This document shows positions 1 to 48,049 of a DNA stretch of 48,049 nucleotides, piece by piece. Location of the stretch: positions 1 to 48,049 of the IMG/VR virus record IMGVR_UViG_3300009106_000003. One strand, given 5' to 3'. The notes below the pieces were generated by a model. That model did no database searches, had not been told where the DNA came from, and saw only the letters and a program-made list of their open reading frames with translations. Position 1 is the stretch's first letter. Each line of letters starts with the position of its first letter. This stretch comes from a virus. The position numbers and the translations under genes are program-made.

Positions 1-95
1 CCATTATCATTGTAATAGACCTCTGCGAGGCGAGGGAGTTTCTTGCCCTCTTTAGTTTCGGTGACTAATCTGTAATTCCAGCTCATTGGTAACAT
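1..95 (-). CDS. Partial small protein, MSWNYR family, cut by window edge
   Basis: This frame starts at an ATG at 95, immediately after the stop of the upstream 28-residue gene, and runs off the left edge. A second in-frame ATG at 86 gives an N-terminus MSWNYRLV followed by EVYYND. Small phage and bacterial hypothetical proteins that begin MSWNYR and contain an EVYYD stretch are common; their function is unknown. The tight spacing to the previous stop supports the ATG at 95, although neither start has a strong ribosome binding site. If the window is circular the gene continues at its right end. Confidence 0.5.
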   Translation of the reverse strand, partial: MLPMSWNYRLVTETKEGKKLPRLAEVYYNDN

Positions 96-182
96 TCACT
101 TGTTATCATAATAGTTAGCGATTAACGCAAGAGACCCAATCAAAAGAGTAGTCCAAAGAAGGATGATTACAAATTCTATCAT
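96..182 (-). CDS. 28-residue single-pass membrane peptide
   Basis: The short frame encodes MIEFVIILLWTTLLIGSLAL and then a polar tail ending YYDNK, so nearly the whole peptide is one hydrophobic helix. Its stop abuts the ATG of the next gene without a gap, as expected for a translated operon member. It lies between the tail-fibre genes and, on a circular map, the lysis genes, so a lysis-accessory role is possible. There is no homology evidence, and very short frames can be chance. Confidence 0.4.
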   Translation of the reverse strand: MIEFVIILLWTTLLIGSLALIANYYDNK

Positions 183-197
183 CTGAGTACAATACTC

Positions 198-341
198 TCA
201 TTTCATACTTACGTCTAATTCAATTATCTTCTGGCAAATACGAGCATTACGACAATGGTTAATTCTCATGTCATAAACTGTTAAAATCTTTGACATAACC
301 TTGTATAAATACTTTACCATGACGAGTAGTATTTTACTCAT
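198..341 (-). CDS. Hypothetical 47-residue protein
   Basis: The frame opens with MSKILLVMVKYLYKVMSK and ends DVSMK; it is basic and partly hydrophobic. It fills most of the gap between the fibre-associated gene and the membrane peptide. Upstream lie two direct 10-base copies of CGAGTAGTAT (323-332 and 343-352, plus-strand sense). No ribosome binding site is obvious and no family was recognised, so it may be a chance frame. Confidence 0.25.
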   Translation of the reverse strand: MSKILLVMVKYLYKVMSKILTVYDMRINHCRNARICQKIIELDVSMK

Positions 342-376
342 GCGAGTAGTATTGTAGGATTGCAGACATTTACAGA

Positions 377-700
377 CTACAATGCTTTTAAGTCAGTTTC
401 AAGTTGTTCCCATTCGGCTTGTTCAGCTTCTAATCTCGCAACCTCTGATTTGCGACGGTCTATTTCACGCTTCACTTCTGAAAGTGAATAAGCCCTCACA
501 GAGTCATCTTTAGCTTCGCCAGTATTAGGGTCATAACACTTACAAACTACTTGTAGTTCTTCGTGTGACATTTCTTTTTGAGCGTATGTCGTAACCTTGC
601 CATCGTCATCCTTGACTTCATCTACTTTAGCTTGGTCAACTACTTTGACTTTCTGTACTGATACTTTACTTGCCGATTTTAATGCTTTATAATTATGCAT
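377..700 (-). CDS. Hypothetical protein downstream of tail fibre
   Basis: This 107-residue protein has a charged N-terminal half and a heptad-rich C-terminus (about residues 72-107) that should form a coiled coil. It starts 22 bases after the S74 fibre gene, the usual position for fibre chaperones or accessory fibre subunits, but the sequence shows no recognised chaperone family. The start codon follows an AGGAG ribosome binding site. A fibre-associated role is inferred from position only. Confidence 0.7.
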   Translation of the reverse strand: MHNYKALKSASKVSVQKVKVVDQAKVDEVKDDDGKVTTYAQKEMSHEELQVVCKCYDPNTGEAKDDSVRAYSLSEVKREIDRRKSEVARLEAEQAEWEQLETDLKAL

Positions 701-722
701 TTTATCTCCTGTTAATTAATTA

Positions 723-2786
723 TTATGCGTTCTCCAATGCTTCTACTTTTGCTGTTAATTCTTGGACTGCCGCCACCAATAAAGGCACTAATTTTGATGC
801 GTCGACGCCCTGTGGTGCTATATCTACGCCATTGGGGTCTATTGCGTCTTTTTCCCCACTAACGGCCTGTGGCACAATTTCAGCCAATTCGTGAGCGAAG
901 AATCCATCTAAAGTTGTATCTGCATCTGTTTTGAAATTAAATCTATAAGGCTTTAACTGGTTTAATCTTGTTAATCCATCAGAAATAGCAACTTCGTTTT
1001 CCTTTAATCTGTAATCAGATGAGGTATTGAAAGCTGTTGCAGAGCCATTTGTTTTTATACTACCTACTACACCATTATCATTTGAATATCTAACATGAAA
1101 ATGGTCGCCTACATCATCCACTTCTGAAAAAATTATATAATCTTCAGCACCACTATCTGATATTGGTCGTAATCTCAGAGTTTCAGCCGAACTAGAAAAA
1201 GTACCTTCTCCTAAAGTCGCTCCAGACCCATAAACTCTTGCCCCACTATCCTGAGCCATATACACTGCGGTAACATCATTATTACCAAGTGTTACTGAAT
1301 CATCTGCTTGAGTTGTTATACCATATCCTATAGCCGCTCTATTTTGAGCATTAGTTGAATTACCATCAACATCATAACCAATATAGGTGTTTTCATCGCC
1401 TTCCTCTAAATCATATCCAGCTTGATAACCAATTAAAGTATTTTTTTCTCCAGTATTAACAAGAAGACCTGATTGATATCCTACTGCCACATTCCCAGTA
1501 CCACTTGTACAATTTTGTAAAGCACTATAACCTACTGCAACTTGACCAATTGACTCATTGGCTCCAGTTGAAAGCAAAGAATATGTACCAATAGCGGTAT
1601 TTTTATCAGAGGTTGCGTGAGACATACTACCCATAGCCGCTTTACCAATAGCCACATTACCATCGCCAACCCCAACATCAAAAGCTTGATAACCCACAAT
1701 TGTATTCTCTTCACCAGTTTCTATTGCATTACCAGCTTGGTATCCAACAGCAGTATTCGCAGCACCAGTTGTGAGGACTTCTAAAGCGGTAACACCAACA
1801 GCGACTGAACCTGTTTGCCCATTCAAAGCCCCAGCTAATGCACCTTTACCAATGCCTACATTATAATTTGATTCAGCAGTTGCCCAACTACCACCACCAG
1901 CCGATTTTCCTACAAAAACATTATCATTACCACCGATAGTGCCAGTCCCGTCCATAGCTAGATAACCTATAGCAACATTTTCTGTTAAATTTGTATTAGC
2001 TGCACTAAAATCACCACCTAATAAAGCATTAGTGCCAATCGCAACATTGCTGTCAATATCAGCAGATAAATGAGAACCTTGGTCGCAAGCACCCATAGCA
2101 CCTGAACCAATTGCAATATTATCGGATTCTGCACCATCTGCGGCATCTAAAGCCGCATATCCAATAGCGATATTTCTAACACCAGTTGTTAAAGTTGCCC
2201 CAGCTCCAGAACCAATAGCGACGTTATAAAAACCTTCTGTCAAATCATTTAATACATTATAGCCAACACCAACATTACCGTCACAGTTATCAGTTTGCGT
2301 ACCGCTACCGCCAGCCAATTCACCAATAAAAACATTAAGGTCTCCACCACCGTCTGTATCACCAGCATTTTTTCCAAATATTGTATTTGATACACCACTA
2401 TCATTATTCGATAGGCTGATGTTGGAACTGGTATCGAGGACAAACATAGTCCCTGTGCCAATAGCTGTTGTACCAATCTTAAATACATCTGAATCACCAT
2501 CATCCACACCCATTGTGAATTTTGATGTACCACTTAATTGAAATGATAGAAATGCATCTCCATCAGTAGCAGAGTTATCAATTTGTATTTCAGTACCGTT
2601 TGCATGGCTACCATCTACAGCCAGAACAGCTTTACCAGTAGACGCATCAGTAAGAGATATACAAAATGTAGTTCCACCATCACCATCCGTTACCGCTACT
2701 AGGTTTGATGTATTGCCACCTCCATCAGGCAGTGAAAGCAATTGCTCATAACTAGCAGCAATCGTTGAACCTGTTAAACTTGCCAT
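723..2786 (-). CDS. Tail fibre/spike with C-terminal S74 self-cleaving chaperone
   Basis: The 687-residue virion protein probably contacts the host surface. From about residue 130 to 510 it is built of imperfect repeats of roughly 20-25 residues around N-x-AIG and VGYQA motifs, as in trimeric beta-roll adhesins. Its last 100 residues are an intramolecular chaperone domain of the endosialidase/peptidase S74 type, with the SDYRLKENE cleavage motif (Ser and Lys five residues apart, the catalytic dyad of the family), the LKPYRFNFK strand and a C-terminal helix. In this family the chaperone trimerises the fibre and then cuts itself off. The N-terminus has no recognised virion anchor. The start has GAGGAAAA upstream. 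Confidence 0.85.
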   Translation of the reverse strand: MASLTGSTIAASYEQLLSLPDGGGNTSNLVAVTDGDGGTTFCISLTDASTGKAVLAVDGSHANGTEIQIDNSATDGDAFLSFQLSGTSKFTMGVDDGDSDVFKIGTTAIGTGTMFVLDTSSNISLSNNDSGVSNTIFGKNAGDTDGGGDLNVFIGELAGGSGTQTDNCDGNVGVGYNVLNDLTEGFYNVAIGSGAGATLTTGVRNIAIGYAALDAADGAESDNIAIGSGAMGACDQGSHLSADIDSNVAIGTNALLGGDFSAANTNLTENVAIGYLAMDGTGTIGGNDNVFVGKSAGGGSWATAESNYNVGIGKGALAGALNGQTGSVAVGVTALEVLTTGAANTAVGYQAGNAIETGEENTIVGYQAFDVGVGDGNVAIGKAAMGSMSHATSDKNTAIGTYSLLSTGANESIGQVAVGYSALQNCTSGTGNVAVGYQSGLLVNTGEKNTLIGYQAGYDLEEGDENTYIGYDVDGNSTNAQNRAAIGYGITTQADDSVTLGNNDVTAVYMAQDSGARVYGSGATLGEGTFSSSAETLRLRPISDSGAEDYIIFSEVDDVGDHFHVRYSNDNGVVGSIKTNGSATAFNTSSDYRLKENEVAISDGLTRLNQLKPYRFNFKTDADTTLDGFFAHELAEIVPQAVSGEKDAIDPNGVDIAPQGVDASKLVPLLVAAVQELTAKVEALENA

Positions 2787-2820
2787 TATATTTTCCTCAT
2801 ATTAAAATTTTTCATATTAA

Positions 2821-2922
2821 TCATCTTAAGTTTTCCCATTTAACATTTGTAGATTGATAACTTGCTCTTAAATATTGCCATTTTCTTGACAATCTTGATA
2901 CTAATTGTATAATCTTATTCAT
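2821..2922 (-). CDS. Small basic peptide between fibre genes
   Basis: The 33-residue frame MNKIIQLVSRLSRKWQYLRA ... is joined to the preceding gene by a TAATG stop/start overlap, which supports translation by coupling. It is basic and amphipathic, without a known domain. It fills most of the 135-base gap between the two fibre genes. Function unknown. Confidence 0.4.
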   Translation of the reverse strand: MNKIIQLVSRLSRKWQYLRASYQSTNVKWENLR

Positions 2923-4466
2923 TATTTAGCATATCCTTGACCATTAACAGTAGTACCATTAGTATTACTTGATTTAAACTGCAATCTTATATATTGAAAA
3001 AATGTAGTACCAGATATTAATCCACTCGCACCAGTGGCTATAGTTACTTCTGCCATATCATCGTCAACCCAATTTGAATTGTCATTAGAGCCTTGTACTT
3101 TCAATGTACAATTATCAGTCCCAGTTATTTGAATTACATAGCTAAATATACCATGTGTATCAGTTGTCATATTAGAACCAGTTAGAGCAGCGTAACTGGT
3201 AAGCGACCTAGATTGACCCGATATTGTTGCAGACGTTGTTGGTGTGCTTACAATATCTACATTACCAATATTATTGTCGCCAGCTGGTAAAGCAGCAACG
3301 ACATCAACTTGCATTTCAGTAGAAACAGCACCTGCTATTGTAGCTAAATGAGCGACTCCATCATCATCCGTAGCTATTGTAACCCTTTGAGTCGTTGCAG
3401 AAATTGTACCTTCACCAGCTTGAGCATCTGAACCAGCAAGATTCATATTTACATTTAAGTAATTACCATCAACTGCATTGTCAAGGTTTCCTAAAGATGT
3501 AACGGCAGGGTCATCTGATGCAAGAGTAACTCTCTGCACACCTGAAGCAACAGCTCCAGCCCCTCCTACAAAATCAGTTCCTGCTATATTAGCATTTACA
3601 TTAATATAATTCCCGTCTATTGCAGCATCTAAAGCATCGTCATGTGTCCATAATGCTCCATTTGCATCGCATCTTAGAGAAGCCCAATCACCTTCAGCTG
3701 GAGTAAGCCCACCAAGAGCATCATCACGCTCCATCATAGTAGCTAATCCTGTAATAGTACCCGGAGTGGCTACATCTTCACTATATTCAGTACCGCCTCC
3801 ACCACTTAATACATCTATTTGCAAATGTCCATCTGAGTCAACTCTTAATTCTTGTATATTCCCGCCTGATTCAGTACCACCAACTGATAATGTTTTAGCT
3901 GGGCCAGCAGACCCATCAGTTCCTACAGTTGTCTCAATAGTTTCTACAGCTCCCTCTATTTCGCTTAAATGAGTTGTAGCTGTTGAGCCTAAATCTACTG
4001 TACCGTCTACCGTAATCGTATTACCGCCATCTTGAATGTTTACAGCAGAACCGCCAGATGAGTTATCAATCGTTACATTATGTCCATCTGCCAATAAACC
4101 AGAAACAGATACAGTACCATCTACAGTTATTGTATTCCCACCATCGTCAATAGATATATTTCCACCATTATCATCAATACTCAATACACCAGTTGAATCA
4201 CTTGCTATTGTAACTCTTAAAGCAGTAGCCTCTGTACCGCCGCCTATTGTTACCCTATCCCATGCACTACCATCATAACCCATAAGCATGGACATAGCTG
4301 ATGTAGTTGTTGGATTAGCGAAATTATCTGTAATCGCAGCTGCTGCAGGAAATTCACTGTCAACAGTTACGGTTACGGAATCAGCAAGGTCTACGTTAAG
4401 CCCGTCTTCACCGGCATTTAAAACCTTGTTTAATACTTCTTTAGTTTGATATTTTGGAAAAGCCAT
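2922..4466 (-). CDS. Repetitive beta-rich tail/fibre protein
   Basis: This 514-residue protein is Gly/Thr/Asp/Val-rich and highly repetitive. GGNTITVDGTV occurs twice in the N-terminal half. A longer unit beginning DGNY(I/L)NVN and ending QRVT(L/I)A is tandemly duplicated around residues 285-370. Such composition is typical of phage fibres and appendages. It lies directly upstream of the S74 fibre gene, so the two probably form one appendage. The C-terminal 90 residues look like a non-repetitive beta-sandwich. No enzymatic motif was seen. Confidence 0.65.
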   Translation of the reverse strand: MAFPKYQTKEVLNKVLNAGEDGLNVDLADSVTVTVDSEFPAAAAITDNFANPTTTSAMSMLMGYDGSAWDRVTIGGGTEATALRVTIASDSTGVLSIDDNGGNISIDDGGNTITVDGTVSVSGLLADGHNVTIDNSSGGSAVNIQDGGNTITVDGTVDLGSTATTHLSEIEGAVETIETTVGTDGSAGPAKTLSVGGTESGGNIQELRVDSDGHLQIDVLSGGGGTEYSEDVATPGTITGLATMMERDDALGGLTPAEGDWASLRCDANGALWTHDDALDAAIDGNYINVNANIAGTDFVGGAGAVASGVQRVTLASDDPAVTSLGNLDNAVDGNYLNVNMNLAGSDAQAGEGTISATTQRVTIATDDDGVAHLATIAGAVSTEMQVDVVAALPAGDNNIGNVDIVSTPTTSATISGQSRSLTSYAALTGSNMTTDTHGIFSYVIQITGTDNCTLKVQGSNDNSNWVDDDMAEVTIATGASGLISGTTFFQYIRLQFKSSNTNGTTVNGQGYAK

Positions 4467-4506
4467 ATTTCTTTCCTTTACCCCCCGCCACCGTCATTTA
4501 AGACAA

Positions 4507-4938
4507 TTATCTAAAGTCTGATGGTAAAATAACTCTTGAACCACCAGTTTTATCTCTTTTTCTCATGCCAAATTTTTTAATCGATTCATCCCATCGATTC
4601 TGATGCATCATAGACATATTAACATTAACTGCCGATGAATTAGGGTCTTGACTCTGACCAGCTTCATCCATATATAAACATTTCTTTACATAATCAACTA
4701 ATGCTAAATGTAAAGAATTATCTATATCGGGAACATCTCCAAGCGAAGTTACATTGTTCGGCTCTGCATAATAACAAAGCAATATACCGTCAGTAACCGA
4801 TTCCTGTATCGCTTTCCAATTCTTTCTTTCTGTAGTATTCACAGTTCCACTACTATCTACATTAGTCAATAAAGCAAAATCATCGCCTTCTATAAACCAT
4901 CTACATGAATCTTCTGGGTATTTTATGTTACTAGCCAT
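4507..4938 (-). CDS. Putative neck/tail structural protein
   Basis: The protein has 143 residues and opens MASNIKYPEDSCRWFIEGDD; a basic C-terminus contains KKFGMRKRDKTGG. Its start overlaps the stop of the upstream gene by one base. It belongs to a run of small genes between capsid and fibre genes whose products are normally connector or tail-completion subunits. No family was recognised; virion assembly is inferred from position. Confidence 0.6.
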   Translation of the reverse strand: MASNIKYPEDSCRWFIEGDDFALLTNVDSSGTVNTTERKNWKAIQESVTDGILLCYYAEPNNVTSLGDVPDIDNSLHLALVDYVKKCLYMDEAGQSQDPNSSAVNVNMSMMHQNRWDESIKKFGMRKRDKTGGSRVILPSDFR

Positions 4939-5294
4939 TATTTACTATCCGGTACTGTTAATACTGATTCATCTGTTACGTCGGTTAACAAAATATTTGT
5001 ATTAATAAGTCTTGGTATTTGAATATAATCACCATCATTATCCATAAAATAAACCTTAAAAATCTTATTTACTTCTAATACATTATTAGACGAATCCTTA
5101 GCTGTATCTCTTAAATTATACCACATTTGGTCAGCTGCTGTGCTTATCTTAGCTCGTACAATCTTTGAGTTGTACATACCAGCTTCCACCAGTGCATCAT
5201 TAATTAGATTCATCACATAAGTCTCTGGAACATCGGGGAAAACCTGCCTTATGCGGCTTAAAATTTGTTTTACTGTCATACTGTGAACTGCCAT
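4938..5294 (-). CDS. Putative head-tail adaptor-like protein
   Basis: The 118-residue protein starts with a helical segment (residues 7-36, including VPETYVMNLINDALVEAG) followed by a beta-rich half. Helical N-termini of this kind are found in phage neck or adaptor proteins. It sits one base away from the gene before and overlaps the gene after. Assignment to the neck is from layout and fold impression only. Confidence 0.55.
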   Translation of the reverse strand: MAVHSMTVKQILSRIRQVFPDVPETYVMNLINDALVEAGMYNSKIVRAKISTAADQMWYNLRDTAKDSSNNVLEVNKIFKVYFMDNDGDYIQIPRLINTNILLTDVTDESVLTVPDSK

Positions 5295-5295
5295 A

Positions 5296-5826
5296 TTATT
5301 TCGCTATTAAATATTCTATTGTTGAAGTCCCACTTGCCGTCTTAACATAAACTTCATTTATTTTTAAATTTGTACTATACCCTCTGAACATTGTACTTGC
5401 TCCCCCCGATAGTTTTAATGGATAAGTAGAGTTAGCATCTAATGAAATTATTACTGCAGTAGACCCCAAATTCTTTATGTAACAGAATTGCAAATCGCTA
5501 CCATCAGAAGATAATTGTGTTTGAGTAGTTGACATAGTAAATATGCCATCCCACGTATCATCAGCTCCCTCCCAATTACTTAAATTAGCACTCCAAGTAG
5601 CACTCTCTGATATAAATGAAGACCATCCATCACCCCATTGATTAGATGTAATATCTGTTAATGTACTATTCCCACCAAGCCTGCCAATAGATGAGCTAAC
5701 AGTATTCTTATTATATGTAGCTTTAGAAATATCATATTCTTCTAAAGAGCCGGGCACAGCTGCATATGCTGTTCGAGCAGTAGGAAGTACACTTGTTCTC
5801 ATTATCACTCTTCTATCAGTAGCCAT
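5296..5826 (-). CDS. Virion protein, paralogue of the following gene product
   Basis: The last 60 of its 176 residues repeat the pattern of the 125-residue product at 5826-6203: an aromatic strand followed by N(I/L), ISLD, a Tyr-Leu strand, a glycine turn and GTST(V/I)EYL near the end. This suggests a shared jelly-roll or Ig-like decoration fold. The N-terminal 110 residues are unique and contain several Trp. It overlaps its neighbour by one base. Capsid or tail decoration is likely but unproven. Confidence 0.6.
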   Translation of the reverse strand: MATDRRVIMRTSVLPTARTAYAAVPGSLEEYDISKATYNKNTVSSSIGRLGGNSTLTDITSNQWGDGWSSFISESATWSANLSNWEGADDTWDGIFTMSTTQTQLSSDGSDLQFCYIKNLGSTAVIISLDANSTYPLKLSGGASTMFRGYSTNLKINEVYVKTASGTSTIEYLIAK

Positions 5827-6203
5827 TATGTACCACTCAAATATTCTACTGTTGATGTTCCATCTGTGCCAATAACAACAGCAGCTACAGATGCATCTAA
5901 TTCAGACGCAAATGATTCACCAGCTGATAACAGAACAAGATAATTAGAACCGTTATCAAGCGATATTTTCACATCATCACCGCTAATATTTCTAACATAA
6001 ACAAAATCTTTACTACTTAAAGCTGATTCCGCGCTTGTAATCTCTTTTGAAGATTGATATGTTAAAGTTCCACCCCCCATTGAAACATTAGCGCTACCAG
6101 AAAGCTTCGTACCAACATCACTATCTTGATACCATCTCGCACTTGTAGAATCAAGCTCCTGCGGAGAACATCCGTTTGAGTATTTTATTTTCTCGTTAGC
6201 CAT
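5826..6203 (-). CDS. Virion protein of a duplicated beta-sandwich family
   Basis: The 125-residue protein contains FVYVRNISGDDVKISLD and ends GTDGTSTVEYLSGT, matching the C-terminus of the next gene product and, more loosely, the 157-residue product at 8821. Three related copies around the large coiled-coil protein suggest duplicated structural subunits. No transmembrane or enzyme motif was seen. Confidence 0.6.
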   Translation of the reverse strand: MANEKIKYSNGCSPQELDSTSARWYQDSDVGTKLSGSANVSMGGGTLTYQSSKEITSAESALSSKDFVYVRNISGDDVKISLDNGSNYLVLLSAGESFASELDASVAAVVIGTDGTSTVEYLSGT

Positions 6204-6211
6204 TATTTATT

Positions 6212-8821
6212 TTACTGCTGTTGCGGCATCATACCACCGCCTATTAACATTTGTAAACCTTTATCATAATCAGCCTGCAATTTTGCCTGTTGTTTTTCAT
6301 ACCAGCCATAATGAGCCGCATCTACACCAAGCCTAGATTGTACCTCACTGCCGTACCCCTGTATAATACCTATTTTAGCTTGAATCTCATTTCCAAATCC
6401 TTGAGCTGTAGCCACATAACTTTGGGCTGTACTTATATGACCTTGGATAGCTTGTGATTTAGCCCCACTAAAGCCAACCCTAGCCCCTACTTCAGCTGCA
6501 TATCCCTGTGCTTGTGCAATTCTACTTTGGGCTTCTTGTAAATAAGCATTACCAGCTTTTACACGAGCATCAGCTTCCTGATAATAAGACTGTTGTAGTT
6601 TCACGCTCGAATCAAACTCTTTTAATTTCTGGTCTAGGTTTTGCTGGTACTCCTGTACTTCTGCATTCACTTCTGCTTGGTACTGCTGTAATTCAGAACT
6701 GTACTTTTGAATTTTTTTACCTTCTTCACTGTCTTCTAGTTGTGCATTTTGAATAGAAACCTGTAATTGAGCCTGATACTCGGCGTTGTCATCATTGAAC
6801 TCGTTTAAAGCATCTTGAACTTTAGCTTGATATTCCGAAACTTTTGCTGGTGTTTGCGACAATAAAGCCTGAACTTCTTGGGCGTAACCAGACGCTTGAC
6901 CTATATATCCCTGTGCTGTCTGTAAATATGGGGAAACACCCTCTATGTCTAAACGATATGATGCTATAATTGTATTAATCTCAGCAATCGCTACATTAGC
7001 CCTAGCCAATTCTTGCTGCGCTACTGACAATGTGGTATTGGCTTGTGCAATTCTATTCTGTCCCTCTTGACCTCTTGCGGCGGATGCCTGCTGATAAGCG
7101 CTGGCATAAGATAGTCTAGCTTGAATTTCACTGCCATATGCCTGAGCCTCTGATAAAGAAGCATTAACTTCTTTTACTCTCATATCACCAATAGCAGTCC
7201 ATTCTGATAAATGCATTTGGGCTCTTTGCAATTCAACACCAACAATACTCAAGTTTCCTTGAAGTAATTCTATATCTTCCGCTTGTAATAAATCGTGAGC
7301 ATCGTATCCAGAAGCTGGTTTGTTTGCTTCAATCAACGAAGACACTTTATCTAAAGCATCCTTCACTCTTGTAAGTTGAGAGTTAGCTGTTAAAAATGTG
7401 TCTTCATCACCAAAAACAGATTCATCTGCTCCTTCCATTTTATCAATTCTATTTTCAGCGGCTTCTATTGCATTTTTCATAGCGGTCAAAGCTGTGGCAA
7501 TATCTCCTGAAGTTGGGTCACTTGTAAGAATAGCCTCCCCATCTGCTAAATGAGCTTGCATCCCATCAAGGGCTGCGTTTACATCTAATAAATTCTGTGC
7601 TACATCATAAGCTGCATCGGGCGCATTCCCATCTATTAAGTTTCCAGCATAATCCAAAGCATTTTTGACAACCGCAAATCTTTTATTCGTATCATCCCAC
7701 AACTGTGTAGTATCATCAATGTCTCCAATAGAAGTATAAAAAGCATCTACTTTCCCCTCTGCGGTGCTAAGAATATTATCAACCTTATTTAGCTCAGTTG
7801 TCATAGCCCCCAAAGCTGTATTTAAAGCGGTGTATTCATCGGGATATGCGGTTGCCCATGCTGTCCCACTAATTGTAGTGGTGGGTGAAGCATAGGACGG
7901 AGCTGTAGTACTAAAACTAACTGTTGATGCCGTTATTGTCGGTACATCTGGAGGCACTGCAGCTATACTTAAATCGCTCACGTTAATAATAGACGGAACC
8001 GCTGTCCTCGCCGCTGATATGGGAGATGTAGCAGTAGCGCTCACCTCAACAGCAACCTCATCAAATTCATCATTTGCTAAATCTATAACATTATCAACTT
8101 TATTTAACTCAGTAGCTATAGCGGCTAAAGCAGTATTAAAAGTGCTACTGTTATCAGTCTGAGTTGCGAGTTCAGCTGCTTCAGTTTTAGCAAGAACAAC
8201 TTCTGCTTTCGCAAGAACTAAATCAGCATCTATCTTATCACATACAGCTTGAGTTTCATCTAATTCAGTATTCATAGCTGTGAGGGCGGTGGTAATGTCA
8301 GCATTTGATGATTTGTCACCTAAAACATTCTGTAAAGATTTTATAGACGCATATAATGGAACTAAATATTCAGCTTCATCTGGGAATACCGATATTGCCG
8401 AATCCCCATAGGCTACAGATGGATATTGAACTTCTGAATAAGTAACAGAGCCTCCAACAGGCAGTACATCTAAACTATTATTTTCTATATAATAAACTGG
8501 GTCTGTAACAGTAGCGTAATTCATATCTTCACTATCTGAAAAACGTCCCTTCTGCATGGCATTAACCCTTCTACACGGCTGTTTAATATCACCATCACTT
8601 CTAAATACACGAAGAACTTTACCAGTATTCAATGTATCTGCAGTACCAGATGTGAAAGACTGCGAGGATGAACATAAATCTACCAGATTGGGAGGCAATA
8701 CATTAATAATTTCCTTAGCCCCATCGGTAAGAAATTGAGTTAACTCGGTTTGAGTTGGAGCACTGCTGCCATCTATTGAAATGCTTGTTAAACCTTCTAC
8801 CTGAGCTTCAAAAGTCGCCAT
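6212..8821 (-). CDS. Large neck/tail protein with long helical stalk
   Basis: The first roughly 170 of 869 residues form a globular domain (FLTDGAKEIINVLPPNLVDL, then a beta-rich part ending EYLVPLYASIKSLQ) of a kind seen in connector-type proteins of environmental phages. The remainder is almost entirely helical: two related Glu/Asp/Ala-rich segments with TALxAMxTELxxVDN units, then from about residue 520 a tandem array of AQxYxxEVQARL-like units, ending in the Gln-rich MMPQQQ. This predicts a head-proximal adaptor carrying a long coiled-coil fibre or whisker. The preceding gene's stop overlaps its ATG. The identification rests on sequence character and position. Confidence 0.65.
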   Translation of the reverse strand: MATFEAQVEGLTSISIDGSSAPTQTELTQFLTDGAKEIINVLPPNLVDLCSSSQSFTSGTADTLNTGKVLRVFRSDGDIKQPCRRVNAMQKGRFSDSEDMNYATVTDPVYYIENNSLDVLPVGGSVTYSEVQYPSVAYGDSAISVFPDEAEYLVPLYASIKSLQNVLGDKSSNADITTALTAMNTELDETQAVCDKIDADLVLAKAEVVLAKTEAAELATQTDNSSTFNTALAAIATELNKVDNVIDLANDEFDEVAVEVSATATSPISAARTAVPSIINVSDLSIAAVPPDVPTITASTVSFSTTAPSYASPTTTISGTAWATAYPDEYTALNTALGAMTTELNKVDNILSTAEGKVDAFYTSIGDIDDTTQLWDDTNKRFAVVKNALDYAGNLIDGNAPDAAYDVAQNLLDVNAALDGMQAHLADGEAILTSDPTSGDIATALTAMKNAIEAAENRIDKMEGADESVFGDEDTFLTANSQLTRVKDALDKVSSLIEANKPASGYDAHDLLQAEDIELLQGNLSIVGVELQRAQMHLSEWTAIGDMRVKEVNASLSEAQAYGSEIQARLSYASAYQQASAARGQEGQNRIAQANTTLSVAQQELARANVAIAEINTIIASYRLDIEGVSPYLQTAQGYIGQASGYAQEVQALLSQTPAKVSEYQAKVQDALNEFNDDNAEYQAQLQVSIQNAQLEDSEEGKKIQKYSSELQQYQAEVNAEVQEYQQNLDQKLKEFDSSVKLQQSYYQEADARVKAGNAYLQEAQSRIAQAQGYAAEVGARVGFSGAKSQAIQGHISTAQSYVATAQGFGNEIQAKIGIIQGYGSEVQSRLGVDAAHYGWYEKQQAKLQADYDKGLQMLIGGGMMPQQQ

Positions 8822-9294
8822 TACGTACTCGCTACAAAAACTTCAACCTGACCACTATTAGAGCCGGGGTCTACTATTATACTTTCTAAGTCTGTCAATG
8901 CGGTCACAATAGTTGCAGAATCATCGTCTGCATGAGCGGCCTCATCTGGGGCCCCCATTAAAAAGCTTCTACCAGCTTCAAGTAAATATGTTATTGATAA
9001 GTCTGCGGCAGAATTATCTTCATCCGAATCTAACTGCAATGAAACATTAACGGAGTTAGAACTATCTAAATTTGTAATTCTTATATACTTTACAGTTTGT
9101 AAATCTAAGGCTCCGTCTGCTATCGCTGTAGTCGATTTAAAAACCAATACAGTAGCATCATCATCTCCCGAAATACTTACTATTTTTTTAGTTATATTTG
9201 CAATACTAGATACTTCAAACACCCGCTTAGAACCATAGTCCTGATTATCAAGTATAATATCTTCTTGTATTTTAACTTTTAATGTACCAGCCAT
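8821..9294 (-). CDS. Small beta-rich virion protein
   Basis: The protein has 157 residues rich in Ser, Asp and Val, with alternating hydrophobic strands (KYIRITNLDSSNSVNVSLQL). It resembles the two beta-sandwich proteins at 5296 and 5826 in its central strands and its C-terminal VEVFVAST. It lies between capsid-associated genes and the large helical protein. A decoration or collar role is inferred. Confidence 0.55.
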   Translation of the reverse strand: MAGTLKVKIQEDIILDNQDYGSKRVFEVSSIANITKKIVSISGDDDATVLVFKSTTAIADGALDLQTVKYIRITNLDSSNSVNVSLQLDSDEDNSAADLSITYLLEAGRSFLMGAPDEAAHADDDSATIVTALTDLESIIVDPGSNSGQVEVFVAST

Positions 9295-9303
9295 TAGTAA
9301 TTC

Positions 9304-9393
9304 CTATTTCTTCTTACTTTTCTTTTTGGATTTTTTCTTTTTCTTCGACGGTCTTCCACGTTTCTTTCCGTATGTAGCTTTACCTCTTGGCAT
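9304..9393 (-). CDS. 29-residue Lys-rich peptide with AT-hook motif
   Basis: The peptide starts MPRGKATYGKKRGRPSKK and continues as nearly pure Lys and Ser. KRGRPSKK fits the AT-hook core (RGRP), which binds the minor groove of AT-rich DNA. The start has GAGGAAT upstream, overlapping the end of the preceding small gene. Very basic micro-proteins beside capsid genes recur in environmental phages and could bind packaged DNA. That role is inference. Confidence 0.55.
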   Translation of the reverse strand: MPRGKATYGKKRGRPSKKKKKSKKKSKKK

Positions 9394-9481
9394 TTTTATT
9401 CCTCTTCTTCATTTTGGGTTTTTTCTTCCCAACCAAAGTACCATTTCTTAAAGTTTTAATTCCTTTTCCAAATCTAGGCAT
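9380..9481 (-). CDS. 33-residue basic peptide
   Basis: It encodes MPRFGKGIKTLRNGTLVGKK followed by a Lys/Arg/Asn-rich tail. An AGGAG site precedes the ATG, and its 3' end overlaps the start of the next basic peptide by 14 bases. Two adjacent, strongly basic micro-genes point to a nucleic-acid-binding or capsid-interior function, but no domain is recognisable. Confidence 0.5.
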   Translation of the reverse strand: MPRFGKGIKTLRNGTLVGKKKPKMKKRNKNAKR

Positions 9482-9489
9482 AATAGCTC

Positions 9490-9720
9490 CTATAGTGGTT
9501 TAATTCCCATTGAACGCAACTTACTACTCACGGCATCGCCTTCCATACTTTTAATTGAATCGTCCATAGAATTCACAGAAAATTCCATCTTAGTTTGAGA
9601 CGCTATTTCGGAACGCATCCATGAATTAGTTGTAAACTTTGGCGGGTGCGCTCGCTTGCCACAAGAGCGGCAATAAAACCAACCGCCTTCGTTTTCCTTG
9701 TCGCAATGTTGACAATTCAT
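9490..9720 (-). CDS. Small zinc-ribbon protein
   Basis: The 76-residue product has an N-terminal CxxC (CQHC) and a second CRSC, spaced like a short zinc ribbon (residues 3-20), followed by a helical tail. Its ATG overlaps the stop of the preceding gene. Its position among capsid-related genes suggests a virion or assembly-associated zinc protein; no specific function can be assigned. Confidence 0.6.
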   Translation of the reverse strand: MNCQHCDKENEGGWFYCRSCGKRAHPPKFTTNSWMRSEIASQTKMEFSVNSMDDSIKSMEGDAVSSKLRSMGIKPL

Positions 9721-9914
9721 TAAGAATCGTGAACAACTACTGTCATAATTCTACCATCGCGCATTTCTACGCTATGTATAGACCGTATTGTTTTTGTAGT
9801 ATCTATTGTTTGAATATAATCATTAAGTTCTTTAGCATAAGAACCGGAAACCGAATCCGCATTTGGATTCATTTCATTGATTATAATCTTTGTAGTGGTA
9901 TTGTAATTTGCCAT
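9720..9914 (-). CDS. Hypothetical 64-residue protein
   Basis: The frame starts MANYNTTTKIIINEMNPNAD and ends TVVVHDS. It has an AAGGAAG ribosome binding site and follows a stem-loop that separates it from the capsid/decoration genes. No family was recognised. Confidence 0.55.
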   Translation of the reverse strand: MANYNTTTKIIINEMNPNADSVSGSYAKELNDYIQTIDTTKTIRSIHSVEMRDGRIMTVVVHDS

Positions 9915-9940
9915 AACTTCCTTTAAATTTTTGAACTTTC

Positions 9941-9967
9941 GGGGCTAAGTCTTTTTCACCTAGCCCC
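9941..9967 (-). terminator. Stem-loop after capsid/decoration genes
   Basis: GGGGCTA (9941-9947) pairs perfectly with TAGCCCC (9961-9967), giving a GC-rich hairpin in the 90-base gap downstream of the 144-residue decoration-like gene. On the minus strand it is followed by an A/T-rich stretch with only a broken U run, so partial termination or mRNA 3'-end protection is more likely than complete termination. It could keep capsid mRNA levels above those of the following genes. Confidence 0.5.
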
Positions 9968-10004
9968 ATACCGTTCTAAGTATTATCCTTATTTATTCGG
10001 ATTA

Positions 10005-10439
10005 TTAAGCATCAAAAGTAATGCCCGCATAATTAGCAACATGTGCTTTCACGTACCAAACGGAACCATCGGAAATTAATTCCACACTGTCACCTTTTTT
10101 GGACGCGGAAGAAAATGTGATTTTTGTATCACCAGAAGCACCGGTATCACCATCTGTACCAGCAGATTCATGTTCTGCGCTATAGACGTGACCATAAAAG
10201 TCTTCTGTAGCAGCAGCTTGAACGACCGTACACACAGCAGTATCGTAATCAGCATTCTGAATAATCACATAATTCAAACCCGGAGCAGCAGAAGGTAGCG
10301 TAATATCGACACCATTGGCATCCATAGAAATTAAGCTACCACTTTGATCTGCGGTCAAGGTTACATCTGCAGTAATATTGATGTATTTAACATCAAGGTT
10401 ACTTTTTCCACTATTATCATTTATATAATCAGCTCGCAT
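10005..10439 (-). CDS. Putative capsid decoration protein
   Basis: The 144-residue, beta-rich protein (ITADVTLTADQSGSLISMDA, then ITLPSAAPGLNYVIIQNAD) is encoded immediately downstream of the capsid gene, with a GGAGG ribosome binding site. Small beta-sandwich proteins at this locus usually decorate or stabilise the capsid. No direct family motif is visible, so this is a positional call. Confidence 0.6.
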   Translation of the reverse strand: MRADYINDNSGKSNLDVKYINITADVTLTADQSGSLISMDANGVDITLPSAAPGLNYVIIQNADYDTAVCTVVQAAATEDFYGHVYSAEHESAGTDGDTGASGDTKITFSSASKKGDSVELISDGSVWYVKAHVANYAGITFDA

Positions 10440-10450
10440 TGTATACCTCC

Positions 10451-11821
10451 CTATAAGCCTTCAACATTGTAAAGCGCATGTGATTCAGGCAATGAAATTT
10501 CAAGACCAGCTTCGGTCAAGATCATATCTTTGCGCAAATCTTCATCAGCACTTTGAACGTTTGTGATTACATGGGTATCGCGATTTAAACCATTACCGAC
10601 CAATGGACGGTAAGACAATTTGCCCATGTCAGCCATAAGCATAAAACCGCTTGAAATACCACGGAAAAGAGGTTCTTTAACTAAATGCATAGTACCATGA
10701 ATAGTTTCGATAGTCATGATTTTATGCCCAAAAGCACCATCACGTTTATCAAAATTATATTGGTTAACGCTATTTGAATACCCCATAGAAGCATCCATGA
10801 AAGCGCCATCGCCTAACTTGTTAAAGAAAGTGATAACAGGTAAACCTGCTAAGACCAATTTGTCGCCACTTGCGCCACGAGCAGGGTCGTAAATCACTTC
10901 AAAGTCAGAAAGCAATCTATCATAAGTTAATTCAGCTTGAGCCACACTTCTATAGTATGGCGCACCAGATGAATATGCAAAAGCAGAATCATCAGTAGTA
11001 GGAGCTGCGTTCTTAACGATATGTCCTACCAAGCCTTCAGTATACTGGATACCGCCAGTGCGGGCACGTTGACCAAAGAGCATAGCTCTTTCAATATCAA
11101 CCTTATGTTCGCGAAGTTTCAACGCCCAAATGCGTTCCCATTCGTTAGCATAGCCACGATAGCGGGTAGCAATTGAAGTGTTAGACATCTCGGCAGAAGT
11201 TTTAAAGATTTGGGTATACCCGAAATCATTTTCAATTTCGCCAGACCAAGCATCGGGAGAACCCGTACCTTCGCCAAAAGCAGTACCGATTACTTGACAA
11301 CCATCATTGTTGCTAAGTACATTATAGTCCGCTACCCCGGAGTTCGAAACATCTACGATTTTACCAGTAAATGTGGTAGTAGAACCTGCATCGACAGGGC
11401 CGGTTTCAACCCGAACCAATGTTTGTGCAAATCCTGCAGTGCTATCTACGGTAGATACCGCAAATACCATTCCTTTGACTAGCCAATCAATAGAAGCACC
11501 AGAACCGTCATCTACAGAAAAACTGTAAGAAGAACTGGCACTAACCGCGCTTTCACTGTTTACATGGGCAGCCAAATTAAAGTTACGACTTGTCCAATCA
11601 ATTTTTGAACGGTTTTCTAAAAACCGAAACAAAGAATCATCCGTAGGAACTTTAGCCACTTTAGACAAATAGACAAAAAATGGAGATTCTTCGGGAGCGA
11701 GTTCTGCAACTCGGTCTGAAAAATCATATAACCTACGGAGATCTGGGGCTTGACCGACACCAGCACTTGTGGTGCTAGCCGTAACATCACTAGAGAGTTT
11801 TAATCCCTGTTTAATAGCCAT
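10451..11821 (-). CDS. Major capsid protein
   Basis: This 456-residue protein lies after terminase, portal and scaffold-like genes, the standard slot for the capsid subunit. Features include the N-terminal APEESPFFVYLSKV segment, typical of capsid N-arms, a long helix with ALKLREHKVDIERAMLFGQR, and a C-terminal region with HTVHLVKEP-like strands before FRGISSGFMLMADM. There are no membrane segments. The HK97 fold is expected for tailed phages but is not proven by sequence here. It is flanked by a scaffold-like gene and a decoration candidate. Confidence 0.8.
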   Translation of the reverse strand: MAIKQGLKLSSDVTASTTSAGVGQAPDLRRLYDFSDRVAELAPEESPFFVYLSKVAKVPTDDSLFRFLENRSKIDWTSRNFNLAAHVNSESAVSASSSYSFSVDDGSGASIDWLVKGMVFAVSTVDSTAGFAQTLVRVETGPVDAGSTTTFTGKIVDVSNSGVADYNVLSNNDGCQVIGTAFGEGTGSPDAWSGEIENDFGYTQIFKTSAEMSNTSIATRYRGYANEWERIWALKLREHKVDIERAMLFGQRARTGGIQYTEGLVGHIVKNAAPTTDDSAFAYSSGAPYYRSVAQAELTYDRLLSDFEVIYDPARGASGDKLVLAGLPVITFFNKLGDGAFMDASMGYSNSVNQYNFDKRDGAFGHKIMTIETIHGTMHLVKEPLFRGISSGFMLMADMGKLSYRPLVGNGLNRDTHVITNVQSADEDLRKDMILTEAGLEISLPESHALYNVEGL

Positions 11822-11843
11822 TTATTTAGTCTCCATATATATT

Positions 11844-12698
11844 TTATGGGATTCGTCCACTGTTACTAGCTTGTAAAATCCTATCCCAAGCAGCGTCTTG
11901 TTCGTTCTTTGCAGGTGCGGGTTCACCGCCCTGTAGAACTCCTGCCGACCTAGGGATTGATTGAGTTTGCTTTATCGCTTCAATATTTTCAGATGGCGGT
12001 GCTTCAGTTCCCTTATTGTAATACTTCCTATATACATCAATTAATAAATCGATGGGAAGTTCATCTCGGGGCGCTGTAGCAAATTCAATAAAATTTTGAA
12101 TTTCCGATTCATCATCCATATTGTAACTATTTTTCAACTCATTCTTGAGATTTTGCATAGCAACCTGACCTTGTAATTCAGCCATATGTCCACCAACGGC
12201 TTCATCTACCAAGGCTTTCTCCTGTGCCATTCGCATCTTATACGAAGGGCTATCAGGTTTATAGTAAGCTTCCCAAGGGTCAAAAGAAGATTCATCTACA
12301 TGTTCAGTATCTCCCTTAGTACTGGCCTTGCCTTCAAGTCTTTCCCGGATAGCATCCACCACGTCAGGCCTTTGCTCTAATACGCTTTTTAATTCGCGTA
12401 ATTGAGATAAGTCTTCCGCTTGTCCATTCAATGCATCATATTCAGATTTCTGCTTATCATACATTGATTGAAACTTCTTAGCTTCTGCTTCCCAATCCGT
12501 ACCATAATCAATCCCACCTTCATTGCCTTCGTCCGTTAGGACACTAGGCGGTTTACTATCCGGTGTGAGTTCTTCGGACGGAACATCAGAAGCGAATTCA
12601 TCCACATTCGCCAATTGAACACGTTCATTTGGATTATCAGATGATAACGCTTCTTCGTAACTTTGTGCGCCAGTTTCTTCTTGTCTTTGGTCTTCCAT
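11844..12698 (-). CDS. Putative scaffolding protein
   Basis: The product is acidic and helical, about 284 residues from the ATG at 12698, which has an AAGGAG site six bases upstream and is preferred over an in-frame TTG at 12713. The first 80 residues are disordered and Glu/Ser/Pro-rich; residues 80-230 are strongly helical (WEAEAKKFQSMYDKQKSEYD). High charge, low complexity and position between portal and capsid genes are characteristic of capsid scaffolds, which are poorly conserved in sequence. Confidence 0.7.
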   Translation of the reverse strand: MEDQRQEETGAQSYEEALSSDNPNERVQLANVDEFASDVPSEELTPDSKPPSVLTDEGNEGGIDYGTDWEAEAKKFQSMYDKQKSEYDALNGQAEDLSQLRELKSVLEQRPDVVDAIRERLEGKASTKGDTEHVDESSFDPWEAYYKPDSPSYKMRMAQEKALVDEAVGGHMAELQGQVAMQNLKNELKNSYNMDDESEIQNFIEFATAPRDELPIDLLIDVYRKYYNKGTEAPPSENIEAIKQTQSIPRSAGVLQGGEPAPAKNEQDAAWDRILQASNSGRIP

Positions 12699-12699
12699 T

Positions 12700-12840
12700 T
12701 TAACTCCTTTCAATCTCCCTATTCTTAACGGACTCTACCTTTCGATATTCCGATAGGGCTTGACTGTATTTGTTTTTACCATCAACGCCTCTATTTAGAG
12801 GCTCCCCTTTTGCCTTTGTCTTTAGCAGCTTCTTTGGCAC
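12700..12840 (-). CDS. Small protein overlapping the portal 3' end
   Basis: This 46-residue frame shares about 50 bases with the end of the portal gene in another frame and covers the gap before the scaffold gene. The part outside the overlap reads NRGVDGKNKYSQALSEYRKV, a coherent charged helix. The only canonical start is GTG at 12840 without a clear ribosome binding site, so the exact start is uncertain. It ends one base before the scaffold ATG, consistent with coupling. Function unknown. Confidence 0.45.
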   Translation of the reverse strand: MPKKLLKTKAKGEPLNRGVDGKNKYSQALSEYRKVESVKNREIERS

Positions 12841-14794
12841 GAAAATCAGCTTTATCAATCACGCTTTCCATCTTATTAAGATTAACCCGTTCCTTATACT
12901 TGGCTTCCGTGATAACCTCGTTAAGATTGGACTTGAATTTTTCCGCAATAACTTGCTTCTTAGCATGCACGCTTTCACGTTCAGCCGTTTGCAAATCACC
13001 ACTTACGTCTTTTAATTGACCTTCAAGTTGCTCTATATATGATTGCATCTGCGCCATCATACCTTTTCGCTGTAAGACACCTTCTTTGTCAAAGATTTCA
13101 GTTTTCTTTAAAACCTCGACATCATCTACCAAGCCCAACTGATACGCTTCCAAATACATATTGTACTCGGCCACCTTATTTGATGGTAGCGTTGAACCTG
13201 ATATAATTTTAACGTCATGCTGACCAATCGTAATATCATTTTCGATTGACAACAATTCGTTAGTTTTGTCATCATACAACCTATTGTTAACCGTAAATTC
13301 GGTCAAGTCGTTATTAGGTTGCACGATTCTAAATGTTTTCTTAAAATTATAATGACCCTTAGCCATTGAATAAATACAACGACCTAGTCTAGTTAAGCTT
13401 CCTTCTATGTCGCGCAGTTTAGACTTGCCACGGCTTTCTCCCATTTCAGAAAGCATAGCAGTCCCGCGAACAGTATCCGGTGCTTTATCACGGAATCCCT
13501 GCATCAATTCAGGAATCCCAAAATTTAAATCTATATAATGCTCCACCCTATCAATTAAATGATAAAATTCAGCAGCTAATGGAGAAGGTTGTGGAAAGTG
13601 TGGTTCGCCAAACTCGGGATTGTATTCAATCACCGCATTCGGATTTGCCCAATCTCTTTCCAATTGACCCAAGTCATCCACACTGCCTTCCGGAACCAAC
13701 AACTTTAAGCCTGCAGAAGATTGTGCGTGACTTAAGGTTAGGGAAAATAATTTATTAATAAGACGTTGTGAATCCTTTACCTTGGTAACGTCTGATTTCG
13801 GGTAGGGTGTATTCGTCCACAAGTTTGGGACTGGTATTACAGGGTATATGTCACAATTTAGCACTTGGTCGTACAACAAAGTTTGCCCTACAGTTGCTAC
13901 GTTGCGAATCCGCGTTTGTAAGACTTCTACAGCATCTACCAGTCCCGATTCTATTAAATGTGAATTTTCTTCTAAGATTTGTTCATATTCTTCCAATGAA
14001 ACAATCTTTTCTTCACCATTTTGCTTATTGAACAAACGATAAAAAGGTACTTTTACTTTTTCAAATCTTTCTAAGATACGATACTTTTCAAATCCGCCTC
14101 TATCTATATTTTTAACCACGTCGGGCGTAAAGGACATAGATGAATTCTTTTTACTAGAAGAAGGATAATCTTCTTCATCATCTGCAGATTCTATATCATT
14201 TGCAATGTCTGAAAGTTGTGGATATAAATTAACAAGTTGATCTTTTGTTAATATTGTGGAAAGAATAACAGCCGAAGAATCGCCAAAGTATCTATCTCTA
14301 GACGCTGGGTCTACATAAACACGAAAAGGGTTAACATAGGTAAATTTTATGTCACCCCTTCCAAAGTCCGATTCTGTATCGGTATATACATAAAAATATC
14401 CCAAGCCAGAAACCGCATAATCGTGGACAGCATTCTTGAATTGCATATCTCCATCGGAAATATCCCATACATATTCAAGTATAGTCCGCCAAACATTGGC
14501 TAAACGATTGTCGGAATCCTCCCGCCCTATAGCGGAAAACCTAGGGTTCTTAGAAGTTAATAATGATTTTAGTTTATCTACGGCAGCATATACACGGTCA
14601 ATTACAAAATCACCTTGACCAACGGATTGCAATGACTCTGATTCTTCTTGTGTATAATGGTTTCCCAATACAAAGTCTACGGCTTCACGCGCTTCGGTTT
14701 CCCAATCAACTCTGGCATCCCGCCATCTACGCCATAGGTCTCTGTTTTTTTGTGCTTCGTCTTGCTCTACAAAATTATTTTCTTGTGCGATAAT
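12791..14794 (-). CDS. Portal protein with probable AUU/AUC start
   Basis: The portal forms the dodecameric DNA entry vertex. The sequence resembles P22-like portals: FRVYVDPASRDRYFGDSSAV, a long central helical stem (LAAEFYHLIDRVEHYIDLNF) and a helical C-terminus. A frame beginning at TTG 14668 would omit 42 codons with clear portal character (DLWRRWRDARVDWETEAREA). Within the open frame upstream there is no ATG, GTG or TTG, but AGGAG at 14804-14800 lies five bases before ATT (14794) and eight before ATC (14791). I therefore place the start at ATT 14794, about 667 residues. A base error in the assembly is the main alternative. Confidence 0.8.
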   Translation of the reverse strand: MIAQENNFVEQDEAQKNRDLWRRWRDARVDWETEAREAVDFVLGNHYTQEESESLQSVGQGDFVIDRVYAAVDKLKSLLTSKNPRFSAIGREDSDNRLANVWRTILEYVWDISDGDMQFKNAVHDYAVSGLGYFYVYTDTESDFGRGDIKFTYVNPFRVYVDPASRDRYFGDSSAVILSTILTKDQLVNLYPQLSDIANDIESADDEEDYPSSSKKNSSMSFTPDVVKNIDRGGFEKYRILERFEKVKVPFYRLFNKQNGEEKIVSLEEYEQILEENSHLIESGLVDAVEVLQTRIRNVATVGQTLLYDQVLNCDIYPVIPVPNLWTNTPYPKSDVTKVKDSQRLINKLFSLTLSHAQSSAGLKLLVPEGSVDDLGQLERDWANPNAVIEYNPEFGEPHFPQPSPLAAEFYHLIDRVEHYIDLNFGIPELMQGFRDKAPDTVRGTAMLSEMGESRGKSKLRDIEGSLTRLGRCIYSMAKGHYNFKKTFRIVQPNNDLTEFTVNNRLYDDKTNELLSIENDITIGQHDVKIISGSTLPSNKVAEYNMYLEAYQLGLVDDVEVLKKTEIFDKEGVLQRKGMMAQMQSYIEQLEGQLKDVSGDLQTAERESVHAKKQVIAEKFKSNLNEVITEAKYKERVNLNKMESVIDKADFRAKEAAKDKGKRGASK

Positions 14795-14830
14795 AAAGTC
14801 TCCTGTTTCGCAATATACCCTTTAATATAT

Positions 14831-14859
14831 AATATAACAAATTTAGGGTACTTTGTCAA
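14831..14859 (-). promoter_or_regulatory. Sigma-70 promoter for portal and head genes
   Basis: On the minus strand TTGACA (14859-14854) is separated by 17 bases from TATATT (14836-14831). An A-tract and CAC stand directly before the -35 box. Transcription would begin near 14824 and give a leader of roughly 30 bases with AGGAG before the portal start. The sequence lies in the only gap between the large terminase and the portal. Confidence 0.7.
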
Positions 14860-14876
14860 GTGTTTTTTTTAATTTT

Positions 14877-16472
14877 TTACAATCTTTGTCCAGTCATCCA
14901 ACTTCTCAACACCTTTCTAGCCCTTTTTTCTTGCATACTGTCTATTTCATTTTCAAAATTCGAAGCATCAAATTTATGGGATAATGGCGATCTGGCATTC
15001 ACAGCACTATACCACAATCCGTCCAAAAGGTCATCATTCTTACCCTTGGGAAAGTGAAACATTTCATCAATTAATTCTTGATGTTGCTTCTTAATATACA
15101 ATTTCTTCCTGTTAACCAATGGGCATAACAAAGCTTCTATTCTATCTTCCTTCTTGATTCCGGTAGGCGGTCTTACGCCCCTAGCTATACCCGGCGCCAT
15201 CTTTCTATCTTGCCCAGATAAGTTATTAACCGCATCCTTAATAACGCCTTGCGCACCAACATGTTCCACATTCGCACGCCTTAATGGTTGATATTCCTTC
15301 GCCATTTCAAAAATCTTTTTAGGCATATCGTACAAAGGAAAATGTTCACGAAAGTATTCTATCACATAATAATTCTTATCACTATCAACGCCAACGACCA
15401 TTATAACTTGATAGTCATTCTTCGCCGTAGATTCATAAGCCAAGTCAACACCCATGTAAACATTAACCGGAATAGCGTCTTGCTTTGTAATTATATAGGC
15501 TTGGTTATTCTTAGCAATGAATTGACCATCATAATAGTTAATCCTATCAACCTTAAACTTCGCAGAATCAAGGTCGCGGGCATCATTCATATATTCTTGA
15601 GCAAACTTATGTGTAAGCCCTTGTTCTATATACCCACGTTTAATTTCGTTTAACTTCGTCTTGTTGAAATAGTCAGGCCAAAGAACCTTCCCATCTTCCA
15701 TAGCCCTGTGAAACACAACTTCCCAAGTATATTCTTCTTCATTTTCTTCGGCAGCTAAATACCCATCATATATTGATTGCAAGAATGAATCATAATGAAC
15801 AATAGTGCCAATAAGCCAAACCGAACCTTCGCTACCTTTAGATTCTTCCAATGCGGGTATAACCGTTGACATTACCCACTCTTTAATTTCCGATCTACGT
15901 TCAGGTGTCTTTGTATTCAATTCAGATTCGAAATCGTCCAATACAATCTTAGTATAACGTAAACCCAATTCTGATCTACCACGTAAGCGTTGAGTTGTAC
16001 CTTTAGAAATAATTCTGTCACCCTTAGATGTGGTAATTTCCTTTTCCGTCCACTTTTTTCCAACTATATCTCCAAAATAATAATTAAGGGCAGGATTAAA
16101 TTCTATATGCGATTTAATATATTTCAAATGGTCTACAGCTTGACTTTGTTCTTCAGAAACAAAAGCTATAAATTCGCGCTTACCTTCGGAATTAAAAAAT
16201 ATTTTATGCAACAACGCAGCCTTCACATAGGTACTTTTAGCATGACCCCGAGGAACTATAGCGCAAATCCTTTTGATGTCATCATTAAGAAGAACATCGC
16301 CCAGTCCGTGATGAAACGGCGCGGGCTTACTTTTCATAAAGTCTTCCGCTAAGAACAACTGACCAAATGTTACCAAATCATTTGAAGCTAATTGTAATAC
16401 ACGTTCCTTTTCGCCAAGGTCGGGCGGTATTATATTAAACGTTTCTATCTTTTCTTTTTTCCCAGTCGCCAC
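14877..16472 (-). CDS. terL: Terminase large subunit
   Basis: The 531-residue packaging motor has an ATPase with a variant Walker A, PRGHAKST (residues 74-81), and Walker B KIVLDDFES (about 175-183, catalytic acid included). The C-terminal RNase H-like nuclease follows, with MGVDLAYES near residue 350 and a late acidic motif in GKNDDLLDG near 485. It would pump DNA through the portal encoded next and cut concatemers. Its 5' end overlaps the cyclotransferase-like gene by 38 bases, so the two are translated from one message. Confidence 0.93.
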   Translation of the reverse strand: MATGKKEKIETFNIIPPDLGEKERVLQLASNDLVTFGQLFLAEDFMKSKPAPFHHGLGDVLLNDDIKRICAIVPRGHAKSTYVKAALLHKIFFNSEGKREFIAFVSEEQSQAVDHLKYIKSHIEFNPALNYYFGDIVGKKWTEKEITTSKGDRIISKGTTQRLRGRSELGLRYTKIVLDDFESELNTKTPERRSEIKEWVMSTVIPALEESKGSEGSVWLIGTIVHYDSFLQSIYDGYLAAEENEEEYTWEVVFHRAMEDGKVLWPDYFNKTKLNEIKRGYIEQGLTHKFAQEYMNDARDLDSAKFKVDRINYYDGQFIAKNNQAYIITKQDAIPVNVYMGVDLAYESTAKNDYQVIMVVGVDSDKNYYVIEYFREHFPLYDMPKKIFEMAKEYQPLRRANVEHVGAQGVIKDAVNNLSGQDRKMAPGIARGVRPPTGIKKEDRIEALLCPLVNRKKLYIKKQHQELIDEMFHFPKGKNDDLLDGLWYSAVNARSPLSHKFDASNFENEIDSMQEKRARKVLRSWMTGQRL

Positions 16473-16797
16473 TTTCTATAACCTCAAATATGCTTTCATT
16501 TTGTAACAAATCATCGCCCGCAACATATACCCACGCATTTTCTTCGTTCCCATCATCCATCTTCACGCGTGTCCTTACCCTGCGATATAATCCTTGGGCA
16601 ATTCCTTCGTACTTATCGTACACCCTTAAATCTTCCTTTGAAACATCCAAGACTTCAACGACGACACCCTTCCCTTCGGGGTTATGAATAACCGCAGGGA
16701 ATTTTGTATGTCCCGGATACACAAGCGTGCAATCCGACATTTTCCCCTTATTAGAATCCCCGCGTCTTAGTGTTCCATAAACAGCCAACTTCTCCAT
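16435..16797 (-). CDS. Gamma-glutamylcyclotransferase-like (AIG2/GGCT fold) protein
   Basis: The 120-residue protein begins MEKLAVYGTLRRGDSN, the hallmark substrate-binding loop of the AIG2/GGCT fold. YDKYEG near residues 75-80 supplies the glutamate expected as catalytic base in cyclotransferases, followed by YRRVRTRV. Characterised relatives release 5-oxoproline from gamma-glutamyl amines or peptides. It sits between a small zinc protein and terL. Amidoligases and a class II glutaminase occur in the same genome (23,029-27,592), so it may act on gamma-glutamyl bonds they make. The family call is strong, the substrate unknown. Confidence 0.8.
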   Translation of the reverse strand: MEKLAVYGTLRRGDSNKGKMSDCTLVYPGHTKFPAVIHNPEGKGVVVEVLDVSKEDLRVYDKYEGIAQGLYRRVRTRVKMDDGNEENAWVYVAGDDLLQNESIFEVIESGDWEKRKDRNV

Positions 16798-17016
16798 TTA
16801 GACCTCCAATCTACCTTCAAGCCAATCTTCTACTTCTTCAGGAAATATTTCTACTTCCCTATAAATCGGCAAACACATTTCACACGACACCAAGTATGAA
16901 ACCGCCTTGTTTCCTTCCTCGTCAAAGTCCCTGATCATTATTTCGCCATTAAGACTTTCAAACCATTCAGAACCTATTTCATGCCCACAACACGCAACCA
17001 TATCACGCTTCCCCAC
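16798..17016 (-). CDS. Small cysteine-rich protein
   Basis: The 72-residue acidic product has VACCGHEIG near the N-terminus and SCEMCLP near residue 45, four Cys/His pairs plausibly binding zinc. It overlaps the upstream gene by 14 bases and ends just before the cyclotransferase-like start. No family recognised. Confidence 0.55.
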   Translation of the reverse strand: MGKRDMVACCGHEIGSEWFESLNGEIMIRDFDEEGNKAVSYLVSCEMCLPIYREVEIFPEEVEDWLEGRLEV

Positions 17017-17227
17017 AATGGTTAACCAATCCCGGCAATTCTATTTCTAAGTCGCCATCATACAAGGTATAACATTCTACGCATTGCGCATGCATCTCCC
17101 CATCATCAAGATCATACCAAATTGAAGTATAGTTCTTCATTGGGAAGTCGCAAATAACACAATACCTATTTTTCAACTTCTCTTTCAGCGCTAACGAGCT
17201 GTTTCTGATTTCCCGCTGAGATCGCAT
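17003..17227 (-). CDS. Small zinc-finger-like protein
   Basis: The 74-residue frame contains CVICDFP and CVECYTLYDGD, two CxxC pairs suggesting a zinc-bound fold. The ATG at 17227 lies inside the 3' end of the small terminase gene and has AAGGA eight bases upstream; a TTG at 17176 is an alternative that would remove most of the 62-base overlap. Function unknown. Confidence 0.5.
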   Translation of the reverse strand: MRSQREIRNSSLALKEKLKNRYCVICDFPMKNYTSIWYDLDDGEMHAQCVECYTLYDGDLEIELPGLVNHCGEA

Positions 17228-17927
17228 CCAATTGTTCCTTTGTGAATCCTTGAAATAATGTTACTGATTCCGAACGTTTTTCGGTATCCATCATGCCACT
17301 TATTTGCATTAAGGTTTTCAACGCTTGTATTTTATCCTTGTCTTGCGATTCATTCTTATCAATAATCGCTTTCATTTGCTCGAGTAAATACAATGGCGTA
17401 ATTTCGGCATCGTTTAATACTTTATCTACTTCTTCTCTTATCACTTTTTTAACCCTATCAGTATTTACTAATATCTTCCCCTTGTATTCGGCATATTCCT
17501 TTTGGTTTGTTGGAAATGCCTTCATAAAGGCTTCCGCTATACCATCTCCCTTCGCAACATACTTAGCAAAAAGAAATTCCTTAGCAGTAAGTTCTTTTTT
17601 ATTCTTATAGTGTTGATATGGTGAAATACCATTGACACCAAAAGAATACATGTTTTCCCTAGGTTCTCCTTCCATCTTTGTCTTACCATCACAAAGAAAC
17701 GTCCCAATAGCAGTCCTAACGTAAGAATGTGTATACTTAGCGCTACCCTTCTTTAACTTCCCGCGCTTAAGCACTTGACATATTTGACCATCATCAGTAC
17801 GAACCCAGCTTCCTTCGTCGCCTTCTCTCCAATTCTTTGTAAACTTAACATCGGGTAGGTATTTTCTAAATTCTTCTTCGTTTTCATATATCATATGAAT
17901 AACGTTTTTTATTTTTCTACTTACCAT
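17166..17927 (-). CDS. terS: Terminase small subunit (probable)
   Basis: The 253-residue protein is encoded two small genes and the cyclotransferase-like gene upstream of terL. Its central part (about residues 115-165, LTAKEFLFAKYVAKGDG followed by AEAFMKAF) matches the helix-turn-helix of small terminases such as phage Mu/Terminase_2 types. A helical oligomerisation segment follows (KIQALKTLMQISGM). It would recognise the packaging site. The N-terminal 110 residues are unusual for TerS. The start codon has no ribosome binding site and lies eight bases after a -10 box, so the message may be leaderless. Confidence 0.7.
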   Translation of the reverse strand: MVSRKIKNVIHMIYENEEEFRKYLPDVKFTKNWREGDEGSWVRTDDGQICQVLKRGKLKKGSAKYTHSYVRTAIGTFLCDGKTKMEGEPRENMYSFGVNGISPYQHYKNKKELTAKEFLFAKYVAKGDGIAEAFMKAFPTNQKEYAEYKGKILVNTDRVKKVIREEVDKVLNDAEITPLYLLEQMKAIIDKNESQDKDKIQALKTLMQISGMMDTEKRSESVTLFQGFTKEQLDAISAGNQKQLVSAEREVEK

Positions 17928-17935
17928 CTATTTAC

Positions 17936-17964
17936 AATATAAACAAATTTGCATAGTAAGTCAA
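17936..17964 (-). promoter_or_regulatory. Sigma-70 promoter abutting terS start
   Basis: On the minus strand TTGACT (17964-17959), 17 bases, then TATATT (17941-17936). An A-tract followed by CAC precedes the -35 box exactly as in the portal promoter, and both spacers contain AAATTTGT. Only eight bases separate the -10 box from the terS ATG, so the transcript would start at or within a base or two of the start codon. Confidence 0.65.
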
Positions 17965-17977
17965 GTGTTTTTTTATT

Positions 17978-18943
17978 TTATCTTGCAATGCTTCTCAATT
18001 CCGTGCCATTAGCATTGATCTTAGACTTGTCCCTAATATATGGCGTACCACACCCATTACAACGATACGACATAAATTCATTAGAACTTGTGAAATACGT
18101 AGCTTGCAATGGTTCTAGGCTTTCACTCCCGCACGAAGGACATGAATCCGAATCCATAAGAACACCAACGTTAGGATGATTCTTAATGTATGGTCTAAGT
18201 TTCAAGTACACTTGTTCTAAGCCAACAACATCACGCCGATTGTAGTCAAGCATCTTAGCTAATTGCTTAGTATCACCATTCATACAATCAATCCATAATT
18301 GGAAATCGGTATCTAGCTTTTCCGCCAAGCCAAAGTATTTAGTTAGGAAATCCTGCTTGTTTGAACTGAAGGCAAATTCCTTCCTTGCAATCTTTAGTGT
18401 ATCAATTGACTTGTATGTAGATGGTGGCAACATATCGTTAGCAATAAACCTAGCGTTTAATTTTCTAATATCAAACCTATCACCATTGTGGGCAACAACA
18501 ATATCCGCTTCATCCAACATATTCCAAATAGATTTCAATATTCTACTATCATCCCTATTCCTAGCTTCTTTCGGCTTCAATATATCGGAATGTACTTCTT
18601 CACCATAAAGCCACTTAGCAGCCCAAGATAAAATATACCACGCCCTTTGTTCGCCATCCTTATCCCTAACCAAATTAGTATGCGGAACATATTGCTTCCC
18701 AAAGTCCCAAACCCATACAGGCATTGGTGTAGTTTCAATATCGAATAAAAGAATCTTAGGCAAGGCTTCCAGCTTGGCAATATCCGTAGGTCTCTTCCAT
18801 CCCATAGATTCAATCTTTCGGGTAACGGCTTTGTATGTACGCATGAATCCCGCATTATCTAACTCATAGCATATATCACGAACACTTTTCATAGTTCGTC
18901 TATATTGACCTAGTATATCTACTTCGTCTTTAGTCCACTTCAT
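17978..18943 (-). CDS. DEDDy-type 3'-5' exonuclease with zinc ribbon
   Basis: The 321-residue protein has the RNase H-like exonuclease fold of DnaQ/PolB proofreading domains. Motif I is LLFDIETTP (D68, E70), motif II VVAHNGDRFD and motif III YNRRDVVGLE, where a Tyr four residues before the Asp marks the DEDDy subgroup. Residues 1-50 resemble a small SANT/HTH DNA-binding unit, and the C-terminus has CPSCGSE and CNGCG, a zinc ribbon. No polymerase domain is attached. It could act in repair, recombination or host DNA breakdown. It is linked by ATGA to the small peptide upstream. Confidence 0.75.
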   Translation of the reverse strand: MKWTKDEVDILGQYRRTMKSVRDICYELDNAGFMRTYKAVTRKIESMGWKRPTDIAKLEALPKILLFDIETTPMPVWVWDFGKQYVPHTNLVRDKDGEQRAWYILSWAAKWLYGEEVHSDILKPKEARNRDDSRILKSIWNMLDEADIVVAHNGDRFDIRKLNARFIANDMLPPSTYKSIDTLKIARKEFAFSSNKQDFLTKYFGLAEKLDTDFQLWIDCMNGDTKQLAKMLDYNRRDVVGLEQVYLKLRPYIKNHPNVGVLMDSDSCPSCGSESLEPLQATYFTSSNEFMSYRCNGCGTPYIRDKSKINANGTELRSIAR

Positions 18944-19017
18944 TTTCTTTTTCCTTTGACAATTAATCTAAGAAATAATTTTAAAAACAATGATTCCAAC
19001 CAAAGTAAGAACTTCAT
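18940..19017 (-). CDS. 25-residue cationic hydrophobic peptide
   Basis: The frame MKFLLWLESLFLKLFLRLIV plus KGKRK is an amphipathic or membrane-seeking helix with a positive tail. Its ATG overlaps the stop of the preceding gene (ATGA) and its TGA overlaps the ATG of the exonuclease gene in the same way, so translation of the run would pass through it. Possible roles are membrane perturbation or regulation. No homologue is claimed. Confidence 0.5.
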   Translation of the reverse strand: MKFLLWLESLFLKLFLRLIVKGKRK

Positions 19018-19370
19018 TTGCCCCACACCCTTTCCGAAACCAATTGGGCAATAATACCATAAACGGACAAATCCTTAAAAGCATCTAAGTACGTTTCATC
19101 TTCTACAGCATTTTCGCCACGATGTTTAACAATAATATTTTTGAGCCTATTAACCTTATCGTTCATCCGAATAACCAAAGCGGTCAAAGCAAACATACAA
19201 TCTTCATCATTATCTAAATCGCCACCAAGTGTAATGTTCCCGCAACCATAGTCGTATTGCTTCTTACAAAACAAACGATATTGTTCTTCGGATATATCCC
19301 TAAACCTTCCCATCATAGATGGATAAGCTTTTTCTATAGACTTAACTACTTCTTCGAGGTCTTTCGCCAT
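19014..19370 (-). CDS. DUF1599/Nmad1-like protein
   Basis: The protein has 118 residues, with KKQYDYGCGNITLGGD, then RMNDKVNRLKNIIVKHRG and DAFKDLSVYGIIAQL. This order (Tyr-Gly-x-x-Asn-Ile, Arg-x-x-Asp-Lys-x-x-Arg-Leu, Glu ... Asp-Leu-x-x-Tyr) fits the helical DUF1599 family, named nucleotide modification associated domain 1, common in phages. Fold relatives include MazG-type nucleotide-binding proteins. It overlaps the metallopeptidase-like gene by 25 bases. The biochemical role in this phage is not known. Confidence 0.6.
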   Translation of the reverse strand: MAKDLEEVVKSIEKAYPSMMGRFRDISEEQYRLFCKKQYDYGCGNITLGGDLDNDEDCMFALTALVIRMNDKVNRLKNIIVKHRGENAVEDETYLDAFKDLSVYGIIAQLVSERVWGK

Positions 19371-19642
19371 AAATACTCTCCCACACCTAATTGATGAAAG
19401 CCATTAGCTAAACAATCAATTGTGTTTTCATTATGTTCACAGCCAGTATTACTAAGAATCACATGAATCACTTCATGCAAGAATGTCTCAGCTTTTCTAG
19501 AATGCGCCATGGATTCATCTAGGTATATCTTGCAACGCCTAGGGTCGTTTAATCCTAAAAGGTATCTTCCTTCTTTACCTTCTTTATCACCATCCATATA
19601 GTTGATACTATAGGAATGTCCACCAATATCTATTTTTCGCAT
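19346..19642 (-). CDS. Small HEXXH metallopeptidase-like protein
   Basis: The 98-residue protein contains FLHEVIHVIL, a zinc-binding HEXXH helix, with a downstream Glu in HNENTID as candidate third ligand. The size and layout resemble minimal SprT- or ImmA-like phage metallopeptidases. It might cleave a host regulator or merely use the fold. The N-terminal strand region (IGGHSYSINY) is typical of these small proteins. It overlaps both neighbours. Confidence 0.6.
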   Translation of the reverse strand: MRKIDIGGHSYSINYMDGDKEGKEGRYLLGLNDPRRCKIYLDESMAHSRKAETFLHEVIHVILSNTGCEHNENTIDCLANGFHQLGVGEYLWRKTSKK

Positions 19643-19797
19643 TTCTTATAGTCTTCCTTCCCATTTCCCCACGCAGGCACAGTTGTACGCATTACCGACG
19701 GTTTATACCCACGTTTCTTGTTTTTTACTTCATTAATAATTTCTTCCAAAAACTTAACAGGTCTCTTAACCGCTTCTTCCGGCGTCATCTTCGACAT
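19630..19797 (-). CDS. Small basic hypothetical protein
   Basis: The 55-residue frame starts MSKMTPEEAVKRPVKFLEEI and ends KKCEK. It begins two bases after the upstream stop with GGAG nearby and overlaps the next gene by 13 bases. The packing with its neighbours supports it as a real gene; no function is known. Confidence 0.5.
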   Translation of the reverse strand: MSKMTPEEAVKRPVKFLEEIINEVKNKKRGYKPSVMRTTVPAWGNGKEDYKKCEK

Positions 19798-19798
19798 T

Positions 19799-20002
19799 TT
19801 ATTTCTCCTTTATTCCCGGGACAACAATACTATCAAAGTATTCGCACCCTTCATTTACTTTACATTCATTATTGTGGTATTCTTTATCCATGTAGGTATG
19901 AAGCCTACCTTCTTCGTCTCTGCGGAACATTGCCCCAATACAACGCCCGCAATCCCAATTCGCGCAATGCTTCATAGCTTTTCTTTTAAGATTTTTTTTC
20001 AT
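19799..20002 (-). CDS. Small cysteine-rich protein, first gene of the leftward block
   Basis: The 67-residue protein has KHCANWDCGRCIGAMF and CKVNEGCEYFDSIV, four or five cysteines in a pattern recurrent in small phage hypothetical proteins and suitable for zinc. It is the most upstream leftward gene and borders the AT-rich divergent region. No convincing minus-strand promoter was found for it. Confidence 0.5.
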   Translation of the reverse strand: MKKNLKRKAMKHCANWDCGRCIGAMFRRDEEGRLHTYMDKEYHNNECKVNEGCEYFDSIVVPGIKEK

Positions 20003-20097
20003 AATTGAATTTTTCTATCTAATTTCACGGTAGTAACTTACGACAATATAAAATAGTATCCAAGAACTTTTTTTTAAAAAAAAAATAAAAAACCCCT

Positions 20098-20126
20098 TGA
20101 CAAATCACCCGTTTTCGCTTATATTG
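20098..20126 (+). promoter_or_regulatory. Consensus sigma-70 promoter in divergent region
   Basis: TTGACA (20098-20103), a 17-base spacer and TATATT (20121-20126), with an A-rich stretch and CCCC before the -35 box. Transcription would start near 20133 and run through the inverted repeats into the small gene at 20254. The TATATTGTAA stretch also occurs at the terS promoter. Confidence 0.65.
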
Positions 20127-20182
20127 TAAGTATTAAGGTACGAAGCTTTTATATATATTATATATTATATACTAAAGAATAT

Positions 20183-20204
20183 TATATATACTATCGTATA
20201 TATA
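20183..20204. repeat. Inverted repeat, possible operator/origin site
   Basis: TATATATAC, four bases TATC, then GTATATATA gives nine-base arms. It lies between the promoter at 20098 and the gene at 20254, a natural place for a repressor or initiator site. Low sequence complexity means chance cannot be excluded. Confidence 0.4.
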
Positions 20205-20216
20205 TAAAAGAAAAAG

Positions 20217-20233
20217 AATATACTACGTATATT
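20217..20233. repeat. Second inverted repeat
   Basis: AATATAC, TAC, GTATATT gives seven-base arms centred about 31 bases after the first inverted repeat, roughly three helical turns. Both share a TATAC / GTATA core, which is compatible with a pair of protein-binding sites. Confidence 0.35.
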
Positions 20234-20253
20234 CAAAAAGAAAAGGATTCGCG

Positions 20254-20403
20254 ATGAACGGAAAAGGCGACCGCAATAGAATCGCAAATATAACCGCCTA
20301 CGAAAAAAATTATGAAAAAATTTTTGGGAAACCAAAAAAGCATAATATCAAAGAAAAAGACGAATCCCTTATAAAAAGGTTGAAAAAACGCCAAATCGCT
20401 TAA
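20254..20403 (+). CDS. Small protein of the GKGDxxR family
   Basis: The 49-residue basic protein begins MNGKGDRNRIANITAYEKNY and has IFGK near residue 23. Small phage proteins with GKGDxxR at the N-terminus and a downstream Tyr/IFGK stretch are widespread and uncharacterised. AAAGGA lies before the ATG and a consensus promoter 130 bases upstream. It stands alone between two noncoding stretches. Confidence 0.55.
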   Translation: MNGKGDRNRIANITAYEKNYEKIFGKPKKHNIKEKDESLIKRLKKRQIA

Positions 20404-20915
20404 ATACGGACAAAACTACGCAAAAAATGCAAAACTGGCACCCAAGTACCTAAAAAACAAAAAAGTCCCGTATTACCCCAAAATATCGCCAAAAAACGAT
20501 ATTCCTATTTTATATCATATCCCTAATTTATTAGATATCGCACAAAGCTGTTAAAATATCTTGGTTTGTATATTATATATTATTATATTTATATAGCTTA
20601 AAGATAAGATAAAAGCTAATTTCACACATATCCCCCTTTCAAAAAAATTGCACAAAATTGTGTGTAGGCTTTTTATCGCCCTGCCGTACCCCCCGTCTCC
20701 TTCTTTGGATTTGCTCTTTTTAGTTAGAAAATCTGTATTTATGTTTTTAGACTCCATCAGTTGAATATCTGATAAGAATTTACCAAGCTTTACAAATTGT
20801 AAAGAATTTAACTTTTTGTTAATTGTCGGCCTTTATATATTTATTTTATTTATTTAGTAAAAATATCTTGCTTTTTTCATTTTTTTATTGTATGGAAACT
20901 TTTTTAAAAAAAGAC
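20404..20915. other. Noncoding AT-rich stretch
   Basis: About 510 bases without a convincing gene. It contains several TA-rich runs (around 20565-20595), poly-A/T tracts (20870-20910) and a leftward 68-codon frame without a ribosome binding site that I do not accept. The rest is plausible leader, spacer or origin DNA. Confidence 0.5.
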
Positions 20916-20945
20916 TTGATTCATATATATTTTTTTTTGTATATT
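20916..20945 (+). promoter_or_regulatory. Early promoter
   Basis: TTGATT (20916-20921), 18 bases, TATATT (20940-20945), with an A7 tract and GAC directly before the -35 box. This matches the layout of the other promoters in the window. It lies 60 bases before the first gene of the rightward block. Confidence 0.6.
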
Positions 20946-21004
20946 AAACTAAGATATATGTAAATATATTGGCTTTTTGAAAATCAACAGAACAGGAGTC
21001 AAGA

Positions 21005-21271
21005 ATGACTGAAGTTAAAAAAACAGGCATAACTCAGGAACAGTGGGATTTGATGCTGGAACAGGGAACTCCCGAAACAGTATTAAATTCAATGTTCAGA
21101 ATCAAGGGAACTCGAGGAGTTAAAAACATTAACTTTGCACCGACTGAAACCCAAAACACTTACCGAGAAATGGAAACCTTGGCCAAGTCTTGTGAGCGGT
21201 TTGAGCGAGAAGGTATCGAGTACCAAGTGGGAGTTTACTGCCACAAAGTACCAGTTAAAAAGCAGGACTAA
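21005..21271 (+). CDS. First early protein, hypothetical
   Basis: The protein has 88 residues, mixed charge, with a helical N-terminus (ITQEQWDLMLEQGTPETVLN) and a Cys near each end of its C-terminal half. It has its own promoter, an AGGAG site and an intrinsic terminator directly after it, so it forms a single-gene transcription unit at the head of the early block. Such genes often act at once on the host or on phage regulation. No domain was recognised. Confidence 0.75.
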   Translation: MTEVKKTGITQEQWDLMLEQGTPETVLNSMFRIKGTRGVKNINFAPTETQNTYREMETLAKSCERFEREGIEYQVGVYCHKVPVKKQD

Positions 21272-21286
21272 AAAAACAGCAAACCA

Positions 21287-21320
21287 GCCTCCCAGACTTA
21301 AAAATCTGGGGGGCTTTTTT
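21287..21320 (+). terminator. Intrinsic terminator after first early gene
   Basis: GCCTCCCAGA (21287-21296) pairs with TCTGGGGGGC (21305-21314), a ten-base stem with one G-U pair and an eight-base loop, directly followed by six T. This is a textbook rho-independent terminator and would limit readthrough into the remaining early genes unless it is bypassed. Confidence 0.85.
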
Positions 21321-21348
21321 ATACACTTCCAATAAAACGGAGATAGAT

Positions 21349-21741
21349 ATGAGAACAGAAATAGATGCTTACATAGATGAGCAAGAGGAGAAGTTGCCTC
21401 CAATCTATATGGAGATTGAGAAGGTAGCCTCCAAATACTACCTTTTACTCCCGATGGGTGTAGAGATAGATTTGAATACATTTAAGGAATGCGAGCAGGT
21501 TATTAGGGGATTTCAGAAGAGGGCCCAGTTTAGGAATCAGGGATTTATATTATTAGACAGAAACACAAAAATTGAGTATAAAGATTATCGCATATTTACG
21601 GAATATATCGAGGCTTGCCACGAGCAACAGAAATTTCAAGCAAGTGTGAGGAAACATAGATTAGGGAATAGGAAGTATTTTCCTCGCAAGGTTAAGAAAA
21701 TAGACCCGAAACTCATTAAACCATATGAGAGAACATGGTAA
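21349..21741 (+). CDS. Hypothetical early protein
   Basis: The protein has 130 residues, with an acidic N-terminus (IDAYIDEQEEKLPPIYMEIE) and a strongly basic C-terminus (RKHRLGNRKYFPRKVKK). No known domain. It follows the terminator by 28 bases and overlaps the next small gene by seven bases. The basic tail suggests nucleic-acid contact, but this is only composition. Confidence 0.65.
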   Translation: MRTEIDAYIDEQEEKLPPIYMEIEKVASKYYLLLPMGVEIDLNTFKECEQVIRGFQKRAQFRNQGFILLDRNTKIEYKDYRIFTEYIEACHEQQKFQASVRKHRLGNRKYFPRKVKKIDPKLIKPYERTW

Positions 21742-21914
21742 AAGAACAGGATAACATTACTAAAACAAATTGGATGAAAGCCACAGATAAAGAACATTAT
21801 CTCGATAAAGGTAGATTTGTTTATATCGAGAGAGAGTGGGTATTTATAGATAAGCCAAATTTGAAAGAGTATAAATTAATATCAGTTAAAGATATTAGTA
21901 AGTATTTACAATGA
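21735..21914 (+). CDS. Small hypothetical protein
   Basis: The 59-residue frame begins MVKEQDNITKTNWMKATDKE, contains FVYIEREWVFID and ends SKYLQ. It overlaps the preceding gene's end by seven bases. The alternating aromatic strands suggest a small beta fold. Function unknown. Confidence 0.5.
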   Translation: MVKEQDNITKTNWMKATDKEHYLDKGRFVYIEREWVFIDKPNLKEYKLISVKDISKYLQ

Positions 21915-21924
21915 TGAGATATAT

Positions 21925-22017
21925 ATGGTAAATAAAAATTTAATAAGAATAATACAGTATTTGTGCATATCAGGGATATGGTCTCTGCTTGTGTGGATAC
22001 TATTAACTAACGCATAG
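21925..22017 (+). CDS. 30-residue membrane peptide
   Basis: It encodes MVNKNLIRIIQYLCISGIWS and then LLVWILLTNA, a single transmembrane helix. It lies ten bases after the previous stop and is followed by another membrane peptide, an arrangement typical of translated micro-genes. No function can be assigned. Confidence 0.4.
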   Translation: MVNKNLIRIIQYLCISGIWSLLVWILLTNA

Positions 22018-22025
22018 GAGATAAT

Positions 22026-22154
22026 ATGGTAGAGGCATTGATTAAGATAGCAGGTTCGCTATTTGTCGGAGGCGTAGGATTGGCGCTGATAGTAACTTTG
22101 TTTTTGTTTCTGGCGATATTGATAAAAGAGATTTATAATCATCTCAAGGGGTAA
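22026..22154 (+). CDS. 42-residue membrane protein
   Basis: It has a strong AGGAG site five bases before the ATG and encodes one long hydrophobic helix (residues about 8-34, GSLFVGGVGLALIVTLFLFL) with a charged C-terminus EIYNHLKG. A small single-pass protein made early may alter the host membrane. Unknown family. Confidence 0.55.
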   Translation: MVEALIKIAGSLFVGGVGLALIVTLFLFLAILIKEIYNHLKG

Positions 22155-22156
22155 AT

Positions 22157-22456
22157 ATGAATGATATACGAATGGAGGCAAAAAGAACTTGCTGGAATTG
22201 TGTTTCAGAGATAGATGATGGCCAAGAGTTTGTTCACGATGATAACAATTACTGTACACCTACTTGTATGAGAGATCACACAGGATTGGCATTTGACTCG
22301 GAATCTATAAGGTCAGTTTTAGATGCTGAAAAAAGAGCTCTTGATAGATTAGATAAACCATTGGATTCAGATTACAGTATTGATTCAGTTGATTATTTAG
22401 TTACTAAGGGATGGGTTGAGGCTCTTGAATGGGTGCTCGGCGATACCTTAAAATGA
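22157..22456 (+). CDS. Zinc-finger-like early protein
   Basis: The 99-residue protein has CWNCVSEIDDGQEFVHDD then YCTPTCM (residues 12-37), which looks like a small treble-clef or MYM-type zinc site. A helical, acidic C-terminal half follows. It ends in an ATGA overlap with the next gene. It may be a regulator or adaptor. Confidence 0.6.
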   Translation: MNDIRMEAKRTCWNCVSEIDDGQEFVHDDNNYCTPTCMRDHTGLAFDSESIRSVLDAEKRALDRLDKPLDSDYSIDSVDYLVTKGWVEALEWVLGDTLK

Positions 22457-22614
22457 TTAGATATTCACAGAATAGATGTCCACACAGATTTAAATGGCAG
22501 TTGGTGGATTGGGCTATGAAAAAATTTGATGTATCTGAATCAAAGGCTAACAGTTATAGTAAAATACAACTGATAGCGATTTGGCATAGATGCAAAGGGA
22601 AAACAGTAATATGA
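22453..22614 (+). CDS. Small basic helical protein
   Basis: From the ATG at 22453 (ATGA overlap with the upstream stop) it has 53 residues: MIRYSQNRCPHRFKWQLVDW, then a helix-turn-helix-like stretch FDVSESKANSYSKIQLIAIW. An in-frame ATG at 22429 lies inside the upstream gene and is less likely. A role as small DNA-binding protein is possible. Confidence 0.5.
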   Translation: MIRYSQNRCPHRFKWQLVDWAMKKFDVSESKANSYSKIQLIAIWHRCKGKTVI

Positions 22615-22892
22615 AAGCAAATAAAAGCAATCTCGAATTAAAATTGAAAACTATTGCATATTTACAGAACATAGTCAGTAAGCTGACAACACTATCTTGG
22701 GACATATTGGAGGCTGATGACGAAAGTGTCGATGACTTTATGGATTGCGAGATGCCTAAAATAAGACAATTAGAACTCACTAAAGTCCACAACAGCTTAG
22801 AAACTGCCAAGACAGACCTTCACTACCTTATTGAAAATTTAACTCAAGAAGTAGAATATGAACGATTAAGAGAAGAATCGGCAAAAGATTAA
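22611..22892 (+). CDS. Coiled-coil hypothetical protein
   Basis: It has 93 residues from the ATG at 22611, which overlaps the previous stop as ATGA. The sequence is Leu-rich with heptads (LKTIAYLQNIVSKLTTLSWD) and an acidic middle. It probably dimerises through coiled coils. No family known. Confidence 0.55.
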   Translation: MKANKSNLELKLKTIAYLQNIVSKLTTLSWDILEADDESVDDFMDCEMPKIRQLELTKVHNSLETAKTDLHYLIENLTQEVEYERLREESAKD

Positions 22893-22917
22893 CAAAATGA
22901 AGAATAGGAGTAAATGA

Positions 22918-23022
22918 ATGTGTCCTCACGGATTAGGTTTGAGCCACTTGTTGGCTGATGTTATTGCGTTGGTTATCTCGTCGATACCATTTGTAAGGTC
23001 AATAATAAAGAAAAGAGGTTAA
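22918..23022 (+). CDS. 34-residue membrane-associated peptide
   Basis: MCPHGLGLSHLLADVIALVI is followed by SSIPFVRSIIKKRG, one hydrophobic helix with a basic C-terminus. AGGAG lies seven bases before the ATG. The CPH start could bind metal. It precedes the first amidoligase gene by six bases. Confidence 0.5.
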   Translation: MCPHGLGLSHLLADVIALVISSIPFVRSIIKKRG

Positions 23023-23028
23023 TAAAAT

Positions 23029-24789
23029 ATGCCACTTTACGAAGCAAAATCAGATGATATAGTTATTGATGCAAGATCTGGCGATGAATTGTTTTCGAGT
23101 TCTTCTGATGGAAAGGAAGTATTCGAAAGCAGGTTACTTAGGTTAGCAGACCAAGAGATTATTGAGGGGCAAGCAAAGTTTTATCCTATCTTTGACATAG
23201 GCGACGAATACGTATACCTCAATTGGTTTAGATATATAATTGTAGCTCGAGATGGAAATGATTTCAGGCCGGGAACATTAGTTGGCCTGCGTCAAGACGA
23301 GAATATAGCGTACAACGGCAAATATATTATTCTCGGTAGTGTTACTGATAATGTTACAAGTAGAGCCAGTAGTGGGCAAATTAGAATTCAGCATCTTAGG
23401 TCAGGATGGTATTGTCACATAGAAGATACTCATTTAGAGGAAAATGGTGAACCTGCCACTTTAGAAACTTATCAGAGTGATTATGGTGATGCAAAAGCAT
23501 TTATACGTCGAGCTTGCAGAAGATTATCTGAAACGGTTGCAGACCTTAGTCCTTGTGTTAATTGTGACACTGAAACCTTTCGGAACCATATATCTTACTC
23601 ATCGAATGGGGCCTCTGAAAGTTTTTGCCCTACTTGTGCAGAATCTGAATATTTTTATTGTTATATATGTGAAAACGATTATACAATAGCAGCTGGGGGA
23701 AGGCGAGGATTGGGTGCTGATAGATATGCCTGCGAAACCTGTTTTGAAACTATGGTATTTACTTGCCATGGGTGCGAAAGACTGCGCATAGATAGTCAAG
23801 GAGGTGATATATTTAACGACAGGCCTTATTGTGGAAGGTGCTATGAGAGTCGCATTGTAGAATCTCTTGTTAACCCACCTTCATCAGTTGGATACTTGAA
23901 TATAGGGAAATTGTATTCAGCTAAGAGTAATTCATTCAAGATAAATCAAAGCAGAACTGTGGCTTCGTTGGAAATTGAGCTTATTGGGGAAGGTTATGAT
24001 GAAATTGGTGGAGTTCCAGATGGATTTTATTCTGAAAGAGATGGTTCTTTATCCTCTGGTGGCGCAGAATTTATTATGCGACCTACACTCGGGGATGATA
24101 TAGGATATAAAATTGAAAGTTTATGCAGATGGGCTTTAGACTATGGCTGGACTCCTGATAATAGTTGTGGAATCCACATACATACCAATGCTCTTGATAT
24201 GGGGGTTCCTGAACTAAAAGGTATGCTATTAGTTATGAGAAGGATGGAAAATTATATATACAAAATGATACCACCAGAGCGAAAACATTTGAGATTTTCC
24301 AAGAAAATGGCCGATGTTTCGGCAGAAGATATAGAAAACGTGAATGGTATTGTTGAAATGTCTAAACTCTGGTATGAAAAAATGGGTTCTGTGTCCCCAA
24401 GCAATAGCAAATATAATAATTCGAGATATAGGGGATTTAACCTACACGCAAGATTTTTACTCGGGACTTTGGAATACAGATACCACGAAGGGTCTGTAAA
24501 TTACGAAAGAATTTATAATTGGACTAAGTTTTGCTTAGGACTAACAGATTTCGGCAAGACATTGATGGATAAAGACAAGAAGCTCATAGGGGCATTTAAG
24601 GATGACTTAGACAGGGGCTTAGATTGGTATTTAGCTGTTATGAATATGTCTTACTTAGAAAAATACTTGTATTTGAGAATGGAAGAATACAAGGAAGCTC
24701 GTGAGAATTATGTAGAGAATCGTGAAGGAATTGAAGTTATCAGCGATTCGCTTCCCTCATGGACTGAAATGGACAGTGAACCTAATTAA
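23029..24789 (+). CDS. Amidoligase (GCS2/GS-like) with N-terminal zinc modules
   Basis: The protein has 586 residues. Residues 1-170 form an unassigned N-terminal region. Residues 176-271 hold at least five CxxC pairs (CVNC, CPTC, CYIC, CETC, CHGC, CGRC) of treble-clef/LIM-like spacing. The amidoligase domain spans about 310-545: LEIELIGEG (E315, E317), ERDGSLSSGGAEF (D338, E347), SCGIHIHTN (C380, H383, H385), the RYRGFNLHA strand and GTLEYRYHEG (E482, R484). These are the signature strands of the predicted COOH-NH2 ligase family PF12224, related to glutamine synthetase and glutamate-cysteine ligase, which join a carboxylate to an amine through an acyl phosphate. The partner glutaminase is encoded next. 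Substrates are unknown. Confidence 0.82.
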   Translation: MPLYEAKSDDIVIDARSGDELFSSSSDGKEVFESRLLRLADQEIIEGQAKFYPIFDIGDEYVYLNWFRYIIVARDGNDFRPGTLVGLRQDENIAYNGKYIILGSVTDNVTSRASSGQIRIQHLRSGWYCHIEDTHLEENGEPATLETYQSDYGDAKAFIRRACRRLSETVADLSPCVNCDTETFRNHISYSSNGASESFCPTCAESEYFYCYICENDYTIAAGGRRGLGADRYACETCFETMVFTCHGCERLRIDSQGGDIFNDRPYCGRCYESRIVESLVNPPSSVGYLNIGKLYSAKSNSFKINQSRTVASLEIELIGEGYDEIGGVPDGFYSERDGSLSSGGAEFIMRPTLGDDIGYKIESLCRWALDYGWTPDNSCGIHIHTNALDMGVPELKGMLLVMRRMENYIYKMIPPERKHLRFSKKMADVSAEDIENVNGIVEMSKLWYEKMGSVSPSNSKYNNSRYRGFNLHARFLLGTLEYRYHEGSVNYERIYNWTKFCLGLTDFGKTLMDKDKKLIGAFKDDLDRGLDWYLAVMNMSYLEKYLYLRMEEYKEARENYVENREGIEVISDSLPSWTEMDSEPN

Positions 24790-24812
24790 CAATAAACGAT
24801 AAGGAGTAACAA

Positions 24813-25997
24813 ATGTGTGGTATTTTTGGCTTTGCTAAAAGAGAAGATTGGCAAGGCGAGACACAAATGACTCGCATTAATGACACACTCACTTACTTAG
24901 CCTACAATTCTGTAGTTAGAGGCCAAGATTCTACTGGGATTTCTATAATTTCAGGAGATGGAAGTGCCACTTACAAGACATTGAAGGCTTCAGATCAATT
25001 AGTGTGCAGTGAAGAATGGGATAATATAGTGGATACTATAACCCCAAAAACTACTGTTGCTATGGGGCATGTCAGACTTGCGACGCAAGGAGAGGTTACC
25101 ATAAGGAACGCTCACCCATTCCAAATAGGGAATGTGGTTGGTGCTCATAATGGGATAATAATGAACCACGAGGAAGTGTGTGAAAAGATAAACAAGAGCG
25201 TGGAAGTGGATTCTGAAGTTATCTTTGGATTGATAAACAGAAAGGAATCAATTCAAGAAGCCCTTGATTTGATTTATGGAGATTACGCAATATCTTGGGT
25301 TAAGGATAATCATCATACCATAAATTTGCTTCACGAAAAAGGCAGGCCTTTATATACAGCGTATTGGAAGAAGGCAAGGTGCTTGTTTTGGGCTTCAACT
25401 TTTCAGATTCTTAGCGAATCCTTGAGGGAAGCTGGGTTGCAAATAAAAGTGAACCATCTTCCAGTCGATGTTGTACATAGCTTTGATACGAGGGAATTTT
25501 GGAAGGAGGCCAATCCAAAAACTGAGAAGGTGGTATCTAATGAAGGTGGATATTGGGGCTATAAGAATAAACATAGTAGCTACGGAGTTTCTAAAGGGAA
25601 CTATAATCGCTCGAGTTATGGATATGTTAAGAACCAATGTCTGTATTGCTGGGAATTGACCTACAATCCTGACAAGATTTGTTCTAATTGTCAAGGTTAT
25701 TCAAGTCTTGGAGGGAACACTTTGAAGTTAGACTCTGATGGAAATTGGAGTGCTAATTGTGAAGATTGTAAACAGAAGAAGATGTACGATGAATTAGTTT
25801 GGATAGGTAGAGCATATTCTTGTCACGAGTGCATCACTTATGAAGACCGAGAAATTGGGCTTATCTGTGATTATTGTGGTGATGATGTTTTGGAGAAGGA
25901 CATCGTGGAAGTGGATGGTTATAAAGTGTGTGGCTACTGCGATGATGCTAATAAACAATATGACAAATATCAGAAGAACCTACCAATTACAACATAA
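24813..25997 (+). CDS. Class II glutamine amidotransferase with zinc ribbons
   Basis: The 394-residue protein begins MCGIFGFA, so the N-terminal nucleophile Cys is exposed after Met removal. Further family motifs are RGQDSTGI (36-43), GHVRLAT (85-91), AHPF (100-103), HNG (112-114) and VDSEVIF (132-138). The glutaminase domain covers about residues 1-220. There is no sugar isomerase, phosphoribosyl or asparagine synthetase domain. Instead the C-terminus (about 268-385) contains at least five CxxC pairs, including CLYC, CSNC, CEDC, CHEC, CDYC and CGYC. It should release ammonia from glutamine for an acceptor enzyme in trans, most simply one of the flanking amidoligases. An AAGGAG site precedes the start. 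Confidence 0.85.
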   Translation: MCGIFGFAKREDWQGETQMTRINDTLTYLAYNSVVRGQDSTGISIISGDGSATYKTLKASDQLVCSEEWDNIVDTITPKTTVAMGHVRLATQGEVTIRNAHPFQIGNVVGAHNGIIMNHEEVCEKINKSVEVDSEVIFGLINRKESIQEALDLIYGDYAISWVKDNHHTINLLHEKGRPLYTAYWKKARCLFWASTFQILSESLREAGLQIKVNHLPVDVVHSFDTREFWKEANPKTEKVVSNEGGYWGYKNKHSSYGVSKGNYNRSSYGYVKNQCLYCWELTYNPDKICSNCQGYSSLGGNTLKLDSDGNWSANCEDCKQKKMYDELVWIGRAYSCHECITYEDREIGLICDYCGDDVLEKDIVEVDGYKVCGYCDDANKQYDKYQKNLPITT

Positions 25998-26005
25998 GGG
26001 ATAGT

Positions 26006-26299
26006 ATGAAAAAGAAAAAAGCTGTTCTTGTTGGAATCGAGAATCCAATAAGAATAAAATCGAAAAGGTATGTAATTAAAATACTGTACAAGAGGGCGAA
26101 GAAAAACCCCTTTCTAAGCAATAAAACTTATGATGAGTATTTAGACTACATAAAAGAACAAATAAGGAACTTGGAGGGTATAGATGTGCAATTTGACAAT
26201 GAAGAGGAATTGTACAATGCCCTTAAAAGTATAGGTTGGCTGAAGGAAATAAATGTCCTTGTCGCCTCCTTTATATTTGCAAATTATGGTATAACATAG
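26006..26299 (+). CDS. Hypothetical protein inside amidoligase cluster
   Basis: The 97-residue protein is basic at the N-terminus and helical, with YDEYLDYIKEQIRNLEG and a hydrophobic C-terminal helix (INVLVASFIFANYGIT). It is encoded eight bases after the glutaminase and nine before the second amidoligase, so it probably shares their pathway, perhaps as an acceptor or adaptor. No sequence family was recognised. Confidence 0.6.
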   Translation: MKKKKAVLVGIENPIRIKSKRYVIKILYKRAKKNPFLSNKTYDEYLDYIKEQIRNLEGIDVQFDNEEELYNALKSIGWLKEINVLVASFIFANYGIT

Positions 26300-26308
26300 G
26301 AGTGTAAT

Positions 26309-27592
26309 GTGCCTAAAAAGAAGTGTTCATTTTGCGAAAAGAAGAAAGAGTTAACTTATGTTCCTTGCGAAGATGCAGATTATTGCGAACATTGTTTACT
26401 TGAGGAATTTGATGTTTGTTATGGTTGCGAGGAATTTGTCCCCAACGATCTATCACACGAACAAGGGGGTGACTGCTATTGTAATGACTGTTACTATGAA
26501 AGATTCGTCGGATGTGAAAACTGTAGTCATATTATGGATTCGGATTATGTATGCTACACTGTTCATGGAGAGGCTTATTGCGATGATTGTTATAACGAGT
26601 ACTACGGTTGGTGTCAAAGTTGCGATAGTGAATGCCACCGAGAATATTTGTACTATCAAGAGGGAACGGATGAATATTTGTGCGAACAATGCTACGAATC
26701 TATAGAAATTGATTTAGACTCGTACAACAGTATTACTATCCGTAATAACCCTGATAATACTTTCGATAAAAACAAATTCAAGAGATTGTGCGGTGTAGAG
26801 TTGGAAACCGTATATAAGGGGGAAGATGCTTCGGATTTGAATGATATCGGAGATGCTCGTTTCGACTTTAGAAGAGTGAGCGATGGTTCTATAAACGGCA
26901 TAGGCGCTGAATGGGTTTCTTCACCTATGAATGGTGACAGATTATTTAACCAAATCGACGGTATGGCCAGATGGCTCAAGAATAATAAATTTTCCACAAA
27001 CAGGAGTTGTGGATACCATGTCCATATAGATGCCAGAGATTTGTATTGGGCAGAGTTGTGTGGTATAGGTATAGTCGGCAACGCAGCTGAAAGTATTATG
27101 TATTCAATGATACCAAAATCTCGAAAAAGTAGTAATTGGTGCAGACCTTCAAAAGTTAGTACAAAGCAGCTCCTTACTGTCAGGGATAACGATGATTTTA
27201 TTAATGCTTGGTATGATGGAGTGAGATGCGGGGCTCCAAGCTTACAGAAATATCACGATTCGAGGTATCACGCTATAAATATGCATTCAAGAGCATATCT
27301 CGGCACTATTGAATTTAGGCATCACTCGGGAACTTTAAATACTGGAAAAATTAAAAATTGGATTACGATCTGTCAATCAATAGTTGAGGTCGGAATAGAA
27401 ATTGGTAATTGCATTAAAGAAGGCAAAGGCCATGAGTTGATAGACATCTCAAAAGAAAGGTTTCTGACTAAAGATGAATTTATTAAGTATCTTAATTTAA
27501 AAGATATTGAAGGATATATAGATAGTAGATTAAATAAACATATAGATACTGAAAATATATATAATAATAAATATATATATTCCAGCCTTTAA
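26309..27592 (+). CDS. Second amidoligase with N-terminal zinc modules
   Basis: The 427-residue protein starts at GTG with an AGGAG site seven bases upstream. Residues 6-128 contain about ten CxxC pairs in tandem treble-clef-like modules (CSFC, CEHC, CYGC, CNDC, CENC, CDDC, CQSC, CEQC). The ligase domain (about 160-385) has CGVELET (E164, E166), SDGSINGIGAEW (D192, E201), SCGYHVHID (C234, H237, H239), the RYHAINMHS strand and GTIEFRHHSG (E335, R337). It is a paralogue of the 586-residue protein; both even share YxMIPxxRK after the His motif. Family PF12224 enzymes are predicted to make amide or peptide bonds. The two copies may use different substrates or form a heteromer. The 3' end is very AT-rich. 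Confidence 0.82.
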   Translation: MPKKKCSFCEKKKELTYVPCEDADYCEHCLLEEFDVCYGCEEFVPNDLSHEQGGDCYCNDCYYERFVGCENCSHIMDSDYVCYTVHGEAYCDDCYNEYYGWCQSCDSECHREYLYYQEGTDEYLCEQCYESIEIDLDSYNSITIRNNPDNTFDKNKFKRLCGVELETVYKGEDASDLNDIGDARFDFRRVSDGSINGIGAEWVSSPMNGDRLFNQIDGMARWLKNNKFSTNRSCGYHVHIDARDLYWAELCGIGIVGNAAESIMYSMIPKSRKSSNWCRPSKVSTKQLLTVRDNDDFINAWYDGVRCGAPSLQKYHDSRYHAINMHSRAYLGTIEFRHHSGTLNTGKIKNWITICQSIVEVGIEIGNCIKEGKGHELIDISKERFLTKDEFIKYLNLKDIEGYIDSRLNKHIDTENIYNNKYIYSSL

Positions 27593-27724
27593 AGGCCATA
27601 CAAATTAAGGATGTTTAAAATACAAACAAAGTAAAAAAATAAAAAAAATACCACTTGGTTATTAGGTTAAATACCTTTAATTTACAAGCGTAAATTTCAA
27701 TTAAAAAGATTAAAAAGGATTTAA

Positions 27725-28606
27725 ATGCCTGCTATTGGATTCAAATACCCTGATGGGGAAGAAATAACATTTGAAGATATTTTTGAGAATGGAAAGTTGG
27801 ATATGCTTAGGATGGGGATTACTATTCCTATGCTTAAAGAGTTGTCAAAGCAAAGAGACCCGAATAGAAAACCTTCCGTCACTGAATGTCTTTCTGGTAC
27901 TTGCGAATCGTACCTCAAGAGAACGGAAGAATATTTCATCGACCCGCAAGAGCACGCCTTTGCCTTGGCAGGGACTTTGCACCACAAAAAATTAGAAGAT
28001 AATGCAGAAGAAGAATATGCTGAAATCTTTATGGAAAGCTTGGGAATAACAGGTATTGCCGACTTGTATGATGAAGAAACCAAGAGTCTTATTGACTATA
28101 AGAACTCCGGGTCTTACAAGGTTGCCCAAGTGCTTGGTATTCAGCATTATTACGCTGACCATCCGGAAGGAGAAAGATATAAGCGTAAGACTAAGTGGGG
28201 TGAAGCAGGAACAATTAAAAGAGTCAAGGCTTTTTACATAGACGAAGAAAAGGCTGATTTTGGTGATTGGGGATGGCAATTAAACTGCTATCGGTACATG
28301 CTTCAAAAAGCAGGCAAAGAAGTAAACTCTATGTATATCCAAATCACTGTTCGTGATGGTGGTATCCAAATGGCAAGGGACAGGGGTATTGACAGAAAGA
28401 TTTACTTGGTCGAAGTGCCTTACATACATGACGACCACATAGAAAAAAGATTTACAGAAAAAAGGGACTTACTCCTAACAGCGATTGAAACAAACGAAAT
28501 CCCGCAGAAATGTAGCGAAGAAGAAACTTGGGGTGGTAAGAAGTGTGAAATGTTCTGTGACGTTAGGGGTGTTTGCCCATACATGAACGGAGATAATATT
28601 GGATAA
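27725..28606 (+). CDS. Cas4/RecB-like PD-(D/E)XK nuclease
   Basis: The 293-residue protein has the nuclease core GIADLYDEE (D113) and LIDYKNSG (D124, K126), with a downstream WQLNCYRYML helix equivalent to the QxxxY motif of RecB/Cas4 enzymes. Cys55 or Cys60 together with C-terminal cysteines in CEMFCDVRGVCPY could hold an iron-sulphur cluster as in Cas4 and AddB. It is followed at once by an annealing protein and an SSB-like gene, the usual phage recombination trio. A gap of about 130 bases precedes it. Confidence 0.72.
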   Translation: MPAIGFKYPDGEEITFEDIFENGKLDMLRMGITIPMLKELSKQRDPNRKPSVTECLSGTCESYLKRTEEYFIDPQEHAFALAGTLHHKKLEDNAEEEYAEIFMESLGITGIADLYDEETKSLIDYKNSGSYKVAQVLGIQHYYADHPEGERYKRKTKWGEAGTIKRVKAFYIDEEKADFGDWGWQLNCYRYMLQKAGKEVNSMYIQITVRDGGIQMARDRGIDRKIYLVEVPYIHDDHIEKRFTEKRDLLLTAIETNEIPQKCSEEETWGGKKCEMFCDVRGVCPYMNGDNIG

Positions 28607-29246
28607 AAACAAAGAAACAGATTCAAGCATGACTTCTGTTGCGTTGGTGGATAGTAGTGTGTCTAGTGCTCTTGTAACAAAGCACCGAGAAATATCACAA
28701 AGGACTACCCCAAAGAGTCATGTTAAGTCAAGGCCTGATGGATTCGAGTATGTGGATGAAGCATATATGAGAAATGAACTCGGGAAGAACTACCCGATAT
28801 GGTCTTGGTCTCCTGCGAACAGTAACCCTGTGCAATTCCTAGGTAGTGAATGGGCTATTGTTAGTGGGATTCTCAGAATTGATGATGAAGGTGTAACAAG
28901 GGAATTCTTTTCTCCCGGAGCTGCTAGGATACAGTTCAAACGAGGACAGGAACATACACCTGAGAACGTAGTAGATATTGATAAGAATTTAGCAAGTGCT
29001 AATACTAACGCATTTAAGCGTGCTATAAACAGGCTTTGCAACATAGCAGACGATGTTTATAGAAAGCAAGACATGACCTTAGACGAGGATGATATTGCGG
29101 AATTGTTTAAAAGGGTAGAAGGTCTTGATAAAGAGTGGAAAGCACGAATACTAAATAGCGTTGACAACGGAGAGGTTATAAAGACAGACCTTGATGCCGT
29201 TTTTAGACGCATTGAACAAATAAAAAAGGAAAAAGATAATGAGTGA
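28599..29246 (+). CDS. Putative Rad52-like single-strand annealing protein
   Basis: The 215-residue protein probably starts at TTG 28599, with GGAG seven bases upstream and eight bases of overlap with the nuclease gene. The central region has a beta-rich GSEWAIVSGILRIDDEGVTR stretch and a helix with TNAFKRAINRLCNIADDVYR, like the KRA helix at the end of the Rad52/Sak annealing core. Location between an exonuclease and an SSB-like gene fits. A charged C-terminal helix (IEQIKKEKDNE) ends it. Similarity is weak and the call is tentative. Confidence 0.5.
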   Translation: MDKNKETDSSMTSVALVDSSVSSALVTKHREISQRTTPKSHVKSRPDGFEYVDEAYMRNELGKNYPIWSWSPANSNPVQFLGSEWAIVSGILRIDDEGVTREFFSPGAARIQFKRGQEHTPENVVDIDKNLASANTNAFKRAINRLCNIADDVYRKQDMTLDEDDIAELFKRVEGLDKEWKARILNSVDNGEVIKTDLDAVFRRIEQIKKEKDNE

Positions 29247-29814
29247 TGTTACGTCAGTTTTAAATGATGTTAATGGAACTGATGCTTGGTATGACCCGGA
29301 ACAGGATTTTAGCGGACTCGTTCCGCCCGGTGATTACAAGGCACATGTTACAGGCCTTTCTGTCGTTAGAAATAAGGAAATAAGGGGTAAGTTCTTAGCG
29401 GACATTTACAACCTCTCTTATACGCTTGCGAAAGAAAATGGCGATGCCACATTTACCACAGAAGAAGGTGATAAGGTTAGTGGTAAGGCTTTCGTTGGTA
29501 GGGTTTTGTATGGTAAGGGCGCATTTAGGTTTAAGAAGCCGAATAAAGCCCAATATCCCCACTTGAGTGAAAGCATGGGGTCTAATAAGGGATATATGGA
29601 ATTGGTAAATTCCTTAGGTGTCCCTGTACAAGAGAATGAAGGTAAGTTCTTTTTGCCCGAATTAGACGAAAGCGATGTGGAAGGACTCCCTGTTATTGTG
29701 AGAGTTTTTCACGATACATGGATGCAGGGAAGCGAAGAAAAGGTATCTGCTAAGGTATCTTTAGTATTCGAATGGGTCGATGGAAGCAAGAAAGAACCAG
29801 ACCTACCATTCTAG
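29239..29814 (+). CDS. SSB-like protein with acidic DLPF tail
   Basis: The 191-residue protein opens with a strand pattern VPPGDYKAHVTGLSV common in phage OB-fold proteins and ends KKEPDLPF. The acidic tail with terminal Pro-Phe copies the partner-binding tip of bacterial SSB. It overlaps the annealing protein gene by eight bases. It is expected to cover single-stranded DNA during replication and recombination and to recruit partners. No Trp/Phe stacking motif could be verified. Confidence 0.6.
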   Translation: MSDVTSVLNDVNGTDAWYDPEQDFSGLVPPGDYKAHVTGLSVVRNKEIRGKFLADIYNLSYTLAKENGDATFTTEEGDKVSGKAFVGRVLYGKGAFRFKKPNKAQYPHLSESMGSNKGYMELVNSLGVPVQENEGKFFLPELDESDVEGLPVIVRVFHDTWMQGSEEKVSAKVSLVFEWVDGSKKEPDLPF

Positions 29815-29823
29815 GGAGTTGAA

Positions 29824-30018
29824 ATGTCAGTAAATAACGGATTAAAATTCACAAACCTAGAAAGGGTTGATATCCCAACGAAAAAAATAATGATTAAAAA
29901 GTCTGAGTCTATGACAGAAAAAGATGTTGACGATTTTTGTAATTGGGTGTGTCAGAAAGCGTCTTTACTAGGGTTTGATGTTAGGGATACGACTAATGAA
30001 GGTAGAAAAATGGATTGA
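29824..30018 (+). CDS. Small hypothetical protein
   Basis: The protein has 64 residues (MSVNNGLKFTNLERVDIPTK ...) with a Cys-containing helix VDDFCNWVCQKASLLG. GGAG precedes the start and its 3' end overlaps the next gene by 23 bases. Function unknown. Confidence 0.55.
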   Translation: MSVNNGLKFTNLERVDIPTKKIMIKKSESMTEKDVDDFCNWVCQKASLLGFDVRDTTNEGRKMD

Positions 30019-30229
30019 AATCGAGGAATTGTATACTGACCTAATGGGGCACAATAAGGGCATAGGGGCTATGGTTGACATAAAGCGAGATGTAGCCCCT
30101 AAAAAGCCCTTATATGAACTATCTAAGCGCGAAGATGATATAATAATGCATAGGCTTAGAAAAAGATACAGGTTATACAAGAATTCAAGAATATTTTTAA
30201 CACAAGAAGACATGGAGAATAATGAATAA
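29996..30229 (+). CDS. Hypothetical basic protein
   Basis: From the ATG at 29996 it has 77 residues, starting MKVEKWIEIEELYTDLMGHN with a basic region RLRKRYRLYKNSR. A further upstream ATG at 29975 would increase the overlap and seems less likely. The sequence looks helical. No family known. Confidence 0.5.
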   Translation: MKVEKWIEIEELYTDLMGHNKGIGAMVDIKRDVAPKKPLYELSKREDDIIMHRLRKRYRLYKNSRIFLTQEDMENNE

Positions 30230-30259
30230 CAAGTAACGATTAACCAATGTGGATATTGG

Positions 30260-30382
30260 ATGACAGTTGAAAGCTTGGATTGGCAAAAATTTATGCTCCT
30301 GTCTGTTGTGTTAGAGCGAGGGGGTGTCTTTGATTTGAAGATGCCCCCTTTAATTTTGGAAGAAATTGGAGAAATAAAATGA
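30260..30382 (+). CDS. 40-residue protein containing a terminator-like hairpin
   Basis: The frame MTVESLDWQKFMLLSVVLER ... LILEEIGEIK fills the gap before the next gene and ends in ATGA with it. The codon pattern reads as an amphipathic helical peptide. Its middle coincides with a strong GC-rich hairpin (30320-30348). There is no good ribosome binding site, so the gene is plausible but not certain. Confidence 0.4.
   Translation: MTVESLDWQKFMLLSVVLERGGVFDLKMPPLILEEIGEIK
30320..30348 (+). terminator. Terminator-like hairpin inside a small frame
   Basis: GGGGGTGTCTT (30320-30330) pairs over eleven positions with AAGATGCCCCC (30338-30348), including two G-U pairs, with a seven-base loop. TTTAATTTT follows. 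It is positioned between the recombination genes and the run of small zinc-protein genes and would reduce transcription of the latter. Confidence 0.5.
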
Positions 30383-30612
30383 TTAAATGGTTAAAACACA
30401 CTTACGAAACGTATGGCGTGCCAAGAACATTCTATAGGGTAGATGGTGGATTCTATATACACCCAAAGAATAAGAAACAAGCATTTCTAAGAGTAGGTAA
30501 AAAACGTATAGGAATTTTTATCAGTAATAACATGGTTCCGGTTGATGCGGAAAAATATCTCATTGAAGTTGATGATGAATTGAGACGCGCAATAGAAAGT
30601 GAGGTAGAGTGA
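30379..30612 (+). CDS. Hypothetical protein ending ESEVE
   Basis: The 77-residue protein has a basic, aromatic N-terminal half (RTFYRVDGGFYIHPKNKKQA) and an acidic C-terminus ending AIESEVE. It is the first member of a run of coupled small genes whose 3' ends share a cassette that also carries the next ribosome binding site. No domain recognised. Confidence 0.6.
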   Translation: MIKWLKHTYETYGVPRTFYRVDGGFYIHPKNKKQAFLRVGKKRIGIFISNNMVPVDAEKYLIEVDDELRRAIESEVE

Positions 30613-30614
30613 TG
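30595..30614 (+). repeat. Junction cassette copy 1
   Basis: GAAAGTGAGGTAGAGTGATG encodes the ESEVE tail and stop of one gene, carries a GAGG ribosome binding site and includes the ATG of the next gene. Related copies follow at 30878, 31064, 31252 and 31472. Confidence 0.6.
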
Positions 30615-30893
30615 AAATATAGTATGATATTACAGCACGTTCCCAATATTGATATTGATATAGATTATCGTGGTGGTTATTGGGGAGTGGTTGAAGATGA
30701 TAAAGACGTGGTGGTAAAGGCAGATAAACTATCCATAATGCGAGATAAGTTTATTGACTGGCGAGAAAGGAACGAATTGGGTGGTGGAAATGTTCCCTCT
30801 GTGGAAGTATTTGACAGTAACGACAAAAATATTGGTAGGTTCAGTTACAATGGTAGGTTTTGGAGAACAAGTTACAGGAAAGAGGTGGAATGA
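30612..30893 (+). CDS. Hypothetical protein in coupled run
   Basis: It has 93 residues from the ATG at 30612, overlapping the previous TGA. It is beta-rich with GGYWGVVEDDKDVVVKAD and RFSYNGRFWRTSYR, ending KEVE. Function unknown; probable translational coupling. Confidence 0.55.
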   Translation: MKYSMILQHVPNIDIDIDYRGGYWGVVEDDKDVVVKADKLSIMRDKFIDWRERNELGGGNVPSVEVFDSNDKNIGRFSYNGRFWRTSYRKEVE

Positions 30894-30895
30894 TG
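30878..30895 (+). repeat. Junction cassette copy 2
   Basis: GGAAAGAGGTGGAATGATG-type sequence at the junction of two small genes; a shortened variant of the copies at 30595 and 31064 that keeps GAGGTGGAATGATG. Confidence 0.5.
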
Positions 30896-31081
30896 AGAAT
30901 GTATGTAAAGATTGAGGAGTGTGTTGAATGTGGGGATTTTCTTAGTAAGATTCAAGATAATATGGACGAGAGGATTTGTATAACCTGTGTCCTAAAGAAA
31001 GAATCTCCCGATATAATTAGACCTTCAATATTAACAGAAGAAAGGAAAATGAAAGTGAAAAAAGAAAGTGAGGTGGAATGA
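30890..31081 (+). CDS. Small zinc-finger-like protein
   Basis: From ATG 30890 (or 30893) it has about 63 residues with CVECGDFLSKIQDNM and CITC (two CxxC pairs) and a Lys/Glu tail ending KKESEVE. It overlaps the preceding stop. It is likely a minimal zinc ribbon; target unknown. Confidence 0.55.
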   Translation: MMRMYVKIEECVECGDFLSKIQDNMDERICITCVLKKESPDIIRPSILTEERKMKVKKESEVE

Positions 31082-31083
31082 TG
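31064..31083 (+). repeat. Junction cassette copy 3
   Basis: GAAAGTGAGGTGGAATGATG, the clearest copy, again encodes ESEVE, a stop and the next start. Confidence 0.6.
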
Positions 31084-31269
31084 GAATATATGGTTAAAGA
31101 AGACGATGGTTATAATTGGGCAAGGTGGAAAGTTAAGGCTGACTCAAGAGAGGGATTAATTGAGTCGTGGAATGAGAGTGGATTGGGTGAGGATAACGCT
31201 GAATTAATTGACCATACCCCACAAATGCCCTATGGTGGCAAATTGGCAATAGAAAGTGAAGCTAGGTGA
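31078..31269 (+). CDS. Small hypothetical protein ending ESEAR
   Basis: The 63-residue protein (MMEYMVKEDDGYNWARWKVK ...) has a Trp-rich strand, KADSREGLIESW and the cassette-derived end AIESEAR. Starts at 31078 or 31081 are equivalent candidates. Unknown function. Confidence 0.5.
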   Translation: MMEYMVKEDDGYNWARWKVKADSREGLIESWNESGLGEDNAELIDHTPQMPYGGKLAIESEAR

Positions 31270-31271
31270 TG
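31252..31271 (+). repeat. Junction cassette copy 4
   Basis: GAAAGTGAAGCTAGGTGATG, a diverged copy in which the tail reads ESEAR. It shares the upstream GCAATA with copy 1 so that both proteins end in AIESE plus two residues. Confidence 0.45.
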
Positions 31272-31544
31272 GCTAAGTTGAAAAAAACCAAGAAAACATA
31301 TTCTGAATTATCAGAACAAATGAAAGCGTACGAAAATGAAATTGTAATGCTTGATATGGCTGTCCGAGGATACAGAGATCACCTAGAAAGGCTTACATTC
31401 ATGGTCGAGACGTATATAGATATGAAAAAAGACTTGAAAAAATTAACTAAATTCATAGATAAAAAAATAGAGAAAGGAAGTGAAAATGTCAAAGAAAATC
31501 GTTTTGGGAACCAAGTGCAGTCTGTGCCGGAAGAAGGAAAATAA
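31269..31544 (+). CDS. Coiled-coil hypothetical protein
   Basis: It has 91 residues from ATG 31269, mostly a Lys/Glu-rich coiled coil (SELSEQMKAYENEIVMLDMA). It overlaps the next gene by 59 bases, a long but plausible overlap; the C-terminal 20 residues may be less constrained. Function unknown. Confidence 0.5.
   Translation: MAKLKKTKKTYSELSEQMKAYENEIVMLDMAVRGYRDHLERLTFMVETYIDMKKDLKKLTKFIDKKIEKGSENVKENRFGNQVQSVPEEGK
31472..31488 (+). repeat. Junction cassette copy 5 (partial)
   Basis: GAAAGGAAGTGAAAATG resembles the other junctions and supplies the GGAAG ribosome binding site of the following zinc-finger gene, but lies within the preceding frame rather than at its end. Confidence 0.35.
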
Positions 31545-31686
31545 TTACAGAAACATATTAAGCACAACCAATGATGAATACAGGTTGTGTGAACCTTGCT
31601 ATTGCCATTACAATTCTTTAGATGGCAATGGGAGGTATTACTTGCAAAGGGAACATATGAACGTTGTAGGCGATACAAATGGTTAG
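31486..31686 (+). CDS. Small zinc-finger-like protein
   Basis: From ATG 31486, 66 residues with CSLCRKKENNYRN and CEPCYCHYN, two CxxC pairs spaced as a treble-clef or HNH-like zinc site, though no catalytic HNH residues were found. It overlaps the next gene by eight bases. Confidence 0.55.
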   Translation: MSKKIVLGTKCSLCRKKENNYRNILSTTNDEYRLCEPCYCHYNSLDGNGRYYLQREHMNVVGDTNG

Positions 31687-31867
31687 GAATAGAAATTGTA
31701 TCAGATGTGAAAAAGATTACCTGCCTTGGTTCGACGAAGAACTTTGTGAAGTATGTTTAGAAGAAATTTGGGAAGATTCGTCTGATGAAATGGAAAGGAT
31801 GTCGATTAAGGTATTTGAAGACAATCCTTGGGATTCAATAAACGAATCAGAAACTACAGGGAATTAA
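31679..31867 (+). CDS. Small acidic zinc-ribbon protein
   Basis: The 62-residue protein starts MVRNRNCIRCEKDYLPWFDE then CEVCLEEIW. The two CxxC pairs (residues 7-27) form a compact zinc ribbon. The remainder is acidic (EDSSDEMERMSIKVFEDNPW). Could be an inhibitor or adaptor mimicking nucleic acid; purely inference. Confidence 0.55.
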   Translation: MVRNRNCIRCEKDYLPWFDEELCEVCLEEIWEDSSDEMERMSIKVFEDNPWDSINESETTGN

Positions 31868-31868
31868 T

Positions 31869-32069
31869 ATGGAGCTATACAAAGTACCGAAAAATTCAAA
31901 AATAAAAATAATTGATAAAGATGTGAAGAACCCACCAGCGTCATTGCCACAAAAGGCCGGTGATGTGCTCAATTTTTCACATATTGACGGCATGTACTCT
32001 TATTGTACGGACAAGGATGATAACGTTGTTCACATAGCAGCTTGGACGGACGTAGAAGTCGTAAAATGA
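31869..32069 (+). CDS. Conserved small phage protein, unknown function
   Basis: The 66-residue protein MELYKVPKNSKIKIIDKDVK has FSHIDGMYSYCTDKDDNVVH and AAWTDVEVVK. This arrangement is familiar from small proteins of many phages and is beta-barrel-like. No known activity. It begins just after the previous stop. Confidence 0.6.
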   Translation: MELYKVPKNSKIKIIDKDVKNPPASLPQKAGDVLNFSHIDGMYSYCTDKDDNVVHIAAWTDVEVVK

Positions 32070-32096
32070 AAATTAATAATAAAATAAAGGGAAACA

Positions 32097-32279
32097 ATGA
32101 GTAGAAAACAATTCTTAGAAGAATCTAACGGATTCTCAATTTATGGGGTGTTCAGATTCACAACATATATAATCAGCGCCACGGCTATGTACGTTGGTAA
32201 TATGGAACTCGCTGGCATAGCGTTTGGCTTTGGTGCGGTGCTTGGTTTTACACGAAGACTCGCTAGGATTTGGGAATAA
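32097..32279 (+). CDS. Small membrane protein
   Basis: The 60-residue protein has two hydrophobic segments (FRFTTYIISATAMYVG and LAGIAFGFGAVLGF) flanked by charges, so probably two transmembrane helices. A GGGAAA site precedes the ATG. Made from the early block; function unknown. Confidence 0.55.
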   Translation: MSRKQFLEESNGFSIYGVFRFTTYIISATAMYVGNMELAGIAFGFGAVLGFTRRLARIWE

Positions 32280-32281
32280 CC

Positions 32282-32569
32282 ATGCCACATTTAAGTCATT
32301 GTCACGAATGTGATAAGCCGTTCACCCCTAACTATCAATTTAGAGGGGATGGATTGGTTGCTATATGCGATGCTTGCGTCGAACCTACAACCGCAGATGA
32401 ACACAATACAAAGCCCCACTACAGAGTGTATGAAACAATGCGCAGCAAAGAACCTATTGCGATAGGGTATTGGGACTTCGAAAGAAAGGCACTTATAAAC
32501 GTTGAAACAGGGAAGACTATTCCCGACCACAAGTATTTGGTAACTGAAAGAATGAATGGAACTAACTAA
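32282..32569 (+). CDS. Zinc-ribbon protein
   Basis: From ATG 32282 it has 95 residues: HCHECDKPFTPNYQFRGDGL and CDACVEP (CxxC pairs) followed by a beta-rich C-terminus (KEPIAIGYWDFERKALINVE). It overlaps the next start by one base. No family recognised. Confidence 0.55.
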   Translation: MPHLSHCHECDKPFTPNYQFRGDGLVAICDACVEPTTADEHNTKPHYRVYETMRSKEPIAIGYWDFERKALINVETGKTIPDHKYLVTERMNGTN

Positions 32570-32904
32570 TGCCAAGTAAGAGTAAAGCCAAGGGAAACCG
32601 CTTCGAGAGGACTTGTGTTAATACAGCCAAAGATTTAGGCTTGAAGTCTAAAAGGGCTTGGGGTTCTGATGGAAGGTCTATAGGCGAGGAACCGGAAGTG
32701 GATATATTAGTAGAAAACTATAAAATACAATGCAAAACAAGAAAGAAGATAGCAAAATGGATAAAACCGGACGAGATGGTGGATGTTCAACTAGTGAAAG
32801 AAGACTATGGGGAGGCTTACATAATCCAACCATACGAACAATGGTTAGAAATGGTAAAGCTTCTCCAAGTTCAGAATCAGCACCTAAAAGGCAAAGAAAT
32901 GTAG
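32569..32904 (+). CDS. Holliday junction resolvase-like PD-(D/E)XK nuclease
   Basis: The 111-residue protein has the N-terminal KGNRFER motif, WGSDGRSIGEEPEVDILVEN (E and D ligands) and IQCKTRKK (Gln-x-Lys), the catalytic arrangement of Hjc-like and phage resolvases. It likely cuts branched replication or recombination intermediates before packaging. Neighbours are small proteins and a methyltransferase. The length is normal for the family. Confidence 0.7.
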   Translation: MPSKSKAKGNRFERTCVNTAKDLGLKSKRAWGSDGRSIGEEPEVDILVENYKIQCKTRKKIAKWIKPDEMVDVQLVKEDYGEAYIIQPYEQWLEMVKLLQVQNQHLKGKEM

Positions 32905-33191
32905 ATGATAACGAACTAAGATATAGATTGAGATCTCTTGCAAAACTTGAATCTTTAGTCTATTATTTTGAGGAAGATTGGTTTGATCTTGAAAGTGTGT
33001 GGGCGAGTAAAAAAATAGATGGAAAGGAAAGGGCTAAGACAGCCCCACAACCACAAAGATGTGGCTCTTGCGGTAAGCCGTGGTCAACGGATGGTGGAGC
33101 CTATGGCGACGACAAGTTTTATTACTTAGACGGAGAGCACTTCGAAAATATACCTATGGAAAGCGGTGATTGTCATTTATGCCAAAAGTAA
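32841..33191 (+). CDS. Zinc-ribbon protein overlapping resolvase 3' end
   Basis: From ATG 32841 it has 116 residues, helical then CGSCGKPW and CHLCQK, a wide-spaced zinc site. The overlap of about 60 bases with the resolvase gene is long; an in-frame ATG at 32730 would lengthen it further and is unlikely. The frame's 3' end overlaps the next gene by 13 bases. Confidence 0.5.
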   Translation: MVRNGKASPSSESAPKRQRNVDDNELRYRLRSLAKLESLVYYFEEDWFDLESVWASKKIDGKERAKTAPQPQRCGSCGKPWSTDGGAYGDDKFYYLDGEHFENIPMESGDCHLCQK

Positions 33192-33568
33192 AAGGCAAGA
33201 GCGTAAGGTGCCCAACTTGCAATCACATGATTGCGGGGCATGATTACACAAAGAGTATAGAAAAGCGAAGATTGGCTAGGGATGCTAAGACTCTAGAACT
33301 TGTCGATGAAACGATATCTAGGATAAATTCTTCATTTAACGAGCCTTTAGATGACTTGGATATATACTCTTTTTACTCCGAAATAGAAGCGGTGCAAGAT
33401 ATAGTAGTTAGAAAGATGGTGCGAGAATATCTATTAAAAAAGATGTATATCGAAGGTAAGAATATTAGATATTTAATAGCCATGATTAAGAATGAAAACT
33501 CAACTTATGGAGTCCGAGTGGAAAGTGAAAAGAAAAGACTCGATAGGTTGCCACCGAAAGTAGATTAG
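33179..33568 (+). CDS. Hypothetical protein with CxxC
   Basis: From ATG 33179, 129 residues. It starts MPKVKGKSVRCPTCNHMIAG, one CxxC pair with a nearby His, followed by a helical body (IEAVQDIVVRKMVREYLLKK). Function unknown; may be a DNA-binding accessory to the methyltransferase encoded nine bases downstream. Confidence 0.55.
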   Translation: MPKVKGKSVRCPTCNHMIAGHDYTKSIEKRRLARDAKTLELVDETISRINSSFNEPLDDLDIYSFYSEIEAVQDIVVRKMVREYLLKKMYIEGKNIRYLIAMIKNENSTYGVRVESEKKRLDRLPPKVD

Positions 33569-33576
33569 GGAGAATA

Positions 33577-34257
33577 ATGGATTTAAACCGTTCGGAGATA
33601 TACCGTGAAAACTGTATGGAAACTATGTCAAGACTTGAGGATGAGTCAATTGATTTAATAGTTACCGACCCGCCCTACGGAATGAGCTTCGTAAGTAACC
33701 ACAGGAAAAAGAAACATGGTGAAATACACTGGGACAACAATCTAGACTGGCTTGATGACTGGTCAACAGAAGCATGGCGAGTCTTAAAAAACAATACGCA
33801 TATTTATGTGTTCTGCTCCTTCCACAATATAGACATTTTCAAGCAAGCCATAGAAAAGAGTTTCAATGTTAAAAACATTTTAATATGGGAGAAAAACAAC
33901 ACCAGTATGGGCGACTTAGCCGGGGACTACGCACCTAAGTATGAGATGATATTATTCGCATGCAAAGGTAGGCGCGAGCTAAATGGTGGCAGAGACCCAA
34001 ATATTCTTAGATTTGATAGGGTAAAAAGCAATAGGCATCCAACAGAAAAACCGGAGGCACTAATAAAATACTTAATAATAAAAAGCACCGAGCCTAACGA
34101 CCTTGTGTATGACCCATTCCTAGGGTCTGGGACTACAGCAGCAGCGGCCTTTAACTCCTCAAGAAACTACATAGGTTCGGAAATAGACGAGGATTATTAC
34201 AATACATCGGTTGAAAGACTTTTCGACCTAGAAAGGCAGGGTAATTTGTTTGCATAG
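33577..34257 (+). CDS. DNA methyltransferase, DPPY type
   Basis: The 226-residue protein has VTDPPYG (D31-Y34), the catalytic motif of amino-methyltransferases acting on adenine N6 (or cytosine N4), near the N-terminus and the SAM-binding VYDPFLGSGTTAAAAF (from D179) near the C-terminus. The order catalytic-then-SAM identifies a beta-class enzyme. It could protect phage DNA from host restriction. No cognate restriction enzyme is certain. It overlaps the helicase gene by eight bases. Confidence 0.85.
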   Translation: MDLNRSEIYRENCMETMSRLEDESIDLIVTDPPYGMSFVSNHRKKKHGEIHWDNNLDWLDDWSTEAWRVLKNNTHIYVFCSFHNIDIFKQAIEKSFNVKNILIWEKNNTSMGDLAGDYAPKYEMILFACKGRRELNGGRDPNILRFDRVKSNRHPTEKPEALIKYLIIKSTEPNDLVYDPFLGSGTTAAAAFNSSRNYIGSEIDEDYYNTSVERLFDLERQGNLFA

Positions 34258-35602
34258 CGAATCAACAGAAAAAGCACTACTTGGGTCTTTACTGATAAGG
34301 CCAGAAAATATAGATATAGTCCGTAGGTGGATTGAAGAGCCGGAAGTTTTCTATTTCGATTTTCACAGGAAAGTATGGGAAACTATAATCAAACTAGATG
34401 AGGGCGGAACTGAAATAGATGCCGTATCAGTAGCCCATAAGTTCCCTCAAAAAGGACATGTATATAATAATGTAAACTATGAAATAGTTTCAATGGCTGA
34501 GAATGAGGCGACCCCATCTAAGGCGGAACATTACGCGAAATTACTACACGACCACTGGATTAGGCGAAGACTTAAAGAATATTCGCAGAACATAACCTCC
34601 CTAACTGAAGATAATACTAAAGATGTGGACTTATTGCTGAATGACTTTCATGGGTTAGTAGGTGATTTGATAAGCCTTCAACCAACAGAAGACTTCGATA
34701 TACAAAAAGTATTACAAGATACTCACGAGTCGATATTCAATAAAAAGGGCATAGTCAGTACCGGAGTTAATAAGTTGGATTCGGTAGTAAACGGAATGAC
34801 TAGGGGTGAAATAACGATTATAGCTGGAAGACCCGCCAATGGCAAGACAACGGTAGCAGCTAACATTGCAAGAAACCTCGTGAATAAGGGTTTGAAGGTT
34901 GCCATGTTTAACCGTGAAATGCCTAACGTTGAAATGATGAAGAAGTTTATAGCTATGGAATCAGATTCTTTATCTTATCACAGTTTAAGGCACGGTGTTT
35001 CCGATAGGAAGGATATAGTTAATAATACTATGGATTATATTTCTGATAAGTACCAAGGTAAGTTGTTTATGTATGATGATGTGCGGACTTTACCTGACAC
35101 TTTTCACGAAATAAGGAAGGTAAAGCCTGATGTTATTATAGATGACCATATCGGGTTAATAGAATATCCTTTCAATGATAGGAGGGATATGCGCCATAAG
35201 ATTGGTGATACGACAAAGCAATATAAATGGCTAGCTAAAGGCGAGGATATTTGTGTTGTATTGGTGTCGCAATTAAATAGGAATATAGAGCACCGAATAG
35301 ATGCTGTCCCAAGATTGTCAGACTTGGCGGAATCGGGGAACCTAGAACAAGACGCTGAAATAGTAGTATTCACTTACTACCCATATATATCTAGATATGG
35401 TGAGCCTGATTCAAACAACAGGATTTGGACTAAGAATGAATTGCAATTGGTAGTATCTAAGAATAGATATGGAACTACAGGCTCTGTGGAAGTAGGTTAT
35501 TCCGGTGATAGTTGTAAGTTATTCGATGACCTACATAGCGCTGAAAGCTACGAAGCAAGAAAAAACGAACTAATTAAAGAAAGGATTGACCTCAATGGTT
35601 AG
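34250..35602 (+). CDS. Replicative DnaB-like helicase
   Basis: The 450-residue protein starts at TTG and opens HSESTEKALLGSLLIRPENI, the DnaB N-terminal helical domain. The RecA-like core has Walker A AGRPANGKTT (residues 192-201), a Walker B-like VIIDDHIGLIEY and VVLVSQLNR, with VSKNRYGTTG near the end, all typical for DnaB/gp4 helicases. No primase or polymerase gene was seen, so it probably recruits the host replisome. Its 3' end overlaps the next gene by eight bases. Confidence 0.88.
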   Translation: MHSESTEKALLGSLLIRPENIDIVRRWIEEPEVFYFDFHRKVWETIIKLDEGGTEIDAVSVAHKFPQKGHVYNNVNYEIVSMAENEATPSKAEHYAKLLHDHWIRRRLKEYSQNITSLTEDNTKDVDLLLNDFHGLVGDLISLQPTEDFDIQKVLQDTHESIFNKKGIVSTGVNKLDSVVNGMTRGEITIIAGRPANGKTTVAANIARNLVNKGLKVAMFNREMPNVEMMKKFIAMESDSLSYHSLRHGVSDRKDIVNNTMDYISDKYQGKLFMYDDVRTLPDTFHEIRKVKPDVIIDDHIGLIEYPFNDRRDMRHKIGDTTKQYKWLAKGEDICVVLVSQLNRNIEHRIDAVPRLSDLAESGNLEQDAEIVVFTYYPYISRYGEPDSNNRIWTKNELQLVVSKNRYGTTGSVEVGYSGDSCKLFDDLHSAESYEARKNELIKERIDLNG

Positions 35603-36026
35603 ACCAAGATTTGAAACAAGTAGGGATTTAGCTAATGAAGAATCTCTAATGGAAAAGATATTGAACAGTTCATATGAAAACCACGATGCGAAGAAACTAC
35701 CTCCGCAGTATCATGTTGACTACATGGTTATGAATTCATATGGCAGACCAACTAGACTAATAGAATTAAAGCAAAGAAACAATAACCATAATGACTTTGG
35801 TACTTACATAATCAGCTTAAAGAAGGTTATAAACGGACAAAGGTTAGCTGATTCAATTGGCATACCCTTCGAATTGGCGGTTAGGTTTAACGATGGAGAC
35901 TATATGGTTGAATTGGGGAATAGCCGATCGTGGAATGTTAAGTGGTTTGAAAGAAATAATAATAGAGATGGTTGGGACGGCGAACCTGTGGTTCATATCC
36001 CAATGTCCGAATTTATGCGAATCTAA
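35595..36026 (+). CDS. PD-(D/E)XK-like small nuclease candidate
   Basis: From ATG 35595 it has 143 residues. YHVDYMVMNSYGRPTRLIEL followed by KQRNN has the VDY...E-x-K spacing of a PD-(D/E)XK nuclease core, followed by helices (IISLKKVINGQRLADSIG). It lies between the helicase and a second methyltransferase and could be a nicking or restriction-type nuclease. The match is motif-level only. Confidence 0.5.
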   Translation: MVRPRFETSRDLANEESLMEKILNSSYENHDAKKLPPQYHVDYMVMNSYGRPTRLIELKQRNNNHNDFGTYIISLKKVINGQRLADSIGIPFELAVRFNDGDYMVELGNSRSWNVKWFERNNNRDGWDGEPVVHIPMSEFMRI

Positions 36027-36571
36027 TGTCGAATAATGAAAAAAAGTCCCATATACGGCGAATTTACCCCCCTATATTGGATTCTTGTTGCGGTAGTAGA
36101 ATGTTTTGGTTTGACAAGGAGAACCCGAATTGCTTATTCATAGATAAGCGAAGCGAAACATTAACGGCAAAGGACAGTAGTCAAAAAAGTGGGCTGAGGA
36201 CAATTGAAGTAAAGCCCGACTTGGTGGCTGATTTTACCGAAATGCCATTCGAAAGCGAGCAATTTGCTATGGTGGTATTTGACCCACCGCACTTAAAAAC
36301 CCTCGGGGAGAATAGTTGGATGGCTAAAAAATACGGAAGACTACCAACCGATTGGGAGTATATGATAAGTAAGGGCTTTGATGAGTGCATGAGGGTGCTG
36401 AAGCCCGAAGGTGTGCTGATATTCAAATGGAATGAATACGAAATCAAAACAAGGCAGGTTTTAGACCTAATACCATACAAGCCCCTTTTTGGGCACACAA
36501 CCGGGAGGCAGTCAAAAACAATTTGGATGGCTTTTATGAAAGAAAATTGCAGGGAGAAAGCAAATGACTAA
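36026..36571 (+). CDS. Second methyltransferase, DPPH type
   Basis: From ATG 36026 (TAATG overlap with the upstream stop) it has 181 residues. ILDSCCGSRMFWFD (D19 onward) is a SAM-binding motif I, FDPPHL (D86-H89) the catalytic motif IV. The compact phage family with CCGSRMFWFD and VLIFKWNEYEI is annotated as SAM-dependent methyltransferase; DNA amino-methylation is likely, target unknown. The SAM-then-catalytic order differs from the 226-residue enzyme, so the two are not duplicates. Confidence 0.75.
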   Translation: MSNNEKKSHIRRIYPPILDSCCGSRMFWFDKENPNCLFIDKRSETLTAKDSSQKSGLRTIEVKPDLVADFTEMPFESEQFAMVVFDPPHLKTLGENSWMAKKYGRLPTDWEYMISKGFDECMRVLKPEGVLIFKWNEYEIKTRQVLDLIPYKPLFGHTTGRQSKTIWMAFMKENCREKAND

Positions 36572-36800
36572 GGAACCAATCACAATGCAGGCTAAACCTA
36601 TTGGCGTGTCAAAGAAAAAGAATCAAAACTTAAGCTCTATGATATCAAGGTTTAAGAAGTCGGTTGAAGAATCGGGTATATTAAAAGAATACAGAGAAAG
36701 AAGGTATTATGAAAAGCCATCCGCAAAGAAAAGGCGAGCTAAAAAGCTAGCCCGCCTTAACATGGAGAAGCAACGAGGAAACGAGTTGCGTAATTCTTAA
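36564..36800 (+). CDS. rpsU: Ribosomal protein bS21 homologue
   Basis: The 78-residue basic protein contains MISRFKKSVEESGILKEYRE then RRYYEKPSAKKRRAKKLARL. This matches bS21: the RFK(K/R)S helix, (G)(I/V)L xE xR and the (F/Y)YEKP turn with a Lys/Arg-rich helix after it. bS21 binds the 30S platform near the anti-Shine-Dalgarno end of 16S rRNA and affects initiation. Residues 1-23 are an extra N-terminal stretch. It has GGGAG upstream, overlaps the methyltransferase gene by eight bases and is last in the early block. A phage copy probably enters host ribosomes. Confidence 0.85.
   Translation: MTKEPITMQAKPIGVSKKKNQNLSSMISRFKKSVEESGILKEYRERRYYEKPSAKKRRAKKLARLNMEKQRGNELRNS
36731..36758 (-). terminator. 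Terminator-like hairpin for leftward block
   Basis: On the minus strand AAGGCGGGCTAGC, a T-rich loop and GCTCGCCTT form an imperfect GC-rich stem, followed by TTCTTTGC. It lies just past the stop of the last leftward gene, inside the 3' coding end of bS21. It would end the late transcript; on the plus strand no T-run follows. Confidence 0.45.
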
Positions 36801-37045
36801 GTATCTAGGGGTTTAGACCTAGCTAAATCTTCTAATATCTTTCTAAGATTCATCATTTGTTCTTCATCGCTAGGTGGGTAAAATAGATCGAACATAGTGT
36901 CCATATCTGTTCTACCGGGGAGCATTTGACGAATAGGCTTTCCACTCGTTTCTACGTTTGTAGCATCGCTTTGTGCTTCGGATAGAAACTGAGCAAAATC
37001 AGATAGTTTAATTATATCATCTATTGATTTATTGTTTCCTGCCAT
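36797..37045 (-). CDS. Hypothetical protein at end of leftward block
   Basis: The 82-residue protein is helical and acidic, starting MAGNNKSIDDIIKLSDFAQF. It is the last gene of the leftward block and converges on bS21 with four bases of overlap. Encoded after the internal virion proteins, it may be a minor virion or assembly factor; unproven. Confidence 0.6.
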   Translation of the reverse strand: MAGNNKSIDDIIKLSDFAQFLSEAQSDATNVETSGKPIRQMLPGRTDMDTMFDLFYPPSDEEQMMNLRKILEDLARSKPLDT

Positions 37046-37056
37046 TCCAATTTCCT

Positions 37057-37836
37057 TTATTTAAATCTTAATCTCGCAACTTCGGCTTGACGACCTTTGG
37101 TGAAAGAATTTAATAAATCTTCTACAATAGAGTCTATGTTCTTAAAGCCAGATTCTATTTCCTTTTCTAGACCTTTCGGAAATCTCTTTTTGCCACTCTT
37201 AGTTGTTGTAGAAACTATATCTTTTAAAAATTTTTCTGGGATACCTTCTTTAAATGGAACTTCCGAAATCCTTCTGAGTTCCGGACTAAACGTCTTGAAT
37301 GGTGTTCCTCCAAATACTTTTTCAAACATTTTTGGATTATTCTTTAGCATGTTAACCAAGGCAGATTTTTCCATTTCAAAAATCATCATCCTACTCAAAT
37401 CATCCAATTCACCAGAACCCCTACCTAATCTTGCATATCTTTCAGCCGTGCTTGGATTCAGAGAAGTGAATAATGTATTTTTCGAATAGAACCCTCCTTT
37501 TGGGTCATAGCCACCAATCACTCTGCGTATCTTATCTTTCCCCATGAAAGATTGTATAGCTTCAGGTATATCACCTTCTTGAGTAGCTTGCTTTGATAAT
37601 TTTACATTTTTCAATGTTAATTTTGGGTTCTTAGTCCTTAATCCCCTAAAGAGCCTTATAAGCTTTGTGGCGCCACCGACTGCAGGAGCTCCGGCAAGTT
37701 CCAAAAGACCTAACCCGGGAGCTTCTATCTTCTTTTTAGTCTTTTTTTGTTTTCCACCGGAAGATTTTCCAGCAAAAATCATATCCAATTCAGATTGCTT
37801 CTTAAAATCTTGTATTGATTGTGGGTCTTGAGGCAT
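37057..37836 (-). CDS. Virion-associated protein, possible ADP-ribosyltransferase fold
   Basis: The 259-residue protein has LIRLFRGLRT (near residue 85), TLFTSLNPSTAERYARLGRG (around 120-140) and RRISEVPFKEGIPEKFLKDI (about 190-210). The order FRG, an (F/T)TS-x(n)-A-xx-YA helix and a Glu strand before IP-E resembles the R-S-E layout of ADP-ribosyltransferase-like domains, several of which are packaged in phage heads. Without structure-based searching this is tentative. It is coupled by overlap to the 1180-residue protein. Confidence 0.35.
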   Translation of the reverse strand: MPQDPQSIQDFKKQSELDMIFAGKSSGGKQKKTKKKIEAPGLGLLELAGAPAVGGATKLIRLFRGLRTKNPKLTLKNVKLSKQATQEGDIPEAIQSFMGKDKIRRVIGGYDPKGGFYSKNTLFTSLNPSTAERYARLGRGSGELDDLSRMMIFEMEKSALVNMLKNNPKMFEKVFGGTPFKTFSPELRRISEVPFKEGIPEKFLKDIVSTTTKSGKKRFPKGLEKEIESGFKNIDSIVEDLLNSFTKGRQAEVARLRFK

Positions 37837-40800
37837 TATGGTTTCGCCTTAATCTTTTGCTTGCGTGCTAAGAATTGGTATATTTCGCCTTCATTAATGT
37901 CTTCAGCCGTAAACGGATTAGATGGATTCGCCTTATTCCAGTTTTTGATAGTCCCATAAGCAGACTTGTGTTTGCCTTCAAGCATAGCCTCAAATATGTT
38001 TGTCCTTACCCTACCCTTGCGTACTGAAATTCTTTTTTCTTTTTGCCCGGGCGTTTCAGTTCGTTTAGCTACTTGACGTGCAAACCCACCGAATACTGGT
38101 GCAAATTCTTTTATGCTTCTACTGATAGCATCTTTACCTACACCGAATGTATCAATATTGTAAGCTAATCCTCGTAACCCTTTATACATTTGTTCCAAAT
38201 CTGAAAGGAATACTGGATTAATTGCGAACTTCACAGCAGACAATTTATCTTCCGCATCTAATATATCAGAAAAGAATCCAAGAGAACCAACCATAGCCCA
38301 CTTATCAACCAAAGCGTCTATTCCTTCCCTGTGCTCTCTGTATACATCTTCACCCGACATAAACTTCATCAACCAATCTTTAGCAGATATAACAAATTCA
38401 GCACCAAGCAAACCACCAGCGGCCATTCTTAATGGTACAAGAAGATTTCCGCCAGCAATTTCTCTCTTCATTAAATCCTTAACATATTTAGCTTGCCTAA
38501 AACCGAATCGTTTAAATATAAACAAAGGTCTGAATCTTGGGTCGTTAAAGATTAATGGGTCTTTCAATACATCCTTTTGAAGCTGTGATTCTTTGGCGAA
38601 TCTGAACATGGCGTGTTCTACATCGGATTCTGATAGTTTCTTTTTAAAATCTTTTACACCTAATCGTCTAAGATTATTTTTAGCCCACTCTCTTCTAGAA
38701 CCTATACTAGAAGTATTAGCAATCTTATGCAAGTCCCTTACATATATTTCAGCCGTAGAAGCAGCTAACATTTGGTTAAGTGCGTTGATACCCTTGAATC
38801 CAGACACCTTAGCGAGCAAGGAAGCAACATTGCTCATCCTATTGGCTTTATCTGTTTTAATCCTTTTTATCGCTTCGGAAAGACTTTTCCCACTAGACAA
38901 TCTAATATCAGTACCCATCATAATATCTAATAAATTATAATGAGTAGCACCTGACTTTCTAATCCTTTTTCGAACTTCTTTATCAGTTGCCAACACCCAA
39001 GCGCCCTTTAAGAATCTCCAATATCCCGCTTCAGCAGCAGTTGAAATAGTGAACTGGGTAACGTTGGGGATAGTTGCAAAGCCAAGAGCAATCTTTGTAG
39101 ACATTTCAAATGCCATCAAATCATGCATAAACTTTTTATTTTTAGGAGAAAAGTTCTTAGCAGGGTCAATTTCAATCAAGCCAGTAAAGGAGGAAAAGAT
39201 TTGACTTAAAAGTCTTGCGCCTTCAGGGTCTTTCGACGCTAGTGATTTTATCTTAGCGTGAGCTTTTGTGCCCTTTTCACCCCATTGTTCCGCAAAGGCA
39301 GTCCTTCTTGATAGCTTCATATTATATCTAGCAAGAACCTCGCCGGCATCCCTTTCAAAGAATTCGGATGGCAAGTCTTTAATCCTTGACTTTTCTATAT
39401 TACCAAAAGGAGAATACATTTCACGGTGGATATCGTCAGCCAATGCATCCATAGCTTCTTTATATGTCATACCCTTCTTGGTCAACCTATTGAACGCTAG
39501 CTTTGTTTGTGGTGAAAATTCTGTATCCACAGAAGCCTTAATAAGCCTATCCAAAGATTGAACATCTTCCGGGTTGGGATTCTTACCAAGTAATGCCCGG
39601 TGCTTTTCTTTTATACTTGAAATATCGTTATATATAATTTCAGCAACTTCAGTCTTCCACATTCTTGGGAAGTAATTCTCCACATAGTCGGCTACCTTAA
39701 TACCCGCCTTTTCAGCTGTTCTAAACATTTCATTTAGTATTGGTCTAATCTTTTTAGCAATCTTCTTAGCTTCGGGTGTTATCTTCCTTCCTTCTGCTTC
39801 TTGAGGTGCTAGTGCATCTGCTACTTGTTGACGAAGTTTCTTACTTTTGATACCATGAAGACCGCTTTCAACGTTCATCTTTTCATTGAAAGTACCAAAT
39901 AATTCCTTTGCCCTAGCATCTGCTATTTGTATTTCACCGGTTAGAATCTTACCTTCGGGGCTTTTCTTAGCATTAGTTTCAGCTGCGAATAATGGCTTAA
40001 CCCACTTTTCAGGGAAAACCCTTTCCACTATGTTCTTCTTGGGTTGATAGTCTATAAACTTTTCCCCATATTCCTTCTTTAGCTTACCCAAATCTCTTTC
40101 GTATTGCAATTGCTTTCTATATTTAAACAATTGTTTTGCGCTAAAGTCTTTAAGTGAAATTCTTTCGCTAGTCTTGTCGCCAGTTATTAATCTTTTGTTC
40201 GATTGTGAAATTTCATCTTTTACTTTTAATTCTCTTTCAAGTCCCTTAATTTGACCTATTCTAGAAGATCGAATCTTTGCTTCGGCAAGAGGCTTTGTTC
40301 CTACTTCGTAGAATTTAAAGAAATTTCCCTTTTGAACTTTAAATACATTATCGCTCTTAACATCTTGTACTACAAAAAATCTTTTGCCATCGACTTCCTC
40401 GTCTCGCAGTATTTTAACTGTTTTCTTCTTACCTTTTTTAGATGTCCAAACTTCACGTTCAAGCTTTTCAGCTTGTCGTATTTCAAGTTCAACCTTCGCA
40501 AGTGCCTCTGCTTTTTCGGGTGCAATCTTCTTGGGTTCGAGTTGTCTTTGGAATGGGGCTTGTCCCTTAGCTACCCGACCAACAGCTTTGGCACCTTCTT
40601 TAACTACCTTGGGAGCTGCTTTAGCGCCTTTCATACCAAGTATAACACCCGCAGAATGAACATAAGACATAGGGTCGAATGGGTCTTCACCTTCTAACAA
40701 AGCTCCAAGACTTCCAAATGCTAATGTTTCTTGACCAGCCTTAACTATACCGCTAGTCCCTTTCTTTACCGCCCTTCCACCAATACCACCAGTAACCGCA

Positions 40801-41378
40801 CCAAGAACTGCGCTTTTGCCCGCTTGGGTTAATACTTCACCCATATCAACACCTTCTTCTTCAGCCATTTGACGCATAGCTGTTGCTATCCCTGTATACC
40901 CACCAAGTCCGAATGCCCCGGTGGTGGCTCCTTCTGCAACCAATTCCTTCATAGCGGGATTGTTTATAATCTTTTCAGCACCCTTACCCGCTATTTGTTC
41001 AGCAGTGGATTTCTTTACACCCGCCTTAACCATTTGCTTGGTAGCCATTTTCGAAGCATTGAAAACCGCTTTACCAGCCTTAGCGAAGCCTCCAAATGTC
41101 AACCAATCTGTTGGCATTAGAAAGGAAACAATAGACGCACCTATATCTTCCATAACACTTGGGTTATAGTTTTCTATTTCAAAAGGCTTTTCACCGGTAA
41201 GGAGTTTTTGGCTAAGACCTGTAATAGATTCGTTGTACCCAAACTTCACCCAATCGGGTAAAGTATCAAAGATAGAATCGTCATCGACTTCTAAAGGTTC
41301 GACGGCAGAAATCTTAGTTATACTACTTAGCCGATTATTTTGGGATATATCAGTACGTATTTCTGATAATTGTGGCAT
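37836..41378 (-). CDS. Large internal virion / DNA ejection protein
   Basis: The 1180-residue protein is the largest product. The N-terminal 260 residues are Gly/Ala-rich with hydrophobic stretches (SAVLGAVTGGIGGRAV), suited to membrane insertion. Residues 270-430 are basic and helical; the central and C-terminal parts are helical (IADARAKELFGTF, AFEMSTKIALGFATIPNVTQ). Podoviruses carry one very long internal core protein that enters the host envelope with the DNA. No lytic transglycosylase or peptidase motif was found. Neighbouring internal-type proteins agree. Confidence 0.7.
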   Translation of the reverse strand: MPQLSEIRTDISQNNRLSSITKISAVEPLEVDDDSIFDTLPDWVKFGYNESITGLSQKLLTGEKPFEIENYNPSVMEDIGASIVSFLMPTDWLTFGGFAKAGKAVFNASKMATKQMVKAGVKKSTAEQIAGKGAEKIINNPAMKELVAEGATTGAFGLGGYTGIATAMRQMAEEEGVDMGEVLTQAGKSAVLGAVTGGIGGRAVKKGTSGIVKAGQETLAFGSLGALLEGEDPFDPMSYVHSAGVILGMKGAKAAPKVVKEGAKAVGRVAKGQAPFQRQLEPKKIAPEKAEALAKVELEIRQAEKLEREVWTSKKGKKKTVKILRDEEVDGKRFFVVQDVKSDNVFKVQKGNFFKFYEVGTKPLAEAKIRSSRIGQIKGLERELKVKDEISQSNKRLITGDKTSERISLKDFSAKQLFKYRKQLQYERDLGKLKKEYGEKFIDYQPKKNIVERVFPEKWVKPLFAAETNAKKSPEGKILTGEIQIADARAKELFGTFNEKMNVESGLHGIKSKKLRQQVADALAPQEAEGRKITPEAKKIAKKIRPILNEMFRTAEKAGIKVADYVENYFPRMWKTEVAEIIYNDISSIKEKHRALLGKNPNPEDVQSLDRLIKASVDTEFSPQTKLAFNRLTKKGMTYKEAMDALADDIHREMYSPFGNIEKSRIKDLPSEFFERDAGEVLARYNMKLSRRTAFAEQWGEKGTKAHAKIKSLASKDPEGARLLSQIFSSFTGLIEIDPAKNFSPKNKKFMHDLMAFEMSTKIALGFATIPNVTQFTISTAAEAGYWRFLKGAWVLATDKEVRKRIRKSGATHYNLLDIMMGTDIRLSSGKSLSEAIKRIKTDKANRMSNVASLLAKVSGFKGINALNQMLAASTAEIYVRDLHKIANTSSIGSRREWAKNNLRRLGVKDFKKKLSESDVEHAMFRFAKESQLQKDVLKDPLIFNDPRFRPLFIFKRFGFRQAKYVKDLMKREIAGGNLLVPLRMAAGGLLGAEFVISAKDWLMKFMSGEDVYREHREGIDALVDKWAMVGSLGFFSDILDAEDKLSAVKFAINPVFLSDLEQMYKGLRGLAYNIDTFGVGKDAISRSIKEFAPVFGGFARQVAKRTETPGQKEKRISVRKGRVRTNIFEAMLEGKHKSAYGTIKNWNKANPSNPFTAEDINEGEIYQFLARKQKIKAKP

Positions 41379-41384
41379 ATATAC

Positions 41385-42416
41385 CTATCGTTGTCCAATA
41401 GACCTTAGAAGTAAATCTAACCCACCAACGCCAAGACCTCTTCTAAGTTCTGCCTTTTCAGCCTTTCGTTTTCCTCTTTTAAGTCTATGATATTCTTGAA
41501 GAGATAATTCTCTAATCTCCGGGTCTACCCCAGACTCTGTGGTGATGTAATAAACTTTTTTACCGTTGCGTTTTCCAACGCCTATTTCCCCTTCTGGTAT
41601 TATCGTACCAACCGTTACTTTTTCCCCGTCTTCTTTTGTTCCAACTTCTGCAGGCTTTTTGCCAAACAATCCTCTAAGCTCGTTTTGATATCCTTCAATT
41701 TCAGTTTTGATTGCAGCATTAGCTTCGGTAGCGCCCGGCAACATACGTTTGTAGGCTTCTTTGATTTCTTGCGTTATGAACGAAGCTTCTATTTGATCTT
41801 CTGGGGATAGCGTATTTGGTGCGTCTTCAACCAATCCGAGAGCACCGTCATAATCACCCATTTCAATCTTTTTACCAAATAACGCCTTAGCTCTTTTATT
41901 TATAAGAAAGTCGGACAAACCGGACAAAGTTTGAGCTTGATCGACATTCATTTGCGCTATAGCCCTTTTGTCGCTCAACGCTTGCGCACCACGCCCGGTC
42001 TTCAGGGTCAGATCTTTAGTTAACTCAAGGTATTCCGTGGGAGACCTTCCTTCAAAAGTCCCTAATATATATTCGTCATCTTCAGCTCTATCTTTCTCGC
42101 GATTAATCCTCTTTTGTTCTTCAAACATATCCGATCTTAGTGATTGTTCTGATATTTTCATTCGACGATTAAATTCAGATTCTATCGCCATATCCTTTCG
42201 GGCTAAGTCAGCTTCTTGTTGGCGCTGTATCCTGTCTAAGCGATTTTGTTCTTCCCGGAAAGATATTTCTTCCATCACCACACGTTCTCTAGACTCTCGA
42301 GCTTCCATTTCCATGCGCTCTCTAGATTCTCGCGACAATTGACCTTCTATAAACCTAGGAACAGTTTCGCTAAGAAGCCTATTTAATGGTGATTCAAATG
42401 TAAATCCGTTTGGCAT
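41385..42416 (-). CDS. Coiled-coil internal virion protein
   Basis: The 343-residue protein is extremely helical and charged: residues 20-110 are a continuous Arg/Glu coiled coil (ESRERMEMEARESRERVVME). Later there is a short globular part with GKRNGKKVYYITTESG. Location between internal virion candidates suggests an inner-core or ejection protein. Confidence 0.6.
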   Translation of the reverse strand: MPNGFTFESPLNRLLSETVPRFIEGQLSRESRERMEMEARESRERVVMEEISFREEQNRLDRIQRQQEADLARKDMAIESEFNRRMKISEQSLRSDMFEEQKRINREKDRAEDDEYILGTFEGRSPTEYLELTKDLTLKTGRGAQALSDKRAIAQMNVDQAQTLSGLSDFLINKRAKALFGKKIEMGDYDGALGLVEDAPNTLSPEDQIEASFITQEIKEAYKRMLPGATEANAAIKTEIEGYQNELRGLFGKKPAEVGTKEDGEKVTVGTIIPEGEIGVGKRNGKKVYYITTESGVDPEIRELSLQEYHRLKRGKRKAEKAELRRGLGVGGLDLLLRSIGQR

Positions 42417-42433
42417 ATTTTCTCCTTATAATT

Positions 42434-43138
42434 CTAAAATCCCGGCGTAGAGTCTGACTTGTGAAGTTCATATTTCCCGGTATTGGTGTCCCACTTATAT
42501 AAAAATCCGCCAACATTTATCATATCCCCTGAAAATTGACTTGGGACACTTTCAAATTCTTGCGGGATGGCTTCCCTTGAATCGACAGGAGGCGTCCCGC
42601 CATCTCCCGGGTCAAGCGCTACAAACTGAGAGCCAAGTTGTGTCAATCTTGAAATATAATCTCCAAGTAAACCTTGAGTTTGGCCTATTCTAGCTTCAAC
42701 TTGTTGTTGAACACCAGCCAAGCCCCTTGTTCTAGCTTGCTTTAAACCGCCAAATTGTCTTTGGGCAGATTCGCCTAACAATCCTATAGAACGTTGTTGT
42801 GCACCGAAACCGGCAAACCCACCGGTTTGTTGTCTAGCGCCCGCCAATTGGCTTTTCAACCCGGAACGCAAAGAAGCCAATCCAGTCCCAAATTGCTCTT
42901 GTATAAATCCTCTTTGTTCTTGCCCGAATTCACCAATAGAAGAAAGCAATTCTTTTATTTTTTCCGGCTGAAACTTCATTATATCGGCAAATCTAGAAAA
43001 GCCTTCCAAACCTTTCCCTTTAAGCCCTAATTGTTGGGCAAACGCAGAAGCACCACCTTCCTCGAAAAATGATTTATCTACGCCACTTCTTTCTATTAAT
43101 TCTTGTAATGATGGTATATTTCCGTAATGACTTGGCAT
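42434..43138 (-). CDS. Internal virion protein candidate
   Basis: The 234-residue protein is Gly/Gln/Ala-rich and helical (LKSQLAGARQQTGGFAGFGA), with a more beta-like C-terminal 50 residues ending GFLYKWDTNTGKYELHK. Composition is like small ejection proteins of podoviruses. One-base overlap with the upstream gene. Confidence 0.6.
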   Translation of the reverse strand: MPSHYGNIPSLQELIERSGVDKSFFEEGGASAFAQQLGLKGKGLEGFSRFADIMKFQPEKIKELLSSIGEFGQEQRGFIQEQFGTGLASLRSGLKSQLAGARQQTGGFAGFGAQQRSIGLLGESAQRQFGGLKQARTRGLAGVQQQVEARIGQTQGLLGDYISRLTQLGSQFVALDPGDGGTPPVDSREAIPQEFESVPSQFSGDMINVGGFLYKWDTNTGKYELHKSDSTPGF

Positions 43139-43998
43139 TATCTTTGTCCTCCTGCATCAAAAAATTGACCAAAACCTTGCCCGGGCAAATCAATCCCACC
43201 CAAGAAATCTCCAAAACTAATACTTCTGTCGGGGAACATTTCTTTGTACGCATCCCTTACTTCGCCCATATAGTCCGGGAACATAGCTATACCAAGGTCT
43301 TCATCAAGTTTTTTACCCAAAATGTTTGCTACTGTTCTAGTTGAATCAACTCCCACGCCCTTTGCTAGAAGCTTGGCCTTATCAGCTTTCTTCATGGCTT
43401 TATACCCCTTTAGCAAGCCGAGTGTCTTACCTTCGGGGTCTGTGCTTCTGGCGAATTTTCCCAAATCTGTCTTGGCAAAGGCAAAGGCGGATAAAGCATC
43501 AGATAAAGTGTCGGATAGTATTAATTGGTCAAACTGTTTATCAGATTCACGTAAAAATCTATTTAAATCTTCTCTTTGCGACCCTATGTCTTTCCTCCAG
43601 CCGGAATGGAACATACCGCCTTCCAATTGACTTTTAACCCTCCCTAGGCGTCTCTTGCGTTTTTCAATCCCTTTGGCGCTTATAGAGTATCTAGAACCCA
43701 CTTCTTGACCGGCAAGGCTCCCAAGCCCAGCACCAATAGCTGTACCAATAGGCCCAAGCCCAAGTGTTAGCAAGCCACCAGCTATCGAACCAAAAAGCCT
43801 GCCCCTTCCTCGTCTTCCTTCGCGCTTCCTAGCGGATTCTACTTCTTCCTTTCTTCTCTCTTCCATCCTTCGAATTTCATCCTCTAAAGCCCTTTGTTCT
43901 TCGAATCCTGTTTTTGTTAGTTGCAATCCAGCTAATCCACCCAAAGCTTGTTGAGCCGATCTAGCAGCTGCTAATTGCGATAAAAATCCATTTGCCAT
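43138..43998 (-). CDS. Internal virion protein with glycine-rich hydrophobic segment
   Basis: The protein has 286 residues. Residues 35-70 are charged helix, 70-100 a Gly-rich membrane-like stretch (GGLLTLGLGPIGTAIGAGLG), and the remainder helical. Such a Gly zipper segment is common in phage proteins that pass into the host membrane during genome ejection. Position after the nozzle-like gene fits. Confidence 0.6.
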   Translation of the reverse strand: MANGFLSQLAAARSAQQALGGLAGLQLTKTGFEEQRALEDEIRRMEERRKEEVESARKREGRRGRGRLFGSIAGGLLTLGLGPIGTAIGAGLGSLAGQEVGSRYSISAKGIEKRKRRLGRVKSQLEGGMFHSGWRKDIGSQREDLNRFLRESDKQFDQLILSDTLSDALSAFAFAKTDLGKFARSTDPEGKTLGLLKGYKAMKKADKAKLLAKGVGVDSTRTVANILGKKLDEDLGIAMFPDYMGEVRDAYKEMFPDRSISFGDFLGGIDLPGQGFGQFFDAGGQR

Positions 43999-44007
43999 TT
44001 TATTTTC

Positions 44008-44034
44008 CTATTCTCCTATTATCCAAGTTGGCAT
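44008..44034 (-). CDS. Possible 8-codon leader
   Basis: An AAGGAG site followed by a start codon gives MPTWIIGE and a stop, all within the 49-base gap between genes. The ribosome binding site is real-looking but the peptide is too short to judge. It could tune translation of the following gene. Confidence 0.2.
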   Translation of the reverse strand: MPTWIIGE

Positions 44035-44047
44035 ACCAGTCTCCTTA

Positions 44048-44242
44048 TTATGTTATTCTGGTGAATTCTAGATAGTACCAAGCTCCCAGTTCTTTTCTAT
44101 AAAGCCTAAGCTTGCCATCTGGTGTTTTTACCAATCTTTCTTCCCCATCATTTCCCGAGGATTTTGCTGGATAACTCTTTTGTAACTTTGTTTTAACCCC
44201 TTTAGAGTTATATAAAAATCTTTTTTCCCTATCAATAGCCAT
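44048..44242 (-). CDS. Small basic tail-associated protein
   Basis: The 64-residue protein MAIDREKRFLYNSKGVKTKL has a C-terminal beta strand set (GKLRLYRKELGAWYYLEF). It overlaps the nozzle-like gene by one base. Found between tail and internal virion genes, so a virion or assembly role is likely. Confidence 0.55.
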   Translation of the reverse strand: MAIDREKRFLYNSKGVKTKLQKSYPAKSSGNDGEERLVKTPDGKLRLYRKELGAWYYLEFTRIT

Positions 44243-46815
44243 TATGTAACTCTTTTATGTATAGGTTTATATTCAACTGAAACTCTATTTACTATATGTG
44301 TATCAACTTGATTAAATTTAAGTTGAAGCTGTAAAGATGCTACAGATAATGGACTACTAAATGTAAATCTCTTCACATCTAAGTCATCGCTAGTGCTTTC
44401 AAGTTGTACGCTTGATAAATTAGTACCTATAAAACTAGCACTACTATTCCCAGACGAATCGGTACTTCTATAAAGCAATCCATCGCTTGTAATATTAGTA
44501 CCTGTAGCGTATTCAACTGTCACTCCATATATTTTCTTAACAACATCAGGTAATCCAAAGTCATCATTTTTAAATTGCATTAAAGTTGTAGTAACATTTG
44601 ACTCTCCATCGTAAGTTTCTATTTCATCTAGGTTAGCCCCTAAGGCTACATTATTTTTGTAGTCAATTATAGGATTCGTAAGTGTAGGGTTAGAACCTGC
44701 AAGACCTGTATTTCTAGTAAAGCTTTGTGTATTAAAACTGTACATATAGCCTTGCGTACTTTGAGTAGATATCCCAGAACAGTCTTTTATTATCGCCAAA
44801 TGTTTATGAGTGGGCTCGTAAAAAAGCATAGTTTCATTAGCACGAAAGGTCAGCGTTTGATTAACCTTCGACCCTCCAGTTGTGCTGGCTGATAATTCAA
44901 ATGTGGTCGCATTTGTAACAGAAGAAACAGTTGCCCCCTCTGGTATACCACTGCCACTTACAAGCATACCCGGAATCACTCTAACCGTACTATCCATTGT
45001 TATGGTGGGGTCGTTATTGTAATCGCAAGTATCGTCTACAAACGACTGGGCATAGAAAGACGGAGAAAACAATTCTTTCCATTCTGATTCTTTAATTTTT
45101 GTTTGTAAGTTTCTTATTTGACTCCCATCGTAAAAAAATAATCCATTTGGATTAGCCCAAGCAATTCCAAAATCAGTTTTAGCAACAGCTACGTGAGACA
45201 ATATACCCATATTTTTATGTTCAGATTCCAAAAACCATTGGGTATCAGAGCCACCACCTATATTAATAATATAAAGAGTTTTCTCTTTAAAAGCAAGAAT
45301 CCTATCTGCAAAAGCTTCTAGCCTAACAAATTCCTCTCCGTCGTTAACACCTATATCTAAAAAGTTAAACGGTGGGAATGTTTGAAATTTATTAAGTTGA
45401 CTGTAGCGTATTTGGTCTCCCTTATTCTGTAAGTTGCCACCACCTGTTGTGTATTTCACATTAGCTACAAATACCCTACGATTTGTTACTACGCTTGTTT
45501 GATATTTTTCTCCAGTTGCTCCTATAGAATTAAATGCGCTATCGGGAGCATAGCCATTTATAGACTCATATGTTTCTATGCCAAGAGATTCATTAACAAA
45601 ACTCGTTGAAAGGTAAGAATTAGAAGTCCCACCAATATTACTTTGCCAGTAAGTATAGTCACCATCAAGGCTAGATCGCGAACCCCCGGGGCTTGCACCT
45701 CCCTTAAAACTTATATCTCCAAACAATACCCAAGCATCATCACTATCTTTAATTTTACAATAAATTCTTCCCCCTACTATATTTAAGGGAAAGCCAGTTC
45801 CATCGTTATTCTCTACAAGGTAAACTGCACACGTTACTTTATCATTTGCGGCAACTGTCACATCCCCATCAATTTGCCTCATTAAAGATTCTTGATTTCC
45901 ATCATATACAAAAGTTGTCGCAAACTCATAAGTGCCAGCTGACCATGCCCCTCCACTAGCAACTGTAAAATCAAGATTAAAACCACTTGCCAAGGGTGGA
46001 TAAATATAATAAGCTGCGCTATCCGTCCACAATGAGCCACCAGCTGGCATAGTTAATTGCGTATTGCTAGCACGATTGGTGATTAACTCAGTATCTGCTC
46101 CACCTCTTACTCCCCAATAAGTTCCCTTATCCAGTTCGGTGTTAAAATCTTCAAACGCGTCTGAGTCAGCAGCAATAAGTGTAGTACTATTATTCCCAGA
46201 GCCTGCGGTTGTACCGCCCACTTGGTCTCCACAAATCCCTGCGGTTGGTGGGCTTAATTTTGTGTCATAAGATACCCAACCTGCATTATATGCGACCATA
46301 ATTGGAGAGCCCCCAGAGCCTTGCCATTTATTCTCTGATTTTCTATAGTTATAACTCTTAATACTTGTAGATACATTAGCAAGATTGGTATCGCAAACAG
46401 TTACTGTCCCATCGGTTATGTGATATATAACTTGTGCTTGATTTTCTCCAGTATTTGCCCCCAAACTTATATCGTTAGTATCCCAAGCGACACCATCTAA
46501 AATATGGATTACAGCGTTGCCGCTACCATCATCAGCATCAGCAAGAAAAGTTCTTGTTGTAGCTTTATTTACACCCCCAGAGCTAAAATCAAACGAAGCT
46601 TGAAATAAGCCATACCCGGGTTGAGATGCAGTTATACTAGGAGCAACATAATCAGTAGTATTGTCTTCGAAATAACTACCATTTTTAATTAAACCGAACT
46701 CATCGAATATTACATTTTCAGCATAGGCTAATTCATTATCTGCAATAGACCTTGAATTGGTCTTAGTATTTAAGCCACCATCAAATCTTGTGTATGTTTT
46801 AAATTGCTTTGGCAT
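44242..46815 (-). CDS. Tail nozzle-like beta-propeller protein
   Basis: The 857-residue protein starts FKTYTRFDGGLNTKTNSRSI, a pattern typical of podovirus tail proteins (nozzle or stabilisation class), and is beta-rich throughout with repeated VxxxYDGxQ and WxSY strands, consistent with a propeller forming the tail tube. Around residues 590-652 an extra module (VIPGMLVSGSGIPEGATVSS) resembles small repeat domains inserted in phage structural proteins. It would close the neck and deliver the internal proteins encoded downstream. Confidence 0.6.
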   Translation of the reverse strand: MPKQFKTYTRFDGGLNTKTNSRSIADNELAYAENVIFDEFGLIKNGSYFEDNTTDYVAPSITASQPGYGLFQASFDFSSGGVNKATTRTFLADADDGSGNAVIHILDGVAWDTNDISLGANTGENQAQVIYHITDGTVTVCDTNLANVSTSIKSYNYRKSENKWQGSGGSPIMVAYNAGWVSYDTKLSPPTAGICGDQVGGTTAGSGNNSTTLIAADSDAFEDFNTELDKGTYWGVRGGADTELITNRASNTQLTMPAGGSLWTDSAAYYIYPPLASGFNLDFTVASGGAWSAGTYEFATTFVYDGNQESLMRQIDGDVTVAANDKVTCAVYLVENNDGTGFPLNIVGGRIYCKIKDSDDAWVLFGDISFKGGASPGGSRSSLDGDYTYWQSNIGGTSNSYLSTSFVNESLGIETYESINGYAPDSAFNSIGATGEKYQTSVVTNRRVFVANVKYTTGGGNLQNKGDQIRYSQLNKFQTFPPFNFLDIGVNDGEEFVRLEAFADRILAFKEKTLYIINIGGGSDTQWFLESEHKNMGILSHVAVAKTDFGIAWANPNGLFFYDGSQIRNLQTKIKESEWKELFSPSFYAQSFVDDTCDYNNDPTITMDSTVRVIPGMLVSGSGIPEGATVSSVTNATTFELSASTTGGSKVNQTLTFRANETMLFYEPTHKHLAIIKDCSGISTQSTQGYMYSFNTQSFTRNTGLAGSNPTLTNPIIDYKNNVALGANLDEIETYDGESNVTTTLMQFKNDDFGLPDVVKKIYGVTVEYATGTNITSDGLLYRSTDSSGNSSASFIGTNLSSVQLESTSDDLDVKRFTFSSPLSVASLQLQLKFNQVDTHIVNRVSVEYKPIHKRVT

Positions 46816-47210
46816 TATTTTTTAATTTCAAAATGTACCAAATCGTCAAACTTATTATCTTTTGTTTGGGTGTCCATATCCCAATCTCCGCCCCATCTTA
46901 TCTTCAACCCCATCTTAGAGGCTATCCCAAGAACGTATCCACCAAAATAGTGGAATCTATCCCTATCTTTCCAATCTATTGGGTACGGCGCAACATCCAC
47001 AGCAACACTCGGGCTTTTATTGTGTTTACCATTAGGGAACTTGACTTTACTATTGCCCCTATTAAACGCAGCATCCTGCTTTTCCTTTCCCCTATGGCCT
47101 TCAATAATTGTACAGTCAAATCCCTTGACTACCTCATTGAAAAGCCCAACAAGTCTTTTATCACAAGTATTAAGTTTAGACCTGCTTTTGGTACTAAACC
47201 TAGGCATCAT
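46815..47210 (-). CDS. Endolysin, M15-type L,D/L-Ala-D-Glu peptidase
   Basis: The 131-residue protein has IIEGHRGKEKQDAAFN, KHNKSPSVAVDVAP and the C-terminal WGGDWDMD ... DLVHFEI, the zinc-binding His/Asp/His pattern of peptidase family M15 (D-Ala-D-Ala carboxypeptidase / endolysin group). It should cut peptidoglycan cross-link peptides late in infection. It lacks a signal peptide, so a holin is needed, and membrane proteins are encoded immediately upstream. It starts at ATG 47210 (or 47207) overlapping the previous gene. Confidence 0.85.
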   Translation of the reverse strand: MMPRFSTKSRSKLNTCDKRLVGLFNEVVKGFDCTIIEGHRGKEKQDAAFNRGNSKVKFPNGKHNKSPSVAVDVAPYPIDWKDRDRFHYFGGYVLGIASKMGLKIRWGGDWDMDTQTKDNKFDDLVHFEIKK

Positions 47211-47439
47211 CTACCTTCTTTTTAAATTCGGCAAACCAGACATCATCAAGCTTATTCTTGGTTGATTTGACAAGTTTACCAACCATCTGCACAGCAATCT
47301 TCTTTAAGACTTTTTCACTGACCATTGTCTTAACTCCGGTCAAAACAAGTCCTCGTACAAATGGTATATAAAGAGCTCCACCAACTACGGCTACTCCTCC
47401 AACTACACTTGTCCAATTACTTTGAATCCATTCAATCAT
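47200..47439 (-). CDS. Membrane protein of lysis cassette
   Basis: From ATG 47439 (GAGG nearby; ATGA overlap with the upstream stop) it has 79 residues. A hydrophobic segment (SVVGGVAVVGGALYIPFVRG) is followed by a basic amphipathic helix. It is directly upstream of the endolysin and overlaps it, so a holin or holin-partner role is likely. An upstream in-frame ATG at 47502 is less likely. Confidence 0.6.
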   Translation of the reverse strand: MIEWIQSNWTSVVGGVAVVGGALYIPFVRGLVLTGVKTMVSEKVLKKIAVQMVGKLVKSTKNKLDDVWFAEFKKKVDDA

Positions 47440-47666
47440 ATTACTAACCTCATTATTAATGTTACTACTATTGGGATAACGAATACCATCGCTGCTCCCC
47501 AAGTTTTAATTATGGTAACGTTACTCTCATTCTTTTCAACTTTACCGTTAAGTTTTTCAAGGTGTCTATCAATTCTTTGCAACGATTTAAAAATACTTAT
47601 CTGACGCTCATTGAGCTTGACCAGCATTGCTGTGGTTTCTGTTCTATATTCATTTACGTCTTTCAT
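47436..47666 (-). CDS. XhlA-like membrane protein
   Basis: The 76-residue protein has an N-terminal coiled coil (IFKSLQRIDRHLEKLNGKVE) and a C-terminal transmembrane helix (MVFVIPIVVTLIMRLVI). This layout matches haemolysin XhlA-like proteins associated with phage lysis. ATGA overlaps on both sides link it to its neighbours. Confidence 0.6.
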   Translation of the reverse strand: MKDVNEYRTETTAMLVKLNERQISIFKSLQRIDRHLEKLNGKVEKNESNVTIIKTWGAAMVFVIPIVVTLIMRLVI

Positions 47667-47968
47667 ATCTCCTTACCATTTATTCTGCCTTTAAGATATG
47701 CTAAATCATCTGTAACATCATTAAGTTCACGAACAATATCTTCTCTGTGTCGCTGAGAAGTTTCATCAGAACGATTCCATCTGTCAAGCATCTTCAATAC
47801 TATACTTTCTACGTTATTCATTTTAGTTTCAGACTTGGCAATTGCCTGTCTAATCTTATCTAAATCTTCATTCTGCAGTTTCTGGCTTTTCATCAGATTC
47901 ATAATCAGCATTACAAAAAGACTAACTATTACACCTATCGCACCATACTCGGCATATGTTTCAATCAT
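47663..47968 (-). CDS. Membrane-anchored coiled-coil protein, holin candidate
   Basis: The 101-residue protein has one N-terminal membrane helix (GAIGVIVSLFVMLIMNLM) and a long coiled coil ending in NGKEI. It is one of three consecutive membrane proteins before the endolysin. A spanin is less likely, as there is no lipobox. Which of the three is the holin cannot be decided by sequence. Confidence 0.55.
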   Translation of the reverse strand: MIETYAEYGAIGVIVSLFVMLIMNLMKSQKLQNEDLDKIRQAIAKSETKMNNVESIVLKMLDRWNRSDETSQRHREDIVRELNDVTDDLAYLKGRINGKEI

Positions 47969-48035
47969 CTAAAATCTTTCTCGTCATTTTCAATCCAACA
48001 ATTATTAAAGCTCCCAAGGATACCCAATAATACAT
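47961..48035 (-). CDS. 24-residue membrane peptide at window edge
   Basis: MYYWVSLGALIIVGLKMTRK with ILDD is a single membrane helix; AGGA lies just before the ATG and it overlaps the next gene by eight bases. The frame stays open to the window edge, so it might be the C-terminus of a longer gene. A different frame here also remains open to the edge, leaving some doubt. Confidence 0.35.
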   Translation of the reverse strand: MYYWVSLGALIIVGLKMTRKILDD

Positions 48036-48049
48036 ATCCTGTCTTATGC

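Follow-up and report, generated by a model that had tools for sequence, protein, structure and literature searches.

A zinc-module-rich amidoligase cassette with a duplicated ligase and a dedicated glutaminase in an uncultured phage lineage

The DNA analyzed here, referred to below as the window, is the 48,049-base IMG/VR virus record IMGVR_UViG_3300009106_000003 (positions 1 to 48,049). Four plus-strand genes occur in it in the order AL1, GAT, g97, AL2 (Table 1), with intergenic gaps of 23, 8 and 9 bp; Shine-Dalgarno-like sequences were seen upstream of GAT and AL2, the GTG start of AL2 being preceded by the ribosome-binding-like 'taggagtgtaat'. The short gaps and these sites suggest that the four genes make up one transcription unit. 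Leftward of the cluster, on the minus strand, are late genes (terminase, portal, head, tail fibre); after it, on the plus strand, are replication genes (exonuclease, DnaB helicase). The terms 'early' and 'late' are assigned to these gene blocks from the layout. A gene for an N6/N4 DNA methylase is present in the window at 33577-34257. Known defence models of PADLOC gave no match, and a search of INPHARED DNA with the whole cluster as query returned 0 matches.

Table 1. Genes and protein regions of the amidoligase cassette (window coordinates)
Feature	Position	Strand	Evidence
AL1, PF12224 amidoligase, 586 aa	23029..24789	+	PF12224 3e-19; invariant catalytic residues (40 relatives)
AL1 zinc region, residues 176-271, six CxxC pairs	23554..23841	+	Cys conservation
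GAT, predicted class II (Ntn) glutamine amidotransferase, 394 aa	24813..25997	+	PF13522 6.7e-16
GAT zinc region, residues 316-376, four CxxC pairs	25758..25940	+	Cys conservation; hhalign to AL2
g97, 97 aa, between GAT and AL2	26006..26299	+	48 relatives
AL2, PF12224 amidoligase, 427 aa, GTG start	26309..27592	+	PF12224 3.1e-22; AlphaFold model; Foldseek
AL2 conserved zinc module, residues 69-128, four CxxC pairs	26513..26692	+	Cys conservation; LIM similarity
AL2 ligase core, residues 156-415	26774..27553	+	E164, E166, D192, S194, E201, H237, H239, E335, R337 invariant
GGACT/AIG2-type gamma-glutamyl(amine) cyclotransferase, 120 aa	16435..16797	-	PF06094; overlaps TerL gene 5' end

Both AL1 (70.3 bits, 3e-19) and AL2 (80.1 bits, 3.1e-22) scored well above the curated cut-off (22) of Pfam family PF12224 (Amidoligase_2). 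AL1 has an N-terminal region without an assigned fold, then three tandem CxxC-x~20-CxxC zinc units and a C-terminal GCS2/GS-like ligase core; in AL2, N-terminal LIM-like zinc modules are followed by a GCS2/GS-like core. Active-site motifs are complete in AL1 (E315xE317, D338GS340..E347, C380G381xH383xH385, E482YR484) as well as in AL2 (E164xE166, D192GS194..E201, C234G235xH237xH239, E335FR337). Residues E315, E317, D338, S340, E347, C380, G381, H383, H385, E482 and R484 were invariant in 40 relatives of AL1, as were the motif E, D, S, C, G, H and R positions of AL2 in its 53 relatives; the exceptions were the G of DGS and the aromatic residue of the AL1 E(Y/F)R motif. Since the catalytic residues are invariant in 40 AL1 and 53 AL2 proteins, neither ligase copy is a dead paralogue; both cores evolve under purifying selection (dN/dS about 0.33-0.39) with these residues kept.

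The AlphaFold model of AL2 (pLDDT 87.4) shows the GCS2/GS fold, as would be expected from the first-pass annotation, which had suggested structure prediction as a check. The best Foldseek match was YbdK (1r8g, E 4.8e-5, probability 1.00), followed by glutamine synthetases and the depupylase Dop; the TM-scores of these matches are modest (0.2-0.4), as is to be expected for a protein with added zinc modules. AL2 is similar to YbdK/GCS2 carboxylate-amine ligases and glutamine synthetases in predicted fold and in the ExE, HxH, R-type active-site pattern; unlike them (identity <=13%), it has the added zinc modules and a dedicated glutaminase partner. AL1 and AL2 align with each other at E 8.8e-75 (hhalign). 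Judged by sequence, the two proteins are paralogous GCS2/GS-fold ligases with full ATP/metal-site motifs, and their family membership predicts that they are ATP-dependent carboxylate-amine ligases.

The protein encoded between them matched Pfam families GATase_6, GATase_7 and GATase_4 (PF13522, GATase_6, 6.7e-16). Its N-terminus is GlmS-like, and a profile search matched GlmS/PurF structures. The N-terminal Cys nucleophile and the glutamine-site residues were found in place: C2, R88, H112, N113, G114 and D133 are invariant in 42 relatives. These are the same Cys2, Arg, Asn-Gly and Asp glutamine-site residues as in GlmS/PurF-type class II glutaminase domains, and the sequence identifies GAT as a predicted glutaminase whose Ntn active site is complete. 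The two amidoligases with intact motifs flanking a class II amidotransferase, and the glutaminase-plus-ligase logic drawn from them in the first-pass annotation, are thus upheld by the Pfam matches and the invariant active-site residues. Unlike GlmS and PurF, GAT has no SIS or PRTase acceptor domain; a C-terminal zinc region is present instead. One could argue from the missing acceptor (synthase) domain that the Ntn protein is an amide-removing amidase or peptidase rather than an ammonia donor, so that the cassette would only swap or break bonds; a related protein was indeed named 'aminohydrolase' (PMC11945000). Two features make this quite improbable: the signature residues of GlmS/PurF-type glutaminases, R88 and D133 among them, and the strict pairing of GAT with ATP-dependent ligases.

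All three enzymes bear tandem CxxC-x17-20-CxxC units with fixed spacing and most Cys residues invariant, which agrees with the heavy zinc decoration noticed earlier. In AL1, 12 of 12 zinc Cys are invariant among five near-clade proteins, and across 40 AL1 seven are invariant and five are conserved at >=90%. All GAT zinc Cys are invariant in 10 relatives, C316, C319, C337 and C340 being so in 42. Among 53 AL2 relatives, C69, C72, C91, C94, C102, C105 and C125 are invariant, and C128 is conserved at >=90%. The AL2 and GAT zinc regions align with each other (hhalign probability 83%, E 8.6e-6), a value that Cys-rich composition may inflate.

The zinc region of AL2 is similar to LIM domains both by profile (best 1.7e-4) and by fold (1ctl, probability 0.98). 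The spacing typical for LIM is CX2C-X16-23-HX2C-X2-CX2C-X16-21-CX2C/D/H; that of AL2 is C69-x2-C72-x18-C91-x2-C94-x7-C102-x2-C105-x19-C125-x2-C128. With its 7-residue linker and all-Cys ligands, assignment as a true LIM domain was rejected, and we characterize the modules as LIM-like.

In a comparison of 24 independent pairs the zinc region changed faster than the catalytic part in 22/24 pairs for AL2 (p 8e-6), 15/16 for AL1 (p 6e-5) and 19/24 for GAT (p 1e-4), with dN/dS of 0.37-0.62 in the zinc regions versus 0.18-0.39 in the catalytic parts. Positive selection was set aside, since dN/dS in the zinc regions remains under 1 and synonymous differences are elevated too. We read the zinc modules as probable surfaces for docking; they may also take part in target recognition. 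If they were recognition arms, the cassette could amidate or gamma-glutamylate a specific host or phage protein. LIM-like modules, protein binders elsewhere, are present on all three enzymes, and fast zinc regions with most Cys fixed would fit a co-evolving binding surface; moreover, GS-fold protein modifiers exist, Dop being among the AL2 fold matches. However, relaxed constraint or recombination explains the zinc-region pattern equally well, and the nearest folds are those of free-metabolite ligases such as YbdK; we regard modification of a specific protein as a minority possibility.

The small gene g97 was always found between GAT and AL2. In line with its first description as a small unknown gene, no Pfam family matched its product above the cut-off, and PDB had neither a sequence nor a fold relative; a weak, sub-cut-off match to DUF5312 was seen (E 0.022 for the window protein, 2e-4 for one relative), and two viral structure models resemble it (TM about 0.65). 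Its own model is moderately confident (pLDDT 76) and mixed alpha/beta. Residues G10, N34, P35, F36, L73 and W78 are invariant in 48 relatives, and g97 was the slowest-changing gene in the close pairs examined. Identity with the conserved 186-aa protein of the LUZ24-type cassette was rejected by profile search. The g97 protein has the look of an obligate new component of an amidoligase cassette.

A fifth gene was found by a search with PF06094, prompted by the gamma-glutamyl cyclotransferases of cassettes elsewhere. The GGACT protein scored 63.2 bits (4.3e-17; cut-off 22.8; 1.1e-17 in the genome search), and its profile matches the human GGACT structure 3jub. The YGTL loop (Y7, G8, L10) and E64 are invariant across the relatives aligned; from the alignment we take E64 as the putative catalytic Glu. 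The gene lies about 6 kb from the ligases, on the opposite strand, and overlaps the beginning of the gene for the large terminase subunit (TerL). It was present in 69 of 69 relatives having >500 bases upstream of TerL and, in those checked for position, was directly upstream of TerL. The first-pass annotation, which bounded the cluster at 23029-27592, was exact in coordinates and gene order; it missed this gene (16435-16797), while the link to AIG2-type cyclotransferases that it named is matched by GGACT in the same phage. Conservation and precedent suggest a functional tie of GGACT to the ligases.

Enzymes of the GGACT family act on gamma-glutamyl amines, and gamma-glutamyl protecting-group pathways include a deprotecting or degrading step of this kind. 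One could picture small-metabolite chemistry: a gamma-glutamyl or amide metabolite serving nitrogen salvage, signalling or as a small antimicrobial, with GGACT deprotecting or degrading it. The GCS2/YbdK-like fold of AL2 would suit this, and no precursor peptide gene was noticed. On the other hand, the module is core to a whole lineage of phages of only about 48 kb, and among the genes scanned there was no obvious transporter or other biosynthetic gene; we see this reading as rather unlikely.

In IMG/VR, TerL has close relatives (198 matches, 80 kept, identity 69-100%). The best matches among isolate phages were about 27% identical for TerL and about 22% for portal, values so low that we make no host inference from them. 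Among genome contigs searched for a host, TerL found none, and AL2 found four distant matches. In an AL2-anchored survey (76 loci fetched with the AL2 family) GAT-g97-AL2 was present in 65 loci, 49 of them also with AL1 and 16 without an upstream amidoligase; the remaining loci were cut at an end or held short zinc-free amidoligases of other contexts. Of 72 GAT-anchored loci, 70 had an amidoligase neighbour. Counted by GAT sequence and with AL2 complete, there were 61 distinct units. Residue scans were done on lineage alignments, the multi-lineage alignments A1 and A2 being too divergent. As the AL1-GAT-g97-AL2 block was found again in dozens of distinct contigs, its arrangement is not due to chance; the three-gene co-occurrence that the first-pass annotation proposed to check holds in nearly every relative. 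The five-gene set belongs to the core of this large lineage of uncultured phages.

These counts cover one lineage, so co-occurrence can partly reflect vertical inheritance. Outside the lineage, PF12224 and a class II GAT (with or without GGACT) are found together again in phages that are not related to it, namely Alcaligenes QDWS535, a Melvirus-like phage, MW202615, UFV-P2, NJ01 and Arthrobacter Shrooms, as well as in L004 and on an Omnitrophica MAG contig. This recurrence gives the association independent support.

In a tree of ligase cores AL1 and AL2 formed sister clades excluding other amidoligases (support 0.949; AL2 clade 0.903), and one duplication therefore gave both; it is apparently old. 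In the GAT tree, 14 single-ligase units form the sister clade to a group of 50 two-ligase units, which also includes one unit with a single ligase. In the simplest reading, the duplication would predate the split of these groups and AL1 was lost later; alternatively, the duplication may have occurred on the two-ligase branch and been followed by fast AL1 divergence. In L003 a pyrimidine-dimer glycosylase (PF03013) gene is found upstream of GAT, at the place expected for AL1.

What could such a cassette do? From the enzyme families, we consider glutamine-fed, ATP-dependent amide formation to be the likely chemistry, with a cyclotransferase that would be able to undo gamma-glutamyl bonds. In the scheme that we favour GAT would hydrolyse glutamine and pass ammonia to AL1 and AL2. 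From a carboxylate, activated with ATP as an acyl phosphate, these ligases would make either a primary amide or an amide of the gamma-glutamyl/peptide type. The enzymes may be kept assembled, or docked on their target, by g97 and the shared LIM-like zinc modules. GGACT, made from the packaging operon, would take gamma-glutamyl groups off amines as 5-oxoproline, thus allowing later editing or reversal of the product. For the target, the first-pass annotation had listed a metabolite, peptide, protein or nucleotide and made no choice among them. Most likely, a peptide of the host is amidated or gamma-glutamylated; it would belong to the host envelope, with peptidoglycan stem peptides or precursors tentatively the leading candidate by analogy. 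The purpose could be blocking of competing phages or tuning of lysis, as proposed for the LUZ24/phiEco32/RIO-1-type cassette. To this whole explanation, an amide-making cassette with a host-envelope peptide target, we assign a probability of about 0.4. Against it are the lack in the window of the ATP-grasp and PF14395 proteins of the published cassette and the placement of GGACT, distant and on the other strand.

One could further speculate about a timed writer and eraser: AL1, AL2 and GAT, docked by the fast-evolving zinc modules and g97, would put an amide or gamma-glutamyl mark on a specific host target early, and GGACT, in translational coupling with the terminase, would erase the mark late, before lysis or progeny release; we think this improbable. 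Amide and amino-acid modified bases occur in other phages and the window has the DNA methylase mentioned above, so that hypermodification of DNA or nucleotides of the phage genome also comes to mind. We judged it very unlikely because the window has no thymidylate-synthase-type enzyme; base hypermodification genes were likewise absent among the window genes scanned, and none of the relatives examined outside the lineage adjoins such genes.

Iyer 2009 and Hardies 2013 reportedly predicted a cassette for LUZ24-, phiEco32- and RIO-1/PSA-HP1-like podoviruses. Two later papers, both citing Iyer and others, give the prediction of a peptidoglycan-modifying cassette in LUZ24-, phiEco32- and RIO-1-like phages (PMC5498523, under the name 'Peptidoglycan Modification Cassette'; PMC11945000), with peptidoglycan peptides as the proposed target of this related cassette. 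Annotations of paired amidoligase and glutamine amidotransferase genes in phages go back to 2012 or earlier (PMC3517423); the first-pass annotation was right in seeing the duplicated, zinc-rich form as a variant, yet the system is less unexplored than it implied. PF12224 and PF13522 were also reported in OM43 (Methylophilales) phages MEP401/402 and in >30 marine viral genomes, their function being left open by the authors (PMC10580990); TerL of MEP401/402 and relatives is about 25% identical to that of the window. The literature searched reported no substrate, product, phenotype or experimental test for phage cassettes of this type.

With the peptidoglycan modification cassette the window shares PF12224, a class II GAT and GGCT/GGACT in one tailed phage, as well as the location, except for GGACT, in the early/replication region. 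A second PF12224 paralogue is found where that cassette has PF14395 and an ATP-grasp. The PF14395 COOH-NH2 ligase family had no match in the window, while five cassette phages were positive; an HMM of five cassette ATP-grasps recovered its own members and L269, with no convincing match in lineage loci and nothing at E<=1 in the window, where a very divergent one could escape. In the published cassette GGCT is beside the ligases; in the window GGACT belongs to the packaging operon, on the strand opposite to the ligases and overlapping TerL. Further differences are the additional gene g97 and the presence of LIM-like zinc modules in each of the three enzymes. The window cassette is a zinc-finger-rich, duplicated variant of the predicted phage cassette, in a lineage that shows zinc modules and ligase duplication built into the system. 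Many phages that are not related to each other have amidoligase cassettes, with their substrate absent from the literature found; identity of the target would decide between host wall remodelling, protein tagging and metabolite synthesis. In comparison with the seven-gene podovirus form, the reduced, highly conserved set of one or two PF12224 ligases, GAT, g97 and GGACT would be easier to reconstitute.

Small zinc-finger proteins are abundant in the phage of the window, with further CxxC-rich examples listed below; the 98-aa protein with a metallopeptidase-like motif is conserved in near relatives, at 65–74% identity. The AT-rich intergenic DNA separates the divergent operons and may hold promoters or an origin of replication. 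The methyltransferase genes lie by that of the DnaB helicase.

Features of the window and of comparison locus L003
Position	Strand	Feature	Match or detail
19346-19642	-	98-aa protein, HEVIH metallopeptidase-like motif	phrog_1233, phrog_13742
20003-21004		AT-rich intergenic DNA, ~1 kb	A/T runs and TATA-like repeats
22157-22456		Small CxxC-rich protein	Weakly VATC treble-clef-like
31480-31686		Small CxxC-rich protein	
31679-31867		Small CxxC-rich protein	
33577-34257		N6/N4 DNA methylase	PF01555, 1.2e-41
35972-36571		Second methyltransferase, weak	
L003:1530-1946		Pyrimidine-dimer DNA glycosylase	PF03013, 9.3e-24

The L003 glycosylase gene lies immediately upstream of the glutamine amidotransferase (GAT) gene, the place held in other members by the first amidoligase, AL1. 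On IMGVR_UViG_3300030708_000851 (80,282 bp; loci L081 and L082) the region from TerL through the cyclotransferase GGACT, GAT and the 97-aa gene to the second amidoligase, AL2, occurs twice in diverged copies, as if two related phage genomes stood in tandem or had been joined in assembly.

Outside the phage lineage, the stretch of interest on an Omnitrophica MAG contig (DDUN01000032.1, 7905-14435) shows a zinc-bearing amidoligase–GAT pair in an element that also has a VirD4-like coupling protein and a RadC-like gene. A few genes past the pair, a patatin-like phospholipase is encoded along with a CD-NTase-like protein; judged by eye from their translations, these two look like a CBASS pair.
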